Both the position numbers and the translations under genes were made by a program. The notes under the pieces are model-generated. The model saw nothing but the letters and a program-made list of their open reading frames with translations. It did no database searches and had not been told where the DNA came from. A stretch of DNA of 64,000 nt from positions 62,001 to 126,000 of the forward strand of contig JAFGGC010000002.1 of NCBI GenBank assembly GCA_016930715.1, given 5' to 3'. This DNA comes from Endomicrobiales bacterium (GTDB lineage Bacteria > Elusimicrobiota > Endomicrobiia > Endomicrobiales > JAFGGC01). Positions 1 to 64,000 of the stretch are shown here, piece after piece (the stretch's first letter is position 1; every line of letters begins with the position of its first letter).

Positions 1-63
1 GCTGTCATAATGGTTTCTCTGGGTATGTTTTTCATAAACAAGATAGTAAATATAGACATTTAG
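1..63 (+). CDS. C-terminal end of a TadB-like protein (partial)
   Basis: Only the last 20 codons lie in the window, so the start is missing. They encode a hydrophobic stretch followed by a short tail ending KIVNIDI. TadB proteins, inner-membrane type II secretion F-domain platforms, often end in a similar IRKIVNI-type tail, and the next gene 10 bases downstream is a TadC-like protein, as in tad loci. The TadB assignment is therefore inference from the tail and the context. Confidence 0.5.
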   Translation, partial: AVIMVSLGMFFINKIVNIDI

Positions 64-73
64 GGTAAATGAC

Positions 74-961
74 ATGATGGTTCTTATCGCATCGGTCTGC
101 GCGGGTATCGCGGTTTTCAGCGTGCTGTATACCGTTCTCGAATTCGCCGGCAAGGTGAAGTTCGAAAAGAAATTCAGGGACAGTACGGGCGGTACCGCCG
201 GGATAAGGGCAAAAGGAATAACGGGGAGCCTTCTTTTCGCGGCGGAAAAGATCGGAGAGAAAACGAAGGGTGTGAAACACCCGAAATTCGAAGGCATGAT
301 AGCCGAGATAAGGAACAACCTTTCGATCCTGGGAGGCAGCTACGCGAAGATGGACCCTTACACATTCGTCGGCATACAGGCGCTTTCTGCCGTCGGCGTC
401 ATGATAGTGTGCGTCCTCGTTCTTGACATATATAACGTGTTTCTTGTCGCGCTTCTGGGTTTCGGAGGGTTCTTTATTCCTGTCGGCCTGAACAGGGACC
501 AGGTCAAGTCAAGGCATAAGGCCATATTCCGGCAGATACCTGACATACTTGACATGCTGACGCTTATGATCGAGGCCGGTCTCGATTTCACGACAGCATT
601 GAATAAAATCCTGGAGTTCGAAAAAGGCCCGTTGGTCGACGAGTTCATGACTGCTCAGCAGGAGATCAGGCTCGGCAAATCAAGGGCCGAGGCTTTCGAG
701 AACATGATGGCGCGGGTGAAATACCCGCCGCTTAATTCCGTAATGAACTCGATAATACTCGCGATGAAAACCGGCGGCAGCATGGCGCCTACTTTAAGGA
801 TCCTTTCGGACCAGTTCCGCGTGGAGCGCGCGCAATTAGCCGAAAAAATGGCTTCCGAAGCGCCCATCAAGCTCATGGGCCCTCTTGTCATACTTATTTT
901 TCCCACGATATTCATCGTGCTTTTCGGGCCGATACTTCTATCTTTTATGGGCGGGGGATAA
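74..961 (+). CDS. tadC: TadC-like type II secretion system F family protein
   Basis: Inner-membrane platform protein of a Tad-type pilus or secretion machine, 295 residues. A TM segment lies at about 3-24, a hydrophobic block at about 98-137 and a closing TM at about 268-292. Between them is a T2SSF domain (about 155-260) with the typical QIPDILDMLTLMIEAGLDF region followed by a conserved Gly/Ala-rich helix pair. The order tadB-tadC is the usual one; the ATPase and pilin genes must lie upstream of the window. TadC and GspF-like proteins are hard to separate by sequence alone, but the size and the TadB-like neighbour favour TadC. It ends just before an inverted repeat and a convergent gene. 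Confidence 0.85.
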   Translation: MMVLIASVCAGIAVFSVLYTVLEFAGKVKFEKKFRDSTGGTAGIRAKGITGSLLFAAEKIGEKTKGVKHPKFEGMIAEIRNNLSILGGSYAKMDPYTFVGIQALSAVGVMIVCVLVLDIYNVFLVALLGFGGFFIPVGLNRDQVKSRHKAIFRQIPDILDMLTLMIEAGLDFTTALNKILEFEKGPLVDEFMTAQQEIRLGKSRAEAFENMMARVKYPPLNSVMNSIILAMKTGGSMAPTLRILSDQFRVERAQLAEKMASEAPIKLMGPLVILIFPTIFIVLFGPILLSFMGGG

Positions 962-968
962 ATAGACT

Positions 969-1036
969 GATTACACGGATTTTTTACACAGATTACACAG
1001 ATAAGTCAGCAAACATAGATGCTAATCCGTGTAATC
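969..1036. repeat. Inverted repeat between convergent genes
   Basis: GATTACACGGATT (969-981) and AATCCGTGTAATC (1024-1036) are perfect 13-bp inverted arms. The loop holds further ACACAGATTACACAGAT copies, so the element is partly made of short direct repeats as well. It lies between tadC and the convergent sensor gene and could act as a bidirectional terminator, although no clean T-run follows either arm. Confidence 0.6.
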
Positions 1037-1062
1037 TTTGTATTTGATCCGTGCAATCGTAG

Positions 1063-2106
1063 TTATCCGAGCGTTATTATCGTTCCGGAGAGTCTTTCTT
1101 TTGACGGGCCCAGTGACTTTGCCTTAGCTTGAACGCCGTTTATGGTGTCCTCGACGGTCTGGCCGGGGTTTTCGGTGGATCTTTTAACAAGTTCAAGGGC
1201 GTCGCTGGAAGCGAAAGCGTCAAGTATGTGGAGATCGGAATCTGGAGGAAGGTCTTTTTTGAAGATGAGTTCCTTCGCTTTTTGGTTTGCCGCGATGACT
1301 TTGTTGTCGGCATCAATGACCGCGATACCTTCGGCCCTGATATCGGCGAGTTCTTTGATAATGAGCGCGTGATTTTCGCGTGTTTCGGTGCTTGCCGCCG
1401 ATGGTCTGGGGTTTGCCGGTTCCTGTTTTGAAGCGATTTCGTTCACGAGTTCCGCTATTTTACCCATTTCATCGTTGGTTACCTTCGCGCTCACGCCCCC
1501 GAGCGCAACCGCCTTTATGTCGGAAACAAGAGAATCCATGCGCTTAAGATACGCAGCGCGGAAAAAGAGGGCGGCCGCGGCGACTGAAAGTATGAATATT
1601 ATTAATCCCGTGAGGGCCGCATTCCCTGCGGTTGTTCCCGCGGTCCGTTCCATTTTGGTGTTTGAAATCGCTATGCATAGCGTGGACGAGGAAGGCAGCG
1701 GCATCGAAAAAAGATATGCGTCGGGCTCATTGACCTTCTGTCTGAATATTCTTTTTGAAGCCAAGGCCTTTTTTGAGTAGGGGTCCGCGTAGGTTTTGCC
1801 CCACTCGGCCGTTTTGTTATGCGTGATGACCTTGCCGGTTTCGTCGAGTATGAACGCCGAGATTATGTCATCTACCTTTGAGATGCTTTCTATTTGTTTC
1901 AGGAGCATCAGGTCGTCGCGCAGTTCGGCGCCTTTGAATAGGTTTTTTTCAGACAGCATGTAGGCGGTTTTTACGCGGTCGAAAAGATTTAGCCTCAGGA
2001 GTTCTTCCTGGGCGGGAATGAAGTGAAAAAGATAGATGCCGCCTGTAACGGCGGCAACGAGAAGCGCTACGAAAAGGACGAACTTCAGGAAATTCGAACG
2101 TTTCAT
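1063..2106 (-). CDS. Membrane-anchored PAS-domain sensor protein
   Basis: Protein of 347 residues with TM1 at about 8-28, an extracytoplasmic region of about 130 residues resembling a single Cache-type sensor (containing AFILDETGKVITHN), TM2 at about 163-187, a HAMP-like linker, and a PAS-like domain at about 250-340 with AIDADNKVIAANQKAKEL. No kinase, GGDEF or methyl-accepting domain follows, so the output is unclear; it may pass signals to a partner such as the hybrid kinase encoded nearby on the other strand. A TTGACA/TATAAT promoter lies only 8 bases before the ATG, and there is no Shine-Dalgarno sequence, so the mRNA may be leaderless. The family name is inferred from architecture only. 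Confidence 0.65.
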   Translation of the reverse strand: MKRSNFLKFVLFVALLVAAVTGGIYLFHFIPAQEELLRLNLFDRVKTAYMLSEKNLFKGAELRDDLMLLKQIESISKVDDIISAFILDETGKVITHNKTAEWGKTYADPYSKKALASKRIFRQKVNEPDAYLFSMPLPSSSTLCIAISNTKMERTAGTTAGNAALTGLIIFILSVAAAALFFRAAYLKRMDSLVSDIKAVALGGVSAKVTNDEMGKIAELVNEIASKQEPANPRPSAASTETRENHALIIKELADIRAEGIAVIDADNKVIAANQKAKELIFKKDLPPDSDLHILDAFASSDALELVKRSTENPGQTVEDTINGVQAKAKSLGPSKERLSGTIITLG

Positions 2107-2114
2107 TTGACTTG

Positions 2115-2144
2115 ATTATACAACAAAAATCCGTGAATTGTCAA
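2115..2144 (-). promoter_or_regulatory. Sigma-70-type promoter for the PAS sensor gene
   Basis: On the minus strand TTGACA (2144-2139) and TATAAT (2120-2115) are 18 bases apart. Transcription would begin near 2108, about two bases before the ATG at 2106, which implies a leaderless message. Confidence 0.6.
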
Positions 2145-2167
2145 AACTCCGGAAGCGGCGGTCCGAA

Positions 2168-2515
2168 ATGAGAAAAGCCAAACTTGCTGTAAACGGCAGG
2201 CCTAGCGGTTTTGCCGTGTCTTTTGCCGAATCCCTGAAGGACAGGCTAATCGGGCTGATGGGGAAACGGGATGCGGAGAATGTCGGATTGTACCTCACGG
2301 GCTGCTCCAGCATACACACTTTTTTCATGCGTTTCCCGATAGACGCCGTATTCCTGGGCAAGGACATGAAAGTCGTGAGGATAATGCGCGGGCTCGCGCC
2401 CTGGCGCGTCGTCCTTCCTGTCCGAGGGGCCGGATCCGTCCTCGAGCTCGCCGGGAACGCGTCGCAGCGGTTCGGGATATCGGAAGGCGCATCGCTTTCT
2501 TTTGAGAATGATTGA
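2168..2515 (+). CDS. DUF192 family protein
   Basis: A 115-residue protein of the DUF192 (PF02643) family, whose function is not established. Family marks are the DRLIGLMGKR segment, then a central FFMRFPIDAVFL run, then a Pro/Arg-rich loop and the terminal hydrophobic strand. There is no signal peptide, so it is probably cytosolic here. I chose the ATG at 2168 because GGAAG lies upstream and the family begins near this point; an in-frame TTG at 2138 has no ribosome site. DUF192 genes often sit beside tad clusters, as here. Confidence 0.8.
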   Translation: MRKAKLAVNGRPSGFAVSFAESLKDRLIGLMGKRDAENVGLYLTGCSSIHTFFMRFPIDAVFLGKDMKVVRIMRGLAPWRVVLPVRGAGSVLELAGNASQRFGISEGASLSFEND

Positions 2516-2540
2516 CACGCGCATTAAAAAATGTTAAAAA
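2512..2540 (+). promoter_or_regulatory. Probable promoter for the phosphorelay operon
   Basis: TTGACA (2512-2517) overlaps the stop codon of the DUF192 gene. It is followed after 17 bases by TAAAAA (2535-2540), which has a TG two bases upstream (extended -10). The hybrid kinase starts at 2615. Confidence 0.5.
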
Positions 2541-2614
2541 ATGAACGTGTATTTGTTTGTGTGCGGCGCGTGATACGGCGGAGAGATTCTTGAAAGCCGG
2601 AGGAACCGGGTTAA

Positions 2615-4960
2615 ATGGAAGAACAGACTAAAAGAACTAAAGTCCTGGTAGTTGACGATGAGAAAGGCATCTGCAGTCTTCTCTCGCGCGAACTCACGAA
2701 ATCCGGCTATGACGTCCACGTGGCCTCCGCGGCCGAGCAGGCGCTCCAGATGGCCGAAAAAGAACAGTATATAGTCGCCATAACAGACCTCAAAATGCCC
2801 GGAATGGGCGGAATGGCTTTTCTAAAAGAGATAAAGAAAAAAAACCCCGGCATCGAAGTGATCATAATAACCGGTTTCGGGACAATGGAAACCACGATGG
2901 AGGCGTTCCAGGCGGGCGCGATAGACTACGTTCTCAAGCCTTTCAACATCGAAGACTTGAAGCTTAAGGTCAAGAAAGCCCTGGACCATTACCACTCCCA
3001 GCAGACGATAACCCTCCTCAACGAAAACCTCACCAACACATACGTTGAGCTTGAAAAACTCAAGGATTCTCTCGAAGCAAAAGTCGAGGAGCGCACGAGA
3101 GAGCTGACCGAGTCGGAAAAACGCTTCAGGATGATAATCGACGGGTCATTCGACCCCATAGTAACAGTTACCGGGGATTTCGGGATAACTGGCTGGAACA
3201 AGGGGGCCGAGTTCACTTTCGGGTATGCGTCCGGCGAGGCGCTTTCGATGAATCTCAAGGATTTTTTTGTCCTTCATCCGGAAAAAGTAGTCGCCTCCCT
3301 GACCGACAAGATGAAAGCCGAAGGCGGTTTCGTGAGGAACTACGTGACGAAATGCTTCACGAAAGGCAAGGGGGAAATAGACGTCAACATAACGGCCAGC
3401 AGCCTCGAGGGGCACGGTTTTTCGATGATAATAAGGGACATAACCCGCGAGCGCAGGATAGACCAGATGAAGACCGACTTCGTGTCGAACGTTTCCCACG
3501 AGCTCAGGACTCCCCTGACCTCGATAAAGGGATCAGTCGAGCTGATACTCGGAGGGACCGAGGGCCCGCTTACGGACTCGCAAAAAGAGCTTCTCGGGAT
3601 AATGAGGAACAACACGGTAAGGCTCATCAAGCTGATAAGCGAGCTTCTTGACATCGCCAAGATAGAATCCGGCAGGATAGAGATGGATTTGAAGGCGGCG
3701 AGCATAATCACCGTTATAAAATCCACCATCGACGAGACGAAGGCGATAGCGCAGAAAAAAAACGTGAATCTTGTGCTTACCGAGCCGGGCAGGAGCTTTC
3801 CCGACCTCTACATCGACGAGAACAGGATAAAGCAGGTTCTAGTGAACCTGATCGGCAACGCGCTGAAATTCACGCCCGAAAAGGGTTCGGTCACGGTTTC
3901 AATACGCGAAACGGAAAGCGAACTCCAGATAGGAGTAAGCGACACCGGCATGGGAATATCAAAAGAGAATTTTGATATGATATTCGAGAAATTCCGACAG
4001 GTGGACTCGTCTTCGACCCGGGCGGCGGGAGGGACGGGGCTCGGCCTGTCTATAGCAAAATCCATCATCGAGGCGCACAAGGGGCGCATCTGGGTGGAGA
4101 GCGAGCCCGGCAGGGGCAGTACGTTCTCTTTTTCGATACCCAAACCGGAGAAGCAGATAGCGGAGGCCATGAAAAAAGAAGCGCCGGAAGTTGTTGCGGT
4201 AAACAAGGAATACAGGATAAAGAGGATACTTGTCGTTGACGACGACGAAGACCTGACCGTGGTGATCAAGGGGCACCTGGAGAAACAGGGTTATGAGATA
4301 CACGTCGCCAATTCCGGCATGGACGCGATAAAAAAAGCGGTGGAGCTAAAGCCCGACCTGATAACGCTGGACCTTCTGATGCCGCAGGTGGACGGGTATT
4401 TCGTAACGAAGCTCCTCAAACAGAATCCCGCAACCAAGGACATCCCCATCGTGATAGTGTCGGCCATTCTCGAAAAAGAGAAGTGCTTCAGGTTGGGCAT
4501 AAGCGATTATCTGACGAAACCTTTCGATTCGCAAGACCTCATCGAGGCCGTGAAGAGGACCGAGCGGCAGATAAGAGGAGAAAAGATGAAAAGAAAGGTC
4601 CTCGTGGTTGACGATGACCCGGACATAATCGCCGTGCTCACGCTTTCGCTGACCAACAGGGATTATTCGGTCTATAACGCCTATGACGGCATACAGGCGA
4701 TAGCGCTGGCGAAGAAAGAAAAACCGGACATGATAATCCTCGACCTGATGCTGCCTTCCGTGGATGGTTTTGAGGTCATACGGAACCTTAAAAAAGACAA
4801 GGAGACTTCCGAAATACCGATAATAGTCATAACGGGACGGACGATAGAGGACAAGGAAAAGGCCATACAGCTCGGGGCCAAGGAATACCTTCTAAAACCG
4901 TTCACGATGCGGATGCTATACGAGGAACTTGACAGGATACTTCAGAAGGAGGTCAAATGA
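2615..4960 (+). CDS. Hybrid sensor histidine kinase with three receiver domains
   Basis: A soluble phosphorelay protein of 781 residues. In order: a receiver (about 7-120, phospho-Asp58), a coiled coil (about 130-168), a PAS domain (about 170-280), a HisKA dimerisation domain with VSHELRTP (His295), an HATPase domain with NLIGNALKFT, DTGMGI and GGTGLGLSI boxes (about 395-510), a second receiver (Asp586) and a third (Asp710). No TM segment is present, so it senses an internal signal or takes phosphoryl groups through its N-terminal receiver. The message overlaps the next gene, a fourth receiver, by ATGA. It has the usual catalytic residues throughout. The target pathway cannot be deduced; the nearby Tad genes and PAS sensor are only suggestive. 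Confidence 0.9.
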   Translation: MEEQTKRTKVLVVDDEKGICSLLSRELTKSGYDVHVASAAEQALQMAEKEQYIVAITDLKMPGMGGMAFLKEIKKKNPGIEVIIITGFGTMETTMEAFQAGAIDYVLKPFNIEDLKLKVKKALDHYHSQQTITLLNENLTNTYVELEKLKDSLEAKVEERTRELTESEKRFRMIIDGSFDPIVTVTGDFGITGWNKGAEFTFGYASGEALSMNLKDFFVLHPEKVVASLTDKMKAEGGFVRNYVTKCFTKGKGEIDVNITASSLEGHGFSMIIRDITRERRIDQMKTDFVSNVSHELRTPLTSIKGSVELILGGTEGPLTDSQKELLGIMRNNTVRLIKLISELLDIAKIESGRIEMDLKAASIITVIKSTIDETKAIAQKKNVNLVLTEPGRSFPDLYIDENRIKQVLVNLIGNALKFTPEKGSVTVSIRETESELQIGVSDTGMGISKENFDMIFEKFRQVDSSSTRAAGGTGLGLSIAKSIIEAHKGRIWVESEPGRGSTFSFSIPKPEKQIAEAMKKEAPEVVAVNKEYRIKRILVVDDDEDLTVVIKGHLEKQGYEIHVANSGMDAIKKAVELKPDLITLDLLMPQVDGYFVTKLLKQNPATKDIPIVIVSAILEKEKCFRLGISDYLTKPFDSQDLIEAVKRTERQIRGEKMKRKVLVVDDDPDIIAVLTLSLTNRDYSVYNAYDGIQAIALAKKEKPDMIILDLMLPSVDGFEVIRNLKKDKETSEIPIIVITGRTIEDKEKAIQLGAKEYLLKPFTMRMLYEELDRILQKEVK

Positions 4961-5355
4961 CGGACAAGAAAAGGGTACTTCTCGCGGACGATGAGGACGA
5001 CATCAGGCATATTCTCAAAAGATACCTTGAGTTGGACGGCTACGAGGTCACGACGGCGATCGACGGAAAAGACGCCCTCGAGAAAGCCGTTTCGAACAGA
5101 TACGACCTTTTAATATTGGACGTGATGATGCCGGTGATGAACGGATGGGAGGTCTCGAAAAAGCTCAAGGCCGACCCGGAAAGGAAGAACATTCCCATAA
5201 TCATCCTTACGGCGCGGACGCAGAGCATTGATTCGATGATGAGTTACGAGTGCGGGGCCGACGAGTACGCGACCAAGCCGTTCGAATACCCGGAACTTTC
5301 GCAGACCATTAAAAAACTCATTGAACAGTACGCCTCCGGCAGCTCCGGCACCTGA
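4957..5355 (+). CDS. CheY-like single-domain response regulator
   Basis: A lone receiver domain of 132 residues with the acidic pair DDEDD near residue 11, phospho-acceptor Asp55 in LLILDVMMP, a conserved Thr in ILTAR and Lys in ATKPFEYP. No DNA-binding output is attached, so it probably acts by protein contact or as a phosphate shuttle. Its start overlaps the stop of the hybrid kinase (ATGA), which makes that kinase the likely partner. Confidence 0.9.
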   Translation: MTDKKRVLLADDEDDIRHILKRYLELDGYEVTTAIDGKDALEKAVSNRYDLLILDVMMPVMNGWEVSKKLKADPERKNIPIIILTARTQSIDSMMSYECGADEYATKPFEYPELSQTIKKLIEQYASGSSGT

Positions 5356-5363
5356 ACCCTGAA

Positions 5364-6038
5364 ATGCGCGCGAAAAAACCTGCACGAATGCCCGTTTTTC
5401 TCGTAACGGCGGGCCCCACGAGAGAATACATCGACCCGTTGCGGTTCATTTCCAACGCGTCGAGCGGCAAGATGGGCTATGCCATAGCCGGCGAGGCAGC
5501 AGCGCTTGGCTGCAGGACGATGCTCGTCTCGGGGCCGGTGGAAATCGAAAAACCAGAAAAAACCCATATTGTCAGGGTTACCTCGGCGCTTGAAATGGGA
5601 AGGGCGGTAAAAAAACTTCTGAAACGGTCGGATATCTTCATAAGCTCTGCCGCGGTCGCCGATTACAGGCCAAGTAGCGTAAAACACCGGAAAATTAAGA
5701 GGCTTAAAAAAAGAATTTCGCTTGATCTTGTTGCCAATCCCGACATACTGAAAGAGGCATCAAAACACAAGGGCAGAAGGGTTTGCGTCGGTTTCGCCCT
5801 TGAAACGGACAACGTGCTCGGCAACGCTCGGAAGAAGCTCAAAACAAAGAATGTTGACGTGATAGTGGCCAACACGGCGGATTCCGTCGGCTCTGAAAGG
5901 TCAACGGTGTGGCTTATCGGAAAGGACTTGAAAGCGGTAAAGATAGCGGGCAGGACCAAAAAAATGGTAGCGAAAAGGATAGTGAATGAAGCGTTCGGAA
6001 TTTGGAAAAGCCGTAAGGCAGGCAAAGCTGTGCGTTGA
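5364..6038 (+). CDS. coaB: Stand-alone phosphopantothenate-cysteine ligase (CoaB)
   Basis: This 224-residue protein matches the C-terminal half of CoaBC. That enzyme joins phosphopantothenate and cysteine using CTP on the way to coenzyme A. Seen here are TAGPTREYIDPLRFISNASS near the N-terminus, the AAVADYRP segment with nearby lysines, and a GFALET motif, all typical of the synthetase domain. The flavin decarboxylase half is absent; a separate coaC lies at 34797-35348. The gene follows the response regulator by 8 bases and overlaps the DNA glycosylase gene by 53 bases. A weak purine-rich stretch precedes the ATG at 5364; the ATG at 5388 is a possible alternative. Confidence 0.88.
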   Translation: MRAKKPARMPVFLVTAGPTREYIDPLRFISNASSGKMGYAIAGEAAALGCRTMLVSGPVEIEKPEKTHIVRVTSALEMGRAVKKLLKRSDIFISSAAVADYRPSSVKHRKIKRLKKRISLDLVANPDILKEASKHKGRRVCVGFALETDNVLGNARKKLKTKNVDVIVANTADSVGSERSTVWLIGKDLKAVKIAGRTKKMVAKRIVNEAFGIWKSRKAGKAVR

Positions 6039-6723
6039 GGAAGAAACGCTCTGGGGTGAAACGGATGTGCATGCGGCCTGTTCCGTGGGGACTTCGGCTA
6101 AAAAACAGCCCGTCCGGACTTCCTCGGGCGGAGGCGAGCCCGCGACGCTTGACGAACTCAAGGCGAAGATGCGGGGCTGCGTCAAGTGCCGGCTCGGGAA
6201 GTCGCGGCTGAACCTCGTGTTCGGCACGGGTGATCCGAAGGCCGGGCTTATGTTCGTCGGCGAGGGACCTGGTTTCGACGAGGACCACAGGGGCGAGCCG
6301 TTTGTCGGGCGGGCGGGACAGCTTTTGACAAAGATCATAGAATCGATAGGCCTGACGCGCGAAAAGGTGTACATCGCCAACATAGTGAAATGCCACCCTA
6401 TGATAGACCCGTCGGACCCCGAAAAAAGGGGCAACGACAGGCCTCCCGCGCCGGATGAAGCGGAAGCCTGTCTGCCTTTCCTTGAAAAACAGATAGAGCT
6501 GATAAACCCGAAGATAATATGCACCCTGGGAAACAGCGCCGCGAAGTGGCTGCTCGGAATGGAACTCGGCATAACAAAAATCCGCGGAAAGTTTTACGAG
6601 TACAAGAACACGATGCTCATGCCCACGTACCATCCGGCCGCGCTTCTGAGAAACCCGTCGCTCAAGAAAGACGTGTGGGAAGACATGAAAAAGATACGAT
6701 CGGAGCTAAAAGACCGCGCATAA
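5986..6723 (+). CDS. Uracil-DNA glycosylase, family 4 (Fe-S type)
   Basis: Excises uracil from DNA in base-excision repair. The 245-residue protein carries the family 4 marks: CVKC near residue 64 and two later cysteines (KCHP and EACLPF) that would bind a 4Fe-4S cluster, the GEGPGFDED and GEPFVGRAGQLL motifs, and the PTYHPAALLRN motif near the C-terminus. The first 48 residues are a low-complexity extension not needed by the family. The chosen ATG overlaps coaB by 53 bases; a later start inside the extension cannot be excluded. The gene is followed 4 bases later by priA, so repair and replication-restart genes are coupled. Confidence 0.9.
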   Translation: MKRSEFGKAVRQAKLCVEEETLWGETDVHAACSVGTSAKKQPVRTSSGGGEPATLDELKAKMRGCVKCRLGKSRLNLVFGTGDPKAGLMFVGEGPGFDEDHRGEPFVGRAGQLLTKIIESIGLTREKVYIANIVKCHPMIDPSDPEKRGNDRPPAPDEAEACLPFLEKQIELINPKIICTLGNSAAKWLLGMELGITKIRGKFYEYKNTMLMPTYHPAALLRNPSLKKDVWEDMKKIRSELKDRA

Positions 6724-6727
6724 AAAT

Positions 6728-8716
6728 ATGTACGCTGAAGTGACCGTGCCTCTTCCTGTCGATAAATCCTTTCACTATAAAGTGCCAGATAAATTTGCCG
6801 CCGCGGACCTTTGCGGCCGCAGGGTCATTGTGCCTTTCGGCCCGAAAAAAGTGGTCGGTTACGTTACGGGAATGGTGGCGAAGCCGGATATCGACGGGCC
6901 GAAGGAAATAATTTCCGTCGTCGACGGCGAGGCCGTCCTGAACGGCGAGCTTCTTGAGCTCGCGCGGTGGATGAGCGCCCGATACCTTTGCAGTTTCGGC
7001 GAAGCGCTTTCGGCCGTGCTTTCTCCGGCTCTCAGGGCCCCGAAAAGGGCGGACGAACCGAAAAAAGAAAGCGTTAAGGACCGACAGGCGGGTACCCGCA
7101 GGAATTTTGAGCTCACGGACGAACAGAAGATGGCCAGGGACGCCGTCGTCGAGAGTATTAAAGAGAACAAGCCTGACGCTTTCCTTCTGCACGGCATAAC
7201 GGGGTCGGGAAAGACCGAGGTGTACCTCTCGTGCGCGCAGGAAGCCATTTCGCGCGGCAGGTCGGTCATTTTCCTTCTGCCGGAGATATCGCTGACGCCC
7301 CAGTTCATAGGCCTTGTCAGGGAGAGGTTCGGGGACGCGGTGGGGCTGTGGCACTCAAAAGTATCCCAGGGGCAGAAGTACCGCACGTGGGAAGCCGCAA
7401 GGAAAGGCGCGGTAAGAATAATGCTTGGCGCGCGCTCCGCGGTTTTCGCGCCTTTCGTGAACCTCGGGCTTATAATCGTGGACGAGGAGCACGAGCCCAG
7501 CTACAAGCAGGACCAGAAACCCGCGTATAATACCAGGGACGTCGCGCTGAAAAGGGCCGAGCTTTGCAGGGCGGTGGCGCTTTTCGGCTCGGCGACGCCG
7601 TCGCTCGAGATGTTCCACAAGTCCAGGACCGGCGGGGTCAGGGTGCTCGAGCTTCCCGAACGCGTGGAGGACAGGCCCCTTCCCGGCATAGAGATAATCG
7701 ACATAAGGCAGCTCAAGAAAAGGTCAAAGATTTTTTCCGAACGAATGCTAGAGCTCCTTGAAAGAACCCTGGCAAGAAGGGAGCAGGCGATAATATTCCT
7801 GAACCGCCGCGGGTTCTCGCCCGGAGTGATGTGCCGGTCCTGCGGCAAGGTATGGCAGTGCCCGGAATGCTCGGTTTCCCTCGTTTACCACAAGAGCCCG
7901 GAATCCCTGAAGTGCCACTACTGCGACCACAAGGAGAAATGGCCGGGAATATGCCCTGCCTGCGGCAGGGGCGACATCTCGATTTTCGGCGTCGGGACCC
8001 AGAAGGTCGAGGAGGAGATAAAAAACTTTTTTCCCCAGGCCAAGGTAGTGCGGCTTGACAGGGACACGGCGTCTAAGAAAGGCGTGTACGAGACTGTTTA
8101 CCGGGATTTCAAGGAGGAGAATTTCGACATACTGCTCGGCACGCAGATGGTGGCCAAAGGCTTTGATTTCCCAAGGGTGACGCTTGTCGGGGTAGTCGAC
8201 GCGGACACGGCCCTGTACCTTCCGGACTTTCGTTCGTCCGAAAGGACCTTCCAGCTGATAACGCAGGTCGCGGGTCGTTCCGGCAGGAGCGAGCTGGGCG
8301 GGCGCGTCGTCGTGCAGTCGCGGCATCCGGAACATTACGTGCTCAAGAATTCCCAGAAGCACGATTACAGGAGCTTCTTTGAGGCGGAGATAGAATTCCG
8401 GAAAGAGATGCACTATCCCCCCTTCTGCGACCTTGTAAACGTCATGCTGAGGGGAAAGAACGAAAAACTCGTATCGGAAACCGCTTCTAAACTGCACGAG
8501 GAAATTGATAGAATAAGAAAGAAACGGGAACTGCGTTTTGAAATACTCGGGCCTTCTCCCAGCGCGAGGTACAGGTTGTACGGGCAGTTCAGGTGGCAGA
8601 TGCTGCTCAAGGGCGGCGGCGACACGCTTTTAAGCTTTGCCAGGGAGTTCAAGGGGTATAAAGTCCCGCGCGGTGTTTATCTGTCCATGGACGTGGATCC
8701 GCAGACTACATTATAA
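6728..8716 (+). CDS. priA: Primosomal protein N' (replication restart helicase PriA)
   Basis: A 3'-5' superfamily 2 helicase that reloads the replisome at stalled forks. At 662 residues it is a little shorter than the usual 730. It has the N-terminal 3'-end-binding domain (about 1-100), Walker A GITGSGKT (156-163), the DEEH box, GSATPSLEM, a zinc-binding segment with eight cysteines (CRSCGKVWQCPEC and CHYCDH through CPACGRG), and the C-terminal helicase motif TQVAGRSGR. All key motifs are intact. Confidence 0.95.
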   Translation: MYAEVTVPLPVDKSFHYKVPDKFAAADLCGRRVIVPFGPKKVVGYVTGMVAKPDIDGPKEIISVVDGEAVLNGELLELARWMSARYLCSFGEALSAVLSPALRAPKRADEPKKESVKDRQAGTRRNFELTDEQKMARDAVVESIKENKPDAFLLHGITGSGKTEVYLSCAQEAISRGRSVIFLLPEISLTPQFIGLVRERFGDAVGLWHSKVSQGQKYRTWEAARKGAVRIMLGARSAVFAPFVNLGLIIVDEEHEPSYKQDQKPAYNTRDVALKRAELCRAVALFGSATPSLEMFHKSRTGGVRVLELPERVEDRPLPGIEIIDIRQLKKRSKIFSERMLELLERTLARREQAIIFLNRRGFSPGVMCRSCGKVWQCPECSVSLVYHKSPESLKCHYCDHKEKWPGICPACGRGDISIFGVGTQKVEEEIKNFFPQAKVVRLDRDTASKKGVYETVYRDFKEENFDILLGTQMVAKGFDFPRVTLVGVVDADTALYLPDFRSSERTFQLITQVAGRSGRSELGGRVVVQSRHPEHYVLKNSQKHDYRSFFEAEIEFRKEMHYPPFCDLVNVMLRGKNEKLVSETASKLHEEIDRIRKKRELRFEILGPSPSARYRLYGQFRWQMLLKGGGDTLLSFAREFKGYKVPRGVYLSMDVDPQTTL

Positions 8717-8729
8717 GGCAGGGTCAATA

Positions 8730-10073
8730 ATGAGCACTTCAAAGAACAGGTTATCGCTGAACGTTATCCTCGTGTTGTACGCGGCCGTGTCTTTTTCGCT
8801 GGTCATCGTGCACGATTGGTTCATCGATTCACGTCTTGCCGGCGTGGAGGAGGCACTCCACGAACAGGTCATGACGGGCAACGCTCCCGCGCCCATACAG
8901 TACCGCGTGCTGGTTTACTATCTGGCCGACCTGATACACAATGCCGGGGTTTCGATAAAGGAGGCGCACCTCGCGGTGAGGTATGTTTTCACTTTTCTTG
9001 CCGCCCTAGGTTTTCATTACCTGCTTTCGATGTTTTTCGTTCCCGTGGCAAGCATTATGGGTGTGTTGTACCTGCTGGCCGTCCTGCCGCTGACCTACAT
9101 CCGTTACTACATGCAACCTATGGACATACCTAACCTTTTCTTTTTCGTAGCCGGGTGCGCGCTGATAGTGAAAAGGAAGGATATCTTCCTTTATCCGCTT
9201 ATTTTCGTGGCGATGCTAAACCGCGAAACGGCAATCCTGCTCGTTTTCGTCTATGCGTTCATGCGTTTCGATGAGCTGCCGCTGAAGGATTACCTGCTGC
9301 GCACCGCCGTGCTGTTCGCAGTCGGGTTCGGCACCTACGTTTTGCTGAGACAGGTGTACGATATCAAGCATTACTACGCCGATCTTTACTACCTTGGTTT
9401 CAACGTCAGCGACGTCAGGACGTATATGTACGCCGCGGCGCTGTTCGGGCCGCTGGCGTATTTCGCCTTCACGGGGCTTTCCTCTAAGCCGAAATTCCTG
9501 AGAAGGGCGCTCCTGTTCATACCGTTTTTTGTGATAATACATTTCACGATGACCATAATGGTCGAGCCGAGGCTGTGGCTCCCCGTGCTCGCCGTCGTGG
9601 TAGCTTCAGGGCTATGGAGCATGCTTCCGAAGGATATGCTCCTTGAGGGTCCGCCGGTCGGCGAAAAGGCGAACAACCTCGTCACAAGGGCGCCAAGACT
9701 CTACTACGTGCTTTTCCTGTCCGCGTTCATGATGTTCTTCGTGGTTTTTTTTACGAGGTACAAGAACCTGCACATGAAGGACCGGCAGGTCCAGATCAGG
9801 GTCGCAAACATGCTCGAGGAAGCACGGCGGTTTTCTGCCGTCGGGTGGAACTCCAAGACTTTCGAGGAGCTCAAGAGAGCCGAGGCGCTTCTTCCGGACA
9901 GCGACGACGTCCTCAGCGCGCTGGGGTACTTCTACGCGTACCAGCAGAGGGACGACGCCAAGGCACTGAAGTATTTCAAGAAGCTTGTTGAAAAAAACCC
10001 GTACCATCTCGACAGGGATAAGCTGACGTACGAGATTGAAAGGCTTGAGTTCAATTTGAGGGGCAAAAGGTGA
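8730..10073 (+). CDS. Polytopic membrane protein with short C-terminal TPR-like tail
   Basis: This 447-residue protein has roughly ten hydrophobic segments between about 9 and 385, then a soluble tail of about 60 residues resembling a TPR-type helix pair. The N-terminal loop contains APIQYRVLVYYLA and a later loop contains LNRETA. Similar patterns occur in GT-C fold glycosyltransferases of lipid-linked sugar use, but no catalytic motif is certain. I start at ATG 8730, since the open frame upstream lies inside priA. It overlaps the next membrane gene by four bases (GTGA), so the two are probably made together and may work together. Confidence 0.6.
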   Translation: MSTSKNRLSLNVILVLYAAVSFSLVIVHDWFIDSRLAGVEEALHEQVMTGNAPAPIQYRVLVYYLADLIHNAGVSIKEAHLAVRYVFTFLAALGFHYLLSMFFVPVASIMGVLYLLAVLPLTYIRYYMQPMDIPNLFFFVAGCALIVKRKDIFLYPLIFVAMLNRETAILLVFVYAFMRFDELPLKDYLLRTAVLFAVGFGTYVLLRQVYDIKHYYADLYYLGFNVSDVRTYMYAAALFGPLAYFAFTGLSSKPKFLRRALLFIPFFVIIHFTMTIMVEPRLWLPVLAVVVASGLWSMLPKDMLLEGPPVGEKANNLVTRAPRLYYVLFLSAFMMFFVVFFTRYKNLHMKDRQVQIRVANMLEEARRFSAVGWNSKTFEELKRAEALLPDSDDVLSALGYFYAYQQRDDAKALKYFKKLVEKNPYHLDRDKLTYEIERLEFNLRGKR

Positions 10074-12205
10074 GAAACCCGGTCCTCCTTGGCGCCTTTT
10101 TCGCCGCGTTCACGGTTTACGTTTTTACCATGCACCCTTCCGTGTCTCCCTACCGCGATTCGGGCGACCTCAGCGCCTCGTCCGTCACGCTCGGCATAGC
10201 GCATCCTCCCGGGTACCCGCTGTACGTGCTTATGGGCAAGGTCTTCAGCGGGGCCGTGAACCTCGCCAACAAGGCCTACAGGATGAACCTGATGTCCGCT
10301 TTCTGGGGCGCGTGCGCGGTCTGCCTTCTCGCGGCAGTGATAATCGAGTTTCTCGGCGGTCCGCTGTGGGGCGTCTTCTCGCTTACTCTCGCTTTCTCGC
10401 CGGCTATGTGGAGGTTGAGCCAGGTCTCCGAGATGTATTCGCTCAACGCCTTTTTTGCGGTCCTGCTGATGCTAATAGCGCTGAGGATACACAGGGCCGA
10501 AAGGCCGGCCGGCCTGTTCTGCCTCTTCGCCTTCACGGCAGCTTTCGCGGCGGCGAACCATCAGACGATAATCTTCCTCATACCGGGCATGTTGCTTTTT
10601 GTCGGAAAAGCGAAGCTTTCCAAAAAGGATATGCTTGCGGCCGCCGTTTTCGCGGGGATTGGGCTTTCGGTGTACCTGTACCTGGCGGTCAGGGCGGCGC
10701 GCGGGCCGGAGATAGAATGGGGCGAAGCCGACAGCCTAAAGGGCCTTTTCAAGATAATGACGCGTTCCGACTACGGGGGGATGCGGCTCCATCCGGAGCA
10801 GAGCAAGTTCGCGTGGAGCCCGGCCGCGGTGATCGCGCATTGCTACGTTTACATCAAGTCGCTGGTCGAACAGTTCTCCCTGCCGGGAGCCCTGCTTGGC
10901 CTTGCGGGAATGTTTTTCTTGAGAAAAGACAGGTTCGCGTGGTACCTTCTTATATCGCTCTTCGTTTCCGGACCGCTTTTCGTTGTTTTCTCGAACCTGC
11001 CCCCGCACGCGAAAACGACCCTGCCGATACTTGAGCCGCACCTGATACTTCCGGGCGTGATGTTCGCCGTTTTTATCGCCGCCGGCGCGAAAGGCCTTGC
11101 GACGAACGAGTTGATGAAGCTTCTGGTGTTCGCGGTGGCGCCTCTTTCGTTTTTTATGCATTACCATCAGTGCGCCAACAGGGCCAATTTCTGCGCGCAC
11201 GATTACGGGAGGAACCTTCTCTCGTCAATGCCCCAAGACAGCATTGTTTACGACCCGGACGACCCGACGGCGTTCATTTTAAAGTACCTGCAGACCGGCG
11301 AGGGAAGGCGAGGCGATGTCAAGCTCGCGGCCTTCTTCAGGACCAGGTGGGGCTACGAGCTTATGAAAAAAAGGCGCCCGGAGATGCTTCCGGCCCGCGA
11401 GATAAATTCGGGGCGCGTGCTCGCGATGGTCCTTCTGGACCATAACAGGAAGAGGTTCCCGATATTCGCGGAACTGCCTTCGAAATTCCCGCCGGGGTAT
11501 GTTTCATACCCGACGGGGCTGGTTCACAGGCTTTCCTCGGAAGGTGAGTACGAGCCCGACGACGGGTTGTTCAGGTTCTATTCGGCACGCACGGAAATCG
11601 CAAAGCGGCCCAGCCACGACTTTTTCACGAACCAGGTGGTGTCGTATTATTCCGCAGCGTACAACAACACCGGCCTTGCTTTTTACAACACGGGTGCCTT
11701 TTCAAAGGCCTATGAGTGTTATCTCAAGGCGCTCGCGGTGGATCCGGAACTCGACGCGGCGCACAACAACCTTGGTTCTTTGGAATACTCGAGGAAGAAC
11801 TATGCCCTCGCGGAAAAATGGTTCAGGAGGGCGCTGGCCTCGGGCGGGACCAATCCTTCCGGGTTGTACAACCTCGGGCTTGCCCTGGAGGCGCAGGGCA
11901 AGACGGATGAAGCCGCCGCCAATTTCAACGACGCCTGGTACAAACACGGATATCCCGACGCCGGGAACGAGCTTGGCCTTATGTACATGAGGTCGGGCAG
12001 ACTAGCGGAATCGAAGGCGATATTCGAAAACTTGGTCAAGACCCGTCCCGATTACCTTCTGGCATACTACAACCTGGGTGTTCTTTTCAGGAGGTCCGGA
12101 GATTTTCAAAAAAGCCGCGAGTATTTCGAAAAGTACGTGGCGGAGTCGAAGGACGAGAACGATATAAGAGACGCTATGGAGCAGATCCGGTCCCTGCCGC
12201 GTTGA
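10070..12205 (+). CDS. DUF2723 membrane protein with C-terminal TPR repeats
   Basis: The 711-residue protein begins with the DUF2723 (PF11028) signature: a first TM followed by YRDSGDL and a LGIAHPPGYPLY stretch. DUF2723 proteins are related to GT-C protein O-mannosyltransferases and are thought to transfer sugars from a lipid donor. About ten TM segments fill residues 1-380. A loop domain follows, and from about 530 there are four or five TPR units (for example AYNNTGLAFYNTGAFSKAYE and YYNLGVLFRRSGDFQKSREY). The GTG start overlaps the upstream gene's stop. A role in glycosylating exported proteins or lipids is inference. Confidence 0.8.
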   Translation: MRNPVLLGAFFAAFTVYVFTMHPSVSPYRDSGDLSASSVTLGIAHPPGYPLYVLMGKVFSGAVNLANKAYRMNLMSAFWGACAVCLLAAVIIEFLGGPLWGVFSLTLAFSPAMWRLSQVSEMYSLNAFFAVLLMLIALRIHRAERPAGLFCLFAFTAAFAAANHQTIIFLIPGMLLFVGKAKLSKKDMLAAAVFAGIGLSVYLYLAVRAARGPEIEWGEADSLKGLFKIMTRSDYGGMRLHPEQSKFAWSPAAVIAHCYVYIKSLVEQFSLPGALLGLAGMFFLRKDRFAWYLLISLFVSGPLFVVFSNLPPHAKTTLPILEPHLILPGVMFAVFIAAGAKGLATNELMKLLVFAVAPLSFFMHYHQCANRANFCAHDYGRNLLSSMPQDSIVYDPDDPTAFILKYLQTGEGRRGDVKLAAFFRTRWGYELMKKRRPEMLPAREINSGRVLAMVLLDHNRKRFPIFAELPSKFPPGYVSYPTGLVHRLSSEGEYEPDDGLFRFYSARTEIAKRPSHDFFTNQVVSYYSAAYNNTGLAFYNTGAFSKAYECYLKALAVDPELDAAHNNLGSLEYSRKNYALAEKWFRRALASGGTNPSGLYNLGLALEAQGKTDEAAANFNDAWYKHGYPDAGNELGLMYMRSGRLAESKAIFENLVKTRPDYLLAYYNLGVLFRRSGDFQKSREYFEKYVAESKDENDIRDAMEQIRSLPR

Positions 12206-12213
12206 CCTTGCCG

Positions 12214-12243
12214 TTTCAATACCCGCTGAAAAAATGCTAAAAT
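12214..12243 (+). promoter_or_regulatory. Probable promoter for def-fmt
   Basis: TTTCAA (12214-12219) is followed after 18 bases by TAAAAT (12238-12243) with an upstream TGC (extended -10). The same TGCTAAAAT word recurs before the polysaccharide locus at 13741-13749. Confidence 0.5.
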
Positions 12244-12267
12244 ACGTGATTATCGAACGAGGTAGCT

Positions 12268-12777
12268 ATGAGCCTGCTTGAGATAAGGAAATTTCCGGAA
12301 CCCGTGCTTAAAAAAAAGTGCAAGAACGTCGCCGAACTGACCCCGAAGGTGGAAAAACTCATAAGGGACATGTTCGAGACGATGTATTTCGCTTCCGGGG
12401 TGGGGCTTGCCGCCTCACAGGTCGGCGTTCCTTTAAGGATTTGCGTCATCGACACGAGGCCCCGGGGGAAAAAACAGCCGATGGTGCTGATAAATCCGAA
12501 GCTGGTTTCCAAAAAGAACAAGATATACGAAGAAGAAGGATGCCTGTCTTTCCCGGGCATAGTAGCGCGCATCAAAAGGCATAAGGACGTGAAAGTGGAG
12601 GCCGTGGACGAAAAAGGGATGCCCGTTGTGATAGAAGGCAGCGGTCTTCTTGGCAGGGCGATACAGCACGAGATGGACCATCTGGACGGAAAGGTCTTCA
12701 TAGATTATTTGCCGTGGTGGACGAGGCGCAGGATACGCGGCGAAATAAAAAAGAGAAAAAAAGAAGGCACGTGGTGA
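12268..12777 (+). CDS. def: Peptide deformylase
   Basis: Removes the N-formyl group from new proteins in the cytosol. The 169-residue protein contains all three family motifs: GVGLAASQVG (44-53), EGCLSFPG with metal ligand Cys92, and QHEMDHLDG with metal ligands His134 and His138 and catalytic Glu135. It overlaps fmt by four bases, so the enzymes that remove and add the formyl group are co-expressed, the common bacterial order. Confidence 0.96.
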   Translation: MSLLEIRKFPEPVLKKKCKNVAELTPKVEKLIRDMFETMYFASGVGLAASQVGVPLRICVIDTRPRGKKQPMVLINPKLVSKKNKIYEEEGCLSFPGIVARIKRHKDVKVEAVDEKGMPVVIEGSGLLGRAIQHEMDHLDGKVFIDYLPWWTRRRIRGEIKKRKKEGTW

Positions 12778-13718
12778 AGCTTGTTTTTTTTGGAACGCCC
12801 GAGGTGTCAAGAAAGTTCCTTGAGGAACTGCACAAGGAACACGAAATATGCGCGGTCGTGTGCCAGCCCGACAAGCCCGCTAAAAGGGGGTTTCATCTGC
12901 AGGAGCCTCCGGTCAAGACGTTCGCGAAAGAAAAAGCAATAACGGTTTTCCAGCCGGAAAAGTTCGATCCCGAAACGGCGGGGGAACTTAAAAAACTCGG
13001 CGCTGACGTCGGCGTGGTGATATCGTACGGCAAGCTCATCCCGAAGGACGCGTTCACGGCTCCGTCGTTCGGGTGTTTCAACATCCACTTCTCGCTTCTG
13101 CCGAAATACAGGGGAGCCGCGCCTGTCCAGTGGGCGCTCATAAACGGGGAGAATGAGACCGGGGTCACGACTTTCTGGCTTGAGGAGACCCTCGACACCG
13201 GCCCTTTACTCGTGCAGGAAAAGACCGAGATACTGCCGCAGGATGACGCGGTCACCCTCATGGACAGGCTTACGCTCATAGGCATACGCGCGATGAACGC
13301 GACCCTCGATCGCATCCGGAAAGGACAGTGCGCCGGCGCTCCCCAGAAAGGCGCGGCTACTTTCGCGAGGTCTCTCAAGAAATCGGACGGGAAAATCGAC
13401 TGGTCAAAGCCGGCGGCGGAGATCGTCAATCTCGTGAGGGGTACAAAACCCTGGCCCGGAGCGTATTTTCACGTCGGGAAAGGCCGGAACGGAAACGGAA
13501 CGGTAAAGGTCATAAAGGCCGTCGTTGCAGATGAAGTTCCGCGCGAAGGCGCCGGGCCCGGCACGGTGGTATCGGTAAAAAATCCGCGGGGTTTTACGGT
13601 AAAATGCGGCAGCGGATCTTTGATAGTCGAAGAGGTCCATCCCGAGAACAGAAAGGCGATGGACGCGCGGGCTTTCGTACAGGGCAGCAGGCTTTCCGTT
13701 GGGGATGCGCTGCGCTGA
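12774..13718 (+). CDS. fmt: Methionyl-tRNA formyltransferase
   Basis: Formylates the initiator Met-tRNA using 10-formyltetrahydrofolate. From GTG 12774 the product has 314 residues, the normal family length. It begins MKLVFFGTPE and carries the catalytic Asn103/His105 in FNIHFSLLPKYRG and Asp141 in LDTGPLL, followed by the C-terminal OB-fold tRNA-binding domain. The GTG overlaps the def stop (GTGA); the open frame extends further upstream, but those codons are inside def. Confidence 0.95.
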   Translation: MKLVFFGTPEVSRKFLEELHKEHEICAVVCQPDKPAKRGFHLQEPPVKTFAKEKAITVFQPEKFDPETAGELKKLGADVGVVISYGKLIPKDAFTAPSFGCFNIHFSLLPKYRGAAPVQWALINGENETGVTTFWLEETLDTGPLLVQEKTEILPQDDAVTLMDRLTLIGIRAMNATLDRIRKGQCAGAPQKGAATFARSLKKSDGKIDWSKPAAEIVNLVRGTKPWPGAYFHVGKGRNGNGTVKVIKAVVADEVPREGAGPGTVVSVKNPRGFTVKCGSGSLIVEEVHPENRKAMDARAFVQGSRLSVGDALR

Positions 13719-13720
13719 AT

Positions 13721-13749
13721 TTGCTTTTTTCTGCCTAAAATGCTAAAAT
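13721..13749 (+). promoter_or_regulatory. Probable promoter for the polysaccharide locus
   Basis: TTGCTT (13721-13726) and TAAAAT (13744-13749) are separated by 17 bases, and TGC precedes the -10 box. The T-rich run at 13725-13730 directly after fmt could also help end transcription, but no good hairpin precedes it. Confidence 0.5.
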
Positions 13750-13781
13750 CACCTAAAAAATCAATTTAAAAGCGGGAATAA

Positions 13782-15161
13782 ATGCGCATAAGCAGGTCTC
13801 AAATAACCATCGTATCGATACTCATCCTTGCGGACGTGCTGTCCGTATGCCTTTCGCTTTACTTCGCCTATAACTTCAGGTTTTTCTCGTTTTTTTCCGA
13901 GTACGTGCCGGTCACGAAAGGCGTTCCTGACTGGTTTTTTTACAAGTCCGGGCTTTTTTTCGTGATACCCCTGTGGTTTTTTATTTTCTACAAGAACGGG
14001 CTTTACAAGATATACTTCCTGCCTCTTCTCGACGAGCTGCTTCGGATAGCGCGTTCCGTAACGCTAGGGATGTTCTTTATCGTGATAGCTTCTTTCTTCT
14101 ACAGGGAATTTTCCTATTCGCGGATGACTTTCCTGCTTTTCTGGGTTTTTTCGATAACGTTCCTTTTCGCGTACAGGGAGGTTTTCAAGTTCCTGGCGAG
14201 GTTCTTCATCCGCTACCTGAAGTTCTACGACCGGGTCCTCGTCGTGGGCAGGGAGAACAAGCTCATCAAGGCGATAATCAAGAAGCATCCGAACATGCAG
14301 GTTACTTTCTGCCCGTCACCGAACGAATCCGAGATGGAAAAGGTGAAAAGAACGGTCCTTGAGAAGGACATAAGCCAGGTCATATTCGTGAGCCACGAGT
14401 GGTCGGAAACGAAGATATTCGACCTCTACGACTGGTGCGAGCACAGAAGCATAGACCTCAAGTTCCTTCCCGACATGGTACAGCTGTGCAGGGGAGAAGT
14501 CGTGATAGACTCTTCCCTCGGCCTGCCGATATTCCACCTCCGCCCCGTGGCCCTGAGCGGCTTCAATTTCATATTCAAGCGGATTGTCGACGTAGTCATA
14601 TCGATAATAGCCCTGTCCTTCACGTGGCCGATGCTTTTTCTCTTGGCGGTTCTCATAAAAGTGGATTCTTCGGGCCCTTTCCTTTACCATCACAAGAGAA
14701 TGGGCTACAGGGGCAGGGTGTTCGAGTTTTACAAGTTCAGGACGATGGTCATGAACGCCGACGCTCTTCTTGAAAAATACCGACACAAGAGCGAGCGTTC
14801 CGGCCCAGTGTTCAAGATGAGCAACGATCCCAGGGTAACAAGGATAGGGAAGCTGCTGAGGCGCTACAGCATAGACGAGATACCGCAGGTCATTAACGTG
14901 TTGAAGGGCGATATGAGCATCGTGGGCCCGCGGCCGCAGGTGCTGTGGGAGGCGTCGGTCTATGACGAATGGGCCAAAAGGCGGCTTCGGATCCTGCCGG
15001 GCATAACCGGTCTCTGGCAGATATCCGGCCGGGCGTCTTTGAGCTACAAGGAGATGATCGACCTCGACATATTCTACATCGAGAACTGGTCCATCGGGCT
15101 TGACCTGCAGATACTTTTAAAGACCATACCGGCCATTTTCAGCAAAGAAGGGGCGTACTAA
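13782..15161 (+). CDS. Polyprenyl-phosphate sugar-1-phosphate transferase (WbaP/WcaJ type)
   Basis: Starts surface polysaccharide synthesis by moving a sugar phosphate from a UDP-sugar to undecaprenyl phosphate. The 459-residue protein has an N-terminal block of about four TM helices (10-145), a Rossmann-like middle domain, a further membrane helix at about 268-290, and the catalytic C-terminal domain with FEFYKFRTMVMNAD, DEIPQVINVLKGDMSIVGPR and LPGITGLWQISGR. These are the conserved bacterial sugar transferase motifs (PF02397). Its neighbours, an epimerase and two nucleotidyltransferases, supply nucleotide sugars. The sugar used is not readable from sequence. Confidence 0.9.
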   Translation: MRISRSQITIVSILILADVLSVCLSLYFAYNFRFFSFFSEYVPVTKGVPDWFFYKSGLFFVIPLWFFIFYKNGLYKIYFLPLLDELLRIARSVTLGMFFIVIASFFYREFSYSRMTFLLFWVFSITFLFAYREVFKFLARFFIRYLKFYDRVLVVGRENKLIKAIIKKHPNMQVTFCPSPNESEMEKVKRTVLEKDISQVIFVSHEWSETKIFDLYDWCEHRSIDLKFLPDMVQLCRGEVVIDSSLGLPIFHLRPVALSGFNFIFKRIVDVVISIIALSFTWPMLFLLAVLIKVDSSGPFLYHHKRMGYRGRVFEFYKFRTMVMNADALLEKYRHKSERSGPVFKMSNDPRVTRIGKLLRRYSIDEIPQVINVLKGDMSIVGPRPQVLWEASVYDEWAKRRLRILPGITGLWQISGRASLSYKEMIDLDIFYIENWSIGLDLQILLKTIPAIFSKEGAY

Positions 15162-16100
15162 ATGAGGATTCTTGTTACGGGCGGAGCCGGGTTCATCGGC
15201 TCCAATATAGTCGATGAATACCTCAGGCGGGGCCACGACGTGGCCGTGCTGGACGATCTTTCCACTGGAAAGCCTGATAACCTTAACAAGAGCGCCGAAT
15301 TCCACGAGGCAAGCATACTCGAAGGCGTGAAGGTGAGGAAGCTTCTGGAAAGCGGGAAGTTCAACGTCATCAACCATCACGCGGCGCAGATAGACGTGAG
15401 AAAATCGGTGGAAAATCCCGTTTACGACGCGAATACCAATATCATAGGGACGCTGAACCTTCTGGCGGCCGCGAAGGAAAACGGCGTGAAAAAAGTTATT
15501 TTCGCGTCAAGCGGAGGCACCATATACGGCGAGTGTCCAAAAAAAGCCCCTTCCGAGTCGGCAAAGGGATCCCCCGTGTCGCCCTACGGCATCGCGAAAT
15601 ACACTATCGAGTTCTACATGAAGTTTTATTCCAGGATTTTCGGGCTGAAATTCACGTCGTTAAGGTACGGCAACGTCTACGGGCCGCGGCAGGACCCTTA
15701 CGGGGAAGCCGGTGTCGTTGCGATATTCTCGCAGAGGATCCTGGCCGGCGAAGAAGTGAACATATACGGCAACGGGGAACAGACCAGGGACTACGTTTAC
15801 GTGGGCGACGTCGTCACGGCGAACGCGCTCGCCCTGGAAAAGGGCGACGACCAGATAATAAACATCGGCACGTCCAGAAAGACCTCAGTTAACGGGTTGT
15901 TCAAGTGCCTCGCCGAAATCGGCGGCTACGGAAAGAAGCCCGTTTACAGGGAGCCGCGAGCCGGCGAACTGCAGAACAGCTTTCTCGCCGTCGGCAAGGC
16001 GAAAAGAGTCCTGGGGTGGAAGCCGGAGACCAGTCTTGAAAAAGGCCTCGAAAAGACATTTTCTTTTTTCAAGGGAAAATATACCGGGAGGAAAAAATGA
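15162..16100 (+). CDS. NAD-dependent sugar nucleotide epimerase (GalE-like)
   Basis: Extended short-chain dehydrogenase of 312 residues that probably epimerises a UDP-sugar. The N-terminal NAD site is GGAGFIGSN (7-15), the acidic DD pair at 31-32 ends the second strand, and the catalytic set is Ser116/Ser117 with Tyr142-x3-Lys146 (YGIAK). The gene begins directly after the upstream stop and overlaps the next gene by ATGA, so it belongs to the polysaccharide operon. GalE, a glucuronate epimerase or a dehydratase are alternatives; the SSGGTIYGE segment favours the GalE group. Confidence 0.85.
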   Translation: MRILVTGGAGFIGSNIVDEYLRRGHDVAVLDDLSTGKPDNLNKSAEFHEASILEGVKVRKLLESGKFNVINHHAAQIDVRKSVENPVYDANTNIIGTLNLLAAAKENGVKKVIFASSGGTIYGECPKKAPSESAKGSPVSPYGIAKYTIEFYMKFYSRIFGLKFTSLRYGNVYGPRQDPYGEAGVVAIFSQRILAGEEVNIYGNGEQTRDYVYVGDVVTANALALEKGDDQIINIGTSRKTSVNGLFKCLAEIGGYGKKPVYREPRAGELQNSFLAVGKAKRVLGWKPETSLEKGLEKTFSFFKGKYTGRKK

Positions 16101-17152
16101 AGGCGCTGATACTTATCGGAGGATTCGGCACGCGGCTTAGGCCCCTGACGTGCTCAATGCCAAAACCAATGCTTCCCATCATTAACAGGCCCTTTCTGGA
16201 ATACCAGTTCAGGCTTCTGAAAAAATACGGGATACGGGACGTGGTCCTGTGCGTGGCCTACATGCCGAACGATTTCAGGCGCCATTTCGGTTCGGGAAAG
16301 AAATTGGGTCTGAACATCACGTACGTACACGAAAAGGAACCCCTTGGGACCGGCGGTGCCGTCAAGAACGCGGCAAAATACATAAACGGTCCGACATTCG
16401 TCTTGAACGGCGACATACTCTCGGACGTGAACCTAAAAGGCATGTACGATTTTCACAAGTCGAAGAAAGGGCTTGCGACCATCGCCCTCGCGAGGGTCAA
16501 GGACCCGACGATGTTCGGGCTGGTAGAGACCGATAAAAAATCGAAGATAGAACGTTTTATAGAAAAACCTTCCTGGGACGAGGTGACCTGTAACACGATA
16601 AACGCCGGTTTCTACATAATCGAGCCCAACGTGCTTTCTTTCATGCCGTCGGGCATCAACTATTCTATAGAAAGAGGTCTGTTTCCGACTTTGTTGAAGG
16701 AGCAGTTGGATATTTACGGGTATGTTTTCAGGGGATACTGGCTCGACATAGGCACTATCGACAAGTACCTGCAGGCGCACTATGACCTCATAAATTCGGG
16801 CGCGGATTTCGATATGCCCGGCAAGATGCGCCAGGACAACCTGTGGGTCGGCAACAAACTCAAATGGGGCAAGAACGTGGACTTGAACGGCCGGATGGTG
16901 TGCGGGAACAATGTCAACGTCGGGGATTTTTCGCAGTTCATAGGCAACGTGTGCCTCGGCAGCAATGTCAGGATCGGGCAGGGAAGCGTCGTGTCAAATT
17001 CCGTGATACTGGACAACACCGTAATAGGCGAAGGCGTCAGGATAGAAAAATCGGTAATAGGGAAAAACTGCACGATAGAATCAAGTTCTTCCATCAGCGC
17101 GAACAGCGCCGTCGGGAACAAAACGGTAATAAGCAGGCATTCGAGGTTTTAA
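16097..17152 (+). CDS. Sugar-1-phosphate nucleotidyltransferase with left-handed beta-helix
   Basis: Makes an NDP-sugar from a sugar-1-phosphate and an NTP. Of 351 residues, the first 235 form a Rossmann-like nucleotidyltransferase domain with GGFGTRLRPLT and PKPMLPI at the N-terminus and a VLNGDIL metal-site strand. The last 100 have hexapeptide repeats (VGNKL, VGDFSQF, IGQGSV) expected to form a left-handed beta-helix. The family is close to mannose-1-phosphate guanylyltransferases; the nucleotide is not certain. It overlaps the epimerase by four bases and is a paralogue of the next gene. Confidence 0.88.
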   Translation: MKALILIGGFGTRLRPLTCSMPKPMLPIINRPFLEYQFRLLKKYGIRDVVLCVAYMPNDFRRHFGSGKKLGLNITYVHEKEPLGTGGAVKNAAKYINGPTFVLNGDILSDVNLKGMYDFHKSKKGLATIALARVKDPTMFGLVETDKKSKIERFIEKPSWDEVTCNTINAGFYIIEPNVLSFMPSGINYSIERGLFPTLLKEQLDIYGYVFRGYWLDIGTIDKYLQAHYDLINSGADFDMPGKMRQDNLWVGNKLKWGKNVDLNGRMVCGNNVNVGDFSQFIGNVCLGSNVRIGQGSVVSNSVILDNTVIGEGVRIEKSVIGKNCTIESSSSISANSAVGNKTVISRHSRF

Positions 17153-17163
17153 AAGGCATAAAA

Positions 17164-18192
17164 ATGAAAGCATTCGTGATGGCGGCAGGCGCGGGTACGA
17201 GGCTGAGGCCTCTTACCTACGCGATACCGAAACCCATGGTACCGGTAGTGAACAAGCCCGTGCTTGAATACACGCTCGAGAACCTGAAGGCGCACGGCAT
17301 CAAGCACGTCGCGCTGAACCTTCATAATTACCCCGGCGTGATCAGAGACCATTTCGGGGATGGTTCGAAATTCGGCTTGTCGATACTTTATTCGTACGAG
17401 AAAAAGCTGCTGGGCACGGCAGGCGGCGTAAAAAAAGTGCAGAAGTTTTTCGATTCCACGTTCGTGGTTATGTCCGGCGACGGGCTGACGGACATAGACC
17501 TCACGAAAGCCATGGAATGCCATAAAAGAAAAAATGCCCTGGCAACCATGGTGCTGAAACCGGTCGATTCGAAATTCGAGTATGGAGTGACGATAACCGA
17601 CAAGGAAGGAAGAATAAGGGAGTTCATCGAAAAACCGAAATGGAGCGACGTTTTCGCGAACACGGTCAATACCGGCATATACATATTTGAGCCGGAGGTG
17701 CTGGGCCACATACCGGCGAACCAGTTTTATGATTTCGGCCTGCAGCTCTGGCCGTTGCTTCTCAAGAAAAGAAAGAGGATTTTCGGCTACGTGATGAACG
17801 AATACTGGACAGACGTGGGGAACCTCTCGGAATACCGGAGGGGCGTGCGCGATGTGCTGGACAGAAAGGTCAGGATAAGCCTTCCCGGAGAACAGATACG
17901 CCCCGGGGTCTGGGTCGGAAGAGGGACAAAGATAGAAAAAGGCGCCGTCTTGAAAATGCCCTGCGTGGTGGGCAGGAACTGCCTGATAGGGAAAAACGCC
18001 GTGATAGGCGATTACACGACCATAGCCGACGGGTCCAAAATAGAGCCCGGCGCGGTGGTCAAGAACTCCATACTGTGGAGAAGGGTTTCCGTTTCAAGGA
18101 ACGTGAAACTGGACAATTGCATCATAGGCCACGGGGCGAGGATATCGAAGGATATAACGGTTTTTGAAGGAACCGTGCTTAACATAGAATAA
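17164..18192 (+). CDS. Second sugar-1-phosphate nucleotidyltransferase (tandem paralogue)
   Basis: This 342-residue protein is laid out like the previous gene product: AAGAGTRLRPLT and PKPMVPVV at the start, VMSGDGL as the metal-binding strand, a conserved FIEKP segment, and C-terminal hexapeptide repeats (VGRGTKIE, IGKNAVIG). It probably makes a different NDP-sugar for the same pathway. I use ATG 17164, 11 bases after the upstream stop; the much longer open frame overlaps the previous gene and lacks homology. The pair likely arose by tandem duplication and has diverged strongly. Confidence 0.88.
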   Translation: MKAFVMAAGAGTRLRPLTYAIPKPMVPVVNKPVLEYTLENLKAHGIKHVALNLHNYPGVIRDHFGDGSKFGLSILYSYEKKLLGTAGGVKKVQKFFDSTFVVMSGDGLTDIDLTKAMECHKRKNALATMVLKPVDSKFEYGVTITDKEGRIREFIEKPKWSDVFANTVNTGIYIFEPEVLGHIPANQFYDFGLQLWPLLLKKRKRIFGYVMNEYWTDVGNLSEYRRGVRDVLDRKVRISLPGEQIRPGVWVGRGTKIEKGAVLKMPCVVGRNCLIGKNAVIGDYTTIADGSKIEPGAVVKNSILWRRVSVSRNVKLDNCIIGHGARISKDITVFEGTVLNIE

Positions 18193-18207
18193 AGGAGGAA
18201 GGAAAAG

Positions 18208-19386
18208 ATGAGTGTTTTGGAAAAGGGCAGGGATTTTGTTTTCACGTCAGAATCGGTGACGGAAGGGCACCCCGACAAGGTCTGTGACCAGATATCGGAC
18301 GGCGTCCTGGACGAAGTATTGAGCCAGGACCCGAGAGGGCGCGTAGCCTGCGAGACGTTCATAACGATGGGGCTCGTAATAGTGGGCGGCGAGATAACGA
18401 CGAAGGCTTTCGTGAACATGCATAAACTCGTCAGGGACATCATAATGGATATCGGATACACACACCCCAAATATGGTTTTGATTTCGAAACGTGCGCGAT
18501 ACTTAACGCCGTGCATTCCCAGTCGCCGGACATCGCGCAGGGAGTCGACGTTGGCGGCGCGGGCGACCAGGGGCTAATGATAGGTTATGCCTGCAAGGAA
18601 ACGCCGGAGCTCATGCCGCTTCCGATAAGCCTGTCCCACAGGCTCGCCGTGAGGCTTTCGGAGGTCAGGAAAAAGAAGATACTCAAGTACCTCGGCCCTG
18701 ACGGCAAAACCCAGGTGACCGTGCAGTACAAGAACGGCAAACCCCACAGAGCCGACACCATAGTGGTTTCGTCCCAGCACACGGACGAGATACTCGACAG
18801 GACCGGCAGGAAGATAACCAACAAGGCCAGGGAAGAAATGATAGACGAGATAATAAGGCCGATAGCCGGCAGGTGGATAGACTCCAAAACCAAGTTCTTC
18901 ATCAATCCGACGGGCAAGTTCGTGGTAGGCGGCCCCCAGAGCGATACGGGCATGACCGGAAGGAAGATCATAGTCGACACCTACGGCGGATGGGCGGCTC
19001 ACGGAGGCGGAGCTTTTTCCGGCAAGGACCCGACGAAGGTCGACAGGAGCGCCTGCTACATGGCAAGACACATAGCCAAAAACGTCGTCGCGGCGGATCT
19101 GGCCGAAAAGTGCACGGTCCAGCTGGCTTACGCCATAGGCGTGGCTGACCCAGTTTCTGTCATGATAGACACCCACGGGACTGGCAGGATAAGCGACAGG
19201 CACTTGAGCGAAATAGTGAGGAAACACATCCCGCTCACTCCCAAGGGGATAATAGAGTATCTAAAGCTTAGAAGGCCGATCTACAGAAAGACGGCCTCAT
19301 ACGGCCATTTCGGCAGGAAGGGTCCGGAATTCACGTGGGAGCAGACGAACCAGGTGAGGAACCTCAAAAACGCAGCGGGAATATAA
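18208..19386 (+). CDS. metK: S-adenosylmethionine synthetase
   Basis: Makes SAM from methionine and ATP. The 392-residue length is normal. Motifs are SVTEGHPDK near the N-terminus, [12 protein letters not shown] with [10 protein letters not shown], and [17 protein letters not shown] strong ribosome site (AAAGGAGG) lies upstream. The gene follows the sugar genes by 15 bases but probably serves with ahcY, 117 bases downstream, in the methyl cycle. Confidence 0.97.
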
Positions 19387-19461
19387 GAAGTCAAACTGTA
19401 GGGTCAAGTTCTTAAAAACAATTCCTGCTTGACCTTCTACTTAAAAGTTAAAGGAATTTAA

Positions 19462-20763
<1,302 letters not shown>

Positions 20764-20815
20764 CTCGGAAGCAATTTTTTGCGGAACGTCCCTCGCCACA
20801 TCCTCGGGACTCCGC

Positions 20816-20849
20816 GATGCCGCTCCAGGTGAGCGCAAGTCGCGGCATC
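20816..20849. repeat. Palindrome downstream of ahcY
   Basis: GATGCCGC (20816-20823) and GCGGCATC (20842-20849) are perfect arms, and an inner CGCTC/GAGCG pair (20821-20825, 20831-20835) offers an alternative stem. No T-run follows. The rest of the 207-base gap holds TCGA-rich repeats (TTCGAGATTCGAAATT near 20921-20936 and TTTCGAAATT at 20941-20950) and a strong AAGGAGGAAG ribosome site for the next gene. Confidence 0.5.
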
Positions 20850-20970
20850 AATGTCCGCATAAAAATTCTTCCTCGTTACTAATGGGATTTAATAGAGTCG
20901 AATGCTCGAAAGCAATTTTTTTCGAGATTCGAAATTGTTGTTTCGAAATTTTACGTAGAAGGAGGAAGAA

Positions 20971-21711
20971 ATGAAAAAGTTTATTGCATTTGCGGCGGTT
21001 TGCGCGGTATTCGCCGCGCCGGCTTTGGCCAAGGACCCGTTTGACGAGTTCAATAATGTTGTTTCTCTGGGGGGAACTATCGCCCAGGAGGCTTTGGACA
21101 ACCTTTCAAAGGATCTCGGCATGCTTATGGGCGGAGGGGCGGTGCACCAGGGCGCGAACCTCGGAGTGCCGGGCTTGGACATAGGCATTCACGTGCCGAT
21201 GAAAAGCGTAAAAGACGAGAACACCATAGTAAAAGCGGCCGATGTGGACAACATACTCCTTCCGATACTTCAGGCCGAGGTTGGACTTCCCGGAAACATA
21301 GATGTTATAGGAAGATACACCGGCTACGCGGGAGCCTCCATGGTGGGCGGGGGCCTGCGCTACGGTATACTGAAACCCTCAGTGCCGGGGCTTCCCTCGG
21401 TATCAGCTCAGGTCGTGTATAACGCTTTGAACGTTTCTTCGAACGGCAACAAGTTCACGGCGACCACGATGTCCGCCCTTGCCACGGCATCCATTGGTTT
21501 CCCGGTCATTACTCCATACGCGGCGGTCGGGTTTGATCAGACGGCCATAAAGCCTGATTCGACCATATCGGACAAGGAAGGCGCGGCTTCGGGCCTGCGC
21601 ATCGAAGGCGGGGTCAACTTGAAGCTTATACCTCTTACGTACCTGCAGATGGGCGCTTCAAGCGTGTGCGGCGAAACCGGATACACTGTCGGCCTTGGAG
21701 TGAAGTTCTAA
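20971..21711 (+). CDS. Secreted protein, probable outer-membrane beta-barrel
   Basis: I do not recognise a family with confidence. The 246-residue product has a clear Sec signal peptide (positive start, hydrophobic core, cut after ALA near residue 20). The mature part is rich in Gly and in alternating hydrophobic residues. It ends VGLGVKF, with a terminal Phe as in outer-membrane barrels, and the last 120 residues look like successive beta-strands. A Gly-rich segment (LMGGGAVHQGANLG) follows a short helix near the N-terminus. A hairpin terminator follows the stop. Transport or an envelope structural role are both possible. Confidence 0.65.
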   Translation: MKKFIAFAAVCAVFAAPALAKDPFDEFNNVVSLGGTIAQEALDNLSKDLGMLMGGGAVHQGANLGVPGLDIGIHVPMKSVKDENTIVKAADVDNILLPILQAEVGLPGNIDVIGRYTGYAGASMVGGGLRYGILKPSVPGLPSVSAQVVYNALNVSSNGNKFTATTMSALATASIGFPVITPYAAVGFDQTAIKPDSTISDKEGAASGLRIEGGVNLKLIPLTYLQMGASSVCGETGYTVGLGVKF

Positions 21712-21740
21712 AAAACTCGATTACCGTCTAAAAATATGAA

Positions 21741-21776
21741 TTAGCACCCGTTACTGGCGGGTGCTAATTTTATTTT
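21741..21776 (+). terminator. Rho-independent terminator that is also a CIRCE-like inverted repeat
   Basis: TTAGCACCCG (21741-21750) and CGGGTGCTAA (21758-21767) form a 10-bp stem with a 7-base loop followed by TTTTATTTT, a good terminator for the upstream gene. Read as 9-base half sites it is TTAGCACCC-N9-GGGTGCTAA, which differs from the CIRCE consensus by one symmetrical base in each arm and has the exact 9-base spacing. Confidence 0.75.
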
Positions 21777-21796
21777 AAATATTTTTTAAAGGGGTC

Positions 21797-21825
21797 TTGA
21801 CAGGATTTCAGTTGTATGTTATAAT
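21797..21825 (+). promoter_or_regulatory. Strong sigma-70-type promoter of groSL
   Basis: A perfect TTGACA (21797-21802), a 17-base spacer and a perfect TATAAT (21820-21825). The last base of the -10 box is the first base of the CIRCE operator, so HrcA binding would block RNA polymerase. Confidence 0.9.
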
Positions 21826-21851
21826 TAGCACTTACAAAAGGCGAGTGCTAA
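21825..21851 (+). promoter_or_regulatory. CIRCE operator (HrcA binding site)
   Basis: TTAGCACTT-N9-GAGTGCTAA (21825-21833 and 21843-21851) matches the CIRCE consensus TTAGCACTC-N9-GAGTGCTAA at 17 of 18 arm positions. It overlaps the start of the groSL transcript, the standard place for HrcA repression. hrcA itself is not in the window. Confidence 0.93.
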
Positions 21852-21911
21852 TTCAATTTGGCGCTGAAAAAACTCGGGTTGGACCCCGAAAAAAGCAGGA
21901 GGTGAATTGTT

Positions 21912-22202
21912 ATGAAACTGAAACCGCTGGGCGACAGAGTGCTCGTGAAGCCTCTGGAAGCCAAAGAAGTCAAAAAGGGAGGCATAATCATCCCTGACAC
22001 GGCAAAGGAAAAACCGCAGGAAGGAGAAATAGTCGCGGCCGGCAAAGGAAAAGTCGGAGACGACGGCAAGCTCGTTCCAATGGACGTCAAGGTAGGGGAC
22101 AAGATCCTTTACGGAAAATATTCCGGAACCGAAGTGAAGATCGATGAAACGGAATACCTTATAATGCACCAGGACGACATACTGGGCATAGTGGAGAAGT
22201 AG
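21912..22202 (+). CDS. groS: Co-chaperonin GroES
   Basis: The 96-residue lid of the GroEL folding chamber. It begins with [17 protein letters not shown] and carries the mobile loop [14 protein letters not shown] (about 24-37) and the [16 protein letters not shown] segment. It is expressed with groL 27 bases downstream, behind a TTGACA/TATAAT promoter with a CIRCE operator. The ribosome site AGGAGGTGA is strong. Confidence 0.97.
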
Positions 22203-23852
<1,650 letters not shown>

Positions 23853-23894
23853 TGGTGAGCAATATCGAACCATAAAGCATAACTTTAAGAACTA

Positions 23895-23944
23895 TAAGGC
23901 TCCCGGAAGCCCCTTCAAAAGGGCGGCCGGGGGCTTTATTTTTT
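23895..23944 (+). terminator. Rho-independent terminator after groSL
   Basis: AAGGCTCCCGG (23896-23905) pairs, with a G-T wobble and one bulged base, with CCGGGGGCTT (23927-23936); GCCC and GGGC pair inside. The stem runs into TTTATTTTTT. Confidence 0.8.
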
Positions 23945-23954
23945 GGGCAAAATT

Positions 23955-23963
23955 TGATATAAT
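23955..23963 (+). promoter_or_regulatory. Extended -10 promoter before yggS
   Basis: TGATATAAT (23955-23963) is an extended -10 box (TGN TATAAT). No good -35 box lies 17 bases upstream, which is acceptable for extended -10 promoters. Confidence 0.45.
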
Positions 23964-23982
23964 GTAAAACTAAGATTATTTA

Positions 23983-24657
23983 ATGAACGAACAGAAAATC
24001 AAATTGATAAATCAACGCATATCCGAATCGGCCGCCAAATCCGGGCGTCCGGCTGAGGACATCACTCTCGTTGCGGTGACAAAGACGGTCCCGCCCGAGG
24101 AGATAGCCAGGGCTGTCGCGTCCGGCGTCAGGGACATAGGCGAAAACAAGGTGCAGGAAGCGATGAAGAAGTTTGATGCGATGGGGGAATCTTTAAAAGG
24201 CGTAAAGAAGCACTATATCGGGCATCTTCAGACGAACAAGGCGAAGAAAGCGGTTGAAATATTCGACGTGATACAGTCGCTTGACAGCATACCGCTTGCG
24301 GAAGAGATACAGAAGCACGCGGCCGGGATCGGAAAAATTCAGGACTGCCTTGTGGAGGTAAAAGTGTCCGATGAAGAGGCCAAGTACGGTCTTGCCCCGG
24401 AAGGATTGGGCGAGTTCGTGGAAAAAGCGGCCCGGTTCGGCAACATCCGCCTCGCGGGCCTGATGACAATGGCGCCTTTTTTCGAAGATCCGGAAAAAAC
24501 AAGGCCGTACTTCAAACGGGCCAGGGAAGCTTTTGAAAAGATAAAGGCAGGGAACGGCGGTTTCAGGTTCCTTTCGATGGGAATGTCAAACGATTTCACC
24601 GTGGCGATAGAAGAAGGCGCGAACATGGTGAGGATAGGAACGGCGATATTCGGTTAA
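23983..24657 (+). CDS. YggS/PLPBP family pyridoxal phosphate-binding protein
   Basis: A 224-residue cytosolic protein that keeps vitamin B6 balance. Family marks are LVAVTKTVPPEEI with the PLP lysine near 34, GENKVQEA, HYIGHLQTNKAKKAV, and LSMGMSNDFTVAIEEGANMVRIGTAIFG at the end (only key parts named). It is followed directly by proC with no gap, the widespread yggS-proC arrangement. Confidence 0.95.
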   Translation: MNEQKIKLINQRISESAAKSGRPAEDITLVAVTKTVPPEEIARAVASGVRDIGENKVQEAMKKFDAMGESLKGVKKHYIGHLQTNKAKKAVEIFDVIQSLDSIPLAEEIQKHAAGIGKIQDCLVEVKVSDEEAKYGLAPEGLGEFVEKAARFGNIRLAGLMTMAPFFEDPEKTRPYFKRAREAFEKIKAGNGGFRFLSMGMSNDFTVAIEEGANMVRIGTAIFG

Positions 24658-25470
24658 ATGGCTAAAAAGAGAACTATTACGTTCATCGGCGCAGGCAACA
24701 TGGCTGAGGCCATGGTGGCCGGGTTGCTAAGGAGCGGGGTCTATTCCTCTTCATCCGTTTCGATTTCTGACGTCAGAAGATCGAGGCTTTCTTGTTTAAA
24801 AAGAGAGTACGGGATAAAAGCCCATTCCGGCAACGCCGCGGCCGCCGCGAAAGCGGATATAGTGGTGCTGGCCGTGAAACCGGGACAGATGCGCGCCGTG
24901 CTGGGCGAAATAGGCCGCGTGCTTTCGCCGAAACAGCTCGTGATTTCCATCGCGGCGGGCATAACGACCGGGTTCATTGAAAAAGGCGTCGGGAAGAGGA
25001 TCGCGGTGGTAAGGGCGATGCCGAACATGCCGCTCGTTGCCGGCGCCGGGGCGACCGCGCTGTCAAAAGGAAGACACGCTTCAAAAAGCGACATGCGGAA
25101 AGCGCAAAGGGTTTTCGACGCCAGCGGCAAGGTTTTCACGGTACCGGAAAAACTAATGGATTGCGTGACGGCGGTTTCGGGATCCGGCCCGGCCTACTTC
25201 TTTCTTTTATGCGAGCTTCTCGGCAAGGCGGCGGCGAGGCTCGGTATCCCGAGAGGAACGGCGGAAGAACTGGCACGCCAGACTTTGCACGGCGCCGGAT
25301 TAATGCTTTCCGCGGACAAACGTACGGCGGAGGAGCTGAGAGCCTGCGTCACGTCGCCCGGAGGGACGACACAGGCCGCAGTCGAGCATCTGACAAAGAA
25401 AGGATTTCAGAATATTTTTACCGAAGCCGTGAAAGCGGCCCGAAGAAGAGCCGGAGAACTGACACGATAG
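24658..25470 (+). CDS. proC: Pyrroline-5-carboxylate reductase
   Basis: Last step of proline synthesis, reducing pyrroline-5-carboxylate with NAD(P)H. The 270-residue protein has an N-terminal Rossmann site FIGAGNMAEAMVAGL (9-23), VVLAVKPGQM, the RAMPNMPLVAGAG segment and the signature SGSGPAYFFLL near 171, then RQTLHGAGLM and a conserved TSPGGTTQAA. It starts immediately after the yggS stop. A possible mobile palindrome begins two bases after its stop. Confidence 0.96.
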   Translation: MAKKRTITFIGAGNMAEAMVAGLLRSGVYSSSSVSISDVRRSRLSCLKREYGIKAHSGNAAAAAKADIVVLAVKPGQMRAVLGEIGRVLSPKQLVISIAAGITTGFIEKGVGKRIAVVRAMPNMPLVAGAGATALSKGRHASKSDMRKAQRVFDASGKVFTVPEKLMDCVTAVSGSGPAYFFLLCELLGKAAARLGIPRGTAEELARQTLHGAGLMLSADKRTAEELRACVTSPGGTTQAAVEHLTKKGFQNIFTEAVKAARRRAGELTR

Positions 25471-25471
25471 G

Positions 25472-25593
25472 CCCCGTTAGAGATACACGAACGGATACGT
25501 ATCAACGAACTGCGATATACGGGGCACGCGCTGCAATAAAGAAAAAACTCAAGAGATTACGTCCCGCCTACGGCGGGACTATCTCTAACGGGG
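25472..25593. mobile_element. MITE-like element with 14-bp terminal inverted repeats
   Basis: CCCCGTTAGAGATA (25472-25485) and TATCTCTAACGGGG (25580-25593) are perfect inverted ends of a 122-base element with no open reading frame. Next to the right end lies a perfect hairpin, GTCCCGCC-TAC-GGCGGGAC (25561-25579). I see no clear target duplication. It could be a non-autonomous element or a dispersed RNA-level repeat. It fills the gap between proC and the DUF167 gene. Confidence 0.6.
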
Positions 25594-25612
25594 TAAAGGA
25601 GAGCCGAATTAC

Positions 25613-25876
25613 ATGATGATTAAAGTCCGTGTCATACCAAACGCGAAAAGGAACGAAGTTGTCAGCAGGATAGGTTCCATATTAAGGGTGAAAGTGCACG
25701 CCCCTGCCGTTGAGGGGAAGGCGAACGACGAGCTGTGCTGTTTTCTTGCGGAATTCTTCGAAGTCAGAAGGTCCACGGTTTTCTTGAGAAAAGGCGAAAG
25801 AGGAAGGGAAAAGACGATAGAGATCCTCGGCCGGAGCGAAGAAGATCTGGACGAAGTCCTCGAAACTATACCTTGA
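25613..25876 (+). CDS. DUF167 (YggU) family protein
   Basis: An 87-residue protein of the DUF167 family, function unknown. It shows the pattern KVRVIPNAKRNEVV, then LRVKVHAPAVEGKANDELC and a final KGERGREKTIEI segment. In many bacteria yggU sits close to yggS and proC, as here, which supports the call. Two adjacent ATG codons (25613, 25616) could start it. Confidence 0.9.
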   Translation: MMIKVRVIPNAKRNEVVSRIGSILRVKVHAPAVEGKANDELCCFLAEFFEVRRSTVFLRKGERGREKTIEILGRSEEDLDEVLETIP

Positions 25877-25904
25877 GCATCATACAAGAGGAAAAATCTC
25901 TTTA

Positions 25905-26948
25905 ATGCGTTATGGCAGAGTAAAGACATTTTATTGGAAGAACGGTTCGCTTTACGTGTTGAACCAGCTCCTGCTTCCCGGGAGAACCGCATTTGTCAGG
26001 TGCTCAACCCACAAAGATGTCGTTAAAGCCATAAGGGATATGATCGTCAGAGGCGCACCGGCGATAGGAGTCGTCGCGGCGTTCGGTGTCGCGCTCGCGG
26101 CAAAAAGGGCCGGCGGAAAAAGAGGGGCGGCACTTAAAAAATACATGAGGTCAGCCATAAAAAGCATTGCCGCGACCCGCCCCACCGCGGTCAACCTTTT
26201 CTGGGCTCTTGATAGGATGGGCAGGCTGGCGGACGTCCGAGCGGACGCTGAACCAAAAAGGTTTTACTGGATTCTTGAAAAGGAAGCCCTGAGAATACTC
26301 AAAGAGGACGTGGACGCCAACAGGAAGATAGGGGAGAACGGCGAAAAACTGATAAAAAGGGGTTCGTCCGTCCTCACCCATTGCAACGCGGGCGCGCTTG
26401 CGACCGCAGGCTACGGCACGGCACTCGGGGTTATAAGGTCTGCGCACAACAAAAAGAAGATAAGGCGCGTGTACGTGGATGAGACGAGGCCCTATCTCCA
26501 GGGTTCGAGAATAACGGCTTTTGAGCTTAAAAAAGAAAGAATACCCTACACGCTCATAACCGACAGCATGGCGGGCCATTTGATGAAGAACGGGGATATA
26601 GACGCGGTGATAGTCGGCGCCGACAGGATCGCGGCTAACGGCGACGTCGCCAACAAGATAGGGACTTACCCCCTCTCGATACTCGCGAAATACCACGATA
26701 TACCATTTTACGTGGCCGCGCCGGTTTCGACTGTCGATTTCAAGACCGGCAACGGAAGCAGAATCAGGATCGAAGAGCGTTCTCCGGAGGAGGTGCTCAG
26801 GATCGGCGGGGTTATGATAGCACCCGAAGGGAGCGCGGCGAGGCACCCGGGGTTCGACGTCACGCCCGCCGGAAATATTACGGCGGTAATCACCGAAAAG
26901 GGAGTATTCAAGCCTGCCCGGCTTAAAAAATTGAGAGGTGTAAAATGA
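25905..26948 (+). CDS. mtnA: S-methyl-5-thioribose-1-phosphate isomerase
   Basis: Converts methylthioribose-1-phosphate to methylthioribulose-1-phosphate in methionine salvage. The 347-residue protein carries VRGAPAIG (48-55), the active-site Cys160 in THCNAG, DETRPYLQGSRITAFEL, and the catalytic Asp240 in VGADRIAANGD. These separate it from eIF2B-type relatives and ribose-1,5-bisphosphate isomerase. No other salvage gene lies beside it; metK and ahcY are 6 kb upstream. It overlaps the next gene by ATGA. Confidence 0.93.
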   Translation: MRYGRVKTFYWKNGSLYVLNQLLLPGRTAFVRCSTHKDVVKAIRDMIVRGAPAIGVVAAFGVALAAKRAGGKRGAALKKYMRSAIKSIAATRPTAVNLFWALDRMGRLADVRADAEPKRFYWILEKEALRILKEDVDANRKIGENGEKLIKRGSSVLTHCNAGALATAGYGTALGVIRSAHNKKKIRRVYVDETRPYLQGSRITAFELKKERIPYTLITDSMAGHLMKNGDIDAVIVGADRIAANGDVANKIGTYPLSILAKYHDIPFYVAAPVSTVDFKTGNGSRIRIEERSPEEVLRIGGVMIAPEGSAARHPGFDVTPAGNITAVITEKGVFKPARLKKLRGVK

Positions 26949-27442
26949 ACTTGAGAAAAAGTCTCCTTGTCGACAAGAAATTCCAGTATTCGATTATCGT
27001 GGGCAACGTGATACTGCTTGCCGTGATGTTCTTCACCATACTCATCGCGGTGCTTGTCTGGGAGAAATACCAGGTTAAACAGGGCTTCCTGCTCCGGCCT
27101 CCCCCTAACAGCGAAGTGATAGCCTGGGCGCAGTCCAACAACGTCAAGGAAAACAGCGTCGAGTTCCTCACGCAGTTCATAAAGATGGCCAAGGTCTACA
27201 CGTTTTTTGACCTCATCTGGAAGCCTATGCTGATAGTCTTCTTGATAAACATCGTGATACTAGTGACGGCAAACCTCTATTACACGAACAAGATCGCCGG
27301 GCCGATATACCGCCTCAAGACCCTGCTGGAGAAGAAGCTCGCGGGCGATGAGGTGGAGCCTATAAAATTCAGGAAGGGCGATGCCTTTCACGAGCTTGCC
27401 CTGCTCATCAACAAGGTTTTATTCAAGGAACAGGATAAATAG
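26945..27442 (+). CDS. Two-helix membrane protein with HAMP-like linker
   Basis: A 165-residue protein with TM1 at about 14-37, an outside loop of about 55 residues, TM2 at about 93-113 and a cytosolic HAMP-like tail (KIAGPIYRLKTLLEKKLAGD). It ends after the linker, with no kinase, cyclase or chemotaxis output domain. Similar short HAMP proteins are annotated as signalling proteins in several phyla, but no role is established. The start overlaps the mtnA stop, and ileS follows after 5 bases. Confidence 0.65.
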   Translation: MNLRKSLLVDKKFQYSIIVGNVILLAVMFFTILIAVLVWEKYQVKQGFLLRPPPNSEVIAWAQSNNVKENSVEFLTQFIKMAKVYTFFDLIWKPMLIVFLINIVILVTANLYYTNKIAGPIYRLKTLLEKKLAGDEVEPIKFRKGDAFHELALLINKVLFKEQDK

Positions 27443-27447
27443 CGCGG

Positions 27448-30225
27448 ATGGATTTTTCAAAGACGGTAAATCTTCCAAAGACCGATTTTTCCATGAAGGC
27501 GAACCTTCCGCAGAGGGAGCCGGAATACGCCAAAAAATGGGACGAGTCGGGCATATACGCGAAAATGCAGGCGAAAACCGCCGGCGGGAAAAAATTCGTC
27601 CTGCACGACGGGCCGCCTTACGCCAACGGGCACATACACCTTGGCACGGCGCTGAACAAGGTATTGAAGGACATAATAGTCAAATACAAGTCTCTCGCCG
27701 GGCATCACGCTCCCTACACGCCTGGCTGGGACTGCCACGGCCTTCCGATAGAGCAGCAGTGCATGAAGGAAATGAAGGTGGACAAGCACAAGGTGGAAAA
27801 GGTCCGCTTCAGGAAGGACGCCGCGGCCTTCGCCAGGAAATTCATCGATATACAGAGAAACGAGTTCAAGAGGCTCGGCGTGCTGGCCGACTGGGAAAAG
27901 CCATACCTTACGCTCGAGGAAAAATACGAAGGCACCATAGCCAGGGTGTTCGGGGCCCTCGCCAGGGCTGGCTACATATTCAGGCAGAAAAAGCCGGTAT
28001 ACTGGTGCCCGACCTGCGAGACCGCGCTTGCCGACGCCGAAGTGGAGTACGCGGACCACCTTTCGCATTCGGTATACGTCAAGTTCGGGCTGGAGGAGTT
28101 CAAGGGACTGAAAACCGGAACTGACGGCGCATCAGTGCTGATATGGACCACGACTCCCTGGACGCTCCCGGCTAACGTTGCCCTCGCGTTTCAGCCCGAA
28201 GCGGAATACGTGAAGGTGCAGGTGGGCCAAAACGGCAGAAACGAGAACCTGATAATCGCCAAACGCCTCATGCAGTCCGTATTCGAGCGTTCCGGCATAA
28301 AAGAGCATAAAATAATCGAGAGTATCAGCGGCAAGGCGCTCGAAGGGATAAAATGCAGAAATCCTCTCGTTGACCGGGTGTCCGTCGGCGTGCTCGCGGA
28401 TTTCGTCAGCATGGAGGACGGAACGGGTGTTGTCCACATAGCTCCGGGCCACGGCCAGGAGGACTACCAGGTGGGGCTCAAGTACAAACTGCCGATAGTC
28501 TCGCCAGTGGACGAGCGCGGCATTTTTACAGACGAGGCCCCGGATTTCAAAGGTCACAAGGTTTTCGCGGCAAACCAACTGATAATCGAAAAATTGAAAG
28601 AGAAGGGGGCGCTTCTTCACGATGACAAGGTGTCCCACTCTTACCCGCACTGCTGGAGATGCAAGCGGGCCATAATATTCCGCGCCACGCCGCAGTGGTT
28701 CATGAGCGTGGAGCATAATGCTTTAAGGCGTAGGATGCTAGATACGATAAAGAAGGTCAAATGGGTGCCGGCCTACGGCGAGAACAGGATAACCGGGATG
28801 ACGGAGACCCGGCCCGACTGGTGCCTCAGCCGTCAGAGGTTGTGGGGCGTGCCTATACCTGTTTTCTACTGCGCGAAGTGCAACGAGCCCCTGCTTGAAG
28901 AAAGGGTGATATCGCACATAGCCGGGATCTTTGACAGGTCGGGTTCCGACGCCTGGTTCGAGAAAAACGAGGCGGAGCTTCTGGCGGGCCTTGACGTGAA
29001 ATGCGGGTGCGGGTCCGCGGATTTCAGAAAAGAAGAAGACATACTTGACGTGTGGTTCGATTCGGGCGTGTCCCACGAGGCGGTGCTGGCAAGCGGCAAC
29101 TTTCCGGAGCTTTGCTGGCCGGCCGACATGTACCTAGAAGGTTCGGACCAGCACAGGGGGTGGTTCCAGACCTCGCTTCTGCCCGCGGTGGCTTTGAGGG
29201 AAGCGGCGCCCTACAGGGCGGTGCTGACTCACGGGTTCGTGGTCGACGGCGAAGGCAAAAAGATGTCGAAATCCCTAGGAAACGTCATAGCGCCGGAGCA
29301 GATAATATCGCAGTACGGCGCCGACATACTGCGCCTTTGGGTGGCCGTGTCGGACTACCGCGAGGACATAAGGATATCGCAGGAGATAATAAAGGGGCTT
29401 GTCGACGCCTACAGGAAGATACGCAACACCTTCAGGTTCATTCTGGGGAACCTTTCTGAGTTCAAGCCGTCGGAAAAGGTCCCGCGCGAAGAGATGAGGG
29501 AAGTAGACAGGCACGCCCTTTCAAGCCTTCAGGACACGATAAGGCAGGTCACGTCGGCCTACGAGAATTACGAATTCCACAAGGCCGCGGTGGCGATAAA
29601 CGGCTATTGCACGGTGTACCTTAGCGGTTTTTACCTTGATTCGCTCAAGGACACGCTATACTGCGATACCAAGGGATCTTCGGCGAGAAAAAGCGCGCAG
29701 TCCGCGCTCTGGGAAATCATAAACGCCCTGACGAGGATGCTCGCGCCGGTATTGTCGTTTACCTGCGAAGAAGCGTGGCAGGAATTGCGAAAGATAGACG
29801 GTTCACTGGCGGAATCCGTTTTCATTTCCGATTATCCGAAAATAGACGAAAAGGCGGTTTTTGGCAAGAGCGACGCGGCAAGGTGGGGCGCGTACTTCGG
29901 TTTAAGGGAACAGGTCCTGGCGGCGTGCGAAGACTTGAGAAAAAACAAGAAGATCGGCTCGAACCTCGAAGCGCGCGTCGTGATAAACGAAACAGGGCAG
30001 CTTAAAGGCGTGTCACGGGACGAGCTTTCTATGATACTGGGCACCTGGGACGTGAGGGTGAACCACGTCAAGGACCCCGGCGGCCCGGATAACGGGATGG
30101 ACGTTTCAGCGAGCCCGTCTGATTTCGCAAAATGCGAGCGCTGCTGGAGGAGAAGGGAAGACGTCACGAACAACAATAAACACGGAGCGCACCTATGCCC
30201 GAGGTGCGTCGAAGCCCTTGGATGA
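27448..30225 (+). CDS. ileS: Isoleucyl-tRNA synthetase
   Basis: Charges tRNA-Ile. The 925-residue class I synthetase has PPYANGHIHLG (HIGH motif) near 54, an editing domain in the middle, KMSKS near 605-609, and a C-terminal zinc-binding end CERCWRR with CPRC near 892-920. The zinc end and the size mark the common bacterial form. It overlaps lspA by ATGA. Confidence 0.98.
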   Translation: MDFSKTVNLPKTDFSMKANLPQREPEYAKKWDESGIYAKMQAKTAGGKKFVLHDGPPYANGHIHLGTALNKVLKDIIVKYKSLAGHHAPYTPGWDCHGLPIEQQCMKEMKVDKHKVEKVRFRKDAAAFARKFIDIQRNEFKRLGVLADWEKPYLTLEEKYEGTIARVFGALARAGYIFRQKKPVYWCPTCETALADAEVEYADHLSHSVYVKFGLEEFKGLKTGTDGASVLIWTTTPWTLPANVALAFQPEAEYVKVQVGQNGRNENLIIAKRLMQSVFERSGIKEHKIIESISGKALEGIKCRNPLVDRVSVGVLADFVSMEDGTGVVHIAPGHGQEDYQVGLKYKLPIVSPVDERGIFTDEAPDFKGHKVFAANQLIIEKLKEKGALLHDDKVSHSYPHCWRCKRAIIFRATPQWFMSVEHNALRRRMLDTIKKVKWVPAYGENRITGMTETRPDWCLSRQRLWGVPIPVFYCAKCNEPLLEERVISHIAGIFDRSGSDAWFEKNEAELLAGLDVKCGCGSADFRKEEDILDVWFDSGVSHEAVLASGNFPELCWPADMYLEGSDQHRGWFQTSLLPAVALREAAPYRAVLTHGFVVDGEGKKMSKSLGNVIAPEQIISQYGADILRLWVAVSDYREDIRISQEIIKGLVDAYRKIRNTFRFILGNLSEFKPSEKVPREEMREVDRHALSSLQDTIRQVTSAYENYEFHKAAVAINGYCTVYLSGFYLDSLKDTLYCDTKGSSARKSAQSALWEIINALTRMLAPVLSFTCEEAWQELRKIDGSLAESVFISDYPKIDEKAVFGKSDAARWGAYFGLREQVLAACEDLRKNKKIGSNLEARVVINETGQLKGVSRDELSMILGTWDVRVNHVKDPGGPDNGMDVSASPSDFAKCERCWRRREDVTNNNKHGAHLCPRCVEALG

Positions 30226-30707
30226 ATGCCTTGATATTGAAACTAGGGAAGTTCAACAGTTTGATGATAGCCGCTCTTGTCATAATTGACCAGCTGACGA
30301 AATACCTGATAAGAAGCAGTATGTATATCGGGGAAACAAGGGAGGTCCTGCCCTTTTTCCAGCTGACGTATCTGACCAACACGGGCGTGGCGTTCAGCAT
30401 GTTCCAGGGCAGGAACCTCTTTTTCGTTTTTTTCGCGCTGGCGGTCTTTGCCGGGTTCATTCTCTGGTTCAGGAAGCACCACGCGCAAGTGAGCGCGTAT
30501 TTGAAGTTCGCGTTTTCTCTAATAATTGCCGGCGCGGCTGGCAACTTCATCGACAGGGTGTTTTTGGGTTCGGTTGTGGATTTTCTCGACTTCTACGTCA
30601 ACGATCTTCACTGGCCGGCGTTCAACGTCGCCGATTCGTGCATATCGGCAGGGGCCGCGATGGTATTTTTGGGTTTCATAACGAACAAGAAAAAGGGCGT
30701 TCTGTAA
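30222..30707 (+). CDS. lspA: Lipoprotein signal peptidase (SPase II)
   Basis: Inner-membrane aspartic protease that cuts signal peptides from lipoproteins. From ATG 30222 it has 161 residues, four TM segments, and the catalytic pair in AGNFIDRV and FNVADS. An in-frame ATG at 30195 would add nine residues inside ileS and is less likely. The ileS-lspA order is common. Lgt, the preceding enzyme of the pathway, is encoded 1 kb downstream. Confidence 0.96.
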   Translation: MNALILKLGKFNSLMIAALVIIDQLTKYLIRSSMYIGETREVLPFFQLTYLTNTGVAFSMFQGRNLFFVFFALAVFAGFILWFRKHHAQVSAYLKFAFSLIIAGAAGNFIDRVFLGSVVDFLDFYVNDLHWPAFNVADSCISAGAAMVFLGFITNKKKGVL

Positions 30708-31715
30708 ATGACTTCCAGGGAAAAGATAGAGGAAATATCGGCGCTCCAGAGTTTCGGCATCGTCCTGGTCGTGATAGGTCATTCCTTCGCTGAGATTAAC
30801 ACCTATCCGCAGGACTCCCTGCTGGCGTGTTTCTACTGGCTGCACGGGCTGATATACAGTTTTCACATGCCGCTTTTCATGTTCATTTCGGGTTTTCTGT
30901 TCTTTTACACTAATATCGGGCGGGACAACCGGGATTACGGGCAGTTCATCATCAAGAAATTTAACAGGCTCATAGTCCCCTATCTGGCAATAAGCCTCGT
31001 CGTGTTCCCGATAAAAGCAGCGATGTCCAGATTCGCCTTAAGGCCGGTTGACTTCAGCGTGATGTCCATTGTCGACATGATTTTCTATCCCACGCACAAC
31101 GCGATACTGTACTTCTGGTTCCTGCCGACGCTTTTTATTATTTTCATCATATCGCCGGTGTTTTTGAAGGCGGTCTCTAAGAGGTCTCTTGTCGTGATAT
31201 CCCTGCTCACGGCGGCTTTGCTGCTGGTAAACGCTTTTAATCCGGTGAAAACCCTTTTTCTGAACCTTAACGGTGTCGTGAACTACGCGCTTTTTTTCTG
31301 GCTGGGATGCGTTTCGTGCCTGTTCAAGGAACAGTTGCTGCCGGTGGTGAGGAACAAGGCGGCGGCGGTGCTGTTCACGGTGTTTCTTCTGGCGATGAAT
31401 TACTTTAAGATGAAGGCCGGGTTTTTTTACGCGCTGACCGCCGTGTCGGGAATAGCGGTGTCGATGCATATCGTGTTCAGCTATCCGGCGGTCATAACAA
31501 AGATGTTTTCGTTCATAGAGGGCTATTCGTACCAGATATACCTTGTTTCGTGGTTTCCGCAGGTGTTTTTCAAGCTTCTGATATACGATTATCTGGGATG
31601 GGGCTTCTATCTCACGTTCGTGCTGGCCCTGGCAAGCGGTCTGACGGTGCCGGTAATAGTGTCCAAGTACGTTAAAAACAGGCTGCCGCGGCTCAAATTC
31701 GCCATAGGACTATAA
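30708..31715 (+). CDS. Membrane acyltransferase, family 3 (OafA/YrhL-like)
   Basis: The 335-residue protein has about ten TM helices and the acyltransferase 3 marks VVIGHSFAE near 21-29 (catalytic His), FHMPLFMFISGFLF and a short loop with RLIVPYLA. Such proteins acetylate or succinylate sugars of surface polymers. It sits between lspA and lgt, with no gap to either, so it is co-transcribed with the lipoprotein genes; its substrate could be a polysaccharide or a lipid. Confidence 0.88.
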   Translation: MTSREKIEEISALQSFGIVLVVIGHSFAEINTYPQDSLLACFYWLHGLIYSFHMPLFMFISGFLFFYTNIGRDNRDYGQFIIKKFNRLIVPYLAISLVVFPIKAAMSRFALRPVDFSVMSIVDMIFYPTHNAILYFWFLPTLFIIFIISPVFLKAVSKRSLVVISLLTAALLLVNAFNPVKTLFLNLNGVVNYALFFWLGCVSCLFKEQLLPVVRNKAAAVLFTVFLLAMNYFKMKAGFFYALTAVSGIAVSMHIVFSYPAVITKMFSFIEGYSYQIYLVSWFPQVFFKLLIYDYLGWGFYLTFVLALASGLTVPVIVSKYVKNRLPRLKFAIGL

Positions 31716-32479
31716 TGTTTCCTTCGATTCTGAAGATCGGGCCATTTGCCATAAGGACTTACGGGGTTTTAGTGGCGCTCGGGCTTTTCGCAGCGCTGGA
31801 ATACGTGGTCTTGAGGTCGAAAAAACACGGCATTCCGGAGAACAGGATAATCGACCTAGTTCTTTACACGATAATCTCTGGACTGGTGGGCGCTCGGCTT
31901 TTTTACGTTCTTTTGAATCTGAAGTTTTATTTTTCACGGCCGTGGGACGCCCTGAAGATCTGGGAAGGAGGCCTTGTTTATTACGGAGGGTTTCTTTTCG
32001 GCGCGGCCGCCGTCATCTATTACGTAAGAAGGCACGAGGAACTGGATTTCTGGATGATGGCCGACCTGATGGCTCCCGCACTCGCGCTGGCGCATTTTTT
32101 CGGAAGGCTGGGCTGTTTTTTCGCGGGATGCTGCTATGGCACGCCGACTAGCCTTCCCTGGGCTGTTAAATTCACCAATCCGGAATGCCTCGCGCCGCTC
32201 GGAGTGTGGCGGCATCCGGTGCAGTTGTATGAAGCTGCGGTGAACCTGTCGATTTTCTTCCTTCTGCACAAATATGACACGGGGCGCCATCCGAAAGGGT
32301 TCGTTCTGGCGGCGTACCTGGGAGCGTACGGGGTCGCGAGGTTCGTTCTGGAGTTTTTCAGGGGCGACGACAGGGGCGGCACGCTGCTTGCGATGTCGCC
32401 GGGCCAGTTATTGTCTATAGCGCTGGTGTTATCGTCGGCCGCGCTGTTCTTTTTAAGGAAAAATGAAGATAAAGGTTGA
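31715..32479 (+). CDS. lgt: Prolipoprotein diacylglyceryl transferase
   Basis: Moves diacylglycerol from phosphatidylglycerol onto the lipobox cysteine in the inner membrane. The 254-residue protein has seven or so TM segments, the FGRLGCFFAGCCYG version of the Lgt signature near 128-141, and RHPVQLYEA near 168. The two extra cysteines in the signature are seen in several non-proteobacterial Lgt proteins. It overlaps the acyltransferase stop by one base and rluD by 17 bases. Confidence 0.93.
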   Translation: MFPSILKIGPFAIRTYGVLVALGLFAALEYVVLRSKKHGIPENRIIDLVLYTIISGLVGARLFYVLLNLKFYFSRPWDALKIWEGGLVYYGGFLFGAAAVIYYVRRHEELDFWMMADLMAPALALAHFFGRLGCFFAGCCYGTPTSLPWAVKFTNPECLAPLGVWRHPVQLYEAAVNLSIFFLLHKYDTGRHPKGFVLAAYLGAYGVARFVLEFFRGDDRGGTLLAMSPGQLLSIALVLSSAALFFLRKNEDKG

Positions 32480-33347
32480 CCAGGACGGTTTGAGAATCGA
32501 CGTTTTCCTGGCGAAGCGCCTGCCGGACTATTCCAGGGGGTATCTGCAGAAACTGATTAAATCCGGGAACGTGCTTCTTGATTCCACCGTGCCTTCGCCG
32601 CACAGGATCGTCAGGGCGGGTGAAACCGTGGAGCTCACCGTGCCCAAAGAGGAGAAGAAAACGGCAAAAGGGTTCCATGCTGCGCTTGACGTGATTTTCG
32701 AGGATGAAAACGTTCTTTTAATAGACAAGGCTCCCGGAATGGTAGTCCATCCCGCGGCCGGGCACGAGGACGACACGCTGTTAAACGCGGTCGTGGCCTA
32801 CGCCGGTGGAAAATTCGTGCCTTACATGGTGCACAGGCTCGACAAGGACACTTCGGGTGTGATGATAATCGCCAAGAACGAAAAAGCGAAACACAGCATC
32901 GTAAGGCAATTCCAGAATAAGGCGGTCAAGAAGGTTTATCTGGCGGCGGTGAAAGGGTTTGTCGGAGAAAACAAGGGCAGGATCGAGGCGCCGCTCGGCA
33001 GGGCGCCCGGCGACAGAAAGAAAATCATCGTCGGTCCTCTTGCGAAAAAGCACGGTATCACAGAGTTCCTGGTGAGGTTCAGGGCAAGGGAATTTTCGAT
33101 ACTTGAGGTGCATCCCATGACGGGCCGGACGCACCAGATAAGGAGCCACATGCTTTACATAGGCCATCCCGTGCTCGGCGACGTTTTCTACGGCGCCCCC
33201 TGTGAAGCGGCCGGATACAGGTTCGCCAGGCAGATGCTGCACGCGTACAAGATAAAGTTCAGCCATCCCGAAACGGGCGGGGCGCTTGAGTTCACCGCCC
33301 CCGTTCCGGATGACATGCGGATCATAAAAGACAACATAAAAACTTGA
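32463..33347 (+). CDS. rluD: RluA-family pseudouridine synthase (RluD type)
   Basis: Makes pseudouridine in 23S rRNA. The 294-residue protein has an N-terminal S4 domain (about 10-70: RIDVFLAKRLPDYSRGYLQK) and a catalytic domain with HRLDKDTSGVM (catalytic Asp near 125) and MTGRTHQIRSH. The S4 plus catalytic layout suits RluD more than RluA. The site of action is inferred from the family. Confidence 0.92.
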   Translation: MKIKVDQDGLRIDVFLAKRLPDYSRGYLQKLIKSGNVLLDSTVPSPHRIVRAGETVELTVPKEEKKTAKGFHAALDVIFEDENVLLIDKAPGMVVHPAAGHEDDTLLNAVVAYAGGKFVPYMVHRLDKDTSGVMIIAKNEKAKHSIVRQFQNKAVKKVYLAAVKGFVGENKGRIEAPLGRAPGDRKKIIVGPLAKKHGITEFLVRFRAREFSILEVHPMTGRTHQIRSHMLYIGHPVLGDVFYGAPCEAAGYRFARQMLHAYKIKFSHPETGGALEFTAPVPDDMRIIKDNIKT

Positions 33348-33359
33348 GGCGGTTGTTCG

Positions 33360-33857
33360 GTGCTGAAAAAAATAATTGCGGTTATCGTGTTGCTCGCGCT
33401 TGTGTCTCCGTCGGTTCCGGCCCGGGAAGGTGAACTGGGCGTTACCACGGTCGAAGAAAGCACGTCGGCGCCGAAACAGGTCGGAAAGGCGGATTCTGAA
33501 TACAGACTTCTGAACACCGCCATAAGCGACCTGAACTACAAGCTTGAGATGATAAACAGGAAGTGCGACCTGCTTTCTTCGGATATCGAGGCCGTAAGGG
33601 CGCAGGTAAGCGCCCAGAAGAAAATGCTGGGCGAAGGCCTGATGAACATTCCGGACAAGAAAAAGATAGAGTCACTGGAGAACGAATCGGCGCTTATGCG
33701 TTCCGAGATAACTCAGATACGGGAGGACATTTCTGTTATAAAGCGCGGGAAGAAGGACGTTTCGGTTGCGGACGAAAGAAAGGAAAAAGTATCCGTGAAG
33801 TGGGTGGCTTATGCAGCTCTCGGGCTCGCACTGGCCGCGATAATCGTTCGCAAATGA
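33360..33857 (+). CDS. Exported coiled-coil protein with C-terminal membrane anchor
   Basis: No family recognised. The 165-residue product has a signal-like N-terminus (KKIIAVIVLLALVSPSVPA), a central heptad-rich region (about 45-130) and a closing hydrophobic segment VAYAALGLALAAIIVRK that probably anchors it. The start is GTG 33360 with only a weak ribosome site. It sits between rluD and gmk without a clear link to either. Possible roles are envelope spacing or complex assembly. Confidence 0.6.
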   Translation: MLKKIIAVIVLLALVSPSVPAREGELGVTTVEESTSAPKQVGKADSEYRLLNTAISDLNYKLEMINRKCDLLSSDIEAVRAQVSAQKKMLGEGLMNIPDKKKIESLENESALMRSEITQIREDISVIKRGKKDVSVADERKEKVSVKWVAYAALGLALAAIIVRK

Positions 33858-33911
33858 AATGCGTTTATGTTTAGGCGTTTTTATTCAATAGTCGGGAAAT
33901 AAGGATAGGGT

Positions 33912-34508
33912 ATGAAAAGAAAAGGGATAATATTCGTGGTTTCTGCGCCGTCTGGAGCTGGCAAGAGCACCCTTTCCGGCCACGTCGTCGCAAGGATACC
34001 GGACCTTAAGTATTCCATTTCATGCACGACGCGCGCCCCGAGGCCCGGCGAAAAGAACGGTGTCCACTATTTTTTCGTCACCAAGGGCAGGTTCTCCGGC
34101 ATGGTGAAGAAAGGCGAGTTCCTGGAATGGGCGAAGGTGCACGGGCATATGTACGGCACGCCGAAATCGTATATTTCAAAATGCGTGAAAAACGGCAAAG
34201 ACATCATACTCGATATTGACGTGCAGGGCGGATTGAACGTCAGAAAAATTTACCCAGATTCCGTGATGATTTTTGTAATGACGCCGAATTTCGCGGTCCT
34301 TGAAAAACGGCTGAAAGAGCGCAAGAAAGATTCCCGGGAAACGATAAAGAAGAGGCTTGAGAACGCTAAAAAGGAAATCACGTACATCCCGAAGTACGAT
34401 TATCTGATTATTAACGACAAACTTGACGTTGCCATATCCGAGCTTAAGGAAATTATTTTGGGAGAAAGAAGAAAGACAAAACGCGCGAAAATACCGAGAT
34501 TTAAGTGA
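33912..34508 (+). CDS. gmk: Guanylate kinase
   Basis: Phosphorylates GMP to GDP. The 198-residue protein has the P-loop SAPSGAGKST (10-19), the GMP-binding stretch SCTTRAPRPGEKNGVHYFF, and a DIDVQGGLNVR segment. It stands directly before rpoZ and coaC, the classic gmk-rpoZ-coa cluster. Confidence 0.97.
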   Translation: MKRKGIIFVVSAPSGAGKSTLSGHVVARIPDLKYSISCTTRAPRPGEKNGVHYFFVTKGRFSGMVKKGEFLEWAKVHGHMYGTPKSYISKCVKNGKDIILDIDVQGGLNVRKIYPDSVMIFVMTPNFAVLEKRLKERKKDSRETIKKRLENAKKEITYIPKYDYLIINDKLDVAISELKEIILGERRKTKRAKIPRFK

Positions 34509-34531
34509 GTTAATTCCCAACAGGAGGAAAA

Positions 34532-34816
34532 ATGAGCCAGGCAAAGCAGCAGCAGTACAATGTATTATCCAGCCGTTACAGCGTGGTCAAACTGGCAAGG
34601 CAGTGGATCAGCGTTCTTAAAAGAATGGACGATTTCAGGCATTTCAGCCAGTCGGAGATCATAAAAAAGGCCATAAGCGATATTACAAGCGGAGACGTGA
34701 CGCCCGAAGACATCGCAAAGGCAAGGTCGAAAATGAAACCTGCTGCCGAACAGGAAGATGATCTGAAACTCGCGTCAAAGGAAGAGTCAGGAAAAAATGG
34801 CAAATCTAAAAAATAA
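34532..34816 (+). CDS. rpoZ: RNA polymerase omega subunit (divergent)
   Basis: A 94-residue protein assigned mainly by place between gmk and coaC, supported by the SSRYSVVKLARQW stretch and a following KKAISDITSGDV, which resemble the omega core (SRY..V..A..R, then K...A..EI..G). Omega helps RNA polymerase assembly. The tail is charged and low in complexity. It overlaps coaC by 20 bases. The sequence is more divergent than usual, so I keep moderate confidence. Confidence 0.75.
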   Translation: MSQAKQQQYNVLSSRYSVVKLARQWISVLKRMDDFRHFSQSEIIKKAISDITSGDVTPEDIAKARSKMKPAAEQEDDLKLASKEESGKNGKSKK

Positions 34817-35348
34817 GAACGTGATTGTCGGCGTCTGCGGCGGCATTGCGGCGTATAAAGCCTGCGAGCTCGTGAGGATACTGGTCAAATCCGGCGCCAG
34901 CGTAACTTGCCTACTGACAGAAAACGGCGCGAAGTTCATAACGCCGTTAACATTGAGGACTTTGTCGAAGAACAAGGTATACTGCGACATGTTCGAGGAC
35001 GCCGAGTGGGACATCGAGCACGTGTCGCTGGCCGATAAGGCCGATGCCGTTATCATAGCGCCCGCTACGGCGGATGTTATGGCAAGACTGGCCTCGGGCC
35101 GGGCGGAAGACCTGCTTTCGAGCGTCGTTTTAGCGTCAAGGGCGCCAGTTGTGATATGCCCTTCCATGAACGAGAATATGTGGAAGCATCCGGCTACAAG
35201 AAAGAACGAGAAGACCCTCGCGGGCTACGGGTATGTCATTGTCGAACCGGACAAGGGAGAGCTCGCCTGCGGCAAAACCGGCGAGGGCAGGCTCGCCAAG
35301 CCAGAACGCATAGCGCAAAAAGTGTCAGAAGTTTTGTCCGCTAAATAA
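34797..35348 (+). CDS. coaC: Stand-alone phosphopantothenoylcysteine decarboxylase (CoaC)
   Basis: A 183-residue flavin enzyme of coenzyme A synthesis. It holds the FMN site VGVCGGIAAYKACEL, the catalytic His in IEHVSLADKAD, the PSMNENMW motif, and the substrate clamp GELACGKTGEGRLA. It ends there, where the usual CoaBC polypeptide would continue into the synthetase domain. The synthetase, coaB, is a separate gene at 5364-6038. The stop is clean, so this is a true split rather than a frameshift. Confidence 0.93.
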   Translation: MANLKNKNVIVGVCGGIAAYKACELVRILVKSGASVTCLLTENGAKFITPLTLRTLSKNKVYCDMFEDAEWDIEHVSLADKADAVIIAPATADVMARLASGRAEDLLSSVVLASRAPVVICPSMNENMWKHPATRKNEKTLAGYGYVIVEPDKGELACGKTGEGRLAKPERIAQKVSEVLSAK

Positions 35349-35462
35349 CCGGAGATACCGCATACCCGTTTAAGAAAAATAATGCATCCGGTCTGTCGGT
35401 AGAAAATCTGGCAGTATCCCGCCGAAAGGAATTCGGTCAAAAAACAGAAAGGAACGCGCAAA

Positions 35463-36677
35463 ATGGCTAAAGTCAGACCTTTTTACGGCATACGGTACGA
35501 AAGTGGAAATATTACCAAACAAATATGCCCTCCGTATGACATAATATCGAAAGCTGAAAAGAAGCGCCTTAAAAAAATGTCCCCTTACAACATGGTAAGG
35601 CTTGAACTGCCGGATAAGGCCGGCGGGCTTGACAAGTACAGGCATTCCGCGAAACTAATGAAGCAGTGGCTTGATAGGGGCGTGCTTGTAAGGGACGATG
35701 CGCCCGCTTTTTACGCCTACGAGCAGGTTTTCAGCGATCACGGCAGGAAAATGACGCGAAGGGGATTTTTCGCCTGCCTCAAGATCGAGAACCCGCACAG
35801 GGGTTCTGTGAAACCGCATGAAAGGACCCTGTCAAAACCCAAGGAGGACAGGCTTAAACTGCTTAAGGCCACGAAAGCGAACCTGAGCCCCATATTCGGT
35901 CTTTTTAACGATAAGAATCGAAAAATGGTCCGTTTATTGAGGAAAATATCTTCACAAAAAGGTTTTGTATCTGCAAAGGACGGGGAAGGCACGCTTCACA
36001 GGCTCTGGCAGGTAACGGAACCGGAATTCATAGGAACGGCGGAAAAAACCCTGGGTTCGCAGAAAGTTTTTATCGCCGACGGGCACCACAGGTATGAAAC
36101 ATCATGGAATTACCTTAGGGAAAAGAAAAAAGCGGACAGAAAATATTCCGTATCGTCCGAATACAATTACGTCATGATATTCTTGTGCCCGATGGAGGAC
36201 CCGGGGCTTTCGATATGGCCTACTCACAGGGTCGTGCGGGAACCGCGCGACCTGGAGGAAAGGATAGAGAAGTATTTCAACGTTCTCCCGGCAAGCGCTT
36301 ACGACAGGCTTAAAGGAAGGCTTCCGCAGCCGCTTCTTCTGGTAAAGGGCGGCAAAAAAAGGACGCTCGTGATAAAAAAAGGCGGCACGCTCGATGCGGC
36401 CATGCCGGGCAAGTGCAGGTCTTACAAGGAGCTGGGCGTGAGCATACTGCACTCGATTCTTTTAAAGGACGTTCCTCCTGAAAATATCACGTACGTCAAG
36501 GACGCGGGAGAAACCGTTGCCCTTGCGAGAAAAAAGAAATGCCTTGCCGTCATCGTCCCGGCCACGCCGATAGAAGCCGTGAAGAATATCGCTCTTGCGA
36601 ACCAGACAATGCCCCAGAAGTCGACGTACTTTTTTCCTAAAGTGGCCAGCGGCATTGTCATACACGGGGTGAAATGA
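35463..36677 (+). CDS. DUF1015 family protein
   Basis: The 404-residue protein matches DUF1015 (PF06245): it begins MAKVRPFYGIRY and has the CPPYDIIS motif, NMVRLELP, and IADGHHRYET in the middle. These proteins are widespread in anaerobes, with no established reaction; the conserved His/Asp motif suggests an enzyme. No signal peptide or TM. It overlaps the cvpA-like gene by ATGA. The 114 bases upstream hold no obvious promoter. Confidence 0.9.
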   Translation: MAKVRPFYGIRYESGNITKQICPPYDIISKAEKKRLKKMSPYNMVRLELPDKAGGLDKYRHSAKLMKQWLDRGVLVRDDAPAFYAYEQVFSDHGRKMTRRGFFACLKIENPHRGSVKPHERTLSKPKEDRLKLLKATKANLSPIFGLFNDKNRKMVRLLRKISSQKGFVSAKDGEGTLHRLWQVTEPEFIGTAEKTLGSQKVFIADGHHRYETSWNYLREKKKADRKYSVSSEYNYVMIFLCPMEDPGLSIWPTHRVVREPRDLEERIEKYFNVLPASAYDRLKGRLPQPLLLVKGGKKRTLVIKKGGTLDAAMPGKCRSYKELGVSILHSILLKDVPPENITYVKDAGETVALARKKKCLAVIVPATPIEAVKNIALANQTMPQKSTYFFPKVASGIVIHGVK

Positions 36678-37192
36678 ACTACTGCGACTGGCTGTTTATC
36701 GGGCTAATCGCCGTTTTCGGGGCTCTCGGCTACGAGACCGGGATAATAACAAGCCTTATATGGATCCTGAGCGGTTTTTCCGGCATGTGGGCGGCGCAGG
36801 ACCTTTCAGGAAGGATAGGCGTGAACTTCTACGCCGCTTTCTTCGCGGCCTCTGCGGCGGTCATCGTAGGCGGGTTTATCCTGAGCAGGATGGTCAAGAT
36901 AGTGATACCCAGGCTGATAGACGGTATAGTGGGGGCGGGCCTGGGGCTCATTCTCGGATTGACGGTCGTCGGGCTTGTCATCATACCTTTCTCCTCTGGC
37001 TGGCACGCGGGCTTGAGAAAGGGTATCGTCAAGTCATACGCGGCGAAGAAAATGGTGCCGGAGCTAAAAAAAATCTTCCCGAGAGTGAAGGATTTTGACA
37101 TAAAAGGGCTCAAGGACGAAGCCGACTTTCCGCCGGTGCCCGAAGAGGTGACGGAAAAGGTCAAGGGGCTTAAAAAAGCCGTCAAGCGTTGA
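36674..37192 (+). CDS. CvpA family membrane protein
   Basis: A 172-residue protein with four TM helices (about 5-27, 29-43, 54-72, 89-112) and a cytosolic C-terminal tail of about 55 residues. The DWLFIGLIAVFGALGYETG start and the position of helices fit CvpA (PF02674), which in other bacteria affects colicin V export and envelope stress tolerance. Its promoter-like neighbour for hisG overlaps the stop codon. Confidence 0.75.
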   Translation: MNYCDWLFIGLIAVFGALGYETGIITSLIWILSGFSGMWAAQDLSGRIGVNFYAAFFAASAAVIVGGFILSRMVKIVIPRLIDGIVGAGLGLILGLTVVGLVIIPFSSGWHAGLRKGIVKSYAAKKMVPELKKIFPRVKDFDIKGLKDEADFPPVPEEVTEKVKGLKKAVKR

Positions 37193-37217
37193 AAAAGACG
37201 GATTAAAGATGTAGAAT
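37189..37217 (+). promoter_or_regulatory. Promoter for hisG
   Basis: TTGAAA (37189-37194) overlaps the cvpA stop codon and is followed after 17 bases by TAGAAT (37212-37217). hisG starts at 37247 with an AGAGAGG ribosome site. Confidence 0.6.
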
Positions 37218-37246
37218 AGAACCACTTTAATTTCAGAGAGGATAAA

Positions 37247-38119
37247 ATGAAAAAATTGAAAATAGGTTTTCCAAAAGGCAGCCTGCAGGAATCGACAGCC
37301 GAGATATTCAAGAAGGCCGGCATAAGGATATATTGCTCCGACCGCTCGTATTTCCCGGCCTGCGACGATGAAGAACTTGAGATAATGATGGTGCGCTCGC
37401 AGGAGATGGCAAAATACGTCGAGGACGGCGTCTTCGACGCGGGGCTTACCGGATACGACTGGATATGCGAGTCCGGCGCCGACGTAAAAGAAGTCTGCGA
37501 GCTCATATACGCGAAATCGGGTTTCAGGCCGGTCAGGTGGGTGCTTGCCGCGCCGAAGGATTCGCGGATAAAGTCGGTAAAAGACCTCCGCGGGAAACGG
37601 ATAGCCACGGAACTGGTTAACTACGTCAGGAAATACCTGAAAAGCAGAAAGGTGAAAGCGGACGTCGAGTTTTCTTGGGGCGCGACTGAAGCGAAAGCGC
37701 CGGCGCTCGTCGACGCGATAGTGGAGCTCACGGAGACGGGTTCGTCCTTGAGGGCAAACAACCTCAAGATAGTCGAGGAAGTGCTGACTTCCACGACGAG
37801 GTTCATCGCCAACAAAAAGGCCTGGAACGACCCGTGGAAAAGGAAGAAGATAGAGAACATCGCCATACTCCTCAAGGGCGCGCTTGCCGCCGAAGGGATG
37901 GTAGGCCTGAAGATGAACGTTGCCGAAAAAAACCTGGAAAAAATAAAATCCATACTTCCGGCCTTGAAAAAGCCCACCGTATCAAGGCTTGACCTCAAGG
38001 GCTGGGTGGCGCTTGAAGTGATACTGGAGGAAAAGACGGTGAAGAAGATCCTTCCGGAGCTCAAGCGCGCCGGCGCCGAAGGCATAATCGAGTATCCGCT
38101 TAACAAAGTAATTTACTAA
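37247..38119 (+). CDS. hisG: ATP phosphoribosyltransferase, long form
   Basis: First enzyme of histidine synthesis, joining ATP and PRPP. The 290-residue length marks the HisG-L form with its own C-terminal regulatory domain (about 215-290) that binds histidine. Motifs are [10 protein letters not shown] near the start, the VPD-like [12 protein letters not shown] segment, and the PRPP-binding loop [14 protein letters not shown]. HisZ is not needed for the long form. No other his gene is in the window. It overlaps gltX by one base. Confidence 0.94.
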
Positions 38120-39612
38120 TGAGCGTTAGAGTCCGATTTGCACCATCACCTACCGGTTATTTGCATATCGGGGGAGCAAGGACAGCCCTGTATAACTGGC
38201 TTTTTGCCAGGCAGAAAAAGGGAACGTTCATACTGCGCATTGAGGACACCGATGAGGCGCGTTCGACGGACGAATCCGTCGGCGCCATACTTGAAAGCAT
38301 GAAATGGCTCGGCCTTGACTGGGACGAAGGACCGGAAATTCAATCTCGAAACACGAAACTCGAAACTCGAAGCAAGGGCAGTTTTGGGCCGTATTTTCAG
38401 ATGGAGGCGAACGAGCGGGGCATATACAAAAAATACGCCGAAAAGCTGGTATCCGAAGGCAGGGCCTACAAGTGCTACTGCACTCCCGGAGAAGTCGACG
38501 AGATGCGCAAGAAAGCGCAGGCAGAAAAGAAGGTGCCAAAATATGATGGAAGGTGCAGGGAACTGACGGCCGAACAGCGGAAAATAAAGGAAGCTGAAGG
38601 CAGGAAGGCGGTAGTTAGGCTCAAAGTGCCGAGCGAAGGAAAAATCGCGGTTGACGATGTCATACGCGGCCGGGTAGAGTTTGACAACTCGATGCTCGAT
38701 GATTTCGTGATAATCAAGGCTTCTGGTGTTCCGACGTACAACTTCGCCGTCGTAATCGACGACGTGAGGATGAAAATATCCCATGTCATCCGCGGCGACG
38801 ACCATCTTTCGAACACGCCGAAACAAATGCACATATACGACGCGCTCGGCTGGAGGGCGCCTGTATTCGCCCACATATCGATGATACTGGGCGCCGACGG
38901 CGCGCGCCTTTCGAAGCGTCACGGGCACACTTCCGTGCTCGAATACAAGGCGGATGGATACCTTCCAGAAGCATTGGTCAATTACCTGGCACTGCTTGGA
39001 TGGTCAACTGAGGATAGCCAGCAGCTGTTTGGCAAAGACGAACTGGTTTCCAAATTTAGTCTTGAAAGATGCGTGCCTAACGCCGCTGTCTTTGACCCGA
39101 AGAAGCTCGAATGGATGAACGGCGAATATATGAGAAAGATAGAACCGTCGAAACTGCCGGACGCCTTCTACAAATGGGCGGAAGAAACCGGCAGCGGCGA
39201 CAAGGTAAAGGGCTGGGACAGGGCGCTCGCGTCAAAAATAATAGAAATGGAGCGGGAAAAGTTCAGGCTTTTCAGCGAAGTGCCCGGACTTATTGACTTT
39301 TTCTTCGCCGATAGTGTAGAATATAAACCCGAAGCCGTCGATAAAACACTCAAGGCGCCGACGGCGAAGGTGGTCATTGAAGAAAGCGCCAAAAAACTCA
39401 AAGAACACGATGATTTTTCGGCCGAAGGGCTCGAAAAGTTCGCGAGAGGCCTGGCCGCCGAAAAAGGACTGGGGACGGGAAAGGTGTTTCATCCCATCAG
39501 GGTCGCGATCTCCGGCAAAACAACTGGCCCGAGCCTTTTTCATATGATGGAAATACTGGGTAAGGACAAAGTAATAGCGCGGCTCGAAGAATGCCTGAAA
39601 AAGTGTTTTTAA
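38119..39612 (+). CDS. gltX: Glutamyl-tRNA synthetase
   Basis: Charges tRNA-Glu. The 497-residue class I enzyme has [19 protein letters not shown] (HIGH motif) near 9, and RLSKRHG as KMSKS motif near 265. GluRS usually reads DEGP followed at once by GxYGPYxQSE; here about 12 extra residues (75-86, [12 protein letters not shown]) break that site, and the DNA is a CGAAAC/CGAAACT repeat like intergenic repeats in this genome. The enzyme is otherwise complete. A separate glnS gene is present, so this GluRS need not misacylate tRNA-Gln. Confidence 0.95.
38341..38373 (+). repeat. In-frame CGAAAC-type repeat inside gltX
   Basis: Three to four units of the pattern ctCGAAAC/CGAAACT (38345-38372) encode residues 75-86 of GltX, where homologues have no such residues. 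A similar run, read on the opposite strand, lies before the gene at 20971 (20921-20950: TCGAGATTCGAAATT and TTTCGAAATT). Confidence 0.55.
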
Positions 39613-39635
39613 ACGCGTGAAAAAGGGGTTATGTG

Positions 39636-39914
39636 ATGGAAAAGAACGTAAATTCGCATTTCGCGAGCATAGTGATGATGCTGGCTTCCGCCTGCTGGCA
39701 GCAGCTTGGCAAGATACCGAATCCGATGTCGGGAAAGACCGAAAAAGAGCTCCAGCACGCGCAGGTTACCATTGATCTCCTTGTGATGCTGCGCGATAAG
39801 ACAAAGGGGAACCTCACCAAGGACGAAGAAAGCCTGATCGCGAATACCATATCCGACCTTCAGCTTAATTACGCGGACGAAGCGGCAAAAGGCGGGGATG
39901 CTAAAGTCAACTGA
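39636..39914 (+). CDS. DUF1844 family protein
   Basis: A 92-residue helical protein of the DUF1844 (PF08899) family, function unknown. It shows the family features MMLASACWQQLGKIPNP, then AQVTIDLLVMLRDKTKGNL and a terminal ISDLQLNYADEA. It has no TM segment. A GTG three bases upstream (39633) is an alternative start. It follows gltX by 23 bases and precedes the tRNA-Gln locus. Confidence 0.9.
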   Translation: MEKNVNSHFASIVMMLASACWQQLGKIPNPMSGKTEKELQHAQVTIDLLVMLRDKTKGNLTKDEESLIANTISDLQLNYADEAAKGGDAKVN

Positions 39915-39954
39915 ATGTATATTGAAACATTCATTAAAAAAGAAACAATGTTTT

Positions 39955-40070
39955 AGAAAATAGCTTTACTAGTTAGTTGCCTCGTGGTGTAATGGTAACA
40001 CGGACGGCTCTGGACCGTCAATTTTAGGTTCAAATCCTAACGAGGCAGGTTTCTTGTAAAGCTATTTTCT
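39955..40070. repeat. Perfect 15-bp inverted repeat enclosing tRNA-Gln
   Basis: AGAAAATAGCTTTAC (39955-39969) and GTAAAGCTATTTTCT (40056-40070) are exact reverse complements. The tRNA gene lies in the loop with 8 bases on its 5' side and 7 on its 3' side. In the precursor RNA the leader and trailer could form a 15-bp stem and bring both processing sites together. Confidence 0.85.
39978..40048 (+). tRNA. tRNA-Gln (anticodon CTG)
   Basis: A full cloverleaf of 71 bases: acceptor TGCCTCG/CGAGGCA, D stem GTGT/ACAC, anticodon stem GACGG/CCGTC with loop CTCTGGA (anticodon CTG at 40010-40012), a four-base variable region, T stem TTAGG/CCTAA with loop TTCAAAT, and discriminator G. It starts with T, typical for tRNA-Gln. 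CCA is not encoded. It decodes CAG and would be charged by GlnRS (gene at 46001). Confidence 0.96.
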
Positions 40071-40083
40071 ATTAGGAGTGGTG

Positions 40084-40117
40084 CCCGCCTCATCGGCGGG
40101 TCAGCCGACGAGGCTGA
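40084..40117. repeat. GC-rich palindrome in the 5' part of the tRNA-Gln copy
   Basis: CCCGCC (40084-40089) pairs with GGCGGG (40095-40100). Alternatively GCCTCATCGGC (40087-40097) pairs with GCCGACGAGGC (40104-40114) with one mismatch. It belongs to the CCCGCC/GGCGGG hairpin family of this window. Confidence 0.6.
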
Positions 40118-40152
40118 TAATGGTAACACGGACGGCTCTGGACCGTCAATTT

Positions 40153-40302
40153 GTTTGGAAGGTTTCCGCCCACGCAAGTCATCCCGCAAAAAGGCGCAGC
40201 TATTCGCTGCAAATGCGGGATTGCTTTGGCGGACCAGCCGAAGTTGTTTCGCAAATACAGCGAATAGCTGTGGTTATTTGCGAAACGGTTAACGCAGGCT
40301 GG
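40153..40302. repeat. 150-base insertion with three hairpins
   Basis: Three successive stems: ATCCCGCA/TGCGGGAT (40181-40188, 40214-40221) with inner GCAGC/GCTGC; CTTTGGC/GCCGAAG (40224-40230, 40237-40243); and GTTTCGCAAATA/TATTTGCGAAAC (40246-40257, 40275-40286) with inner CAGC/GCTG. The apical loops of the first and third are TATTC and GAATA, which are complementary, so the two could form a kissing pair. It splits the tRNA-Gln copy at the T arm. Confidence 0.6.
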
Positions 40303-40399
40303 CAAATCCTAACGAGGCAGCCAGCTAAGCAGGCAAAGCAGCGGGAAACGGGCCCTGAAAACGAGCCTTTTTTGTTTAAAAGTATTTTTAAATAAAATG

Positions 40400-40427
40400 T
40401 TGAAAATGTCATATAATATGTTATACT
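40400..40427 (+). promoter_or_regulatory. Promoter for cspA
   Basis: TTGAAA (40400-40405) and TATACT (40422-40427) are 16 bases apart. The transcript would have a leader of about 78 bases, in keeping with the long leaders of cold-shock genes. Confidence 0.6.
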
Positions 40428-40437
40428 ATTCCACAGT

Positions 40438-40487
40438 AAACTCCGTTGTTACGGGGTTTAGATTAATCATCCCGCCTCAGGCGGGAT
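40438..40487 (+). promoter_or_regulatory. Two hairpins in the cspA leader
   Basis: AAACTCCGT/ACGGGGTTT (40438-40446, 40451-40459) with a TGTT loop, then ATCCCGCCT-C-AGGCGGGAT (40469-40487). The second is another member of the CCCGCC/GGCGGG family. They may tune RNA stability or translation at low temperature; that is inference. Confidence 0.5.
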
Positions 40488-40511
40488 CAGAAAAAAGTAG
40501 GTGAGTAAGTA

Positions 40512-40715
40512 ATGGCACGTGGTAAAGTCAAGTGGTTCAATGATGGAAAAGGTTTTGGCTTTATTTCCAATGATGACGGCAGCGGAGATGTGTTTGTGCA
40601 TTTCTCGGCTATAGCATCAGAAGGATTTAAAACTTTGGCAGAAGGCGACACCGTCGAATTCGACGTTGAAAAGTCTGACAAAGGACCCAAAGCGGCTAAT
40701 GTCAGAAAAATATAG
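40512..40715 (+). CDS. Cold shock protein (CspA family)
   Basis: A 67-residue single cold-shock domain that binds single-stranded nucleic acid and melts RNA structure. RNP1 is KGFGFI (13-18) and RNP2 is VFVHF (27-31), both intact. It has its own promoter and a clear terminator, so it is a one-gene unit. Confidence 0.95.
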
Positions 40716-40738
40716 TTTTTCTGAAATTTAGTACAAAT

Positions 40739-40770
40739 AAAAACCCTCAATTATTAGTTGGGGGTTTTTT
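40739..40770 (+). terminator. Rho-independent terminator after cspA
   Basis: AAACCCTCAA (40741-40750) pairs with TTGGGGGTTT (40758-40767) with one G-T pair, followed by a T run to 40770. Confidence 0.85.
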
Positions 40771-40865
40771 ATTGCCCGCAAAAAAATACACGATTGACCT
40801 TGGTCAGAAAAACGTTCCGCCTCTAAAGTAAATCTGTTTTAATAATTAATATAAAACTGCGGACG

Positions 40866-40936
40866 ACCCGCCGTAGCAGAATCAGCGATGCGCCGGATAG
40901 GCGCGTTTATCACTGATGCGTCTTGCGCAGGCGGGT
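40866..40936. repeat. Long compound palindrome between cspA and ygiQ
   Basis: ACCCGCC (40866-40872) and GGCGGGT (40930-40936) form the outer arms. Inside are ATCAG/CTGAT (40881-40885, 40913-40917) and GCGCC/GGCGC (40890-40894, 40900-40904). The right arm ends on the first base of the ygiQ stop codon. The gap 40771-40865 shows nothing else of note. Confidence 0.55.
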
Positions 40937-42603
40937 TATTTTCTTATTATGTCTTTTTGTTTCTGTTTCGCGGATGGGTTTCTTTCAACGAATATCTTCC
41001 TGCCCGAAAGGTCCATCCCGCACCAGTACATGGCGGCCGAAGCGGTCGAGGGAGTGGGGGTGAATATCTGCACCTGTTCCGGGAAGGTTTTCACGCCGCC
41101 TTTTAGGAAGTCCTTCAGCTTGTACATATGCCTTGGCGTGCAGCCCGGATGAGCGGCAATGAGGTAATACGTCAAGAAGTGTTTCTTTCCCTGTTTTCTG
41201 CAGGCTTCTTCAAAAGCGGTTTTGAATTTCATTAAGGACTTGACGGAAGGTTTGTTCATAAGTCCGAGCACTTCGTTGTCGTAGTGTTCGGGAGCTATCT
41301 TTATCTGCCCTGAAACGTGTTTCCTTACCAATTCCTCGATGTATTTTGCGCCGAAATTCCTGTCCCGAACGACCATGTCGTGGCGTATGCCGCTGGAAAC
41401 GAAGACTTTTTTAACCTTGGGCACTTTTAGTATACTGTCATACAGCTTTATTTGCGCGTCATGGGCCATCTTGAGTCTGTCGCAGGGGCTGGGGATCAGG
41501 CACAGCTTATTTTTGCAGGGCGCGCCGCCCTTGAGGCAGACGGTGCCGTACATGTTCGCCGTGGGCCCGCCGACATCGTATATGATACCGTTGAAACCGG
41601 GCAGGCGAGTTATCCTTTCGGCCTCTTTTATTATCGATCCGGCACTGCGTGACACGACTTTCCTTCCCTGATGGGGATAGATGGAGCAGAAACTGCACTG
41701 GCCGTAGCATCCGACGTGCGAGGTCACGGACTGCTTTATCGTTTCGAGGGCGCGTATCTGGCCTAGTCTCCCGTAATACGGATGGACGTCGCGTTCGAAA
41801 TCGAGGTCGAATACTTCGTCAAGTTCGCCTGCCGACAGGTATTCTCTTGGGGGATTGTGGATGAGGTACTTGTCGCCGTGTTTCTGATAGAAGCCCTTTG
41901 AAGGGTCGTCGCAGTACTGGTAAAACCGTATGAACATGTCAAGGAACCTGTTCTTGTCTTCCTTCACTTCTTCGAACGGGGTAAGCTCTGCCAGGCCGGC
42001 GGCAGGCGATGACGACGCGTAACATATCCCTTTGATGCTTTTCCAGTCCCTTTTCTCTTTGAAGGCTCTCGCGAGCTCCAGGACCGTTTTTTCGGCCATT
42101 CCGTAGGCGATGATATCGGATTTCGAATCAAAGAGCACCGAGCGCCGCACGGCGTCGTCCCAGTAGTCGTAGTGCGCTATCCTGCGGAGGCTCGCTTCGA
42201 TGCCGCCTATGACTATCGGTTTTGAGCTTTTAAAATGCCGTTTTATGAGATTGGTGTAGGCGATCACTGCCCTGTCGGGTCTTTTGTTAATTCCGCCGGG
42301 AGTGTAGTCGTCCTGCCTGCGCCATTTCTTGAGGGCGGTGTAGTTGGCGACCATCGAGTCCACGCAGCCGGCGGTCACACCCCAGAAGAGCGCGGGTTCT
42401 CCGAGACGCGTTATGTCCGAGCCGTTTTCTACGGTAGGCTGGCCTATTACCGCCACCCTGAAACCGTGTTTTAGAAGGTACTTGCCTACCATGGAAACGC
42501 CGACGTGCGGGCTGTCTATGTAGGCGTCTCCGGTGACAAGAATTATATCCGGCCTTTCCCAGCCGAGCTTGTCAAGTTCCGATTTTGTCGTTGGAAGAAA
42601 GAT
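40936..42603 (-). CDS. YgiQ-type radical SAM protein, apparent ATC start
   Basis: Radical SAM protein of the YgiQ family (UPF0313), exact reaction unknown. The three-Cys cluster motif is CYGQCSFC near residue 298, with later marks such as GGPTANMYG. The first Met (complement of 42492) would leave 518 residues and miss the conserved N-terminus. Reading upstream in frame gives 37 more codons, IFLPTTKSELDKLGWERPD and on to a GDAYIDSPHVGVS stretch, which matches the usual MFLPTTKEE start of the family. A TAA stop lies four codons before, no ATG, GTG or TTG lies between, and AAAGGAG stands 6 bases before the ATC at 42603-42601. I therefore call ATC as the start (555 residues). Confidence 0.85.
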   Translation of the reverse strand: MFLPTTKSELDKLGWERPDIILVTGDAYIDSPHVGVSMVGKYLLKHGFRVAVIGQPTVENGSDITRLGEPALFWGVTAGCVDSMVANYTALKKWRRQDDYTPGGINKRPDRAVIAYTNLIKRHFKSSKPIVIGGIEASLRRIAHYDYWDDAVRRSVLFDSKSDIIAYGMAEKTVLELARAFKEKRDWKSIKGICYASSSPAAGLAELTPFEEVKEDKNRFLDMFIRFYQYCDDPSKGFYQKHGDKYLIHNPPREYLSAGELDEVFDLDFERDVHPYYGRLGQIRALETIKQSVTSHVGCYGQCSFCSIYPHQGRKVVSRSAGSIIKEAERITRLPGFNGIIYDVGGPTANMYGTVCLKGGAPCKNKLCLIPSPCDRLKMAHDAQIKLYDSILKVPKVKKVFVSSGIRHDMVVRDRNFGAKYIEELVRKHVSGQIKIAPEHYDNEVLGLMNKPSVKSLMKFKTAFEEACRKQGKKHFLTYYLIAAHPGCTPRHMYKLKDFLKGGVKTFPEQVQIFTPTPSTASAAMYWCGMDLSGRKIFVERNPSAKQKQKDIIRK

Positions 42604-42693
42604 ATAGAGCTCCTTTTACGGGCGATGATACCACGTATTATACCATTTTAACGTTCACGCGGGGCCGGCGCTCGGATTTTTCGAGGGTTGGTG

Positions 42694-42722
42694 TTGCTAA
42701 AAGCCGGGAAAATATATAGAAT
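42694..42722 (+). promoter_or_regulatory. Promoter for the CBM9-like lipoprotein gene
   Basis: TTGCTA (42694-42699) and TAGAAT (42717-42722) are 17 bases apart. Transcription would begin near 42729, two bases before the ATG at 42731, which again suggests a leaderless message. Confidence 0.5.
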
Positions 42723-42730
42723 ACAAAGAA

Positions 42731-43600
42731 ATGGGACTGATCCGCATGAAACGAGTTGAAATTGCAGTATGTTTGGCATTGTTCGCGGGCCTTTTCCTTT
42801 CCGGCTGCAGGGATTTCAAGACCGAGAGCTGCTGGAAGGACAGGGAGATATCGGTTGACGGGAACGACGACGAATGGCGCGGCAGGATGGTGAAAGCCAT
42901 GAACGTTTATTTCGGCGCGATGAACGACGCCGAGAACCTGTACGTGTGCATGTCGGTCACCGACAAGAAGACAAAGGCCCAGATGATGGGGCTGTTCAAG
43001 CAGACCTTTACCCTGTGGTTCGACCCGAATGGCAAAAAGGCAAAAGCTTTCGGCCTCAGGTTCTCCAATGATTCGGCGTTCATGAACGAAGTTCTCGTGG
43101 AGAAGATAAGGTATTTGAGAACGCCTCTTTTCCAGGTGATAGGAAGCGAAATGATGAACAACCTTCAGGTGGAGATTCTCGAGCACGATTACCCCGTGGC
43201 CATGCTTTCGGACGCGAAAGGCATAGACATAGGGGCCGGCATATCGATGAGCGGCAGGAAACTGACGTATGAGTTCAAGATACCGCTTGGAAAAAGCGCG
43301 GACGCCCCTTTCGCTATTGGGGCTAGGGAATGCTCGGAGATAAGCATGGGCGTTGAAACCTCCGAAATAGATATGAACATGATAATTGAGCAGCAACGGA
43401 AGAACATTGAAGCGATGCAGCAGGGAAAAGGTCCGGCCCAGAGCGCGCCTCAGGGCCGTCCGGCAGGCGGCCGTGGCGGCGGGTATTCGGACAGTCCGTT
43501 TCTGGACCCGGAGCTTGAGGCGTTCAAAACAGTCGGTTTATGGGGAACGATAAAACTTGGAAATGCTTCGGAAAGCGCGCCGTATGAAGACGCGAAGTGA
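42731..43600 (+). CDS. Lipoprotein with CBM9/DOMON-like domain
   Basis: The 289-residue product has a signal peptide with the lipobox LSGC (Cys near 26), so it is lipid-anchored after Lgt and LspA action. The mature part starts with ISVDGNDDEWRG and AMNDAENLYVCMSVTD, the pattern of CBM9-like carbohydrate-binding or heme-binding DOMON domains (PF06452). A Gln/Gly/Pro-rich linker lies near 240-260. The ligand is unknown. ATG 42731 has no ribosome site; the ATG at 42746 is an alternative that also lacks one. Confidence 0.72.
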   Translation: MGLIRMKRVEIAVCLALFAGLFLSGCRDFKTESCWKDREISVDGNDDEWRGRMVKAMNVYFGAMNDAENLYVCMSVTDKKTKAQMMGLFKQTFTLWFDPNGKKAKAFGLRFSNDSAFMNEVLVEKIRYLRTPLFQVIGSEMMNNLQVEILEHDYPVAMLSDAKGIDIGAGISMSGRKLTYEFKIPLGKSADAPFAIGARECSEISMGVETSEIDMNMIIEQQRKNIEAMQQGKGPAQSAPQGRPAGGRGGGYSDSPFLDPELEAFKTVGLWGTIKLGNASESAPYEDAK

Positions 43601-43641
43601 CAACGGTCCTGATAAATCCGGTCCCTGTGACAAAAAACACG

Positions 43642-43670
43642 TTGAAATTATAGTTCAAATACTTTAGAAT
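43642..43670 (+). promoter_or_regulatory. Promoter for the pseudopilin gene
   Basis: TTGAAA (43642-43647) and TAGAAT (43665-43670) with a 17-base spacer, 40 bases before the GTG start. Confidence 0.6.
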
Positions 43671-43709
43671 TATATAAGAGGTTCAATCCACGCCGAGGAG
43701 CATACAACT

Positions 43710-44192
43710 GTGAAGAAAGGTTTTACTCTAATCGAGCTTATGATAGTCGTGGCGATAATCGGCATATTGTCCGCGATAGCCCTTCCAAAGTTCGCCGACC
43801 TGATAAGAAGGTCCAATGAGGGTTCGACAAGGGGCAACATCAACGCCATAAAGAGCGCCATTAACATATACTATGCGGAAACGGAGGGCTGGTTTCCGCG
43901 CCCGACGACCAGCGGCGAGTCCACCAACCCGAACACGCTTGGCGGGATTTTGACGATGAACAACGGTAAATTCATCAAGGAGATGCCCGTCATATACTGC
44001 CCGCCTTATCACATTAAGTACACCGACATCAGTCTTTTCGGCGACTTCCCTTCGGAAGGCCCCTGCCACTGGGGCAGGTGCGGTTACCAGGAGAACATGT
44101 ACCCCACGGTGGTGGGCGCAAGGCCCTGGGGCGACCTGTACCTCAACTGCACTCACACGGACACCAAAGGCACTGTTTGGAGCACTTACTAG
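43710..44192 (+). CDS. Type IV pilin or type II secretion pseudopilin
   Basis: A 160-residue prepilin with the short leader MKKG and cleavage before F5, Glu at position 5 of the mature form, and the hydrophobic helix FTLIELMIVVAIIGILSAIA. The globular part is rich in Gly, Pro and Cys (four cysteines: CPP, CHWGRC, LNC), which could form disulfides. It starts with GTG behind GAGGAG. No assembly genes are adjacent; tad genes at the window start use a different pilin class (Flp), so this pilin must be served from elsewhere. Confidence 0.9.
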   Translation: MKKGFTLIELMIVVAIIGILSAIALPKFADLIRRSNEGSTRGNINAIKSAINIYYAETEGWFPRPTTSGESTNPNTLGGILTMNNGKFIKEMPVIYCPPYHIKYTDISLFGDFPSEGPCHWGRCGYQENMYPTVVGARPWGDLYLNCTHTDTKGTVWSTY

Positions 44193-44245
44193 TACCCATC
44201 CGTCATCCCCTTCTTTCCGCATCGATAGACTATGACTTGCCCGCA

Positions 44246-44274
44246 TTTAAAAATAATTCATTTTTATGTATAAT
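44246..44274 (+). promoter_or_regulatory. Promoter for pfp
   Basis: TTTAAA (44246-44251) and a perfect TATAAT (44269-44274) with a 17-base spacer, followed by an AGGAGG ribosome site before 44313. Confidence 0.6.
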
Positions 44275-44312
44275 AGTCTCTTAAATCAGGCGCAATTCAG
44301 GAGGAAATGTTA

Positions 44313-45995
44313 ATGGAAAAGCAGAATCTAATGTCCGAATTCCAAAAAGCAAGAAGAAAATTCAAGCCCGCGCTTCCCTCGGTGCTAAGGGGCGGGCCTC
44401 AATCGGTGAAACCAAAAGCAGGCAAACGCACCGAAAGCGTGTCGGACCGCGAAACCGTGAAGAAACTTTTTCCGAACACTTACGGAATGCCGGTAATAAG
44501 TCTGGCAAAAGGCGGGAACCAGCAGGTTTCAAAGAAAACAGTCAGGGTCGGGGTCGTGCTTTCGGGAGGCCAGGCCCCCGGCGGCCATAACGTGATAGCG
44601 GGCCTCTACGACGGGCTCAAGAAAGCCAACAGGAAGAACACGCTCATCGGATTTCTGGGCGGGCCTTCCGGAATACTCGAGAACAAATGGATAGAATTGA
44701 CCGGCAATATCATAGACCGGTACAGGAATACTGGCGGCTTCGATATGATACAGTCTGGAAGGACCAAGATCGAATCGCCGGAGCAGTTCGATGTGACAAA
44801 AAAGGTCCTGGTTAGCAACAAGATAGACGGGCTCGTGGTAACAGGAGGGGACGACTCCAACACAAACGCTGCGCTTCTTGCGGAATATTTCAAGAAAGAG
44901 AAACTGCCCGTCAGTTTCATAGGTGTTCCGAAAACGATAGATGGGGATCTCAAGAACGAGCAGGTGGAGACGTCGTTCGGGTTCGATACCGCGACGAAAG
45001 TATACTCCGAGCTAGTCGGAAACACCTGCCGCGACGTCAACTCGGGGAGGAAATACTGGCATTTCATACGCCTTATGGGAAGGAGTGCCTCGCACATAAC
45101 GATGGAGGTGGGTTTTATGACCCAGCCGAACATCGTGCTTGTCGGAGAAGAGGTGCTCGCAAAAAAAATGACGCTCTCGCAGGTCGTGAATTACATCGCC
45201 GATATCGTGGCGAAACGAGCCGGGGACAAAAAGTATTTCGGGGTGGTGTTGGTTCCCGAGGGGCTCATAGAATTCATTCCGGAGATGAAAGAACTCATAG
45301 TCGCGTTGAACGACGTGCTCGCCGAAAACGAAAAAGAGATAAATTCAATGGCGGGCATCGATGAAAAAAGGAATTTCGTCTGCGGAAAGCTCGAACATCA
45401 TCTGGCCGAGCTCATGAGGTCGCTTCCGCTCGGCATATCTTCCCAGCTGATGCTCGACCGCGACCCCCACGGCAACGTCCAAGTGTCGCAGATAGAGACC
45501 GAGAAGCTTCTGATAGATATGGTTAAAACAAGGGTTTCCGAGCTGGCGAGAGGAGGCGGGTTCAAAAACAAGTTCACGGCCGTAACGCACTTTTTCGGTT
45601 ACGAAGGGAGGAGCGGAGCCCCTTCGAATTTTGACGCGAACTACTGTTACGCGCTCGGCTACAACGCCGCGGTTTTTGCCCTGAACGGCTATACCGGATA
45701 CCTCTCGTCCGTACGAAAGCTCGTTAAGAAGCCCGAAAAATGGGAATGCGGCGGGATTCCGCTTACAATGATGATGAACATAGAAAGGCGCAAAGGCAAG
45801 GAAAAACCTGTCATTCAGAAAGCCCTCGTGAAGCTCAACGGTAAGCCGTTCAAGATGTTACAGAAGGACAGGGACAGGTGGGCCGTGACCGAAAGCTATC
45901 TTTTTCCGGGTCCGATACAGTATTTCGGGCCTTCTTCGGTAACTGATATGACCACGAAGACGCTTAAGTACGAACAATCCAAAAAAGGCAAGTAA
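44313..45995 (+). CDS. pfp: Pyrophosphate-dependent 6-phosphofructokinase (long form)
   Basis: Reversible PPi-linked phosphofructokinase of glycolysis and gluconeogenesis. The 560-residue length and the [33 protein letters not shown] and MGRSASHIT motifs fit the long PPi type. The Asp in GGDDS (ATP-using enzymes have Gly there) blocks ATP and marks PPi use. I start at ATG 44313, 8 bases after GGAGG; ATG 44307 lies too close to the site. glnS follows after 5 bases. Confidence 0.93.
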
Positions 45996-46000
45996 ACTTC

Positions 46001-47701
46001 ATGGATGGCCAAGAGAAACCGGCAAAAAGAGATTTCGTAAGGGAAATAATAAACGCCGAACTGCAGGACGGCAAGGCGGGAGATGGAGTCGTCACGCGCT
46101 TCCCTCCCGAGCCGAACGGCTACCTGCACATAGGCCACGCCAAGGCGATATGCCTTGATTTCGGAGTGGCTGAGGAGTTCGACGGCAGGTGCCACCTGCG
46201 CTTTGACGACACCAACCCCGAAAAAGAGGAAGAGGAATACATAGATTCCATACAGGAAGACATAAAGTGGCTAGGTTTCAACTGGGGTAAACACCTTTAT
46301 TACGCCTCCGATTATTACGATAAGTTCTACAAGTACGCGACCGAGCTCATCGCGGATGGAAAGGCCTACGTCTGCGACCTGAACCCCGACGACATCAGAC
46401 ATTACCGCGGAACGCCCACGGAACCTGGAAAGAACAGCCCCTACCGCGAAAGGCCCGCGGGGGAAAACCTAGAGCTTTTCGAAAGGATGAAAAAAGGCGA
46501 ATTCGAAGAAGGTTCAAGGGTTTTGAGGGCAAAGATTGACATGTCCCACCCTAACATCAACATGCGCGACCCCGCGCTGTACAGGATAAAAAAGGTCGCC
46601 CACCACAGGACCGGGGAAAAATGGTGCATTTACCCGATGTATGATTTTGCCCATCCGATATCGGACGCGCTTGAGGGGATAACGCATTCCCTGTGCACGC
46701 TGGAATTCGAAGACCACAGACCGCTGTACGACTGGGTCCTTGACAACATAACCGTCGGCTGTCATCCGAGACAGATAGAGTTCGCAAGGCTCAATCTAAC
46801 CTATACCGTGATGAGCAAGAGAAAACTTCTGAAGCTGGTCAAGGACGGCCGGGTCAGCGGCTGGGACGACCCCCGCATGCCGACGCTTTCGGGCTTAAGG
46901 CGCCTCGGCTGCACGCCTGATGCGATAAGGAATTTCTGCGACAGGATAAGCGTGGACAAAACGAACAGCACGATAGATATCGCTCTATTGGAATATTTCA
47001 TCCGCGAGGATTTAAACAAAAAAGCCGGGAGGGTTATGGCGGTCCTGAATCCGCTGAAACTCGTCATTGACAACTATCCGGAAGGAAAAACCGAGGAATT
47101 CGACGCCGATAACAACCCCGAAGACCCTTCTGCCGGCACGCGCAAACTGCCTTTTTCGAGGACTATATACGTAGAGAAGGACGATTTCAGGGAAACGCCT
47201 CCCAAAGGATATTTCAGGCTGTATCCCGGCAACGAAGTCCGCCTCAAGCACGCCTATTATGTAACGTGCAAGAGGGTCGTGAAGGATCCGGCCACCGGCG
47301 AGGTTGTTGAACTGCACTGCGAGTACGACCCTTCGTCGCGCGGAGGCGGGACCCCCGACAACAGAAAGGTAAAGAGCACGCTCCACTGGGTGTCCGCCGG
47401 GCACTGCATTGACGCCGAGATAAGACTCTATGACAGGTTGTTCGGAACCGAGAACCCGGATGCCGCACCCGAAGGGTCTGATTTCACGGCGAATCTCAAT
47501 CCCGATTCCTTGAAAATACTGAAAAACTGCAAGCTGGAGCCGTCTTTGAAAAACGCGAAGCCCGGAAAGTGCTTCCAGTTCCTGAGGAACGGCTACTTCT
47601 GCGTCGACAAGGGTTCAGGATCCGGCGCCCCGGTATTAAACAGGACTGTTACCCTCAAGGATTCCTGGGCAAAAATGGAAAATAAACAGTCAAAAAAGTG
47701 A
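46001..47701 (+). CDS. glnS: Glutaminyl-tRNA synthetase
   Basis: Directly charges tRNA-Gln with glutamine. The 566-residue class I enzyme shows [16 protein letters not shown] near 36, [12 protein letters not shown], and [11 protein letters not shown] as KMSKS motif near 270, with two C-terminal beta-barrel anticodon-binding domains (about 345-550). GlnRS is absent from many bacteria, which use GatCAB instead, and is thought to have entered bacteria by transfer; here the tRNA-Gln gene and gltX are in the same window. Confidence 0.97.
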
Positions 47702-47709
47702 GTCACTGA

Positions 47710-48777
47710 ATGTCCAAACGGTTGTTATTCGTTCTGGTTTTTGCTTTGATCGCCGTGATGACGGGAGGTGTTCTGCATATGAAGGATACGGCCGCAGGCG
47801 GCAGGTACGAAACCGCGACCTTTGCCGGGGGATGTTTCTGGTGCATGGAATCGCCTTTTGAGGAGTTGGACGGAGTGAACGAGGTAGTATCAGGCTACAC
47901 GGGCGGGAAAACGGAGAATCCCACGTACGAGGAGGTATGTTCGGGAAAAACCGGGCACCTGGAAGCCGTTGAGATAAAATTCGACCCCCAAAAAGTGTCT
48001 TATGAAAAACTTCTCGATAAGTTCTGGAGGCAGATAGACCCCACCGACGCGGGCGGCCAGTTCGCCGACAGGGGGAGCCAGTATCAGACCGCGATCTTCT
48101 ACCACAGCGCGGAACAGAAACGGCAGGCGGAGCGTTCGAAAAAGCAGATTGAAGAATCACGCAAATTCTCGAAACCGATAGCCACGAGAATACTGGAAGC
48201 CGGCATTTTTTACAAGGCCGAGGATTACCATCAGGGATATTGCCGTTTAAATCCCGAACGCTACAAGAGGTACCGCGCGCTTTCGGGAAGGGAAGACTAC
48301 CTGAAAAAAACATGGGGCGAAGAAGCTCCCGTCCGGAAGGATGTGAAAGATCTTAAGAAAAAACTGACGCCCATGCAGTATAAGGTGACTCAGGAGTGCG
48401 GGACCGAATCCGCTTTCAACAACGAGTTCTGGGACAACCACAGGGAAGGGATATACGTGGACGTTGTGTCGGGCGAACCTCTTTTCAGCTCGACCGACAA
48501 GTTCGATTCAGGCACCGGCTGGCCCAGCTTCACTAAACCCGTAGAAAAAGGCAGGGTGACAGAACACGGGGATTCAAGCTACGGCATGGTCAGGACGGAG
48601 GTCAAGAGTGCCGGGGCGGCCTCTCATCTCGGACACGTGTTCGGCGACGGTCCTGGGCCCGAGGGCCTGAGATACTGCATAAATTCCGCGGCGCTTCGTT
48701 TCATCCCCAGGGAAGACCTTGAAAAAGAAGGGTACGGACAATATAAAAGGTTGTTTGACAACAAGAGAAAACGATGA
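47710..48777 (+). CDS. Exported methionine sulfoxide reductase MsrA-MsrB fusion
   Basis: Repairs oxidised methionine in the envelope: MsrA acts on the S form, MsrB on the R form. The 355-residue protein has a signal-like N-terminal helix (about 5-24), MsrA with catalytic Cys in [11 protein letters not shown] (about 37-47), and MsrB from about 215 with [21 protein letters not shown] and catalytic Cys in [12 protein letters not shown]. The two zinc-binding CxxC pairs found in many MsrB are absent (for example [11 protein letters not shown] where zinc forms have two Cys). ATGA overlap with the next gene. Confidence 0.94.
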
Positions 48778-49211
48778 AATTGAATGATTTCTTGCTTTGG
48801 CAGAGATTGATTTTGCTCGGTGGGATTTTTACCGTCATAATGGGAATGGCGATGTCCTTGTTCGGTAACACGGGGCCTTTCATCGTTTATGAAAAGCTCG
48901 TAAATCCGGTGTTTTGGCCTTCCGGCGCGCCTGAAGGTGTCGCCTTTTTCCAAAGGTGGGTTTACGGGGTTGTCGGGGCCGTAATGGCGGGTTGGGGTGT
49001 TTTTATCGTTTTTATAGCCCAGGTGCCCTTCCTGAAGAAAGAAAACTGGGCGTGGCAATGCATATTCTGGGGGATGACGGTCTGGTATGTTCCCGATACT
49101 CTTCTTTCGGTATGGTACGGGGTTTATTTCAACGCTGTATTGAATACCGTTATGTATCTTTTTGTGTTAGTCCCTCTGCTCCTTTCGAAAAAGTACTTCA
49201 TAAAAGCTTGA
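48774..49211 (+). CDS. Four-helix membrane protein of unknown function
   Basis: Not recognised. The 145-residue protein has four TM segments (about 12-32, 58-80, 91-112, 116-138) and short loops, with little charge. Its ATG overlaps the msrAB stop, so it may be made with it. It resembles small inner-membrane proteins with no assigned role. No catalytic motif is seen. Confidence 0.65.
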
Positions 49212-49242
49212 ATTTTGACCCAGAAACCGCACCTAAGCCTTC

Positions 49243-49271
49243 TTGACACGACTGTCTTAATTAGCTAATAT
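49243..49271 (+). promoter_or_regulatory. Promoter for the duplicated-domain lipoprotein
   Basis: TTGACA (49243-49248) and TAATAT (49266-49271) with a 17-base spacer, 39 bases before the ATG at 49311. Confidence 0.7.
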
Positions 49272-49310
49272 TCATACTTGTCCAAAAAAATCCATACACG
49301 GAGGAAGACA

Positions 49311-50216
49311 ATGAGCGGAATTAAAAAACTTGCCGTTATCCTTTGCATCGTTTTGCTCGGCGGATGCGCCCAGAGGGTGTTGGTAAACCCGAACGCGGAC
49401 CTCGGCGCCGTCAAGAGAATAGCGGTCCTGCCGTCCAGGCCCGAACCGCTTTATTCGGTTATAGCGGCCATGTGGGAAGCGGACCTTCTCTCGGTAGGTT
49501 ATGAAGTGGTAGACCGCACGAGTATCGAATCTATACTGAAGGAAACCAAATTCTCGGCATCGGGAATGACCCAGGAACAGAGCGTCGAACTCGGAAAGCT
49601 TTCCGCGGTTGACGGCATACTCTTCGTGGACGAGGTTCCGGCCGCGTACGGTGATAACGGCAAGGGCCACATAGTGGACGTCGCGACAGGCCGCATAATA
49701 TGCACGATACAGCTCAAGTATAAAGACATCCTTGCGAAGGTAATGAAAAAGCCCCTGAAGAAGTCTGGATGGAAGAATTTTTACAGAAGCTACAAGGCCG
49801 GCGGCACTTCCGGTCCGCTCCTTGTCAGGTTTCCTTCGTTCGACCAGCAGTCCATCAAGAAGGTGGCTATCTCTCCCACGTCGAAATACGACCTGACCAA
49901 TCAGCTGATAAAGGTGGGATACGATCCGATCGAAAGAAAGGCGTTCGAGAACATACTCGCGGAGCAGAAGCTGTCGATTTCAGGTCTTCTGAACCAGGAA
50001 GAGATGGAAAAAATAGGCAAACTTTACGGGATAGATGGAATGGTTTTCTCCGGTTTTTACGAAATACCGGAATACGGCAGGTTTTATTACGCGAAAATGG
50101 TCCATATCGAGAGCGGGCGCGTCGTATGGTCAGTAGCGCGCCTCAGCGGTTTTCTCGAAGAGTTTGAATTTACGCCGAAGCTCATCAAGAGGGCGATGCA
50201 GGGTAAGCAGGAATAA
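49311..50216 (+). CDS. Lipoprotein with two CsgG-like repeats
   Basis: The 301-residue product has a signal peptide and lipobox LGGC (Cys near 18). Its two halves are repeats of each other: GYEVVDRTSIESILKE then GMTQEQSVELGKLSAVDGIL, and later GYDPIERKAFENILAEQ then LNQEEMEKIGKLYGIDGMV. The pattern (VKRIAVLP strand, variable loop, ID/VDGI strand) recalls the CsgG/DUF799 lipoprotein fold that forms outer-membrane pores or scaffolds. I use ATG 49311 behind GGAGGAAG. The CsgG link is inference. Confidence 0.72.
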   Translation: MSGIKKLAVILCIVLLGGCAQRVLVNPNADLGAVKRIAVLPSRPEPLYSVIAAMWEADLLSVGYEVVDRTSIESILKETKFSASGMTQEQSVELGKLSAVDGILFVDEVPAAYGDNGKGHIVDVATGRIICTIQLKYKDILAKVMKKPLKKSGWKNFYRSYKAGGTSGPLLVRFPSFDQQSIKKVAISPTSKYDLTNQLIKVGYDPIERKAFENILAEQKLSISGLLNQEEMEKIGKLYGIDGMVFSGFYEIPEYGRFYYAKMVHIESGRVVWSVARLSGFLEEFEFTPKLIKRAMQGKQE

Positions 50217-50237
50217 ACGGCAAAAAGGCGGCCGAAA

Positions 50238-50726
50238 TTGGACTTGAGAGATTTGTTCACGAAAATATTTTTTGACAGAGAATACAAAGAGAAGATAACA
50301 TTCTTTAGGACTGTTTCGCTTTTTTCGGGGCTTTCCGACAGGGCTCTGGGAAACGTTTTGGGCATAGTCCACTCGAAAATATATCCGGCAGGGGAAACGG
50401 TTTTCAAGGCTGGCCAGGAAGGAAAGGCCCTTTACATCGTAAAGACCGGGGAAGTCAAGGTGTCAAGGGACGGCAAGGAAGTCTGCCGGCTCGGGTCCGG
50501 GGAATTTTTCGGCGAGATGGCGCTTCTCGAGGAGATTCCAAGGACGGCCACCGTCGTGACGTCAAAAGAAAGCCAGCTTCTTTTAATATACAAGGTCAGG
50601 TTCGATGAGCTGGCCGAAGACACGCCCCGCACGGGAGTAATGCTCCTCAGGAATCTCGCTTCAATCCTTTCGGCAAGGATCCGCGATCTAAAAGACCTGG
50701 ACACCAAACCGTTACAAACAAAATGA
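50238..50726 (+). CDS. Cyclic nucleotide-binding domain protein
   Basis: A 162-residue protein consisting of one cNMP-binding beta-barrel (about 22-140) with GKALYIVKTGEVKV, GEFFGEMALLEEIPRTAT (phosphate-binding cassette, with the Glu and Arg kept) and a closing helix. There is no helix-turn-helix, so it is not a Crp-type regulator by itself; it probably regulates another protein. The TTG start is tentative. It overlaps the permease gene by ATGA. Confidence 0.85.
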   Translation: MDLRDLFTKIFFDREYKEKITFFRTVSLFSGLSDRALGNVLGIVHSKIYPAGETVFKAGQEGKALYIVKTGEVKVSRDGKEVCRLGSGEFFGEMALLEEIPRTATVVTSKESQLLLIYKVRFDELAEDTPRTGVMLLRNLASILSARIRDLKDLDTKPLQTK

Positions 50727-51781
50727 GAGATTTGACGGCAAGGGAGATATTCATAATAGCTGTTGTAATCGGCGTGACCGGATGGTTCCTGTATCTCGTG
50801 CGGGACATTCTGCTTCCTTTCGTGCTCTCCGCCTTCTTCACTTACCTGCTTTCTCCGCTGATATTCAGGATTGAGTCTTTCGGGTTGAAAAAAATAATCT
50901 CCGTGGTGATACTATATCTCTGTTTTTTCGTGGTTTTTGCCGGGATACTGGTGTACCTGGTGCCCAAGGCGATAAACGAATTGGCGGTGCTCAGGAATAA
51001 CGCTCCCAGGTATTTTTCCGAAACAAAAGGCCTTCTTTCCGATTTTCAGTTCAAGATAGAGGACAGGTACCCTTTCGTGAAAGAAAAGCAGATATTCGAC
51101 ACCGCGTCGAAAAAAGTCGAGGAACTCTTCGAATCGGAGGTCGCCAGGATACCCGGCTATGTCCTCGGCATTTTTTCGCTGTTTTCCATAATCGTGCTCA
51201 TTCCCGTTCTTACCTTTTTCATGCTTCTGGGCTCGGCGGAGCTGTTCCAGAAAATGATGGAAGCCATACCGCCCCGTTACGTGGAAACCACCCTGTCGCT
51301 TTTTTACGAGGCGGACTCGGTGCTGGGAAGGTACATACGCGGGCAGATGGTCGAAACCTCGTTCGTGGGAGTGCTTTCTATCGTTGGGCTTCTGGCTCTT
51401 GGAATCGACTACGCGGTGCTCATAGGGGCCGCGGCCGGCATAGCGAACATGATACCCTATGTGGGCCCCTTCGTGGGTTTCATTCTCGCCGCGTTCGTCG
51501 GCCTGCTGGAATACAAAACGGCGATGATAGTGATAAAGGTCGCGGTGCTTTTTTCGGTCATACAGTTCCTGGACAACAACCTGATACAGCCGATCGTGAT
51601 AGGCCGCGGGGTTAACCTGTCGCCCTTGACGATCGTGTTTTCGCTTCTTGCCGGAGCTCAAATTTTCGGGATTCTTGGAATGATAATAGCGGTGCCGGTG
51701 GCGGGCATTATCAAAACGGTATTGACCATCATATTCAAGCCGCGCGCCAAAAAGATCGAAGAAAAAGCCGTTATAATTTAA
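50723..51781 (+). CDS. AI-2E family transporter (TqsA/YdiK-like)
   Basis: The 352-residue membrane protein has about eight TM segments and the family marks LPFVLSAFFTYLLSPL in the first pair, PVLTFFMLL, and GIDYAVLIGAAAGIANMIPYVGPFVG near 230-255. Family members export small molecules or ions (autoinducer-2 in some, Na+ in others). The cNMP-binding gene overlaps it upstream and a kinase-like gene follows, so it may be controlled by them. Confidence 0.9.
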   Translation: MRDLTAREIFIIAVVIGVTGWFLYLVRDILLPFVLSAFFTYLLSPLIFRIESFGLKKIISVVILYLCFFVVFAGILVYLVPKAINELAVLRNNAPRYFSETKGLLSDFQFKIEDRYPFVKEKQIFDTASKKVEELFESEVARIPGYVLGIFSLFSIIVLIPVLTFFMLLGSAELFQKMMEAIPPRYVETTLSLFYEADSVLGRYIRGQMVETSFVGVLSIVGLLALGIDYAVLIGAAAGIANMIPYVGPFVGFILAAFVGLLEYKTAMIVIKVAVLFSVIQFLDNNLIQPIVIGRGVNLSPLTIVFSLLAGAQIFGILGMIIAVPVAGIIKTVLTIIFKPRAKKIEEKAVII

Positions 51782-51815
51782 GAATCCCTTCGCAGGCATT
51801 TCCCAGAAATCCGGT

Positions 51816-53057
51816 ATGAAAAAGTACAGCTTTCTTGAAAAAAAATACTTCCGGCCCAGATTCCTGCAGTTAAGGCTTTTCGTTCTCATTTCAGCCCTTG
51901 AAGTTCTCGCCCTCATAACGCTTTTTTCCGACATTTCGCTGACAAGGAACAACCTTTATTTCGCCACGCTGATCCTGACGGTTTCAGTATTCGTTGCGTG
52001 CCTTGCGATAGTGATGAAGCTGATATCGATCCTCAGGGAAATCGAAGAGCTGTATCAGCTTCAAGGCGAACAGAACAACGTGATACTCAGGGAAGTGCGA
52101 GACGGCGTGATAGTGTGCGATGACAAGGGAACGATACTGAAAGCAAGCACTTTCCTGTTCGAGACGCTTCATTACACGGAGGAATTCCTGAAAGGAAAGG
52201 TATTTTCGGCCTACCTGGCGCCGCAGACAGGCGTCGAAGGATTTTGGAAGCAGCTTAAGGAAAGAAAAAGAACCGGGGTAAAGATGACCGCAAGGAGGAA
52301 GGACGGGGTGGAACTGCCGTGCGAAGCGCATGTCGTATCCGTAATGGAAAAAAAGGAATTGAAGGGGTTTTACGGTTTCGTGCAGTTTCCGCAGGAAAAA
52401 AGAATCTGGGACGTCGTTAAAAAAGACATGCTTGCTTCGCTGTACGAAGAAATAAGGGACGACGTAGAAACCCTTTCCGTGGCGGCTTCCGCCCTTCCGC
52501 GGGAGATTTCGGAAAGAATCGGCAATATAGCAAATGAAATCGCCGGACGGGCGATGCCGGATTTCGCGGATAGGATGCGCGCCAGTTACAGGCCGGAACC
52601 CTACGAACTACAGGCTATACTCGAACAGCTGAAGAAATGGGCGGAGCCGCTGGCCAGGTTAAGAGGCATAAATCTCATAATGAAGAACGAGGAAAACGTG
52701 ACGTTCGTGGGCGACCGGGATAAAGTGTACAGGGCGCTGAAGAACGTTCTTGCCAACGCCTTGAAATACACTCAGTGCGAGGGAAACGTCAGCGTCGGGA
52801 CTGACCTGACTGAAGGGGGATTCCTGATAACGATAAGCGACAACGGCCCCGGCATACCTAATCAGGATCAAAGCTTCCTGTCTCAGCCTTTTTTCAAGTC
52901 TGCTCAGCCGGGACGCGAAAAGAACCTTGGCCTTGGGATGGGGCTCTGGCTTGCCAGCGAGTTCATCAAACTGCACAGGGGCAGGATGGAAATAGAATCA
53001 CAGCAGGGGAAAGGCACGAAAGTAACCGTGCTGATACCGAGAAAAAGGACCGAATAG
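51816..53057 (+). CDS. PAS-HATPase membrane protein, kinase-like without an evident phospho-acceptor His
   Basis: The 413-residue protein has two TM segments (about 21-38 and 47-70), a PAS domain (about 85-195: LREVRDGVIVCDDKGTILKA), a helical linker (about 200-270) and an HATPase domain (about 285-410) with NVLANALKYT, ISDNGPGI and GLGMGLWLASEF boxes. The linker where the H-box should be (KKDMLASLYEEIRDD) has no HE motif or other clear phospho-acceptor His. It may be a degenerate kinase, a phosphatase-type partner or a protein with another acceptor. Confidence 0.8.
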   Translation: MKKYSFLEKKYFRPRFLQLRLFVLISALEVLALITLFSDISLTRNNLYFATLILTVSVFVACLAIVMKLISILREIEELYQLQGEQNNVILREVRDGVIVCDDKGTILKASTFLFETLHYTEEFLKGKVFSAYLAPQTGVEGFWKQLKERKRTGVKMTARRKDGVELPCEAHVVSVMEKKELKGFYGFVQFPQEKRIWDVVKKDMLASLYEEIRDDVETLSVAASALPREISERIGNIANEIAGRAMPDFADRMRASYRPEPYELQAILEQLKKWAEPLARLRGINLIMKNEENVTFVGDRDKVYRALKNVLANALKYTQCEGNVSVGTDLTEGGFLITISDNGPGIPNQDQSFLSQPFFKSAQPGREKNLGLGMGLWLASEFIKLHRGRMEIESQQGKGTKVTVLIPRKRTE

Positions 53058-53059
53058 GC

Positions 53060-53779
53060 ATGCTTCAAATCAGCAATTTGACAAAGAAGTTCGGTAAATT
53101 CACGGCAGTCGACGATATCAGTTTCGGTATCGACCGTCCGGGGATAATCGGACTGCTGGGCCCGAACGGCGCCGGCAAGACGACGACCATCTATCTGATA
53201 CTGGGGCTGATCAACCCCACGTCCGGAAGCATACGGATATTCGGAAAGGATAACGTGAAGCACAGGCAGGAAGTGCTTTCAAAAATGAATTTTTCTTCGG
53301 CCTTTGTCGGACTTCCGTCTAACCTCAAGGTGCGCGAAAACCTGAAGTTTTTTTCGTATCTCTACAACGTCGGGGAATGGGAAAAACGGGCGGACTACCT
53401 CCTTGAGCGGTTTCAGATAAGGGAATTGAAACACAAAAAGGCCGGTGAGCTTTCTTCCGGACAGCTCACGAGGCTGAACCTAGTCAAGGCGCTCCTCAAC
53501 GACCCGTGTTTCCTGTGCCTTGACGAGCCCACGGCGAGCCTTGACCCTGTATCAGCGAAGATCGTCAGGAATCAGCTCAAAGAGATCTCTGCTCAGGAAA
53601 AAATGACGATCCTTTACACTTCGCATAACATGTATGAGGTCGAAGAACTGTGCGACGAGGTGATTTTTCTTCACAAGGGAAAGATAAAGGCCAAAACGAC
53701 TCCCAAAGAACTGATGAGCTCGCTGAAACTTGCCAGCATGGAGAACGTGTTCTTCGAACTTATGAAAGAGGAAGAATGA
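53060..53779 (+). CDS. ABC transporter ATP-binding protein
   Basis: The 239-residue protein has Walker A GPNGAGKTTT near 36, signature ELSSGQLTRLNLVKALL near 134, and Walker B LCLDEPTASLDP. It powers the ABC-2-type permease encoded next, with which it overlaps by ATGA. It follows the kinase-like gene by two bases. Confidence 0.95.
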   Translation: MLQISNLTKKFGKFTAVDDISFGIDRPGIIGLLGPNGAGKTTTIYLILGLINPTSGSIRIFGKDNVKHRQEVLSKMNFSSAFVGLPSNLKVRENLKFFSYLYNVGEWEKRADYLLERFQIRELKHKKAGELSSGQLTRLNLVKALLNDPCFLCLDEPTASLDPVSAKIVRNQLKEISAQEKMTILYTSHNMYEVEELCDEVIFLHKGKIKAKTTPKELMSSLKLASMENVFFELMKEEE

Positions 53780-54636
53780 AAAACGGCAGATACTACGTTT
53801 TCAACGAACTTCCCGACAACCTGCTTCTCTGGGGCAGGGCTTTCGTCCTGCGGATATACGGGCTTGTACTGAGGCACATGTTCCTCGTCCCGAGGAATTT
53901 CGCGAGGTGGCTGGACCTTTTCTACTGGCCGCTGATCGACCTGCTTTTATGGGGCTACACGACGGTCTATCTTAACAAGAGCGTTGCCGCGGGCGGCATC
54001 AATTTCGTGGTTCTTTTCATCGGCGCTCTGATCTCGTGGGACGTTCTTTTCAGGGCGCAGCAGGCGGTCACGGTGACGTTCCTTGAGGACGTGTGGTCGC
54101 GCAACATACTGAACCTTTTCGTTTCGCCTCTGACTCCGGCGGAATTTCTGCTGGGAGCGCTCGCGTACGGCGTCATAAAGCAGTTCATCACCATAAGTTT
54201 CATGGCCCTCGTGGCGTTCTGGCTCTACGACTATAACTATTTCAGCCTGGGTTTTTATCTCATACCGGCGATATTCAACCTGCTTTTGTTCGGATGGTCG
54301 CTGGGAATAGTGACTACGGCGCTTATCTTGCGTTTCGGTCAGGCGGCCGAGGTCCTGGCGTGGGGGTTAGCATTCCTTGTACAGCCTTTCGTCGGCGTCT
54401 TTTATCCCATTGAAACGCTTCCGAAGCCGTTCATGGCGGTTTCGGTCATTCTTCCTCCCACGTACGTCTTCAACGAGTTGAGATCAATTGTTTTAAAGAA
54501 GGAATTCGCGGCCGACCAGATATTCTACGGGTTCGCGTTAAACATCCTGTATTTTGTGGCGGCGATACTTTTTTTCAACTGGCTCTGGAACGTAGTCAAG
54601 GACAAGGGTTATCTCACGAGGCTGGGAAATGAGTAA
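53776..54636 (+). CDS. ABC-2 type exporter permease
   Basis: The 286-residue protein has six TM segments after a short N-terminal cytosolic part, with FARWLDLFYWPLIDLLLWGY typical of ABC-2 polysaccharide or lipid exporters and a conserved PTYVFNELRS near the end. It pairs with the ATP-binding protein just upstream. The cargo is unknown; the ABC-2 family covers polysaccharides, drugs and lipids. The ATG overlaps the previous stop. Confidence 0.9.
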   Translation: MKNGRYYVFNELPDNLLLWGRAFVLRIYGLVLRHMFLVPRNFARWLDLFYWPLIDLLLWGYTTVYLNKSVAAGGINFVVLFIGALISWDVLFRAQQAVTVTFLEDVWSRNILNLFVSPLTPAEFLLGALAYGVIKQFITISFMALVAFWLYDYNYFSLGFYLIPAIFNLLLFGWSLGIVTTALILRFGQAAEVLAWGLAFLVQPFVGVFYPIETLPKPFMAVSVILPPTYVFNELRSIVLKKEFAADQIFYGFALNILYFVAAILFFNWLWNVVKDKGYLTRLGNE

Positions 54637-55576
54637 TCTCCTTCCGAGATTTCCAGAATCTCTTCCCGTGTCCCGTCACAGCAGGGACGTTTTTTTAGAA
54701 GCGTACGAGAACGGGGGGCCTCCGGTATCGGACCTCGCGTTCAACACGCTTTTCGCCTGGCAGGAATATTTCAAGTACGAGTATTTCGAGCTCGAAGGGT
54801 TTTTGTTCGTGTTTTATGAAAAGGACGGCAAATATGTAGTTCTTCCGCCTCTGTTCCTTTCGAAACAGGATTCCGGGAGCGGCTGGCCGGCAAGATTTGC
54901 TATGGCGGCGAAAGCAGTAGCGGAAAACGCCGAAAATAACGGGTTTTCAATTTCGTTCGAGTTCTTTCCTGAACTTTACTGCCGTCAATTGAGACAGATC
55001 GGGGTCGAAACGCGCCCTTCCCGCGATGCTTTTGACTACGTGTACCTGAAGGAAGACCTCGCGTCGCTGAAAGGCCGCGGATATGACGGAAAAAGGAACT
55101 TCGTGAAGCAGTTTGAGCGAAATTACGGCCTCACCTACAGGAACATAACGAAGGAAAATTTGAACGAAGCGAAAATATTCTTGAAAAGCTGGCATGCTCC
55201 GAAAGCGAAAAATGATATAATCGGTAGTGCCGCGTACTGCATGGCGTGCAGGCTGGCGGACAATTACGATTTCCTGGACGTATGCGGCGGGATCCTTACC
55301 GTCGATGACAAGATAGTCGCGGCGACCTTGGGAACCATAACGGACGATTTCGCATATGAAAAAGGGCCCAGCTCCACCGTCATCGTGCACCACGAAAACG
55401 GCCTGCTGGAATACAAGGGCGTGTATCAGGCAATAAACCAAATGTTCTGTCAGAACCTCCCGGAGAGGGTTGTGTACGTCAACAGGGAAGAGGACCTCGG
55501 TATTCCGGGTTTGAGGAAGGCAAAGATGTCGTACCATCCCGCCATGATGGTAGAAAAAAGCGTATTAAGCGTATAA
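54629..55576 (+). CDS. DUF2156 family protein (GNAT-like)
   Basis: The 315-residue protein matches DUF2156 (PF09924), the C-terminal domain of phosphatidylglycerol lysyltransferases. It opens with DLAFNTLFAWQEYFKYEYF and continues with the GRGYDGKRNFVKQFER and YVNREEDLGIPGLRKAK segments. It has no TM segments, so unlike MprF it is soluble. It may transfer an amino acid to a lipid or peptide exported by the neighbouring ABC system; this is inference. It overlaps the permease gene by 8 bases. Confidence 0.85.
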   Translation: MSNLLPRFPESLPVSRHSRDVFLEAYENGGPPVSDLAFNTLFAWQEYFKYEYFELEGFLFVFYEKDGKYVVLPPLFLSKQDSGSGWPARFAMAAKAVAENAENNGFSISFEFFPELYCRQLRQIGVETRPSRDAFDYVYLKEDLASLKGRGYDGKRNFVKQFERNYGLTYRNITKENLNEAKIFLKSWHAPKAKNDIIGSAAYCMACRLADNYDFLDVCGGILTVDDKIVAATLGTITDDFAYEKGPSSTVIVHHENGLLEYKGVYQAINQMFCQNLPERVVYVNREEDLGIPGLRKAKMSYHPAMMVEKSVLSV

Positions 55577-55589
55577 GGACGGGTATAGA

Positions 55590-57188
55590 ATGAAGCCGAT
55601 AAGCAGCATGGTGATAGAAAAACTTAATAAAGTCGAGAATTTCACGCTCAGATACGACGGCGGGCGGAATATCCTGTGGGACATAAACGCGCCCGGCCTC
55701 AACGTTCTTCTCGTCGCATATCAATACATTAAATACACCGGCGAAAAGGGAAAGGCGGCCCTCGTTCATCACAGCATAAAGGGCGACTTCTTCACGAAGG
55801 CGTATGATATCTTTGGCAGGGCCGGGCTGACGCGGAGCTTCCTGCCTGAAGTCTGGGGTTATATGAGGGAGCTGAACAAATACGCCGATATAAGCGGCGA
55901 TCCCGAGGTGAAAGCGAACGCGAATATCCAGCTTCTGAGGTTTATCCAGGAATTCATGGAAAAAATAATTTACGAAGATTTTATTTCAAAATCAAACGAG
56001 GAAATAACGGAATACAGCGATATTTTTAAAAAGCTCCTTGTGGCCGGTGATTCCTTCGTGGCGGCCACTACCGACGGCAAAACGCAGATTTTTGCCGGTT
56101 ATCCCTGGTTCGACCAGGCCTGGGCCAGGGATACGTTCGTCAGCATGAACGGCATACTGCTGATACCCGAAAGGTACAATTACGCGAGGAGCGTATTCGA
56201 ATGCTACGTGAAAAACCAGAACAGGGAAGGGCTTCTGCCCAATACAATATTCGTTTCGGGAAGGAAGGATTACAACACCGCGGACGGTTCGCTCTGGTTC
56301 ATCGAGGCGCTGAACAGGTACAGGATCGCCCTTAAAAGCAGGGAATCGGACGTCTTCATCAAGAAGATGATCCCTACGGTCAACAGGATACTCGATTGTT
56401 ACATCAAACCGGCGGGCGACATACATCTTGACAAGGACAGCCTTGTCGTCGTCCCGGCTCAATGGACCTGGATGGACGCCGCCCCGAAAGGAAAACCGGT
56501 CACGCCGAGGAACGGCAAGCCGGTGGAAATACAGGCGCTGTTCTACAACGCCCTCGCGGTGGCCTCCGATTTGAATTATTTCCTCGGCGACAGGAGAAGG
56601 GCCGAAAAATACGAAGAATTGAAGAAAGCCGTCGCGAGATCCGTCAACGCGCGGTATTTTGAACATGACAGGGTGTATCCGTATGATGTTCTCGACGGCG
56701 ACGAACACTGCGATACGGTGCGCCCGAACGCAGTTTTCCTTCTTTCGCTCAGCAAAGTCGAGGATCTGCTCCCGATGGAGCGGAAATTGAGCATACTGGA
56801 CGTGATAGAGAAAGAGCTTCTCACCCCGTACGGGCTGAGGACACTAACGCCGCACGACCCGAAATACATAGGAAACTACGATACTTTCGCTTCCCAGGAC
56901 GAAAAGGACCTTGCCTACCATCAGGGGAGCGTCTGGCCTTATCTCTTGTCGCACTATCTTTTGGCCAAGATGAGGGTTTCCAAAGACGTGCAGGAAACGA
57001 CCAGCTACGTTAAAAAATGCATAAACAGTCTCATATACGCCGTTAAGGACAAGGACACGCTTCCCGAGCTTTTCAGCGGCGACCAGCCCCACAAGATGGG
57101 CGGAGCCGTTTCGCAGGCCTGGTCAGTGGCCGCTTTGACGGAAATGCTGTACTTCCTTAACATAGAAGCGAATTCAAGAAGGAAATAG
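55590..57188 (+). CDS. Glycogen debranching enzyme-type glucosidase
   Basis: The 532-residue protein fits the C-terminal amylo-alpha-1,6-glucosidase domain (GH133, GDE_C): AGYPWFDQAWARDTFVSMNGIL near 168-188 (only key parts quoted), NTADGSLWFIEALNRY, TWMDAAPKGKPVTPR, and YHQGSVWPYLL near the end. These are the conserved catalytic segments of an (alpha/alpha)6 barrel. The N-terminal sugar-binding domain of many debranching enzymes is short here. Its role may be alpha-1,6 branch removal in glycogen-like polymers. Confidence 0.85.
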   Translation: MKPISSMVIEKLNKVENFTLRYDGGRNILWDINAPGLNVLLVAYQYIKYTGEKGKAALVHHSIKGDFFTKAYDIFGRAGLTRSFLPEVWGYMRELNKYADISGDPEVKANANIQLLRFIQEFMEKIIYEDFISKSNEEITEYSDIFKKLLVAGDSFVAATTDGKTQIFAGYPWFDQAWARDTFVSMNGILLIPERYNYARSVFECYVKNQNREGLLPNTIFVSGRKDYNTADGSLWFIEALNRYRIALKSRESDVFIKKMIPTVNRILDCYIKPAGDIHLDKDSLVVVPAQWTWMDAAPKGKPVTPRNGKPVEIQALFYNALAVASDLNYFLGDRRRAEKYEELKKAVARSVNARYFEHDRVYPYDVLDGDEHCDTVRPNAVFLLSLSKVEDLLPMERKLSILDVIEKELLTPYGLRTLTPHDPKYIGNYDTFASQDEKDLAYHQGSVWPYLLSHYLLAKMRVSKDVQETTSYVKKCINSLIYAVKDKDTLPELFSGDQPHKMGGAVSQAWSVAALTEMLYFLNIEANSRRK

Positions 57189-57264
57189 TCGAAGCCCGAT
57201 AACGTTTGCAAAGGGATGTGATTCAAGAAGAAAGCATCGACAACATAAAAGGAGAACGAAAAAA

Positions 57265-58200
57265 ATGAGTGGCGAAGCGGAGAAACTAAAAAGAATAAAC
57301 GTGCCGGAACTCGACGCGATACTCGGCAAGCCCATTAAAGTACTGGACGACGGTTTCGTGAGGGTGATTGACTACATGGGTTCGGATGAATCCATAGTTC
57401 AGGCTGCCCGTGTTTCCTACGGCAAGGGCACGAAATCGGTGACCGACGACAAGGGGCTCATAAGATATCTGATACGCAACAGGCACACGAGCCCTTTTGA
57501 AATGTGCGAGGTAAAAATGCACTTGAGGGTCCCTATGGACTGCTGGCGCCAATGGGTCAGGCACAGGACGGCCAATGTCAACGAGTATTCAACGCGTTAC
57601 TCGGTCGCCATCGATTCGGCGTATAAGACGGAGCAGGGCCGATGGCGTACTCAGGGGTTCGTGAACCGCCAGGGCAGCGAAGGCGTGCTTGAAGCGGATA
57701 AAGGCGAAGAACTCACGAGGACCGAAAAGGAGCTCCACGACCTCTCAAGGAAGATCTACAACAAAAGGCTCGAGATGGGAGTGGCGCGGGAACTTGCGCG
57801 AAAAGACCTTCCTCTTTCGACGTATACCGAGGCCTACTGGAAGATCGACCTGAACAACCTCCTGCATTTTCTTGAACTCAGGATGGAACCCAAGGCCCAG
57901 CACGAGATAAGGATGTACGCCAATACCATCAACGACGAGGTCGTCCGCAGGTGGTGCCCCGTGGCGTGGGAGGCTTTCAACGATTACCGCCTCGACACGG
58001 TTTTCCTGTCCGAAGCGGACAGGAAGATACTTCTCCCGGCCGCAAGGGGAGAAAAAGAAAAGGCCATCGAGTTGGCTGTAAAAGAGGAGTTTATCAGGAA
58101 AACCGAAAGCGGCTACAAGCGCAACGTTGAATGCATGGAGCTTGAAGAGAAGATGAAAAAGATGGGACTCGAGATACCCTGGGCGGCCGAAAGCAAATAG
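57265..58200 (+). CDS. thyX: FAD-dependent thymidylate synthase
   Basis: Makes dTMP from dUMP using methylenetetrahydrofolate and FAD. The 311-residue protein has the ThyX motif RHRTANVNEYSTRY near 97-110 and RMEPKAQHEIR near 209. ThyX replaces the ThyA enzyme in many anaerobes. It is followed by a convergent gene with a one-base gap. Confidence 0.96.
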   Translation: MSGEAEKLKRINVPELDAILGKPIKVLDDGFVRVIDYMGSDESIVQAARVSYGKGTKSVTDDKGLIRYLIRNRHTSPFEMCEVKMHLRVPMDCWRQWVRHRTANVNEYSTRYSVAIDSAYKTEQGRWRTQGFVNRQGSEGVLEADKGEELTRTEKELHDLSRKIYNKRLEMGVARELARKDLPLSTYTEAYWKIDLNNLLHFLELRMEPKAQHEIRMYANTINDEVVRRWCPVAWEAFNDYRLDTVFLSEADRKILLPAARGEKEKAIELAVKEEFIRKTESGYKRNVECMELEEKMKKMGLEIPWAAESK

Positions 58201-58201
58201 C

Positions 58202-59602
58202 CTAAATACCTTTCCTTTCCATTTCACCCCACATTTTCTTGCCTGACAGCCAGTCGATCATCCCCTTCCCGCGGACCAAGGTCAAGTACTGCCTGTAGCC
58301 GAAATTTTCAAGTATTGCCGCCAGAATGAGTTTCGCGAGGTCACGGAGGTTCGGGTAGCGGTGAAACGTTATCTCTTCGAGAAGCAGCGAGAGCAGCGAC
58401 AATACGACGCCGAACCCTATCGCGAACAGGAAAAAAGCGGCAACGGCGTAAATGTCCACCGCTCCGCGAACGTACGCCGCCGCGAAGATGAAATATCCGA
58501 CGAATTCGACGGCTGGGCTCAGGAACTCGATAAAGAAAAAGAACGGCATCGAGATCATTCCCGTCGTGCCGTAAAAAGGGTTGAGCAGCATCGATATGTG
58601 CGCAAAAAGGCTTTCAGCCAGCCCCCTCTGCCACCTGTTCCGCTGGCGCGAAAGTATCTTCCAGCTTTCCGGGGCTTCCGTCCAGCAGACAGGATCGGGC
58701 ACGAAAACGATGGCCGCCCGGGATTCTTTCCTTCGGAATTGGCGGTGAAGGCGCACCACGAGCTCCATGTCTTCTCCCACGATGTCGGTGCGGTAGCCGC
58801 CCGCCTGTATCACCGGTTCCTTTTTAAACAGCCCGAAAGCGCCGGAGATCACGAGCAGGCATCCCAGCATGCTGAGTCCCATCCTGCCGCTCAGGAAAGC
58901 CCTGAAATACTCGACTATCTGGAACGCCGGCAGCCATTTTTCGGGGGTCCTGACCCTGACGCATCTTCCCTCTTCGAAAGCGCATCCGTTGGCGACGCGC
59001 ACGAGCCCTCCCGTCGCCGTGACCCGCGAGTACGCTTCCATGAAGGGGTGAACGATCTGAAGGAGCGACGTTCTTTCGAGCGCGGAGTCGGCGTCGATGC
59101 AGCAAAACAGCGGATACAGGCTCACGTTGATGCCCGCGTTGAGCGAATCGGCCTTTCCGCCGTTTGACTTGTCAACTACGATTAGGTTGCTTATGGTCTG
59201 CGATTTGTATATAGCGCGGACTTCCTTCGTTGGTATCTGGGGATGGTATTCACGGGCGGTCTTCCTGAGCGTGAACTCCCTTTTTAACGTTTCAAGCGTG
59301 TTGTCAGCCGAACCGTCGTTGACCACGATAACTTCGAAAAGCCCGTATTTCAATGCAAGCAGAGAGTAAACGTTGGAGACGATGCCTTTTTCTTCGTTGT
59401 AGGCAGGGGCGATGATGGACACGGGCGGGGTTATTTTGGCCTTGAGTATTTCGTTCGGGGTGGAAAAACGGTTTTTTATCTGATGGTGCAGGAGACCGAA
59501 AAACGACAAAATGAAGAGGAACACGTAAGTCAGGCTTACGGCAAAAAAATAAATCAGTATTAACAGGCTAATCAGCCGCAGGAAGATATCCAATTTCGTC
59601 AA
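58202..59602 (-). CDS. Membrane glycosyltransferase, family 2 (BcsA/PgaC type)
   Basis: Processive GT2 enzyme for an extracellular polysaccharide. N-terminal TM segments (about 10-40), then the catalytic domain with VVNDGSADNT, IDADSALE, GEDMELV and the QRNRW processivity motif near 302, then three or four TM segments. I start at TTG complement(59600-59602), which gives 466 residues and a 35-base overlap with the HEAT gene; the open frame reaches 59647, also a TTG. It is co-transcribed with the HEAT-repeat gene upstream. Poly-N-acetylglucosamine or cellulose-like products are candidates. Confidence 0.88.
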   Translation of the reverse strand: MTKLDIFLRLISLLILIYFFAVSLTYVFLFILSFFGLLHHQIKNRFSTPNEILKAKITPPVSIIAPAYNEEKGIVSNVYSLLALKYGLFEVIVVNDGSADNTLETLKREFTLRKTAREYHPQIPTKEVRAIYKSQTISNLIVVDKSNGGKADSLNAGINVSLYPLFCCIDADSALERTSLLQIVHPFMEAYSRVTATGGLVRVANGCAFEEGRCVRVRTPEKWLPAFQIVEYFRAFLSGRMGLSMLGCLLVISGAFGLFKKEPVIQAGGYRTDIVGEDMELVVRLHRQFRRKESRAAIVFVPDPVCWTEAPESWKILSRQRNRWQRGLAESLFAHISMLLNPFYGTTGMISMPFFFFIEFLSPAVEFVGYFIFAAAYVRGAVDIYAVAAFFLFAIGFGVVLSLLSLLLEEITFHRYPNLRDLAKLILAAILENFGYRQYLTLVRGKGMIDWLSGKKMWGEMERKGI

Positions 59603-60665
59603 GCCATTGCGCCGCCATTTTTCCAGAGGGCGACTTTTTCTGTTCAATAAAAAGTTTTTTTAGAGCCTCGACGCCTTTTATGCCGGTTTTCGTGAGCGCT
59701 TCACCTGCGTTCCTCCTGACCCACCATTTCGAGTCGCCCACGCTCTTTGACAGATGCTCAACCGCGCGGGAGTCGCCTATGAGACCAAGGCTTTTTGCCG
59801 CCTGGGCCCTTATCTGCCAGGCTTCGTCGGAAAGCCAGTTTACGAGGCAGTCCAAGGAAAGGGGATCTCCTATCGTGCCGAGGGCCTTTAGCGCGGCAAG
59901 ACGCACCTCAAGGTTTTGCGCGGGTTCGGTCAGCTTTTTTATGCTTGATATCGGGCGTTTGTCCGCCAGTTCGCCGAGCAGGTGCACGGAAAGTATTTTA
60001 ACTGCCGTGTCGGGATTTGACAGAAGTTCCGTCAGCGGCGGGACGGCTTTTCTGCCCAGCTCGAAAACCGTTGACGAAAGGCGCATGCCGGCAAGGCGCG
60101 AAGAGCGCGCGAGCGATTCTATGACAGGTTTGATTATTTCCGGGTTCCCGATCCTTCCCAGCGCCCAGGCGGCTATGAGCCTGACCTCGGTGACGGGGTC
60201 GCGCAGTTTGCTCAGCAGGCGGGATTGCGAGGACGCGGATTTCATCTGTCCCAGGCACCTTGCGCCTTCGGCCCTTGTCCACCAGAACCAGCTGTCCAAA
60301 CGCGACAGATCGTTTTTGACGAATCCGAGGCTTTCGTAGGCATCGGTTATTCTTTTAAGCGCTATACCGTCTTTACCGAAGCTTTCGTGTATTATGACAT
60401 ATTGCAGGATCTTCCTGAGAGGCCAGCGCAGCGTGAATAGTTTGTTGGGGAGCTCCCGGATGCCGCCGCTGACGAAATCCCTGATGTGCGGGAGCATCCA
60501 GCTTTTCGCTGTTTCCTTGTCTTTTTCCCAGAGTATTATCGTGAATTTGATGGTTACGAGAACCAACACAAGAACCGCAACGGTCAGCATGAAGAAGAAA
60601 GAGGAACTGACGATTAACGGCAGGAGGTATACTGCGACGTCGTTGACGGAATTCAGGAATGCCAT
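59568..60665 (-). CDS. HEAT-repeat protein with N-terminal membrane anchor
   Basis: The 365-residue protein has one TM segment (about 16-43) and from about 140 to 345 six or so HEAT-like repeats, each with the pattern of helix, Pro or Asp turn, helix (for example EVRLIAAWALGRIGNPEIIK and IRAQAAKSLGLIGDSRAVEH). These usually bind partner proteins. It is upstream of, and overlaps, the GT2 gene, so it may support the polysaccharide synthase. Its promoter lies upstream on the minus strand. Confidence 0.8.
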   Translation of the reverse strand: MAFLNSVNDVAVYLLPLIVSSSFFFMLTVAVLVLVLVTIKFTIILWEKDKETAKSWMLPHIRDFVSGGIRELPNKLFTLRWPLRKILQYVIIHESFGKDGIALKRITDAYESLGFVKNDLSRLDSWFWWTRAEGARCLGQMKSASSQSRLLSKLRDPVTEVRLIAAWALGRIGNPEIIKPVIESLARSSRLAGMRLSSTVFELGRKAVPPLTELLSNPDTAVKILSVHLLGELADKRPISSIKKLTEPAQNLEVRLAALKALGTIGDPLSLDCLVNWLSDEAWQIRAQAAKSLGLIGDSRAVEHLSKSVGDSKWWVRRNAGEALTKTGIKGVEALKKLFIEQKKSPSGKMAAQWLDEIGYLPAAD

Positions 60666-60695
60666 TTTGTGTTTGAAATTGAAAATGCTCGCTAC

Positions 60696-60724
60696 ATTTT
60701 AGTAAAAACACCCCGGTTTATCAA
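60696..60724 (-). promoter_or_regulatory. Promoter for the HEAT-GT2 operon
   Basis: On the minus strand TTGATA (60724-60719) and TAAAAT (60701-60696) are 17 bases apart, giving a leader of about 24 bases. Confidence 0.65.
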
Positions 60725-60803
60725 TATACTTTTCAATAATAATTATATATAATCAAGATACGGTTTTCATATTGCACGGACACTGGAAAGGAACGCAACG
60801 GCG

Positions 60804-61229
60804 ATGGGAACGGGCAAGGAAAGAAGAAGGTATATCCGCCATCCTTCGGACATACCGATAGAGATAAACGTGGAAGGCGCGGCGCCGGGGCAGGAGAAAC
60901 TCAAAAACGTCAGTTACGGCGGGATCTGTTTCAGGACCAAACAAGCGATAGAACCCGGCACAGTGATAAGCATAAAAATATCCCTGGTACACCCGGAATT
61001 TGAATCAAAGGCAAAGGTGGTGTGGTGCAGCAGGATGAACGATCATTTTAATGTCGGTGTCGAGTTCGTCGAAATCGAGGACGCGTTCCGCGTCAGGATG
61101 GTCGAGCAGATATGCAGGATAGAAAAATACAAGGATGAGGTAAAGCGCAAGGAGGGCAGGGCGTTGACCGGCACGCAGGCGGCCCTCGAATGGATAAAGA
61201 AATACGCGAAAAAATTCCCTGGCGGCTGA
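60804..61229 (+). CDS. PilZ-domain protein (predicted c-di-GMP binding)
   Basis: A 141-residue soluble protein. The PilZ domain (about 5-95) has both ligand motifs: RRRYIRHP (RxxxR) and NVSYGGICF (D/NxSxxG), so c-di-GMP binding is likely. The C-terminal 45 residues are a charged helix. It is transcribed away from the HEAT-GT2 operon, 138 bases apart, and could link c-di-GMP to that polysaccharide system; this is inference from place. Confidence 0.85.
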   Translation: MGTGKERRRYIRHPSDIPIEINVEGAAPGQEKLKNVSYGGICFRTKQAIEPGTVISIKISLVHPEFESKAKVVWCSRMNDHFNVGVEFVEIEDAFRVRMVEQICRIEKYKDEVKRKEGRALTGTQAALEWIKKYAKKFPGG

Positions 61230-61241
61230 AGGCGGCGTAAA

Positions 61242-62480
61242 TTGAATCCGTATCTGGCGGCAATACTATTAATTCTTTTCGGGGGGTATTTTTTCGGCAT
61301 CGTGGTCGAAGTGCTGAACATGCGTTCGATCTCACCGGACCTGCCGGGGGAATTTTCCGATCATTATGACCCCGAACGATACCGGCTCTCGCAGGAATAC
61401 CTGAAAGAGAACACGGTCTTCGGCCTCATCCGCGAGTCCGTCTTGCTCGCGGCAGCGGTCGTTGTAATACTGTCGGGGGTTTTCAACAACCTGGACGGTG
61501 CGGCGAGGGTGTTGGGCCGCGGGGGAATAACGTCCGGACTGGTTTTCATAGGATGCGTCGTGTTCGCGTTCAGCCTTTTAAACCTTCCTTTTTCGGCGTA
61601 CAGGACGTTCGTAATTGAGAAAAAATACGGTTTCAACAAGACAACGCCAAAGACGTTTGCGCTCGACGTGTTGAAATCCTGGCTGTTGACGCTTCTACTG
61701 GGAGGTCCGTTAACCGCGCTTGTCCTGTGGATTTTCGAGGCGCTGGGAAAATCCGCGTGGATTTTCGGCTGGGCGGCCGCGAGCCTTTTTTCGATATTCA
61801 TTGTTTTCGTGGCGCCGGTCGTCATAATGCCGTTGTTCAACAAGTTCATACCCGTAGAAGAGGGGCCGCTAAAGGACTCGCTTGAGCGCTACGCCAGATC
61901 CCAGGATTTCAGGATGAAGGGTCTTTATAAGATGGATGGTTCGAAGAGGTCCACGAAGTCCAACGCCTTTTTCACGGGGTTCGGCGCATCGAGAAGGATA
62001 GTCCTGTTCGACACGCTCATCGCAAAGCATTCCGTTGACGAACTCGTTTCGGTTCTCGCGCACGAGATGGGGCATTACAAGAAAGGGCACATAGTCAAGT
62101 CGGTTGTCTTTTCGGTCCTGTCCACCGGGGTCATGTTTTTCATCTTGAATATCTTCATAGGCAACAGGCTGCTTTTTGACGCGTTCGGGGTTGAAAGGTT
62201 TTCCATCTACGCGAGTTTCGTGTTTTTCGGGTTCATTTACGCCCCGGTCGGCGCGGTGATATCGGTTCTGGGGAATGTCATTTCAAGGAAACACGAGTAT
62301 GAAGCCGACCGGTACGCGGTCCAAACTTACAAAAAACCCGCCGAGTTCATAAACGCGCTAAAAAAACTCTCAAGCGACAACCTTTCGAACCTGACGCCCC
62401 ACCCGCTGAAGGTTTTCATGGAATACAGCCATCCGCCGGTGCTTGAGAGAATAAAGACTATAAGAAAGATTGTTGAATAA
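61242..62480 (+). CDS. M48 family metallopeptidase (Ste24-like)
   Basis: Membrane zinc protease of 412 residues. N-terminal half with about five TM segments (CAAX protease N-terminal domain), then zinc site HEMGHYKKGH near 270-279 and third ligand Glu in KHEYEADRYAV. The full-length Ste24 layout suggests membrane protein quality control rather than prenyl processing in a bacterium. TTG start is inferred from position and the conserved N-terminus. Confidence 0.92.
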   Translation: MNPYLAAILLILFGGYFFGIVVEVLNMRSISPDLPGEFSDHYDPERYRLSQEYLKENTVFGLIRESVLLAAAVVVILSGVFNNLDGAARVLGRGGITSGLVFIGCVVFAFSLLNLPFSAYRTFVIEKKYGFNKTTPKTFALDVLKSWLLTLLLGGPLTALVLWIFEALGKSAWIFGWAAASLFSIFIVFVAPVVIMPLFNKFIPVEEGPLKDSLERYARSQDFRMKGLYKMDGSKRSTKSNAFFTGFGASRRIVLFDTLIAKHSVDELVSVLAHEMGHYKKGHIVKSVVFSVLSTGVMFFILNIFIGNRLLFDAFGVERFSIYASFVFFGFIYAPVGAVISVLGNVISRKHEYEADRYAVQTYKKPAEFINALKKLSSDNLSNLTPHPLKVFMEYSHPPVLERIKTIRKIVE

Positions 62481-62502
62481 TCCCAGCGAAATATGTTATA
62501 AT
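62473..62502 (+). promoter_or_regulatory. Promoter for the DUF5679 gene
   Basis: TTGAAT (62473-62478) and a perfect TATAAT (62497-62502) are 18 bases apart; the -35 box overlaps the protease gene stop. An AGGAGG ribosome site lies at 62523-62528. Confidence 0.7.
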
Positions 62503-62535
62503 TACGGCGTATCATAAAATACAGGAGGATCTCTA

Positions 62536-62682
62536 ATGGCAGAAGCAAGATGCATGAAGTGCAAGAAGCAGGTAGAAGTGAAAGACCCTAAGGAAGTCGT
62601 TATGAAGAACGGCATGAAAGCCGTTTCCGGTGTCTGCGGCACTTGCGGAACGAAAGTTTTCAAGATCCTTGGAAAAAAATAA
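62536..62682 (+). CDS. DUF5679 zinc-ribbon mini-protein
   Basis: A 48-residue protein with two Cys pairs, CMKCKK (residues 6-11) and CGTCG (near 36-40), likely a zinc ribbon. The spacing and the middle segment VKDPKEVVMKNGMKAVSGV match DUF5679, a small family of unknown function. It has its own promoter and strong ribosome site, suggesting high expression. A stable RNA hairpin follows. Confidence 0.85.
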   Translation: MAEARCMKCKKQVEVKDPKEVVMKNGMKAVSGVCGTCGTKVFKILGKK

Positions 62683-62698
62683 GATATTCCGGATTTCA

Positions 62699-62765
62699 GG
62701 CCGGGGTTAAGAGCACTGTCTGCTCCCTTGAGGGGCGGAAGCCCTAACTCCGGTCTTTGCTTTTT
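62699..62765 (+). ncRNA. Candidate structured RNA or compound terminator
   Basis: GGCCGGGGTTA (62699-62709) pairs with TAACTCCGGTC (62745-62755) over 11 bp with two G-T pairs. Inside are GAGCA/TGCTC (62711-62715, 62721-62725) and GGGC-GGAA-GCCC (62733-62744) with a GNRA loop. It forms a three-way junction and is followed by TTTGCTTTTT. It matches no riboswitch class I can name. It probably ends the DUF5679 message and may have another role. The rest of the gap to 62886 shows nothing clear. Confidence 0.5.
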
Positions 62766-62885
62766 GAGTGACACGGCGGACGTTCACGGAGTTCCTTAAT
62801 CGTTTTTCGAAAGATCAGGAAACAGGACAGAACTGTTTGTACGGTCCGGAAACGGTGTTTTTACATTAGCAATCTGGAGAGACAT

Positions 62886-63338
62886 ATGAAAATCGATGAA
62901 ATCATGACCAAAAAGGTCATTACCGTAGAGCCGTCCATGAGCATACAGAAGCTCGCCGAAATGTTCGTTAAAAAGAACATAAGCGGGGCGCCGGTGGTTG
63001 ACAAGGACGGCAAGTTTCTGGGCATCGTGCTTGAAGAAGGGCTCATCATGCAGGACAAAAAGGTCCATCTCCCGACCCTTTTTTACATACTGAGCGGAGT
63101 GATTACCATAGGCGAGGATAAATACGAGAAGGAGCTTAAAAAAGTGTCCGCCACGACTGTTTCCGGCATAATGGAGGATAACGTGACGGTTCTTTCTCCC
63201 GACACTTCCGTGGACGAGGTCGCGACCATCATGGTCGAAAAGGGCATTCATTACTTCCCGGTGTGCGAGAACGGCAAGATCGTGGGCGTGATAACGAAAA
63301 AGGACATCGTCAAGGCGATAGCCCGGAAAAAAATCTGA
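62886..63338 (+). CDS. CBS domain pair protein
   Basis: A 150-residue protein with two CBS domains: MTKKVITVEPSMSIQKLAEM through FLGIVLEEG, and MEDNVTVLSPDTSVDEVATI through GVITKKDIVKAI. CBS pairs bind adenosyl nucleotides and regulate a partner. No enzyme domain is attached. The yajQ gene follows after 17 bases. Confidence 0.92.
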   Translation: MKIDEIMTKKVITVEPSMSIQKLAEMFVKKNISGAPVVDKDGKFLGIVLEEGLIMQDKKVHLPTLFYILSGVITIGEDKYEKELKKVSATTVSGIMEDNVTVLSPDTSVDEVATIMVEKGIHYFPVCENGKIVGVITKKDIVKAIARKKI

Positions 63339-63355
63339 AATTTTCAGGAGATGAC

Positions 63356-63853
63356 ATGGCGCAGAATTTTTCTTTTGACGTCGTTTCTGAAGTCAACTTC
63401 ATGGAAGTGGAGAACGCGGTGAACCAGGCGCAGAAAGAGCTTGCCAACAGGTTCGATTTCAAGGGAAGCAAATCCTCGATAGATTTCAACAAGGCCGAAA
63501 AAAAGATAACGCTGATCGCAGATGACGACTATAAGCTGCGCTCGTTGAGGGATATAGTGGACGGGCGTCTCGTCAAGCGCGGGGTTTCTCTCAAGGCGCT
63601 GAACGCCAAGCCCCCCGAGAAGGCGTTCGAGGGAACCATAAGGCAGGTTATCGAGCTCGTAAGCGGACTGCCGGCCGAAAAGGCAAAAGAGATAGTCCGC
63701 ACGATAAAGGACGCCAAGTTCAAGGTCCAATCCCAGATAGAAGGGAATAAGGTCCGGATATCGTCGCCTAAAAAAGACGAGCTCCAGGCCGTGATAACGC
63801 ACTTGAGGAATTCGAATTTCAGTTTACCCCTGCAATTTACTAACTACCGGTAG
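63356..63853 (+). CDS. YajQ family nucleotide-binding protein
   Basis: A 165-residue protein that starts MAQNFSFDVVSEVNF and contains ELANRFDFKGSKSSI and GNKVRISSPKKDELQ, all typical of YajQ (UPF0234). Some members bind c-di-GMP and act with transcription factors. The ATG at 63356 gives the normal family length; the longer open frame runs into the CBS gene. Confidence 0.95.
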   Translation: MAQNFSFDVVSEVNFMEVENAVNQAQKELANRFDFKGSKSSIDFNKAEKKITLIADDDYKLRSLRDIVDGRLVKRGVSLKALNAKPPEKAFEGTIRQVIELVSGLPAEKAKEIVRTIKDAKFKVQSQIEGNKVRISSPKKDELQAVITHLRNSNFSLPLQFTNYR

Positions 63854-63859
63854 GATTTA

Positions 63860-64000
63860 ATGCCATCCATCAGACATTCGGCACTATTAGCGCTTTTTTT
63901 TATGGCAGTATGCGCGGCGCAAGCGTGGGCAAGGTTCCCGGACTCCGAAGAAATAGAGCGCATGAAGGAAAGGCTGCCCGAGCTCAAGATAAAGGAAATG
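63860..64000 (+). CDS. Start of an exported protein (cut by window end)
   Basis: 47 codons are visible. A signal peptide (about 1-22, hydrophobic core ALLALFFMAVCAAQAWA) is followed by a charged segment with ERMKERLPELKIKE. The rest lies outside the window. The family is not recognisable. Confidence 0.6.
   Translation, partial: MPSIRHSALLALFFMAVCAAQAWARFPDSEEIERMKERLPELKIKEM

Follow-up and report, generated by a model that had tools for sequence, protein, structure and literature searches.

Perfect inverted repeat around a tRNA-Gln gene in an Endomicrobiales bacterium: a probable palindrome scar among remodelled tRNA loci

Our analysis shows that a tRNA-Gln(CTG) gene of an Endomicrobiales bacterium is enclosed in a perfect 16-bp inverted repeat. 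The repeat is probably a scar at the DNA level, left by fold-back or by the insertion of a palindrome, in a gene whose transcript can also pair. We consider such a DNA scar the most likely explanation, ahead of a conserved processing of tRNA-Gln. This reading is based on a broken copy of the same gene next door, on enclosed and nested tRNAs elsewhere, and on the absence of arms at other tRNA-Gln genes.

The gene is the only tRNA gene in the window (the whole stretch of 64,000 nucleotides that we analysed), and Rfam finds nothing else there. It follows gltX and a DUF1844 gene and is itself followed by a cold-shock gene (Table 1). The nearest named relatives of gltX are mostly Elusimicrobia, with one Endomicrobium among them; the assembly comprises 2.3 Mb in 45 contigs. 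The initial annotation had described a repeat with arms of 15 bp, which is real and one pair longer, and its count of 8 and 7 bases between arms and gene is correct (the 7 nt follow the discriminator base). If the discriminator is included, 8 unpaired nt lie on each side of the tRNA, and because of this equal spacing the acceptor stem, the spacers and the arms form one collinear series. Transcription starting about 7 nt past the weak promoter-like site would make the first base of the 5′ arm the first base transcribed. The arm sequence occurs nowhere else in the genome at up to one mismatch. We also considered the arm as a dispersed repeat and rejected this, since there is one copy pair only and a match at two mismatches is no better than the reversed control. 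The window holds a further perfect inverted repeat, of 14 bp (CCCCGTTAGAGATA) with a 94-nt loop, at 25472–25593.

Table 1. Features of the tRNA-Gln locus, in window coordinates.
Feature	Position	Strand	Basis
gltX, glutamyl-tRNA synthetase	38119..39612	+	Pfam PF00749, PF19269
DUF1844 gene, directly upstream of tRNA-Gln	39636..39914	+	Pfam PF08899
Promoter-like TTGAAA-16-AACAAT	39922..39949	+	Weak match
5′ arm TAGAAAATAGCTTTAC	39954..39969	+	Read from sequence
5′ spacer TAGTTAGT, unpaired; tRNA leader beside expected RNase P site	39970..39977	+	
Intact tRNA-Gln, anticodon CTG, no encoded CCA	39978..40048	+	ARAGORN; Rfam RF00005, 63.5 bits
3′ spacer GTTTCTT, unpaired	40049..40055	+	
3′ arm GTAAAGCTATTTTCTA, exact reverse complement of 5′ arm	40056..40071	+	Read from sequence
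Hairpin-forming insert, stems CCCGCCTCATCGGCGGG and TCAGCCGACGAGGCTGA, in place of the 5′ part of the broken copy	40086..40117	+	Read directly, folded
Broken tRNA-Gln, piece 1 (tRNA nt 13–47), 35/35 identical to intact gene	40118..40152	+	
150-nt palindromic insert in T-arm of broken tRNA-Gln	40153..40302	+	
Broken tRNA-Gln, piece 2 (T-loop to discriminator), 18/18 identical	40303..40320	+	

A helix of this length is unexpected by chance. When flanks are paired crosswise between the different tRNAs of this genome, none of the 992–1122 pairs reaches 16 bp and the best reaches 12. First-order Markov flanks give P = 0.003 for at least 10 bp and P = 0.00025 for at least 12 bp; several of our tests were picked after seeing the data, and the nulls of those tests exclude chance without counting the patterns inspected. 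A coincidental match between A+T-rich flanks is thus a very improbable origin of the arms. It could be said in its favour that about 35 tRNAs were inspected in the genome and that 16 bp is reached once among 20,000 Markov-shuffled flank pairs too, as the maximum of that set; against it, all mismatched flank pairs of the genome itself stay at or below 12 bp, and two more of its tRNAs are enclosed at 10 bp or more. Even less credible is a reading of the arms as an intrinsic terminator, or as some other hairpin that spans the gene by accident. The 3′ arm is A+T-rich, but no T-run follows it, a terminator scan reports nothing there, and the loop would be an entire tRNA. Folding the region yields −51 kcal/mol; shuffled sequences give −27.9 (sd 3.3), so that z = −6.9, with the tRNA itself included in the fold. 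If one transcript holds both arms, a 16-bp leader–trailer helix is predicted; the arms by themselves give −19.2 kcal/mol. The predicted fold keeps the cloverleaf inside this helix and leaves the cleavage sites in an unpaired 8×8 loop. The earlier proposal that leader and trailer are able to pair is therefore borne out in the predicted fold.

What changed our reading of the inverted repeat is a second, broken tRNA-Gln copy downstream, which the initial annotation does not contain. It begins 69 nt past the intact gene. Palindromic inserts interrupt it, one in place of its 5′ part and one in its T-arm. Part of the longer insert is a dispersed repeat, with stretches of 85%, 79% and 74% identity on contigs C29, C23 and C41. 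The 3′ arm of the inverted repeat lies 10 nt ahead of TGCC, a possible start of the broken copy. An inverted second leader was tried as the source of the 3′ arm and set aside, because so short a match is not reliable.

The arms appear to be restricted to this gene among its counterparts. We fetched 28 tRNA-Gln(CTG) genes of the phylum, and none has flanking arms of at least 9 bp; reading the syntenic genes of loci L009 and L010, which share the order gltX–DUF1844–tRNA-Gln (L008 has DUF1844–tRNA-Gln), likewise shows none. A processing device specific to tRNA-Gln, one of the options raised by the initial annotation, is not supported: all 30 of the other Elusimicrobiota tRNA-Gln(CTG) genes that we tested lack such arms. 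The outcome that the initial annotation had named as refuting, relatives that have the tRNA but no complementary flanks, is thus what we observe at 28 of 28 genes and at L009 and L010. The 59 nearest genomes include none of the same family, and flanks at the level of the order are too diverged to align. We also asked about leader–trailer pairing in general. Within this genome, duplexes between 25-nt flanks are stronger than permuted ones (p = 0.001), an excess for which a few outliers account, tRNA-Gln(CTG) and tRNA-Arg(ACG) above all. We see no such excess in the genomes G002, G003, G004 and G006 or in the control set, which is small and taken from gltX neighbourhoods. General pairing of these tRNAs was rejected because the signal consists of outliers.

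Other tRNAs are enclosed as well. In the same genome (G000), tRNA-Arg(ACG) lies in 12-bp arms with spacers of 2 and 1 nt and tRNA-Pro(TGG) in 10-bp arms. Arms of at least 10 bp are thus present at three of 33 surveyed tRNAs, compared with 0.2–0.3% of mismatched flank pairs. In the relative G001, 10-bp arms surround tRNA-Arg(ACG) (CCCCGCATAA) and tRNA-Arg(TCG) (CCCCGCACAA), and these two sets differ by a compensatory change from T:A to C:G on both sides. Compensatory differences are seen at the tRNA-Arg genes of G000 and G001 only, a small sample. The motif beside the tRNA-Arg arms (GGAGTTTA plus a palindrome) recurs as short hairpins without a tRNA in broken tRNA-Pro and tRNA-Leu copies. Two longer cases, perfect arms of 31 bp at tRNA-Gly(TCC) of G007 (null up to 29 bp) and arms of 19 bp at tRNA-Phe of G001 (null up to 18 bp), are weaker evidence because their arms are low-complexity repeats. 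The tRNA-Gly(TCC) gene belongs to a tRNA cluster (L329, G007:C135) in which every spacer carries a heptamer-like repeat hairpin, hence its enclosure.

At several loci an intact tRNA lies between pieces of a broken tRNA of its own isotype, which follow one another in gene order. The outer pieces around tRNA-Arg(ACG) of G000 comprise tRNA nt 14–21 and 26–34 upstream and nt 38–48 and 60–76 downstream, which places the break exactly at the anticodon. The chain scores 45, and the maximum for other isotypes, our null, is 26; the arms lie within the anticodon loop of the outer broken tRNA-Arg. A similar arrangement is found at tRNA-Pro(TGG) of G000, at tRNA-Arg(ACG), tRNA-Arg(TCG) and tRNA-Thr(CGT) of G001, and at tRNA-Glu(CTC) of G004. 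At L269 (G000) and at L271, L278 and L247 (G001), tRNA-Arg or tRNA-Thr is nested at the anticodon loop of its own isotype with palindromic junctions. With intact tRNAs masked, chains above 99% of the null occur at 9 of 33 tRNAs in G000, 7 of 33 in G001, 4 of 30 in G002 and 7 of 34 in G004; none occur in G003, G006 or G007, and the control set has two in 38, both marginal. These surveys cover fetched loci and cut contigs of draft genomes (G001, G002, G006 and G007 in part), in which repeats at contig ends conceal copies. A looser count of partial tRNA copies, 15 of 33 in G000, is superseded by the masked test. Single fragments above threshold mostly start at or near tRNA nt 1 when they lie upstream and mostly end at or near the tRNA 3′ end when they lie downstream; tRNA-Ser(GGA), tRNA-Val(TAC) and the tRNA-Gln of the window are exceptions. 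The broken copies are without some of their parts, and every one that we examined has an intact copy beside it. In the open-access literature that we searched, nested or exploded tRNAs in Elusimicrobiota are undescribed, and this architecture is a more novel part of our results than the inverted repeat.

The broken copies contain hairpin elements. The element E1 consists of two hairpins and often sits in the D-loop. For ten copies, which we picked by hand at loci recognised by similarity, 98.2% of cells pair and 10 of the 17 pairs have changed on both sides; covariation scores 0.43, and slid partners score 0.06 at most. Of 294 genomes in the phylum, 32 have matches to a model of E1; several have 17–18, with 18 as the largest number that was scored. 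A tRNA lies within 400 nt at 18 of 30 sampled loci, some of which overlap the loci used to build the model; about 2% would be expected by chance, as estimated from tRNA numbers and genome size. Loci with E1 include L008, L010, L046, L049, L054, L298 and L300, among others. A comparison of E1 with Rfam returns no family at E ≤ 1. A likeness between E1 and RNase P RNA was considered, but Rfam does not support it; a search for RNase P gives sub-threshold matches only. RNase P RNA itself appears only below the Rfam cut-off in G001, G002, G004 and G006 (345–465 nt where long) and is not found in G000, and in these genomes it is possibly divergent, insert-bearing or missing from the assembly. A different element, E2, sits in the T-loops of downstream tRNA copies, and its left end is the reverse complement of the T-arm of that tRNA. 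E2 is found at L014, L016, L041, L156, L173, L177, L187, L188, L217 and L241, sometimes in tandem with the trailer.

Y1 transposase genes are present in six of ten genomes that carry E1 and in none of ten that do not. We nevertheless rejected the Y1 transposase as the mobiliser: nine of ten Y1 flanking regions are without E1, E2 and E3, and the tenth has one E1-like match at its far end. E1 thus differs from RAYT-associated elements in that the Y1 (RAYT) transposase is not flanked by it. The one Y1 gene that we inspected closely, that of L367 (G000:C28), is flanked by different palindromes, TAGGGACAGCGCCTA, and the same palindrome also makes 21-bp arms near a tRNA-Met (L016:783–905).

The molecular mechanism that we infer would begin with a palindrome-forming event that placed the same 16-nt segment on both sides of the tRNA, once inverted. 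Either fold-back (template-switch) DNA synthesis would have copied the segment, or a palindromic repeat would have been inserted with the tRNA in its loop. The suggestion of the initial annotation that the repeat might record an insertion of the tRNA into a palindrome comes close to this reading. In the wider remodelling of tRNA loci within this bacterial order, a tRNA gene would be duplicated and hairpin elements would enter the loops of one copy, with the other copy staying intact and sometimes coming to be nested inside the broken one. By analogy with this wider pattern, the tRNA-Gln arms probably stem from the same process. Pairing of leader and trailer in the transcript would be a tolerated by-product, whether or not it slows or guides processing.

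There are arguments against a scar. No other place in the genome has the tRNA-Gln arms, none of the hairpin elements that we found matches them, and we found no intermediate state. The 16 bp are perfect, yet most of the inner 8 nt do not match. Such a pattern would be expected if pairing is maintained, but not after a simple fold-back anchored on the acceptor stem. The compensatory T:A/C:G difference between the tRNA-Arg arms is also explicable by selection for pairing. Perfect arms around a mismatched 8×8 loop together with this change are the strongest counter-argument to a scar, as they also fit a helix under selection. Template switching has been reported to perfect the arms of inverted repeats as well, in one yeast case from 5 to 16 bp (PMC8604942), and hence covariation alone would not decide.

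The arms could have been selected as a leader–trailer helix of the precursor, which would join the RNase P and 3′-processing sites, protect the ends or serve as a target of RNase III. We consider this rather unlikely. The perfect arms, the collinear geometry and the unpaired cleavage sites would suit such a helix, as would a promoter-like site that would begin the transcript at the 5′ arm, the compensatory change at tRNA-Arg, and the recurrence of enclosure at Arg-ACG, Arg-TCG and Gly-TCC with unrelated sequences and short spacers. But every other tRNA-Gln(CTG) gene tested lacks the arms, duplex energies beat permuted controls through a few outliers only, and the low-complexity repeats that make the tRNA-Gly(TCC) arms of G007 are present in the neighbouring spacers too. 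Still less likely is a mobile unit, that is, a palindromic element carrying an intact tRNA that inserts into tRNA loops, so that insertion is not lethal. It would account for the palindromic junctions of tRNA-Arg(ACG), tRNA-Arg(TCG) and tRNA-Thr(CGT) near broken anticodon loops of the same isotype, and it agrees with E1 being multicopy and close to tRNAs at most of the sampled loci. However, a nested tRNA and the broken tRNA around it have the same isotype, as one would sooner expect from local duplication than from the transposition of a single cargo. The unit at tRNA-Gln is single and lies outside any broken tRNA, and the elements are not tied to any mobilising enzyme (the Y1 flanks that we checked have no adjoining E1, E2 or E3).

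Few parts of a bacterial genome are expected to be as stable as its tRNA genes. At many of the tRNA loci described here, fragments of the gene itself lie in order together with hairpin inserts, and at some of them inverted repeats enclose the intact copy. It is conceivable, if somewhat doubtful, that the repeat around tRNA-Gln is one product of an undescribed process in some Elusimicrobiota, in which hairpin elements open tRNA loops and an intact tRNA is kept or rebuilt inside and ends up enclosed by an inverted repeat. Such a process could be either a tRNA-directed family of mobile hairpins or a hairpin-driven mutational process. If confirmed, these loci would provide natural material on the origin and persistence of palindromes. 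They would also allow us to ask how cells keep essential tRNAs despite the break-up of their genes, and whether tRNA precursors tolerate or use leader–trailer pairing. In practice, the tRNA annotation of such genomes may miss or miscount broken copies.

Several known systems come close to parts of this picture. The leader–trailer helices of bacterial 16S and 23S rRNA likewise consist of complementary sequences on either side of a stable RNA that pair in the precursor; they are conserved and covarying, are cut by RNase III and are needed for 30S formation (PMC10250234), whereas the arms described here belong to one tRNA-Gln only and their pairing is a predicted one. Short inverted repeats made by template switching have the same perfect, identical arms with one inverted that we find at tRNA-Gln. 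Their spacers are mostly short (PMC8604942, PMC7202029), whereas here a 71-nt tRNA plus 15 nt separate the arms. E1 resembles the REP/RPE-type repeats (GTAG- and CGTC-tagged; PMC3733652) in being a multicopy palindrome with covarying stems, as these are short, intergenic and multicopy. It differs from them in its two hairpins, its GA-rich loops and the tRNA neighbours of many copies, and neither a GTAG or CGTC tag nor an adjacent transposase was seen for it. Finally, the split, intron-containing and permuted tRNAs of archaea and algae are also interrupted at loops, including the anticodon loop (reviewed in PMC3978253). In contrast to these disrupted tRNAs, the loci described here keep an intact tRNA as well, and their broken copy has inserts in several loops and has lost some of its pieces.

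Follow-up and report, generated by a model that had tools for sequence, protein, structure and literature searches.

The second copy of tRNA-Gln in the window analysed here, a stretch of 64,000 nucleotides, is dead as a tRNA, and it is probably a non-functional host of mobile hairpin elements, one member of a family of tRNA-gene-associated units that extends across the Endomicrobiales and is possibly driven by a protein with a GIY-YIG domain. The genome that carries it, 2.3 Mb in 45 contigs, belongs to the order Endomicrobiales of the phylum Elusimicrobiota and is the sole member of its own family among the 60 relatives searched; it is labelled G000 below, other G numbers being relatives and L numbers being loci. 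Considered alone, this copy 2 would pass for an ordinary dead tRNA gene copy, apart from how unusually cleanly its hairpin inserts are set in. In context, it fits a pattern seen across the lineage, apparently a novel variant among palindromic mobile elements.

Structure of the broken tRNA-Gln copy

The functional gene, tRNA-Gln(CTG), occupies positions 39978-40048 of the forward strand (ARAGORN; Rfam RF00005, 63.5 bits), and copy 2 starts 29 nt behind it on the same strand. In the ARAGORN numbering used for tRNA positions (t), with t1 at 39977, copy 2 retains t8-72, and zero tRNA bases are lost at either insert joint. It opens with GTGGTG (t8-13, 40078-40083), which stands directly 5′ of the first insert, P1 (40084-40117), a 34-nt double hairpin placed between t13 and t14 and made of two adjacent perfect 6-bp hairpins, CCCGCC-TCATC-GGCGGG and TCAGCC-GACGA-GGCTGA. 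The tRNA then resumes with t14-48 (40118-40152), a direct repeat identical to the intact gene at 35/35 positions, after which GTTTGGA (40153-40159) replaces a single tRNA base, t49, and AGGTT (t50-54, 40160-40164) leads directly into a 138-nt insert in the T-loop (40165-40302). This second insert lies between t54 and t55, at the bond between GGTT and CAA, and consists of nested, back-to-back hairpins of 69 nt each, P2 (TCCGCC...GGCGGA, 40165-40233) and P3 (CCAGCC...GGCTGG, 40234-40302), all on the forward strand. The remainder, t55-72 (40303-40320), is again a direct repeat of the intact gene, identical at 18/18 positions. The first-pass annotation had described the 35-nt and 18-nt blocks, their complete identity to the neighbouring gene, the 150 nt between them and a GC-rich palindrome 5′ of them, all of which agrees with our reading. 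Two details needed correction. The palindrome is real and the 5′ acceptor strand is indeed missing, but the palindrome measures 34 nt and not 32, and the D-arm bases that it was thought to have replaced are kept as the GTGGTG directly 5′ of it; likewise, the 150-nt gap is present but retains t50-54, so that the T-loop insert itself is 138 nt.

In place of the 5′ acceptor strand (t1-7), which reads TGCCTCG in the intact gene, copy 2 has a TTAGGAG-like sequence. The flanks of the two copies are unrelated, identity being confined to the tRNA part, and the flanks of copy 2 contain no target duplication. The identical blocks may stem from a recent duplication or from gene conversion. No GIY-YIG open reading frame (ORF) was found in copy 2, where the frame at 40078-40395 is a mechanical ORF running across the inserts, and hairpins alone are present. 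It had also been suggested that an RNA freed of both inserts could be a tRNA, in the manner of an intron-containing or split gene that is spliced to a functional product. The precise ends of the inserts within an otherwise collinear tRNA are what such a gene would show; however, the acceptor strands remain unpaired after joining, the T-stem and the variable region are altered, and ARAGORN, which detects the intact gene, finds no tRNA in copy 2 with its inserts left out. Moreover, the anticodon is also that of the intact gene 29 nt away, and we give this suggestion almost no credence. Because the 5′ acceptor strand is unpaired and ARAGORN rejects the joined copy, copy 2 is regarded as dead.

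Other inverted repeats occur in the vicinity. The intact tRNA-Gln is enclosed by a perfect 16-bp inverted repeat on the forward strand, located by a repeat search, with its left arm at 39954-39969 (TAGAAAATAGCTTTAC) and its right arm at 40056-40071 (GTAAAGCTATTTTCTA); a longer one surrounds a duplicated tRNA-Leu at L052. Further intergenic palindromes were noted near a cold-shock gene at 40468-40487 (ATCCCGCCTCAGGCGGGAT) and 40862-40937 (GACCCGCC...GGCGGGTT).

Fragments of tRNA genes beside their intact counterparts

Copy 2 came up in a search for intact tRNAs that have an exact piece of their own sequence (at least 12 nt) within 450 nt, other tRNA genes being masked, in stretches around the tRNAs of six genomes (G000, G004, G006, G002, G012, and G013). 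Such own-tRNA fragments accompany 16/35 tRNAs in G000, 15/43 in G004, 6/29 in G006, and 4/32 in G002, and 1/41 and 0/36 in G012 and G013, two relatives of family f6. When flanks were swapped between tRNAs as a control, the expectation was 0-0.5 cases per genome, and 0.3 for G000, the genome of copy 2. Pieces downstream of a tRNA run from within or near the T-arm to the end of the tRNA and often continue into the flank, while upstream pieces end in the D-arm region and a few breaks fall in the anticodon loop. Direct repeats of variable length reach from the T-loop or the D-arm into the flank, the copies being mostly 27-460 nt apart in a search that reached 500 nt on either side. An intact version stands beside a broken gene, often because part of the tRNA and its flank is duplicated around the insert.

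Breakpoints are concentrated in one place. The T-loop holds 23 of the 63 internal breakpoints where 8.8 were expected (P = 7e-6), and we claim it as a breakpoint hot spot; among the same 63, the D-arm, anticodon loop and variable loop show no excess over a uniform expectation. A general preference for all tRNA loops is ruled out, the T-loop alone being enriched. Behind a hairpin insert the same tRNA resumes exactly in eight cases, against 1.05 expected. The double hairpin and the T-loop insert of copy 2 recur as a pattern in other tRNA gene copies, in keeping with the first-pass reading of a dead copy that served as a landing site for palindromic elements.

Two explanations other than mobile hairpins bear on these repeats. 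Partial tRNA copies commonly arise by integration of foreign elements (PMC9897764), and copy 2 could then be an attL/attR remnant left by a deleted phage or integrative element. Partial and intact tRNA copies side by side are what attR fragments and the present loci have in common. Unlike attR fragments, the present repeats are separated by spacers of tens to hundreds of bases that are filled with recurrent hairpin families, no kilobase-scale foreign DNA being seen in the 500 nt searched on each side, and the repeated sequence takes in flanks and terminators peculiar to each locus. Integrative elements are known to cross over in the T-loop; here, breaks fall in the D-arm and the anticodon arm too, and copy 2 has kept the two halves of the tRNA, two of whose arms bear inserts. 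On the strength of spacer size within the 500 nt searched and of the locus-specific repeats we reject integrase remnants, and for copy 2 itself such an origin is very improbable. The second explanation is replication slippage or template switching, in which tRNA genes stall replication forks and nascent strands jump at the T-loop and D-arm hairpins, giving local partial duplications with hairpins copied into the joints; it would need no mobile element and would make copy 2 mere debris of decay. The duplications are indeed local and variable in length. Against slippage, the two f6 relatives lack the pattern despite having the same tRNAs, and further evidence, given with the hairpin families and the reading frames below, leads us to regard slippage as rather unlikely.

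The tRNA neighbourhoods also affect the assemblies themselves. In G000, a contig end is no more than about 620 nt away from 10 of the 35 confident tRNAs, where 0.85 would be expected, and the contigs that end at tRNA genes are C16, C23, C45, C18, C4, C7, C44, C21, and C14. As a practical warning, tRNA-rich regions of such genomes break assemblies. Independent assemblies, including a single-contig one, nevertheless contain tRNA-adjacent units of these kinds, which makes misassembly at the tRNA-Gln locus unlikely.

Hairpin families at the joints

Three kinds of hairpin, here called P, Z, and Y, recur at the tRNA joints. The P family comprises hairpins of the CCCGCC or TCCGCC type and includes the inserts of copy 2. 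P2 has a relative in the same genome at C29:3995-4061 (85%), and P3 has relatives at C23:76328 (79%) and at C41:5429 (74%), the last one inside a tRNA-Leu fragment. Relatives of the precisely placed inserts thus exist elsewhere in the genome (L002, L003, L004), L004, a relative of the T-loop hairpins, adjoining a partial tRNA-Leu copy; the first-pass annotation had named their absence, along with a lack of transcription, as what would leave plain pseudogene decay. Simple decay as the only process is ruled out by this sharing of element families together with the recurrence of the pattern. A more distant relative of the P3 type, L041 of G004, interrupts a tRNA-Arg copy in its T-loop, again at the bond between GGTT and CAA. 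The architecture of P1 is likewise found in tRNA-Asp, tRNA-Glu, and tRNA-Ser copies of G004, of which the tRNA-Asp copy, where a 30-nt double hairpin exactly separates t23 from t24, is the closest twin of copy 2, and in G077, from another class, where the anticodon loop of a tRNA-Ser copy (L294) is the exact site of a 29-nt double hairpin.

Z is a double hairpin with a conserved GACGAATAAGGA-type loop. In an alignment of 11 sequences 96.6% of cells are paired and 10/16 pairs show changes on both sides, which was reached by 0/500 shuffles. A model of Z matches 19/60 genomes of the order, with up to 47 copies, as well as a few genomes of other classes. Among the 20 copies listed for G004, eight lie within 300 nt of a tRNA, where about 1% would be expected (P = 6e-11); many Z copies are situated away from tRNAs, and others within unrelated palindromes. 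When loci containing Z were searched with Rfam, tRNAs alone scored above the gathering threshold. In two relatives from different families, Z follows a 5′ tRNA-Gln fragment at the same bond (L117 in G004 and L221 in G002), the locus lying downstream of a DUF1844-like gene in both; the shared position may reflect either one old insertion or two independent ones.

These hairpins in loops invite comparison with REP/RAYT systems and with the Rickettsia palindromic elements, which are short GC-rich palindromes, often dimers, dispersed and sometimes located within genes (PMC3733652). The likeness extends to the presence of a Y1 transposase in G000, and one may suppose that a Y1/HUH transposase (RAYT) mobilises REP-like hairpins into single-stranded loops of tRNA genes. 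The Y1_Tnp domain (PF01797) is found in G000 (four copies), G004, G002, G006, and G001, and is absent from G012 and G013, as would suit this supposition. The overlap over the 60 genomes is loose, however, with both Z and Y1_Tnp in 10, Z only in nine and Y1_Tnp only in eight. A Y1 transposase is probably not the sole driver, because the single-contig genome G014 has 17 Z and no Y1_Tnp, a comparison that concerns Z and not P1-P3. Unlike REP/RAYT elements, moreover, the units described here prefer tRNA genes and include partial tRNA duplication, and we consider RAYT-driven insertion unlikely.

Y units have a GC-rich core whose left end repeats the T-arm of the neighbouring tRNA in inverted orientation and whose right end repeats it directly. 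The left-end pattern directly adjoins a tRNA in 12/13 matches, and the similarity among cores taken from different tRNAs and families is well above that of shuffles. Rfam contains no family that matches the Z or Y units. Hairpins of 100-170 nt directly 3′ of tRNA genes at L074, L079, and L090 (downstream of the Phe, Thr, Leu-GAG, and Lys tRNAs) form a further family with a common core like GGCTGCAACTTCGTCAGC..CTACG..CGCCTCAGATTC..TTCGTTTCGCC. The left ends of Y, being inverted copies of the same tRNA's T-arm, are what the fold-back of a slipping strand would produce. On the other hand, slippage accounts poorly for hairpin families common to different GTDB families and to different tRNAs, as seen in the covariation of Z and in the similarity of Y cores far above shuffles.

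The closest known anatomy to that of Y is found in the tyrT/tyrV repeats of Escherichia coli, the source of RtT RNA (RF00391). On checking, each of these repeats proved to contain the 3′ end of tRNA-Tyr as an inverted copy, a GC-rich core, and the tRNA's final 19 nt with flank in direct orientation; Y units are built alike beside intact tRNAs of several kinds. In Pasteurellaceae, RtT RNAs adjoin tRNA genes, and RtT RNAs were originally discovered as tRNA operon products (PMC4986893); the hairpins described here could likewise be RNA genes, released from tRNA transcripts as selected small RNAs, with copy 2 as part of such a unit. The RF00391 covariance model, however, matched none of seven Endomicrobiales loci (E <= 10), while the E. 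coli positive control gave four matches of 133-138 bits, and the similarity of the cores to E. coli does not rise above shuffles. As the units gave no match to the RtT model, membership in RtT is not claimed. In E. coli one locus was examined, whereas here many tRNA species per genome are involved, the D-arm and anticodon arm are affected too, and some units contain a GIY-YIG ORF. Many Z copies lie away from tRNAs and copy 2 is not of the Y type, and thus not of the E. coli tyrT/RtT type; an RtT-like RNA gene is, in our judgement, quite improbable.

GIY-YIG reading frames in the units

In several relatives the short ORFs between broken and intact tRNAs encode GIY-YIG domains. They are 80-91 amino acids long and score as PF01541, and units with such an ORF and its catalytic residues occur at Lys, Ser, Asp, Pro, and Met tRNAs in the relatives and in G000; six proteins from tRNA units all keep the residues Y, R, H, and E unchanged. 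The ORFs share the PF01541 match and the conserved Y/R/H/E with GIY-YIG homing endonucleases and with small GIY-YIG (UPF0213-like) proteins. Unlike with homing endonucleases, no intron is seen around them, and any cutting activity is putative. In a sample of 60 GIY-YIG loci from 25 genomes, divided by the listed open-frame lengths into 44 small and 16 UvrC-type loci, an intact tRNA lies within about 300 nt in 12/44 of the former and 0/16 of the latter (P = 8e-13). The other 32/44 small loci are not near a tRNA, and several lie in other palindromic repeats. At L261, L267, L268, and L273, for example, small GIY-YIG ORFs are enclosed in palindromic repeats of the GTCATTGCGAGGAGC..GCAATCTC type, and some ORFs of this type read their N-terminal residues from the repeat.

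In four of the units (Lys, Ser, Asp, and Pro) the ORF takes its last codons and its stop from the 5′ half of the regenerated tRNA, unlike in known GIY-YIG proteins. The tRNA-Asp unit of G004 runs in the order t1-23, double hairpin, GIY-YIG ORF, t1-23, hairpin, t24-56, and the final codons of the ORF (..GDVV, stop) are the first bases of the tRNA. At tRNA-Pro of G001 a 17-nt palindrome replaces the anticodon arm and is followed by a GIY-YIG ORF that ends in ..SGSGAIG with its stop within the intact tRNA, and the same palindrome is repeated in a downstream 3′ copy. The tRNA-Ser unit of G004 and the tRNA-Lys unit of G000, whose ORF has 90 amino acids, have the same build. In G077 a Z element, the hairpin-broken tRNA-Ser copy and a GIY-YIG ORF follow one another ahead of the intact gene. 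Slippage would give no reason for GIY-YIG ORFs to be located within the units.

A scenario for the spread of the units

We favour, with moderate confidence, the explanation by mobile hairpin elements. Units would settle inside tRNA genes, with the T-loop as hot spot and the D-arm and anticodon arm as further sites, and the survivors would be those whose insertion rebuilds an intact tRNA or leaves one standing next to it. A putative GIY-YIG endonuclease may cut the tRNA gene and the unit may then spread through repair, hairpin-only units such as copy 2 being non-autonomous. At tRNA-Gln, one double hairpin would have entered the D-arm and two nested hairpins the T-loop at its GGTT/CAA bond. This mechanism is weakest on which enzyme acts and on whether duplication or insertion came first. 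Several points speak against the mobile-element reading, namely that copy 2 contains no GIY-YIG ORF and has no target duplication, that most small GIY-YIG loci (32/44) are not near a tRNA, that many Z lie away from tRNAs, that breakpoints in the D-arm, anticodon loop and variable loop show no excess, and that no pair of strains shows an insertion before and after. A bolder version, which we put forward tentatively and as less probable than the general scenario, is that of minimal tRNA-gene elements, each consisting of a hairpin and a single-domain GIY-YIG gene ending in the 5′ half of the tRNA, whose insertion would break the old tRNA and rebuild a new one; P, Z, and Y would then be non-autonomous, and E. 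coli tyrT/RtT perhaps a relict of such an element.

Tandem pairs of small hairpins are also known as mobile-looking inserts in mitochondria, as repetitive or double hairpin elements (PMC2800124). In the accessible part of that account, these elements resemble the present units in their tandem hairpin pairs and differ in being intergenic or in protein genes, with no link to tRNA copies or GIY-YIG seen there. REP/RAYT elements, mitochondrial hairpin elements and the tRNA fragments of integrated elements have single features in common with the units here and no more. In the open-access literature we found no description of tRNA-associated palindromes in Elusimicrobiota, nor of hairpin units in tRNA genes with GIY-YIG ORFs.

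If the scenario is true, it would explain why the tRNA genes of a whole bacterial lineage are surrounded by their own fragments. It would also supply a candidate enzyme, the small GIY-YIG protein, for palindromic repeats whose mobility is poorly understood, and a testable origin for the tyrT/RtT repeats of E. coli.
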